From Coprinopsis marcescibilis (lineage: Eukaryota > Basidiomycota > Agaricomycetes > Agaricales > Psathyrellaceae), in the NCBI GenBank assembly GCA_004369085.1, contig ML210526.1:1-15086 (forward strand): a stretch of DNA of 15,086 nucleotides, read 5' to 3'. Positions 1 through 15,086 of the stretch are shown piece after piece (within the stretch, counting starts at the first letter, position 1; each line of letters begins with the position of its first letter). Both the position numbers and the translations under genes were made by a program. Below the pieces are notes generated by a model, which did no database searches, had not been told where the DNA came from, and saw only the letters and a program-made list of their open reading frames with translations.

Positions 1-227
1 ATCATTCTGCGTTCTGTCTTCTTCATTCCTCCCCTTGCCGTACTGTATCTTTCCTCTTGCTTTTTTAAAGTCGTTGGAGTGGTGGCTTTGGAGTTGGGCT
101 TCCGTGAGGCTCGTCCTTCAGCAGCTTTAGATTCCGCTTTCGCTCCATTTTTTCATCGAATACCACTAACTGACCTTTGCCTTTCTCCTCCCATCCTCAT
201 CGCGCCCTTTCAAATCAGCCAGTATAG

Positions 228-336
228 AACGTGCACGCAATCGGCGACTGCTCCGGCGGCCTCGTGCTAGACGCGTCTGAACTCGGGCTGTGCAACCTTG
301 GGCTCGCAGACGTTGACGCCTTTAACGACGTCGTGG
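228..336 (+). pseudogene. Amidohydrolase (YtcJ-like) exon remnant, copy A
   Basis: This single exon encodes NVHAIGDCSGGLVLDASE and about 18 further residues. It matches the VHAIGDRANG metal-site block of the YtcJ-like amidohydrolase family. The acceptor reads AGTATAG before AAC and the donor is GTGCGT at 337. Positions 1-227 are the end of the preceding long intron, which aligns with 7450-7686 in copy B. The conserved GDRANG core is altered to GDCSGG, so the loop after the metal-binding His has lost usual residues. Downstream exons for the C-terminal half cannot be found before gene 1 at 1608. The upstream part of the gene lies outside the window. I read it as the 3' remnant of a decayed gene, but cannot exclude that the upstream exons are intact. 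Confidence 0.62.
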
Positions 337-1607
337 GTGCGTTTCTCTTATGGATTTTCTTATAATCTTGGTTTTGATTTTACTTATGGTGTACTGGCGC
401 GATATCTGGTTCTGGTTCTCGTTTTAGTTTTTTGTTGTGACATGTGTTTTGGTGGTTTGGTGTGGTGGGAGAGCGGACTGGCCTCTGGCGCGATGTATAT
501 ACCCCACAAGGGCTCATGTTCGCATCGGGTCAATCGTTGTTCTTCGTTCTTCGTTCGTTGCCCTTGCGATTTCTTTGGCTATTTTACACCTCGTGGTCTG
601 GTATCGTACCCCATCCCCGGTTCCTGCTGGTCGGGCCGGGGAATGTGGTGGTGCGATCGTGCGATGAGGAGGGGGCATGTGCGTGCTATGGACTCTCTGC
701 GTCCTGGGAGCCTAACACGGGATCTGCTGTGCGCTATGGTGGGCAGGGGCGCGATGTGCGGCGGTGGAAACGGTGGGAAGGTATGTATGTTCGGCTGGAG
801 GGGCACCCATACTGATTATTCATATCTGACGACATCCGCGCCTCGGTACAAGAGGTCTGCGGGTCCCAACACCGGCGATTTGGGGTAGTTGTTGGCGGAT
901 ATGGTTGAGAGGGGCATAGGCCGTCCATCGCCGTGCTCGTTTGGGAACGGTCACCCAGTGACGTGGATGGTCAACGCGAGAGTGAACTCAGGCGGGCTAC
1001 TCTCGACCATGAGCAGGGATGCAGCTGTGGTGAGTGCATCTTGCCTACCCGTATTCGCTGGGTGCCGAAGATGGCTAACCCAAACTCGCAGATGCTCATT
1101 GTGAGCCCTGAGAGAAACAGCCCAGCAACCACGACGATCGCTTCACTCACGACTTTGAAGAGGGCTGAAAATCAAACTCCCAGTTCTTCGGGATACTTCA
1201 CTCTCTGGGAGGTCGAGGCAGGTGCCAGAAAAGCAGGCGACAAACATGCTCTTGCCCCTGCATGGCCGCAACTGTATGTCAGCGAATCCTGTGTTAATTA
1301 TTGCACTATATTGTCCAGTTTTCCGGCCCTCACAATTTATTTATCTTCTTCACAAGTTCAAAATGCGGGTTTTAAACGTGTTGATGCGCTCAAGATGGGC
1401 CAATCTCCACTGTATCTAATGCTGTTGGCAAAATTGCACCAAACGTTTCGGTTGCAGGCACGTATCGAAAACACATTGAGTACTATTTTTATCCTGATGC
1501 CGCACGCTGTGCACGAGGCACATTCCTGTTTTAGTCACTGACGAAGCTGTTGGACGTCTGCGAAACACACACTCTCTTCGAACCACGACCTTTGTATTCA
1601 GCCATCC
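337..1607 (+). other. Degenerate spacer between amidohydrolase remnant and microexon gene 1
   Basis: No convincing complete gene is seen here. Positions 337-671 align with 7796-8120, about 680-806 with 11010-11134, 815-850 with about 12181-12215, and 890-1607 with 12415-13137, so this is copy A of the duplicated cassette without copy B's extra DNA. A conserved intron-like segment lies at 1030-1091 (GTGAGT ... GCTAAC ... CGCAG) and its counterpart is 12569-12631. The exon before it reads ERSPSDVDGQRESELRRATL in copy A but has a stop in copy B, so it is probably a gene remnant. The last 500 nt are shared by both cassettes and presumably contain the promoter and 5' leader of the microexon gene. 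Confidence 0.5.
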
Positions 1608-4600
1608 ATGCAGACACCGCCGCAGACTCCAAAGCCCATTCTCAAGCGACTCTTCTCTCGATTCAATACGACTTTCCGCAGGAAGAAAGAACGTCCTGCA
1701 ATCAGTACTTTGATTTCGGAATCGACACATGTAAACACCCAACTTGCTGGTCCTCGAGCGATTGAGAGCGGAAGTGGATCGAAGGGCGTCTCCTTTGGAC
1801 GAAGAGTGCTGCAAACAGCGACCGTCGTTGCTGACATAGGTGCATCAGTCGCTGAGGCGGTACCTGGAGGGACGATTGCCAAAGGGGCGTTGGAAGCGTT
1901 TTGCAAGGTGCTCAAAGTCGTTGAGGTAAGAGGCATTGCTGCGAAACTTCCAAAACCTTCCGACGTCCTGACGACATTCGTGTAGCTCAATCTCCAGAAC
2001 AAGGAAGATGTGGATGACCTGCGCAGCAAAATCGAAGAATTGGTGGATCACCTATCCGAGTCCACGATTCCAGTGGGAGATGTTGCGTTTGAAGCTCGAC
2101 AACGTCGGCTTGTTAGGTGTGTTTCGATATTCCCCAAATGATCACTTATATACCTTTCTGTACGCTGCGCAGGAAACTACGCGCAAAGGCAGAAGAACTT
2201 GAAGAGTTGTTGGATGACCCTTGCGCGAAAATCAGATCCCAAGCGATCGCTCAAGCGATTACCGCCTGCTTCCGCGATGTCGAAGCCTTCAAGATGGATT
2301 TCCTGGTAGGTTTTCGTCGAGTCCCGCTAGCACTCGTTTGAGAAATGAACCAGCTCATGGTCGCTCAACACCAAATGCGAAGAAATGATTTTCTGGTGGC
2401 GGAAATGGCTAAGCAGACCGCGGCGTTGGAGGTCTTTGTTGAGCTGCACCAGTCGGGACCATCTACGCGGTTCCTGGCAACTGTTAAGGTCATGGATCCT
2501 CTGGGGCGCCCGCACATGGTTCCAAGGGAGTTTGTGAACGCCTTCAAGGTATGTGACATCCTTGACGAGGCTTGTCGTAGGTCTTAATGCCTGTACTCAC
2601 TCATCAATAGAATCTCGGCCAATATATCCTCGATGAATGGTCCGATAATCCCTCTCTTCAGGGGATACTAGCTCCCTATATTGCGGAGGGTAGGTATGAC
2701 CTGACTGTCAACAGTGGTGAGACTATCACAGAGATCGCAACTGGCGATGTACCATATGTTGCTGAACCAAACGAGACCATTGTGATGAGTGTTGTAAAGA
2801 TTAGCAGCAGAGTGCTTGGGAAGGAGTGCATTCAATGCGGTAAATCTGTCTTGCTAGGCCGGCATATTTGGTAAGACCCGCTCAACATGATGGATCCTCC
2901 ATCTAGTACTTTGTTGCTTGGCTCATAGCAGACAATAGCCTCAGTGGGCATCAAGCTCAGGACCTTGGGATGAATGAACTATCCATTGCATCATTGGACA
3001 TACCAAACGAGGACCACACAGTGGAAGCAATACTAGCCAACATGGTAGTAAAATATTGGGTATGAATTCCTTTGGTTTGTTATGTCCAGTTATAACTTGG
3101 TGCTGATCAATGATGGAAACTGTTTCATGTGGCTGATTCACAACATTTGATCCCCCTCATAGTCGGTGCGTATGACCTTTATGCTATCTTCCTGCCTTGC
3201 TGATCCCTATGTTTGTTTTACCTTATAGGAGGTATGTATTTGACCTTGATGCTATACATATTCCTTCCTTACTGATCCTCCATTTGTGTTCCACCTCATA
3301 GGGGGTGTGTATTTCAGCTTGATGCCATATATATTCCTTGCTGATTCTCTATTTGTGTTCCATGTCATAGCCAGTGTGTATTTGATCTTGAGGCTATCTT
3401 CCTGCCTTGCTGATTCCCCATTTGTGTTCTACCTCATAGATGGTGTGTATTTGACCTTGATGCTACATTCCTTCCTTGCTAATTCCCCATGGTTGTTCCT
3501 ACTTATAGGTGGTGCGTATTTGAGCTTAATGCTATAGTCCTGCCTTGCTGATTTCCCATGGTTGTTCCACCTGGTAGGATGTGTGTGTTTGAACTTGATG
3601 CCATGTTCCTTCCTTGCTAATTCCCCATGCTTGTTCTACCTCATAGTTTGTGTGTATTTGATCTTAATGCCATATTCCTTTCTTGCTGATTTTCTATGCT
3701 TGTTCCATCTCATAGCTGGTGCATATTTGATCTTGATGCTATCTTCCTGCCTTGCTGATTTCCCATGCTTGTTCCAACTCTTAGCGGGTGTGTATTTGAC
3801 CTTGATGCTATATTTCCTGCCTATCTAATGCCCCATATTTGTTCCACCTCATAGGTGGTGTGTATTTGACCTTGATGCCATATTCCTTTCTTGCTGATTT
3901 CCCATGCTTCTTCCACCTCATAGGCAGTGTGTATTTTAACCTTGATATTATCTTGCCTTGCTGATTCCATATGGTTGTTCCACCTCATAGAATGTGCGTA
4001 TTTGACCTTGATGCCATATTTATTTCTTGCTGATTCCCCATGCTTCTTCCACCTCATAGCAGGTGCATATTTGGTCTTGATGTTATATTTCCTGCTTAGC
4101 TGATTCCCTATGTTTGTTCCATCTTGTAGATTGTGCGTATTTGACCTTGATGTCTTCCTTCCTTGCTGATTCCCCATTTGTGTTCCAAACATCCACCTTG
4201 ATAGCCAGTATGTATCTGATCTTGATGCTATATTCTCTACCTTGCTAATTCCCCATATTTGTTCCACCTTATAGAAGGTTATATTTGACCTCAATGCTGT
4301 ATTCTTCTTTGCTGATTTCCCATTTGTATTTCACCTCATAGGAGGTGCACATTTGACCTTGATGCTATACCCCTTCCCTGCTGATTTTACATGGTTGTTC
4401 TTCCTCATAGACAGTGCGTATTTGACCTTAATGCTATATTCCTTCCTTGCTAATCCCCTATCTACCTTATAGTTTGTGGGTATTTGATCTTGATAGCATA
4501 GTTCTTCCTTGCTGATTTCCCATATTTTTTCTACCTCATAGAAGGTGTGTATTTGACCTTGAAGCCACATTTCTTTCTTGCTGATTCCCCATGGTTGTTC

Positions 4601-4883
4601 CACTTTATAGGAGGTGTGTATTTGACCTTGATGCTATATTTCTTTCTTGCTGATTCGCCTTGTTTTTTCCACCATATAGCTGGTGTGTATTTGACTTTGA
4701 TGCTATATTCCTTCCTTTGCTGAATTTGGCACATTTATTGCTCATGATTATTTTAATTGGCAATTCTAGAGCATGTTTGTGGGCTATGTGAATGAGTTGG
4801 ACCCCACAGCCTCAATTACTGGTTGGGACCTGTCTTGGGATGATAGTTCTGACTTGTTTGACCTGCTTAGACTCCAACAATAA
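1608..4883 (+). CDS. Microexon-array gene 1: helical/ubiquitin-like protein with 23 predicted single-codon exons
   Basis: Predicted CDS: exons 1608-1925, 1986-2116, 2173-2305, 2354-2548, 2611-2870, 2939-3059, then 23 single-codon exons (3163-4682) and terminal exon 4770-4883; 446 residues. The ATG is kept in the paralogue at 13138. Residues 1-30 are basic. Residues about 63-194 are helical, with VPGGTIAKGALEAFCKVLK and a charged heptad-like stretch, resembling HeLo/MLKL-type adaptor domains of fungal NLR-like proteins (family inference). Residues about 237-322 resemble a fungal ubiquitin-like domain (VKVMDPLGRPHMVPREF; later GRYDLTVNSGETI). C332, C335, H344, C346 and H350 form a possible zinc knuckle across the exon 5/6 junction. 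Residues 387-409 come from the array and 410-446 are an acidic tail. Intron 1 is 60 nt with an in-frame TAG at its acceptor, so retention gives a 125-residue form. Exon lengths match the paralogue or differ by 9 or 12 nt, which supports real coding. A simpler rival model stops at TGA 3063-3065, just after exon 6. Confidence 0.8.
2939..3059 (+). other. Exon 6 of microexon-array gene 1
   Basis: The exon begins with the C that completes a Cys codon split with exon 5 (TG at 2869-2870). It encodes LSGHQAQDLGMNELSIASLD and continues to VEAILANMVVKYW. The acceptor is ACAATAG (ends 2938). The nearer acceptor CTCATAG would give an in-frame stop, so the later one is chosen. The paralogous exon 14478-14589 has the same phase and ending (VVVKYW) and is 9 nt shorter. 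It ends at TGG in phase 0, before donor GTATGA. This sets the reading phase of the array downstream. Confidence 0.8.
3060..4769 (+). repeat. Tandem array of 22 unit introns separated by 3-nt exons (array 1)
   Basis: Tandem units of about 69 bp are made of an intron (GTGTGTATTTGACCTTGATG ... CTGAT ... TGTTCCACCTCATAG) plus 3 nt. Predicted microexons (codon, first base): TCG 3163, GAG 3229, GGG 3302, CCA 3371, ATG 3440, GTG 3509, GAT 3578, TTT 3647, CTG 3716, CGG 3785, GTG 3855, GCA 3924, AAT 3991, CAG 4060, ATT 4130, CCA 4205, AAG 4275, GAG 4342, ACA 4411, TTT 4473, AAG 4542, GAG 4611, CTG 4680. The 22 inter-microexon introns are 59-72 nt, 13 of them exactly 66. All begin GT and end TAG; 17 contain CTGAT and 5 CTAAT at the expected distance from the acceptor. 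Leading intron 3060-3162 and trailing intron 4683-4769 are longer and partly unique. Donors are mostly GTGTGT or GTGCGT; weak-looking ones are GTTATA (4278), GTGCAC (4345) and GTGGGT (4476). The repeat itself is certain; splicing as described is predicted. Confidence 0.85.
4770..4883 (+). other. Terminal coding exon of microexon-array gene 1 (acidic tail)
   Basis: After acceptor GGCAATTCTAG the frame set by the array opens for 37 codons and ends in TAA at 4881-4883. The peptide starts SMFVGYVNELDPTASITGW and ends WDDSSDLFDLLRLQQ. It has seven acidic residues, one Arg, and Trp, Phe and Leu between them, as in short acidic amphipathic docking or activation peptides. An open frame of the right phase ending with a clean stop, directly after the last array intron, is independent support for the model. 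Its counterpart in gene 2 lies beyond the window, so conservation could not be tested. Confidence 0.72.
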
Positions 4884-5497
4884 CTAACATATGTCCAAAT
4901 CCACCAGTATGTCAATTTAATTTTGCTCTATCACTGATGTTTGTGGGATGGTTGACATGCAACATAGTATGGCTTGGATTGGGGTGGAAAGAGACAGTGC
5001 AGTTTCAAGCACATTGGAGTTGAGCAAGTCAAAAGCAAGTGCCAAGTTTATAGCAAACTCAGAAATGTTGGATTGGATTCAGGATTGGAAACGGATTGCC
5101 TGCTGCAGATATTCGGAGAAAAATATTTGTTACACAAAATATGCTACGTCATTTTGATGTCATTCATGCTTTTTATGCGCACTTGTTCGTCGTTCGACAT
5201 TTGCAAGCGCTATCTAATCTGGAGCGCAGCCTGACCAGTGACCGGTGACATGATACCACTTTTGGTATTTGCCAATGACCATCCAAAGACCATGGTTGTA
5301 CCAGAGTCATTTCACTAACTGGTGATAGTTGGTCATGTTCGAACCGGACATCGAGTGGGTTTCGGTGATCAGATTCGGGCGTTCCATTCGCTCTCACTTT
5401 CACTGTCACTTTCTTCCTGCTCGTTCACCGTGATCCACTCTCTGCAGGTTCGACGATAGACTCTGGACCGACCGACGCCACGAAACTAGAACGACCC
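4884..5497 (+). other. Intergenic region between microexon gene 1 and amidohydrolase copy B
   Basis: This should contain the 3' UTR of gene 1 and the promoter of the amidohydrolase copy. No gene, RNA or clear polyadenylation signal is recognised. The open frames here (4948-5157 and 4974-5234) have no recognisable motif and no second copy to compare. The stretch before 5498 is pyrimidine-rich, with CTCACTTTCACTGTCACTTT around 5391-5410, which is common in fungal core promoters. Confidence 0.5.
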
Positions 5498-7795
5498 ATG
5501 GCTGAAAAGACTCCAGCCAAATCTCACGAGGACGATGAACGTGGTATCACTGGAAATCCTGCGGCAGGCTCACAGCTAGTAGCGAAGAAACGGACGAAAG
5601 CTCTCGTCCTCGCCGTCATGCTCTCGCTGCTTACCCTCTACACCAACACCAGCACTGACCGCTACGAAGGCCTTGCGTTCGAGTACAACATCACCAACCC
5701 TCTACCCCAAGGCAGCTACGTGCTGTGCTCGGCGGAAGGAGGGACGAGTGGCGCATTACGTGCAGTCCAACCCGGATATCCTCGCTGATGAAGGTGGGAT
5801 TGTGGAAGGGTGGGGATGGGACCATGTGGCTTTTGAGGGCGGCAAGATGCCTACTGCTGTGCGTATCTCATTATGCAATGTCTATTCCCCCCTACTACTC
5901 TTATTCGTGCTGGCATTAGCTAACTATCGCATTGTTCCCCCCACAGTCAGATCTCTCCTCGTACCCAGTCTTCGCGAACCGCCAAATCATACTGTCGAGC
6001 AAGGACGGACACGCAACTTGGGTCTCGCAGGCTACGTTGGATGCGAATGGGCCTTACCCGGCTGACGTCGACGGGGGTGTTATCGTTCGGGATGCGCAGG
6101 GAAATCTTACAGGTGTGTTATTGGTTCTATTTTCTGCGTTACGTCCTTGTGTCTGCGATATGTTCTACGTTCTACCATCTACGCGCCCTATCCCCTCAAT
6201 TCTCGGCCTCGCTCTTATCTCCCAGTCACTCACTAATAATACATTCACTGACACACATTTAAAACTCTGCAGGCGTTCATCGACACGGCGATGACGCTGA
6301 TCAGGTCACCCGTTATCACCCCCCAGATGCAGCACAGGCGGTTCACGAACACCATACGCGACGCGCTCAGCTTCGGGTTGACGAGTTTGCACGATGCGGG
6401 GTTTATATTTCGTTGGATTTCTTCACTAGGTGCGTTCCGGCTTTGCTTTCGTGGTTGAGGCTGGCTTGCGTTGGATTTGCGATGAGCTTTTGGGTCGAGG
6501 GTTGGTCGAGGATAGTACCTCTCAGCTTCGTTCGCTACGTCTTGCGGAGGTCTAGGGTTCACGGTACCTCGCCTGGCATTCCGATATCCCTCTCCTTTGC
6601 ACTTCACTCTGCGATTTCCGTTTCCTGATTTCCCCATTTCCGTTTCCTGATTTCCGCTTTCCGTTTTCTGCCATCCACATCTCCAATATCCCTCTCCCCT
6701 CTTAGACAATCCAAACGCCACGCCGGCCTCCCACTACGGATCTATGGCATGTCCTTCTTCAACGTCTCCGCCATCGACGTCCACTCCTTCTCCTCCCCTC
6801 CCTCCCCCTCCTCGTCGTCCAACGAAGCCTACTGGGGCTCCACACGCCGGAAGGTCGACGATATGGACGGCGAGACGCGTCTGAGCTTGCGCAGCGTCAA
6901 GATTTTCGCGGATGGGGCGTTGAGGACTATGGGTGCTGCTGTGAGTAGTTGTGGTATTCACCTGTCTAACTGACAAACTGACGAACCCGTTCCCTCCCCT
7001 TTATGGACAGTTGTACGAACCGTACGCGGATGACCCGAGTACGTCGGGGAGCATGCGTCTTTCGGTGGAGGTCCTTAATGCGATCGTGCCACACTTTTTG
7101 GAGGACGGTTGGCAAGTGGTGAGTTTCTGTTTCCGTTTATTCGATACACTGGGTGCGCTTTCTTGGTTGGTTTCTTTGGGTTCAGTAGCAGTCAGTTGCC
7201 GGAGCGTTGATGTGGCGTTCCTTCGTTCGTCTGACGTCATTGCCTCGGGTGTTTGATCGGGATCTCGTTTGCTTTTGCTTTGCTTCCGCACCATCTCTCA
7301 CTGCTCTGACCCCTGCTCCTACCGCTTCTATATACTCCTGTTCTCGCGCTCCCTCGTTGTCGCCTCTGGCATAATCCAGACTCGAGACCGCCTTCCTCTT
7401 CCCGATGCCGGTCTATCATCCCACCCGCAACTCTAATGTGTCTCGCGACATCATTCTGCTTTCCGTCCTCTTCATCCCTCCCCTTGCTGTACTGTATCTT
7501 TCCTCTTGCTTTTTGGTAGTCGTTGGAGTTGGGTCTTCGGAGTTGGGCTTCTGTGAGGCTCGTCCTTCAGCAGCTTTAGATTCCGCTTTCTCTCCATTTT
7601 TCATCGAATACCACTGACTGACCTTTGCCTTTCTCCTCCGCTCCTCATCTAATACTCAACACGCCCTTCCCAATCCTCCAGCGAAGAAGGTGCACGCAAT
7701 AGGTGAACGCGCCAACGGCCTCGTGCTAGACGCATCCGAACTTGCGCTGCACAACCTCGGGCTCGCCAACTTCAACGACTTCAACGACGTCGTAG
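5498..7795 (+). pseudogene. YtcJ-like amidohydrolase, copy B, broken
   Basis: Exons follow the fungal membrane-anchored YtcJ-like amidohydrolases (metal-dependent hydrolases of the amidohydrolase superfamily). The start at 5498 gives a charged N-terminus and one membrane segment (ALVLAVMLSLLTLY), then YVLCSAEGG. Exons are 5498-5858, 5947-6114, 6273-6429, 6706-6940, 7011-7118 and 7687-7795. Family blocks in order: SNPDILADEG, EGWGWDH, ILSSKDGHATWVS, RDALSFGLTSLHDAG, LPLRIYGMSFF, SVKIFADGALRTMGAA, YEPYADDPSTSG, DGWQV, VHAIGERANG. Defects: near 5745 the protein jumps from CSAEGG to RVAHYVQSNPD with a frame change, losing the segment that should carry the first metal-binding HxH motif. One base is missing in the G run at 6398-6401, and the reading frame returns as VYISLDFFTR. 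The C-terminal half, after the VHAIG exon, is not found. The intron at 7119-7686 is unusually long (568 nt). Catalysis is very unlikely. A sequencing error could explain the one-base shift but not the missing segment. Confidence 0.82.
6614..6655 (+). repeat. Short direct repeat inside amidohydrolase intron
   Basis: Two exact 20-bp copies (6614-6633 and 6636-6655, period 22) of a pyrimidine-rich sequence, TTTCCGTTTCCTGATTT in core. They lie in the 276-nt intron between exons ending 6429 and starting 6706. This is probably replication slippage that lengthened the intron; no function is evident. Confidence 0.7.
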
Positions 7796-8120
7796 GTGCG
7801 TTTTTCTTATGTTTTTCTTGGCTTTGGTTTTACCTTCGGTTTCACTGGTGGGATATGTGGTTCTGGGTCTGGTCTTGGTATGTGTGAGATGTGTTTTGGT
7901 GGTTTGGTGTGGTGGGGAGAGCGCTCTGGCCTCTGGTGCGATGTATGCACCCCAAGGGCTCAGGTTCGCATCGGGTCAATCGTCGTTCTTCGTTCTTCGT
8001 TCGTTGCCCTTGCGATTCCTTTGTCTATTTGACACCCCGTCGTGGTCTGGTATCGTACCTCATCCCCGGTACTTGCTGGTAGGGCCGAGGAATGTGGTGG
8101 TGCGATGGTGCGATGAGGAG
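7450..8120 (+). repeat. Copy B of segment 1-671
   Basis: The sequence aligns nearly colinearly with 1-671: intron end, VHAIG exon, then an intron-like stretch containing GTTTTGGTGGTTTGGTGTGG and the GTATCGTACC(C/T)CATCCCCGG block. Similarity stops abruptly after GATGAGGAG (671 in A, 8120 in B). It marks one border of the extra DNA in copy B. The two copies show many substitutions and small indels, so the duplication is not recent. Confidence 0.85.
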
Positions 8121-8759
8121 AAGGTGATAGGATTTGAGGGGGTCATATGTTCACTAGAGGGTGGACTTGCGCAACATTGGTGCCTTTGGGGGTGCTTGTG
8201 GGTGGGTCGGGCGTGCTGGGTTCGCATCCGTTCTTCTTCCTAATCTTTTTCCTGCTATTGCTGTTGTGGGATGATGGAGGTCGTCATTACGGCGACAAGG
8301 ATCTTGGTAGCCGAGACTCGAAGTTACGGAGGCCGGGGCTTTCCAAGTCGCAAGGGTAAAGACCAGCTCTCTTCTCCTATGATTTGGGTTTTCCACCGAT
8401 TGAGTCGCGACGATGATGGTGACACAAAATCCGACAGGCTCGGTGATACGCTGAAAGCTCCCTTTTGGGCGCCTCGGGGACAGCGCCAATCTCGTTTGCT
8501 ACCACAGATGAATTTTCAGTGAAAATGGACTCCATACCCACATAACGCTTGTGTCGAGAGTACAACTGGCCAATGGTGTGCGACCCAGGTCGTGCAGTGT
8601 AGATGTCCGGTGGAGAATGAAAGGTGAAGGTTTTGGCGCCAATTGCTGTTTTCATTTTGAAATCACAAAGTTTCTGATTGAATACATTGTCGACGACGAA
8701 ATTAAAGTACATTTGCTTCATTTACACACTTGTGCGAGACCGGAAAACGAAAAGATACA

Positions 8760-9163
8760 TTAGCTAAGAGTACATCCTGATCCAGGTTTTGGGTGGGGTT
8801 CATTATCCTGACGTTCGCTGCTAAATAAAAGAACTGTCTTCGATCTCCTCTCAAACTCAGGAGGTGGGGGCACTGGAGAGTCCACTGAGAACATGTACGT
8901 GATGAATGCGACGATACTGGATGCCAGTACCGACAGGATCACCTGTTGTGAACAGACATACAAGCAAAAGGGCACAATGAGACTTGTAAATGAGTCACCT
9001 GCCTGCAAATTCCCGGAGATGTCGAGTGCTTGGTAGTTCGCAACTCATCCAGGGACCCAAGCATTGATTAGATTGACAGCGTGTGCGACGTCGAAAGCAA
9101 TGAGGCAGAGCCCTTCGTTACGAAAGCGATCATGAAGTTCCGACTGGGCTAACTTGACTCAGT
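8760..9163 (-). pseudogene. Membrane-protein C-terminal remnant with one in-frame stop
   Basis: On the minus strand a frame runs from about 9163 to TAA at 8760-8762, interrupted by one TGA (after NAWVPG). It reads SELHDRFRNEGLCLIAFDVAHAVNLINAWVPG in pieces, then ALDISGNLQAGDSFTSLIVP. A hydrophobic segment follows (QQVILSVLASSIVAFITYMF), then a Pro-rich, charged tail. The frame is the same on both sides of the stop and the composition is protein-like on both sides. This suggests a former coding exon with a nonsense change, perhaps TGG to TGA. Further upstream on this strand (9469 to 9200) open pieces are broken by stops. The family is not recognised. Confidence 0.4.
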
Positions 9164-9918
9164 ATAAGCAGAAGGCTGGAAGCGCCACCCGCCAAACGGC
9201 AGAGAAGATGTTAACTACCGATGCACTGTGGGAAGCCGACACCTCCTCGAGTGGACTAGACTCAGAGAATGTGCATGTCAGCGCCAACGCGATCGACTTT
9301 CATGGAACGTCACGGACGAGGTTGATTGGGACAGGGACGCCGCACAATGAATGCCTTCGAACAAAGTGCGCTAATCAAAGGAATACGATTGTAATAAGGA
9401 TGGCTAAGCGTGTAGACCTGCGGTCGACGACGAGCTGCGGGATTCTCATCTTGACGGCTTCCTTTTAAGTTTTACCTTCCAAGCTCCCAAGGCCTCATCG
9501 ATTCGGTCTTCTGATTATTGACCTTCAAAATTATGCGCGCTTGAGCAAGGGCCTACTCTGCGACTAGATCGTAGATTAGATCAGATTGTCGTGGCTGTGC
9601 AATGTGGTTCCCTCGCACTCTTGACACACGTTGCTGCGGTCCTCCTCTCCTTGTGTCCTCCTTCTCTCCTTGCATCCAATCAACGACAACGCCAACACTC
9701 AGCGGCAAACTCCTGAGCTCAACGATACGAATATCCAACGATGCTTCAAGCGGTGTCCTGCGGTGCTACATGATCCCCAACGATAGACTGTGTAACTTCA
9801 GTGCGTTTGGAGCAGGGCCTGCGTGGGCGGGACTGCGCGGATGAGATGGTGGTCGCCCTGCACTTTGCTCGTCTCCCCTCTCTCTGCATCTCGTCCATTT
9901 TCCTCTTGTCGGAATGGC

Positions 9919-9942
9919 GGGGGTCACTAAGGGGGTCACTAA
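9919..9942 (+). repeat. 12-bp tandem duplication
   Basis: The 12-mer GGGGGTCACTAA occurs twice in immediate succession, at 9919-9930 and 9931-9942. It lies in the copy-B-specific segment outside any recognised gene. It could be a simple slippage product. Confidence 0.7.
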
Positions 9943-10964
9943 GGGTGGAGAAGATTGACTTCACAGTTCGTTCATCTTTTCTAGATCCTTGGTGCTTGTT
10001 TTATGGGACGGTCGTGTGGATGGCGTGTTGGCGGTGTGCCATGTGCAGACTGCTATGCTGTCCAATTTTCTATTGGATCTCGCTTGGCCTGAGCCTCCCT
10101 ATCTATTCATTGTGGCTGATGCGTTCAGCATTCAAGTATTGGTTCGTGGCCGCTTTTGCTCTTGCACTCAGGCAGCTTGTGTATGATGACGCTGGTTTGC
10201 AGGTGGATGCTTCGACACAATCTTCAGTTGCTTTTTCTTCTCTTGGATTCACCTCGCCCATTCGAACCTCAATCATTCCTTCGTCCATTCTTGTCTGTTC
10301 ACTGTGATCGAACACGCAACGACCACTGGTGGTCAGAGGCGAGCTTGCAAAAAGGCTTGTTACTTGACTTGCGTGGCGTCGTACGACTGGGACACGCTTT
10401 CCCTGTCGCTCTTACAGACCTTTTCCCTGGTCTTTCCTCATCCTCGTTACCGATATTCTCATTCGGACATCCCTTCCCCGTCCTCCGCCCCCCGCCAACT
10501 TGTGTCCGGTGGGGCTGGGATTTTACTCTCTGATTATCTGTGTTCTTGGATGCGCTTGGGAGTTGGCGGTACCGACGGGATGTGTGGTCAAAACTCAGGT
10601 CGTGACGTTAGTTGGATGAGGGTTGTTCTGTGGAGGTGACAGGTGGCAGGCACCACGCAGAGTTCGATATTCTACACATCATGGATGTCCGTCGTCGTGT
10701 TCTGGTGGTTGGTTGTGCGTCGGACGTGGGGGAACGGTATTTTCGTTCGCCTGTGTTGATCAGCTGGGTTGGCTGGTTCACTTCGATTTTGGGGTGGCGA
10801 CCTTGTCTTCTTCCTTCGCTCTTTGCCTCTGCCCATTCTTGAGTCTCTAACCTCGCTCCTCGCGTCTTCTTTTCATAGAGTCCGGCTTCTCATCATCGTT
10901 GTTGAATCATTCACCCAGCCTCCCTTGCAAGTGCCCCGGATATTGGAGCTGCTCCTTTGTTGTG

Positions 10965-11411
10965 CCTTGAAGGGCCCGGCCGATTAAAGAGATATGGCAG
11001 CGGTGTGGTGGCATTGTGCATGGCATGGACTCTCTGCGTCCTGGGAGCTTGAAGTGGGATCTGCTGTAAGCGATAGTGGGCGGCGGTGCGATGTGTGGTG
11101 GTGGAAATAGTGGGATGGTATGTATTTTCGCTGGAGGGTCTTTTCTTCGATCATGATCGTCTGCGTTGGTTTATTGCGCTTGTGCACATGGCGGTTGGAA
11201 GGGTGATTGCGTTTATCTGGGCTACCATCCACGTCGTTCAATTCTTCTTTCATTTGCTGCAAACCTGCTTTGTGCTTATTAACATTGTGACGACCCCAGT
11301 ACACTGTAGCGACCTGCACGCCCAACCCAAACGCGCTGATTGTCCTCATGTGTTGAAGGGGCCGGCTGGTTGACGAGATCTGGGAGAGTGGTGCTGGGCA
11401 TTGTGTGTGGT
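10965..11411 (+). repeat. Diverged direct repeat at the junction of the copy-B extra DNA
   Basis: Two similar stretches, about 10965-11025 and 11347-11411, share TTGAAGGG(C/G)CCGGC, a GAGAT block and GGCATTGTG(C/T)(A/G)TGG. The nearby motif GCACGCCCAACCCAAACGCG (about 11318) recurs at about 12122. The DNA between 10965 and 12150 therefore includes internal duplications, which may explain part of the size difference between the cassettes. Confidence 0.5.
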
Positions 11412-12081
11412 ATGTTTCTCTATGTTATCGATGCCTGTTTATGGAATGGTGGGCGTGGAGGGGTCTTTGCTTCGTCGATGTTGGATCTTGCCGTCTTCCC
11501 TGCCTCCCCCTCGTCGTGGTTCAATTCGTTTGGACATCCGTTGCCCTCTCGGCTGTTGGCATTGGCATTCTTCATATTCAAACCTCGAGGGCCAGTCACG
11601 AGTCGTAGCGTTGCGTGTCCAGGTCCCGGGGCTGGGTGGGGGTTTTTATCCTGGCGCGCTGTGCTCTCAGACGTTGGCTGGCAAGATGGATGGGTGGGTC
11701 GTCTTTTCTTCGTTCTCGTCATCCTTCTTTCAGAATTCATATTCCCCATTCTCCAGGTCCCATAGCCGTCCCCTATATCTGCGCCCTTGCCACCACTGTT
11801 CTGCGTTCTTCGGAGTAGCTGCGCATGCAGCGTGGAGTGTGGAGTGTCCCAGGGATAACACTGGCGCTGGGTGTGTTCGGTGGTGCGTGGAGGGATAGGA
11901 TGTTGACTGACCTGGGCTAGTTATTGGGGGTATGAACTAGGAGGTGGTTGGAGGTGGTTGGTGTCGGGGCTGGAGAGGACTGAGCTCGTTATGCACTCAT
12001 CTTGCCTCGAAGCCACGCCGCTCCATGCCTCTTTTCTTGGCTGAAATCTGGGCTTGGGTGTACTTACTTGTCTTGTCTTGA
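11135..12081. other. Copy-B-only stretch without a recognised gene
   Basis: Copy A lacks this stretch; its sequence passes from about 806 to about 815 where copy B passes from 11134 to about 12180. It holds only short open frames with no known motif, and fragments resembling neighbouring copy-B DNA, for example the Pro/Ser-rich and TTCGGACATCC-like pieces near 10465 and 11530. I see no RNA gene or complete transposon. Confidence 0.45.
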
Positions 12082-12366
12082 CCTGAGAACGTTGTCGTTG
12101 GGACGGACAGGGGACCCGCCGGCACGCCCAACCCAAACGCGCTGATCGTCTGCGACAACCATCCATACCGGTGCTTCACACCTGACGACATCCGCACCTC
12201 GGTACAGGACCACGCTCGGGCTCTTAGAGATCCTTCAGGACGGGGTTACTGTTGGCAAATGGTCTGGAGGTCTCAACCCTGGCTCTCTTCGCGTGGTGCC
12301 CATCGAACGACGCGGCTTTGTGACTTGTCTGCGCTCAACTCGAACTCTACGAACGCACCTGCGGGC
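12082..12366 (+). other. Possible unassigned exon or gene remnant
   Basis: An open frame runs between TGA at 12079-12081 and TGA at 12367-12369. It includes TDRGPAGTPNPNALIVCDNHP and FTPDDIRTSVQDHARALRD, which look more protein-like than surrounding frames. There is no ATG, so it would be an internal exon; an acceptor-like GGACGGACAG ends at 12110. Copy A retains only the part reading ACGACATCCGC(G/A)CCTCGGTACA (about 822-845). The family is not recognised. It could belong to the lost C-terminal half of the amidohydrolase, but I see no family motif to show that. Confidence 0.3.
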
Positions 12367-12414
12367 TGAGGCTGCGCGGGTGGTATTTTTGGATATGCAA
12401 GAAGGGTATCCCGG

Positions 12415-13137
12415 TGATTTAGGGTGTTCATTGGCGGGAGGGTGGAGAAGGGCATATTCTCGTCCAGCGTTGGGCTCGTTCGGAAACGTTCACCCAGTGA
12501 TGTGGTTAGTCAACGCGAAGCTGAGAGGAAGTAGGCTGCCCTCGAACATGCCCTGAATGCAGCATATGGTGCGTGCATCTTTTCTAACTGTATTCGCTGG
12601 GTGCTGAAGATTGGCAAATTCGAACATTTAGATGCTCACAGTGAGTACCAGGGGAAGACACCCCGGCAACTACGACCACCAAGGGTTTGCCAACGACTTT
12701 GAAGAGGGCTGGAAAACAAACGATCGGTTTTCCGAGGGCACTTCACTCTCAGGGAGATCAGAGGCTATAAACATGGGTGCAATGCTGTCCGAACTTACTT
12801 TCAGCGAACCCTGTGTTAATGGTTGCTACATACTGTGCAAATTTCCGGTCCCCACAATTTATCTTTTTCAGAAGTTCAAAATGCGGGTGTTAAACATGTT
12901 GATGAGCTGAAAATGGGCCTGTCACTGCAGTGCCTAATGCTGTAGGCAAAGTTAAACCAAACCTTTAGGTCTCGGGCACGTATCAAAAACATATCGAGTA
13001 TCTACTCTATTTTTATCCCCGTGAATGCCGGACGGTGTGCACGAGGCTCATTCCTGTTTGAGTCATTGACGGAGCTGTGGGATGTCTGCGAAAGCGACTC
13101 ACTGAACACTAACCACGACCTTTGAAACCCGCCATTC
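12415..13137 (+). other. Conserved upstream region of microexon-array gene 2
   Basis: This region aligns with 890-1607 upstream of gene 1. Shared blocks include the intron-like 12569-12631, ACTTTGAAGAGGGCTG, TTCAAAATGCGGGT and the GACTCC-rich start region. Frames in this region are interrupted in at least one copy, so it is probably non-coding leader or promoter plus a remnant of an older gene. The AT-rich ACAATTTAT block (about 12855) is conserved in both copies and is a candidate core-promoter element. Confidence 0.5.
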
Positions 13138-15086
13138 ATGCAGACACTGCCGCAGACTCCAAAGCCTCTTCTCAAGCGACTCTTCTTTCGACTCAACACG
13201 ACTTTCCGCAGGAAGAATGAACGTCCTGCGATTGGGGTGTTGATTTCACGATCGACACAGATAAGCACCCAGCTTGCTGTTCCTCAGGCGATTGAGAACG
13301 AGAGTGGACCGAGTGGCGTCTCCTTTGGACGAAAAGTTCTGCAAACAGCGACCGTTGTTGTCGAAATAGGCGCATCAGTTGCCGAGGCCGTACCTGGAGG
13401 AACGATCGCGAAAGGGGCGTTGGATGCGTTTTGCAAGGTGCTCAAAGTCGTCGAGGTTAGAGGCATTGCTGTGAACCTTCCAAGGCTTGCAGGCGTCCTG
13501 ACGACCATCGTGTAGCACAATCTCCAGAACAAAGAAGACGCAGCTGAGCTCCGCAAGAAGATCAACGAGTTGGTTCACGACTTATCAGAGTCCGAAATTC
13601 CAGAGGGGGATGCTGCTTTTGAAGCTCGCCAAAGTCAGCTTGTTGGGTGCGTTTTGTCAACTTTCCTGTACGGTCTATTGTGTACTTCTTTCTCGTTGGT
13701 CAGAAAACTATACGCAAAGGCAAAGGGGCTTGAAAAGCTGTTGGAAGACACTTCATCGAGCATCAGATCCCAAGTAATCTCTCAAACAATTGCCAGCTGT
13801 TTTCGCGATGTCGAAAGCTTCAAGACTGATTTCTTGGTATGTCTTTGTCGTTGTCGAGCCCGCACCGATCATGTTTGATTGAAATGAATTAGGTCTTGGT
13901 CGCTCAACACCAAATGAGACGAAACCAGGTTTTGATGATGGAAATGAGAAATCTCAGGGCAGAGCAGACTGCGGCGTGGAAGTTTTTCATCGAGATGCAA
14001 CAATCCGGACCCTCTGCACGATTCCTGGCGAACGTTAAGGTGGTGGATCCTTTGGGGCGCCCGCACATGGTTCCAAGGGAGTTCTTGAACGCCTTCAAAG
14101 TAGTTGTTCGACGAGGCTTTCCATGGGTCTTAATTCCGTGCTCACTCATCAACAGGACCTTGGCCAATACATCCTCGATGAATGGTCTAGTAATCCCAAT
14201 GTCCAGGGGATAATAGCTCCCTATATCGTGGAGGGTAGGTACGACCTGACTGTCAACAGTGGTAAGACCATCAAAGAGATTGCAACTGGCGATAAACCGT
14301 ATGTTCCTGAGCCGAACGAGACCATTGTGATGAGTGTTGTGGAGTTTAGGGACAAAATCTACGGGGAGAAATGCATTGGATGCGGTAAATCTGTCTCATC
14401 CCGACACAAATCAGGCCGGTACAATTGGTAAGATCCCCCATCGAGTATTTTGTTGCTGGGCTCATAACAGACAATAGCTGTGGTGGGTTTCAGGTTCAGG
14501 ACCTTGGATACGACGAATTGTCCACCGCATCGATGGACATGGCGGGCCAGGTGGAAAAAATACTTGCCAACGTTGTAGTAAAATATTGGGTATGATTTCC
14601 TTTGGTTTGTTATGCGGAGTGATGCTGATCAGTGATGGGCCCTGTTTCCTTTGGCTGATTGCTCATGCTCGATCTGGCTTATAGAATGTGCGTATTACAC
14701 CTCGGTGCCATATGTCTTCCGTGCTTATTCGCCATGCTCGGTCTGGCTTATAGAATGTGCATATTACACCTCGTGCGATATTCCTTCCGTGCTGATCCGT
14801 CACACTCGTTCCACATCACAGCGGGTGCGTATTTGACCTCCATGCCATGTTCCTTCCATGCTGATTCGCCACACTTGTTCAATCTTATAGAACGTGTGTA
14901 CTTGACCTCGATGCCATATTCCTTCTGTGTTGATTTGCCATGCTCGTTCCATCTCATAGGAGGTGCGTATTTGACCTTGATGCCATATTCCTTCCATGCT
15001 GATTTGCCAGCTCATTCCATCTCATAGGAGGTGCGTATTTGACCTTGATGCCATATTCCTTCTGTGCTGATTTGCCATGCTCGTTC
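13138..15086 (+). CDS. Microexon-array gene 2 (paralogue of gene 1), 3' end beyond window
   Basis: Ordinary exons: 13138-13455, 13516-13646, 13704-13836, 13893-14099, 14156-14427 and 14478-14589 (391 codons). Six predicted single-codon exons follow before the window ends inside an intron. Exons 1-3 have exactly the lengths of gene 1 (318, 131, 133); exons 4 and 5 are each 12 nt longer and exon 6 is 9 nt shorter, so every difference keeps frame. Intron 1 again is 60 nt with in-frame TAG at its acceptor. Exon 4 ends AAA before donor GTAGTT, where gene 1 has AAG before GTATGT. The domain order is the same: basic N-terminus, helical region with VPGGTIAKGALDAFCKVLK, ubiquitin-like region with VKVVDPLGRPHMVPREF, then CIGCGKSV and a Cys pair (CC) across the exon 5/6 junction as candidate metal ligands. 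The frame is intact throughout, so it is probably functional. The C-terminal exon should lie to the right of the window. Confidence 0.8.
14590..15086 (+). repeat. Tandem intron/microexon array 2 (start only)
   Basis: Same organisation as array 1. Leading intron is 14590-14684 (GTATGA ... CTTATAG). Predicted microexons (codon, first base): AAT 14685, AAT 14754, CGG 14822, AAC 14891, GAG 14960, GAG 15028. Inter-microexon introns are 66, 65, 66, 66 and 65 nt; a sixth begins at 15031 and runs off the window. Donors are GTGCGT, GTGCAT or GTGTGT; acceptors are ATAG, with one CACAG. Two introns lack a strict CTRAY branch site (CTTAT, TTGAT). The last two units are nearly identical, which suggests a recent duplication. 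The 3-nt exon is in phase 0 after the TGG that ends exon 6, as in gene 1. Confidence 0.82.

Follow-up and report, generated by a model that had tools for sequence, protein, structure and literature searches.

A gene in the window, a 15,086-nt stretch of the Coprinopsis marcescibilis genome (assembly GCA_004369085.1, contig ML210526.1, forward strand), carries towards its 3′ end a run of short intron-like segments separated by single codons, which raises the question of whether a peptide is written here one residue at a time. A sequence-only reading had described 24 GT...TAG introns around 23 segments of exactly 3 nt, and this agrees to the base: 24/24 array introns (3060-4769) start with GT and end with TAG, and the TAG-to-GT segment is exactly 3 nt in 23/23 cases (Table 1). 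The 22 unit introns are 59-72 nt long, some not multiples of 3, and each contains the branch site CTGAT or CTAAT that had been noted (22/22), typically 30 nt upstream of the acceptor; the last array intron lacks this motif. The array is bounded in phase by a conserved exon and the terminal exon, and TGG (3057-3059), AGC (4770), TAA (4881-4883) and the TGA at 3063-3065 all lie where they had been placed, just as the calculation of 69 nt spliced versus 1710 nt genomic between TGG 3059 and AGC 4770 is correct. In the splice model the single-codon exons are phase 0, and joining the six upstream exons, the 23 codons and the terminal exon gives 446 aa plus a stop, in frame, with the array-encoded predicted C-terminal peptide SEGPMVDFLRVANQIPKETFKEL.

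Table 1. Coordinates of the window gene, its single-codon array and the second array in the window.
Feature	Position	Strand	Basis
Exon 1, starts ATG	1608..1925	+	splice model; P0001 homology
Exon 2	1986..2116	+	splice model; P0001 homology
Exon 3	2173..2305	+	splice model; P0001 homology
Exon 4, ubiquitin-like (ULD_2) domain start	2354..2548	+	splice model; Pfam; dN/dS
Exon 5, remaining ULD_2 domain and CxxCG motif	2611..2870	+	splice model; Pfam; dN/dS
Exon 6, ending ...VVKYW, phase 0	2939..3059	+	splice model; conserved with P0001
First array intron, 103 nt; 3′ half like unit introns	3060..3162	+	
Single-codon exon 1, TCG	3163..3165	+	
Single-codon exon 2, GAG	3229..3231	+	
Single-codon exon 3, GGG	3302..3304	+	
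Single-codon exon 4, CCA	3371..3373	+	
Single-codon exon 5, ATG	3440..3442	+	
Single-codon exon 6, GTG	3509..3511	+	
Single-codon exon 7, GAT	3578..3580	+	
Single-codon exon 8, TTT	3647..3649	+	
Single-codon exon 9, CTG	3716..3718	+	
Single-codon exon 10, CGG	3785..3787	+	
Single-codon exon 11, GTG	3855..3857	+	
Single-codon exon 12, GCA	3924..3926	+	
Single-codon exon 13, AAT	3991..3993	+	
Single-codon exon 14, CAG	4060..4062	+	
Single-codon exon 15, ATT	4130..4132	+	
Single-codon exon 16, CCA	4205..4207	+	
Single-codon exon 17, AAG	4275..4277	+	
Single-codon exon 18, GAG	4342..4344	+	
Single-codon exon 19, ACA	4411..4413	+	
Single-codon exon 20, TTT	4473..4475	+	
Single-codon exon 21, AAG	4542..4544	+	
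Single-codon exon 22, GAG	4611..4613	+	
Single-codon exon 23, CTG	4680..4682	+	
Last array intron, 87 nt; 5′ half like unit introns	4683..4769	+	
Terminal exon, 37 codons and TAA	4770..4883	+	splice model
Paralogue (exons and ordinary introns) as far as TGG 14587-14589	13138..14589	+	
Second array, cut by contig end	14590..15086	+	
Second array single-codon exons	14685 AAT, 14754 AAT, 14822 CGG, 14891 AAC, 14960 GAG, 15028 GAG	+	

As a test against chance, chains of the motif YAG-NNN-GT with a spacing of 45-130 nt reach 23 in 3060-4883 and no more than 3 in any of 500 shuffled versions of that segment; 1-3059 and 4884-14588 each give 1, and the reverse strand of the window gives 2. The motif occurs 27 times in 3060-4769, four occurrences being left uncounted, each of which overlaps a counted site 4 nt upstream. 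Additionally, counts of YAG-N(k)-GT are highest at k = 3 in 5/5 family arrays tested. Because the array is a tandem repeat with a 69-nt period, its repetitions are not independent events, and since few indels are expected over so short a stretch, the exact 3-nt spacing is by itself weak evidence. No known structured RNA matched window positions 2900-4950 at the Rfam gathering score.

The spliced window protein contains a ULD_2 domain (PF22893; 27.7 bits versus a Pfam cut-off of 24.5), which is also above the cut-off in P0003 (26.1 bits) and in the protein of a distant gene, C89 (68.6 bits), and below it in the relatives P0001 (22.6 bits) and P0002 (19.7 bits). Neither NACHT nor ankyrin repeats gave a Pfam match in the spliced window protein, P0001-P0003 or the C89 protein, and a HeLo/MLKL-like helical N-terminus, considered as a candidate, found no support in Pfam, NCBIfam, PADLOC or PDB sequence searches. 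Protein searches recovered relatives in C. marcescibilis only; the first two scored only about 8000 candidates, and the search method requires shared 5-residue words. As judged from paralogue comparisons, the host exons are under purifying selection, with dN/dS of 0.13-0.61 across 13 comparisons (0.13-0.43 for exon 4 in three, 0.15-0.61 for exon 5 in ten). By eye, a TA-I/L-T-W stretch in the terminal exon is common to the window gene, C105 and P0001.

Six genes with single-codon arrays are present in the genome, the window gene included. The five further arrays belong to four paralogues, one of them within the window, and to C89, and hold 6 codons (window, from 14685, where the contig ends), 12 (C272), 11 regular (C163), 19 (C105) and 13 (C89); in all, 84 3-nt sites were counted, plus 3 irregular sites in C163. 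C89 was found solely through a Pfam ULD_2 search, which yielded three loci, the other two being C414, with no array in 1.3 kb, and C130, which ends too early to show one. The representative unit of C89 shows no likeness to the window unit beyond that of shuffled sequence (318/1000 shuffles score as high). The C163 array is decaying: by eye, one site lacks AG, one exon has 2 nt and one acceptor is shifted. The simplest model leaves the terminal exon of C272 out of phase. An identical copy on C251 proved to be a 7,110-base end overlap with the window contig and is counted as one gene; a truncated C251 copy, 93% identical, keeps 4/4 C105 codons (one of them preceded by an AAG), too few for codon rates. 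A genome search with the unit gave at least 32 matches, all on the array-bearing contigs C367, C251, C163 and C272, and it misses diverged copies, the C105 array among them.

Comparison of the arrays separates what is kept from what varies. In C105, the introns have diverged widely (lengths 50-115 nt) and the frame ATAG/NNN/GTNNGT is nearly unchanged. Specifically, its 19 sites read A19 T18 A19 G19, NNN, G19 T19, with G17 and T18 at donor positions 5 and 6, a retention that is partly built in because the sites were recognised by their splice signals; 3/22 motif matches were omitted, one because it lies within an intron and the other two, which would read TAA, because each overlaps a site already counted. 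Among 46 units of four similar arrays, the three exon columns differ at 0.74, 0.72 and 0.60 (mean 0.68), versus an intron mean of 0.225 and 0.52 for the best 3-column intron window. In pair tests, which are not independent as the units are related by descent, exon sites differ at 0.62 and any of 64 intron windows at 0.41 or less where introns are <10% apart (n = 15), one intron column at this cut-off being as variable as the first exon column, and the exon excess is small (0.44 vs 0.42) where introns are <8% apart (n = 6). The third codon position in C89 is ordinary (0.41; 12/66 intron columns are as high). Codon divergence is nearly independent of intron divergence. Since splice signals are kept in drifted introns while codons diverge above introns, selection seems to maintain the splice sites and to favour, or preserve, codons that differ from one another. 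The 84 counted codons include no stop (P 0.02-0.05), a marginal sign of stop avoidance that we set aside as main proof because it is too weak. No codon order is common to the arrays (15 array pairs, none below P 0.14), and a linkage between codon and donor base, considered as a trace of conversion, was at chance level (1/30 tests at P 0.013).

The codon divergence bears directly on an account that we regard as unlikely, in which the codons are merely scars that the gene tolerates. A minisatellite within an intron would have grown and, because fungi splice short introns best, its units would keep splice sites for stepwise removal, the 3-nt pieces being included without a role beyond not being stops. 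In its favour are the 69-nt tandem repeat, an origin by duplication, which requires no function, the decay of C163 and a narrow codon set (27 types in 84, third-base C in 1/84), of the sort that constraints from the donor or from CpG could produce. However, codons evolving neutrally ought to diverge at the pace of intron bases, yet they are near-saturated, and the presence of unrelated arrays in two ULD_2 genes would be hard to obtain under neutral expansion alone.

The deposited gene models P0001, P0002 and P0005 lack the array codons, which speaks against single-codon exons. On a reading that we consider highly improbable, 3060-4769 is one long intron, removed in a single step with its repeats; in its favour, the model of the relative P0001 fuses KYW directly to a terminal exon of the same length (by eye) up to the shared TA-I/L-T-W. 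On the other hand, the P0002 model skips to the next gene and the P0005 model runs into array introns, and both have the look of mispredictions caused by arrays; few fungal introns are as long as 1.7 kb; and intermediate splice sites should not persist under single-step removal, but do in C105.

The unit introns of the window gene are chimeras, their 3′ half resembling that of the first intron and their 5′ half that of the last, which indicates growth of the window array by tandem duplication; the evidence of chimerism is fainter in C105 and C163, while the last intron of C272 resembles the unit weakly in either half. It is hardly credible that one mobile intron was instead copied in, introner-fashion, after each codon of a coding stretch already in place, for although this predicts the near-independence of codon and intron divergence, it sits badly with the chimeric introns, with unit matches confined to family-array contigs (diverged C105 was missed, so old copies elsewhere are possible), with arrays sharing no codon order and P0001 having no matching contiguous stretch, and with a 3-nt spacing that nothing forces. 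An unspliced coding repeat, suggested by a period divisible by 3, is discarded because frames are open over parts of the array only and some units have lengths not divisible by 3.

Taken together, these findings favour, with a probability of about 0.75, a genuine array of single-codon exons towards the 3′ end of a ULD_2 protein gene, spliced into a variable C-terminal peptide, grown by tandem duplication and with its codons selected. Single-codon exons are the favoured reading, given six genes, one with an unrelated unit, signal retention and codon divergence, and the phrase that a peptide is written one residue at a time is apt, the splicing itself being our inference. We propose that the array started as a codon-sized exon between two introns and would have grown by repeated tandem duplication of the block comprising the first-intron 3′ half, the codon and the last-intron 5′ half, each codon thereafter coming under selection to be, or remain, different. 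The array is probably spliced as predicted: short introns would be removed successively by intron definition, joining 23 phase-0 codons between KYW and the terminal exon into the variable C-terminal peptide. Because all donors and acceptors are phase 0, gain, loss, skipping or conversion of a unit would alter this peptide with the frame intact.

If spliced as read, these genes interrupt a variable peptide with an intron behind each of its codons, up to 23 in a row and near the limit of exon size. Such an arrangement tests the spliceosome on an acceptor and a donor separated by 3 nt, and it offers a route, tolerant of mutation, to evolving a binding peptide. More cases may be hidden, because the array is absent from P0001, P0002 and P0005 as deposited.

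Several known systems share parts of this architecture. Ratchet points of recursive splicing are zero-length exons, with acceptor abutting donor, whereas the peak here is at k = 3, not k = 0 (five arrays). Aphid bicycle genes and schistosome micro-exon genes are likewise fast-evolving families of many small exons. Their exons are longer than one codon, in contrast to the one-codon exons between repeated introns of the window array. As here, bicycle exons share one phase, although internal exons are reported there as almost all phase 2 (PMC9168663) and are phase 0 here. Fungal introner-like elements, described as near-identical introns in unrelated genes (PMC4457414), and intron gain by tandem duplication (PMC4974935) resemble the arrays in intron multiplication and in duplication as its source; unlike introner-like elements, the units here matched one gene family only in the unit search, whose counts are lower bounds. 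The reported 1-nt exon of Arabidopsis APC11 (PMC4674806), 3-bp exon of Drosophila homothorax (PMC7392893) and neighbouring 5-nt and 12-nt exons of rice (PMC8831610) indicate that splicing can include exons as short as 1-3 nt and that such exons escape annotation, but these are cases of one or two exons rather than arrays.

The closest counterpart contradicts the earlier view that the architecture is undescribed: passages in two reviews (PMC4986451, PMC10197012) describe alternatively spliced codon-sized (3-bp) microexons in the NACHT-ankyrin (nank) NLR genes of Tuber melanosporum, citing Iotti et al. 2012. Among the literature matches listed (titles and abstract openings, subscription literature lying mostly outside coverage), none concerned such an array in a basidiomycete. 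By these accounts, both systems have multiple 3-nt exons, codon-wise peptide diversification and an expanded paralogous fungal family, the likeness in 3-nt exons resting here on anatomy (23/23 in the window, 84 sites in six genes). The truffle is an ascomycete with NACHT-ankyrin hosts, whereas the hosts here are ULD_2 proteins of a basidiomycete, and alternative splicing is reported there, whereas the arrays here are known from genomic anatomy. The same reviews propose a recognition role for the truffle receptors, and by analogy the mushroom peptide is perhaps also a recognition surface. We tentatively suggest, as a possibility that we would not favour, that the arrays are combinatorial generators: since every donor can pair with any later acceptor in frame, one gene could give many in-frame C-terminal peptides by codon skipping, and this, with diversifying germline gain, loss and swap of codons, would yield a one-residue recognition repertoire, arising independently in mushroom and truffle and, within this mushroom, at least twice in unrelated arrays. 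The device is thus rare but not entirely novel, and its occurrence in truffle and mushroom, and with introns of unrelated sequence inside a single genome, points to an evolutionary route that can be taken repeatedly.

The array of the ULD_2 (ubiquitin-like) protein gene consists of 23 segments, each exactly 3 nt long, that separate 24 introns. All 24 introns start with GT and end with TAG, and CTGAT or CTAAT is present in each of the 22 unit introns, the introns repeated with a 69-nt period. The first intron spans 103 nt, the units 59–72 nt and the last 87 nt. Joining six upstream exons, the 23 codons (reading SEGPMVDFLRVANQIPKETFKEL) and the terminal exon in one frame yields 446 residues and a stop, and these counts bear out the sequence-only reading of in-frame GT...TAG introns with exact 3-nt spacers. 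At intron-like spacing, YAG-NNN-GT sites chain up to 23 long in this array; 500 shuffles of the same stretch never gave a chain longer than 3.

Coordinates of the array gene and associated features
Feature	Location	Coordinates	Remark
Array gene	window	1608-4883	
Six upstream exons	window	1608-3059	exon 6 (2939-3059) ends in KYW
Array	window	3060-4769	
Terminal exon	window	4770-4883	
Amidohydrolase-like gene	window	~5500-6950	downstream of array gene
22-nt short tandem repeat	window	6612-6670	separate; not related to arrays
Second gene (paralogue)	window	13138-15086	contig end (15086) inside array
Unmerged contig overlap	window / C251	1-7110 / 30617-37726 (contig end)	identical
Truncated duplicate of C105 gene	L050 (C251:24800-28000)	2242-2811	exon piece joined to last array units

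Four paralogues also carry arrays: the second gene of the window (6 codons, then the contig end) and genes on contigs C272 (12), C163 (11 regular) and C105 (19). The C105 introns have drifted in sequence and in length (50–115 nt). The splice signals are retained all the same: the 19 C105 sites read A19 T18 A19 G19 at the acceptor, three free bases, and G19 T19 at the donor, whose positions 5 and 6 are G17 and T18. Because these sites were recognised by their splice signals, a lost site would be visible only as a longer intron, and one 115-nt C105 intron may mark such a loss. The truncated C105 duplicate retains 4 codons, the same as those of C105. Contig C163 shows a recent duplication of a three-unit block in which some codons already differ, and its locus L032, on the reverse strand, holds an array in decay: an AG has been lost at one site, one exon is 2 nt long and one acceptor has shifted. 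At C163, C272 and C105 too, an array gene has a relative of the amidohydrolase-like gene next to it. If the overlap with C251 were overlooked, the window array gene would count twice.

The genome in which the window lies (36.3 Mb, 448 contigs) was searched with Pfam ULD_2, giving three loci whose downstream DNA was examined. C89 carries 13 single-codon exons, whose acceptors are CAG or TAG and whose donors are in most cases GTACGT or GTATGT; no array was found in the 1.3 kb downstream of ULD_2 at C414, and C130 ends just past the ULD_2 exon, before any possible array position. Together with the contig end inside the second window array, this means that assemblies may hide further arrays. The C89 unit is no more similar to the window unit intron than shuffled sequence (its score is equalled or beaten by 318 of 1000 shuffles), and therefore the same arrangement is present in the genome with unrelated introns. 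A DNA search with the C89 array found no further copy.

The window array probably arose by tandem duplication of a block comprising the 3' half of the first intron, a codon and the 5' half of the last intron. The expected trace of such an event is a chimeric match pattern, and in the window gene these two halves resemble the units (z 6.3 and 7.5; 0 of 300 shuffles as good), with little or no match in the outer halves (71/300 for the 5' one, 22/300 for the 3' one). The first-intron signal is clear in the second gene and C272 (both 0/300), moderate in C163 (1/300, in a properly cut intron) and weak in C105 (8/300). Both halves of the C272 last intron weakly match the unit (0 and 2 of 300), so the duplication picture is less clean there.

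Across 46 units from four similar arrays, pairwise difference is 0.74, 0.72 and 0.60 in the three exon columns and averages 0.225 over 66 intron columns, 3 of which are at least as high as the lowest of the exon values; no 3-column intron window exceeds 0.52. By a hand Jukes-Cantor calculation, an exon difference of 0.68 becomes ~1.8 changes per site and the intron value ~0.27. Exon difference is almost independent of intron difference, being 0.71 at the most distant pairs and 0.62 in the 15 pairs with introns <10% apart, where 64 intron windows, selected likewise, reach 0.41 at most (median 0.16) and all three codon bases differ in 6 pairs. At <8% (n = 6) the exon excess is slight, 0.44 vs 0.42. 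In C89 the three exon columns differ by 0.79, 0.73 and 0.41 where the introns average 0.20; in C105 the values are 0.73, 0.66 and 0.66, with an intron average of 0.43. This pattern fits diversifying selection on each codon, and also fits purifying selection for a particular peptide with homogenised introns; either would require the codons to be translated. The reading of free codons between constrained intron bases is weakened by the drifted C105 introns.

YAG-NNN-GT has 96 matches in the six arrays (27, 6, 12, 16, 22 and 13), of which 84 were counted. Excluded were 10 that lie 4 nt downstream of a counted site and overlap it (4 in the window array, 4 in C163, 2 in C105), one match within an intron of C105, and another at an irregular site of C163. 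The counted codons include no stop (chance 0.02–0.05), which is weak support for translation; the two excluded overlapping C105 matches would read TAA, the only stops among the 96. The third codon base is C in only 1 of the 84; as the donor G comes next, this scarcity may reflect CpG decay or U1 pairing.

The spliced window protein scores 27.7 bits for ULD_2, over the Pfam cut-off, as do the deposited model P0003 and the C89 protein, with P0001 and P0002 slightly under; a CxxCG motif follows the domain. The ULD_2-region exons, with dN/dS of 0.13–0.61 in 13 paralogue comparisons (exon 4 extractable from only 3 of 5 genes), are under purifying selection. Among the candidates scored (about 8000 for the window gene), protein searches matched Coprinopsis marcescibilis only (4 matches for the window gene, 1 for the C89 relative). 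The 36.3 Mb yielded no exact copy of either P0001 or P0003, and therefore the searched genome is incomplete or different.

Against splicing, the codons are absent from the deposited models: P0001 joins KYW straight to a terminal exon, and P0002 and P0005 make implausible joins close to the array. P0002 also merges the array gene with the amidohydrolase-like gene across the array. Read by eye, C163 has three irregular sites, one a 2-nt exon. In C272 the simplest splice model leaves the terminal exon out of phase. Part of the family may therefore be in decay. Taken together, the sequences argue that the window array is a set of real single-codon exons, probably spliced, which would give the protein a variable C-terminal peptide. 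Among the literature matches listed, no basidiomycete or ULD_2-gene case was found. The sequence-only reading took the architecture to be undescribed, a view overtaken by the alternatively spliced 3-bp microexons in NACHT-ankyrin genes of the truffle Tuber melanosporum, as described in two reviews (PMC4986451, PMC10197012), both citing Iotti et al. 2012 for codon-sized microexons. This truffle precedent makes splicing of the window array more credible and the single-codon-exon architecture not new in kind; what is new is a variant of a rare known kind.
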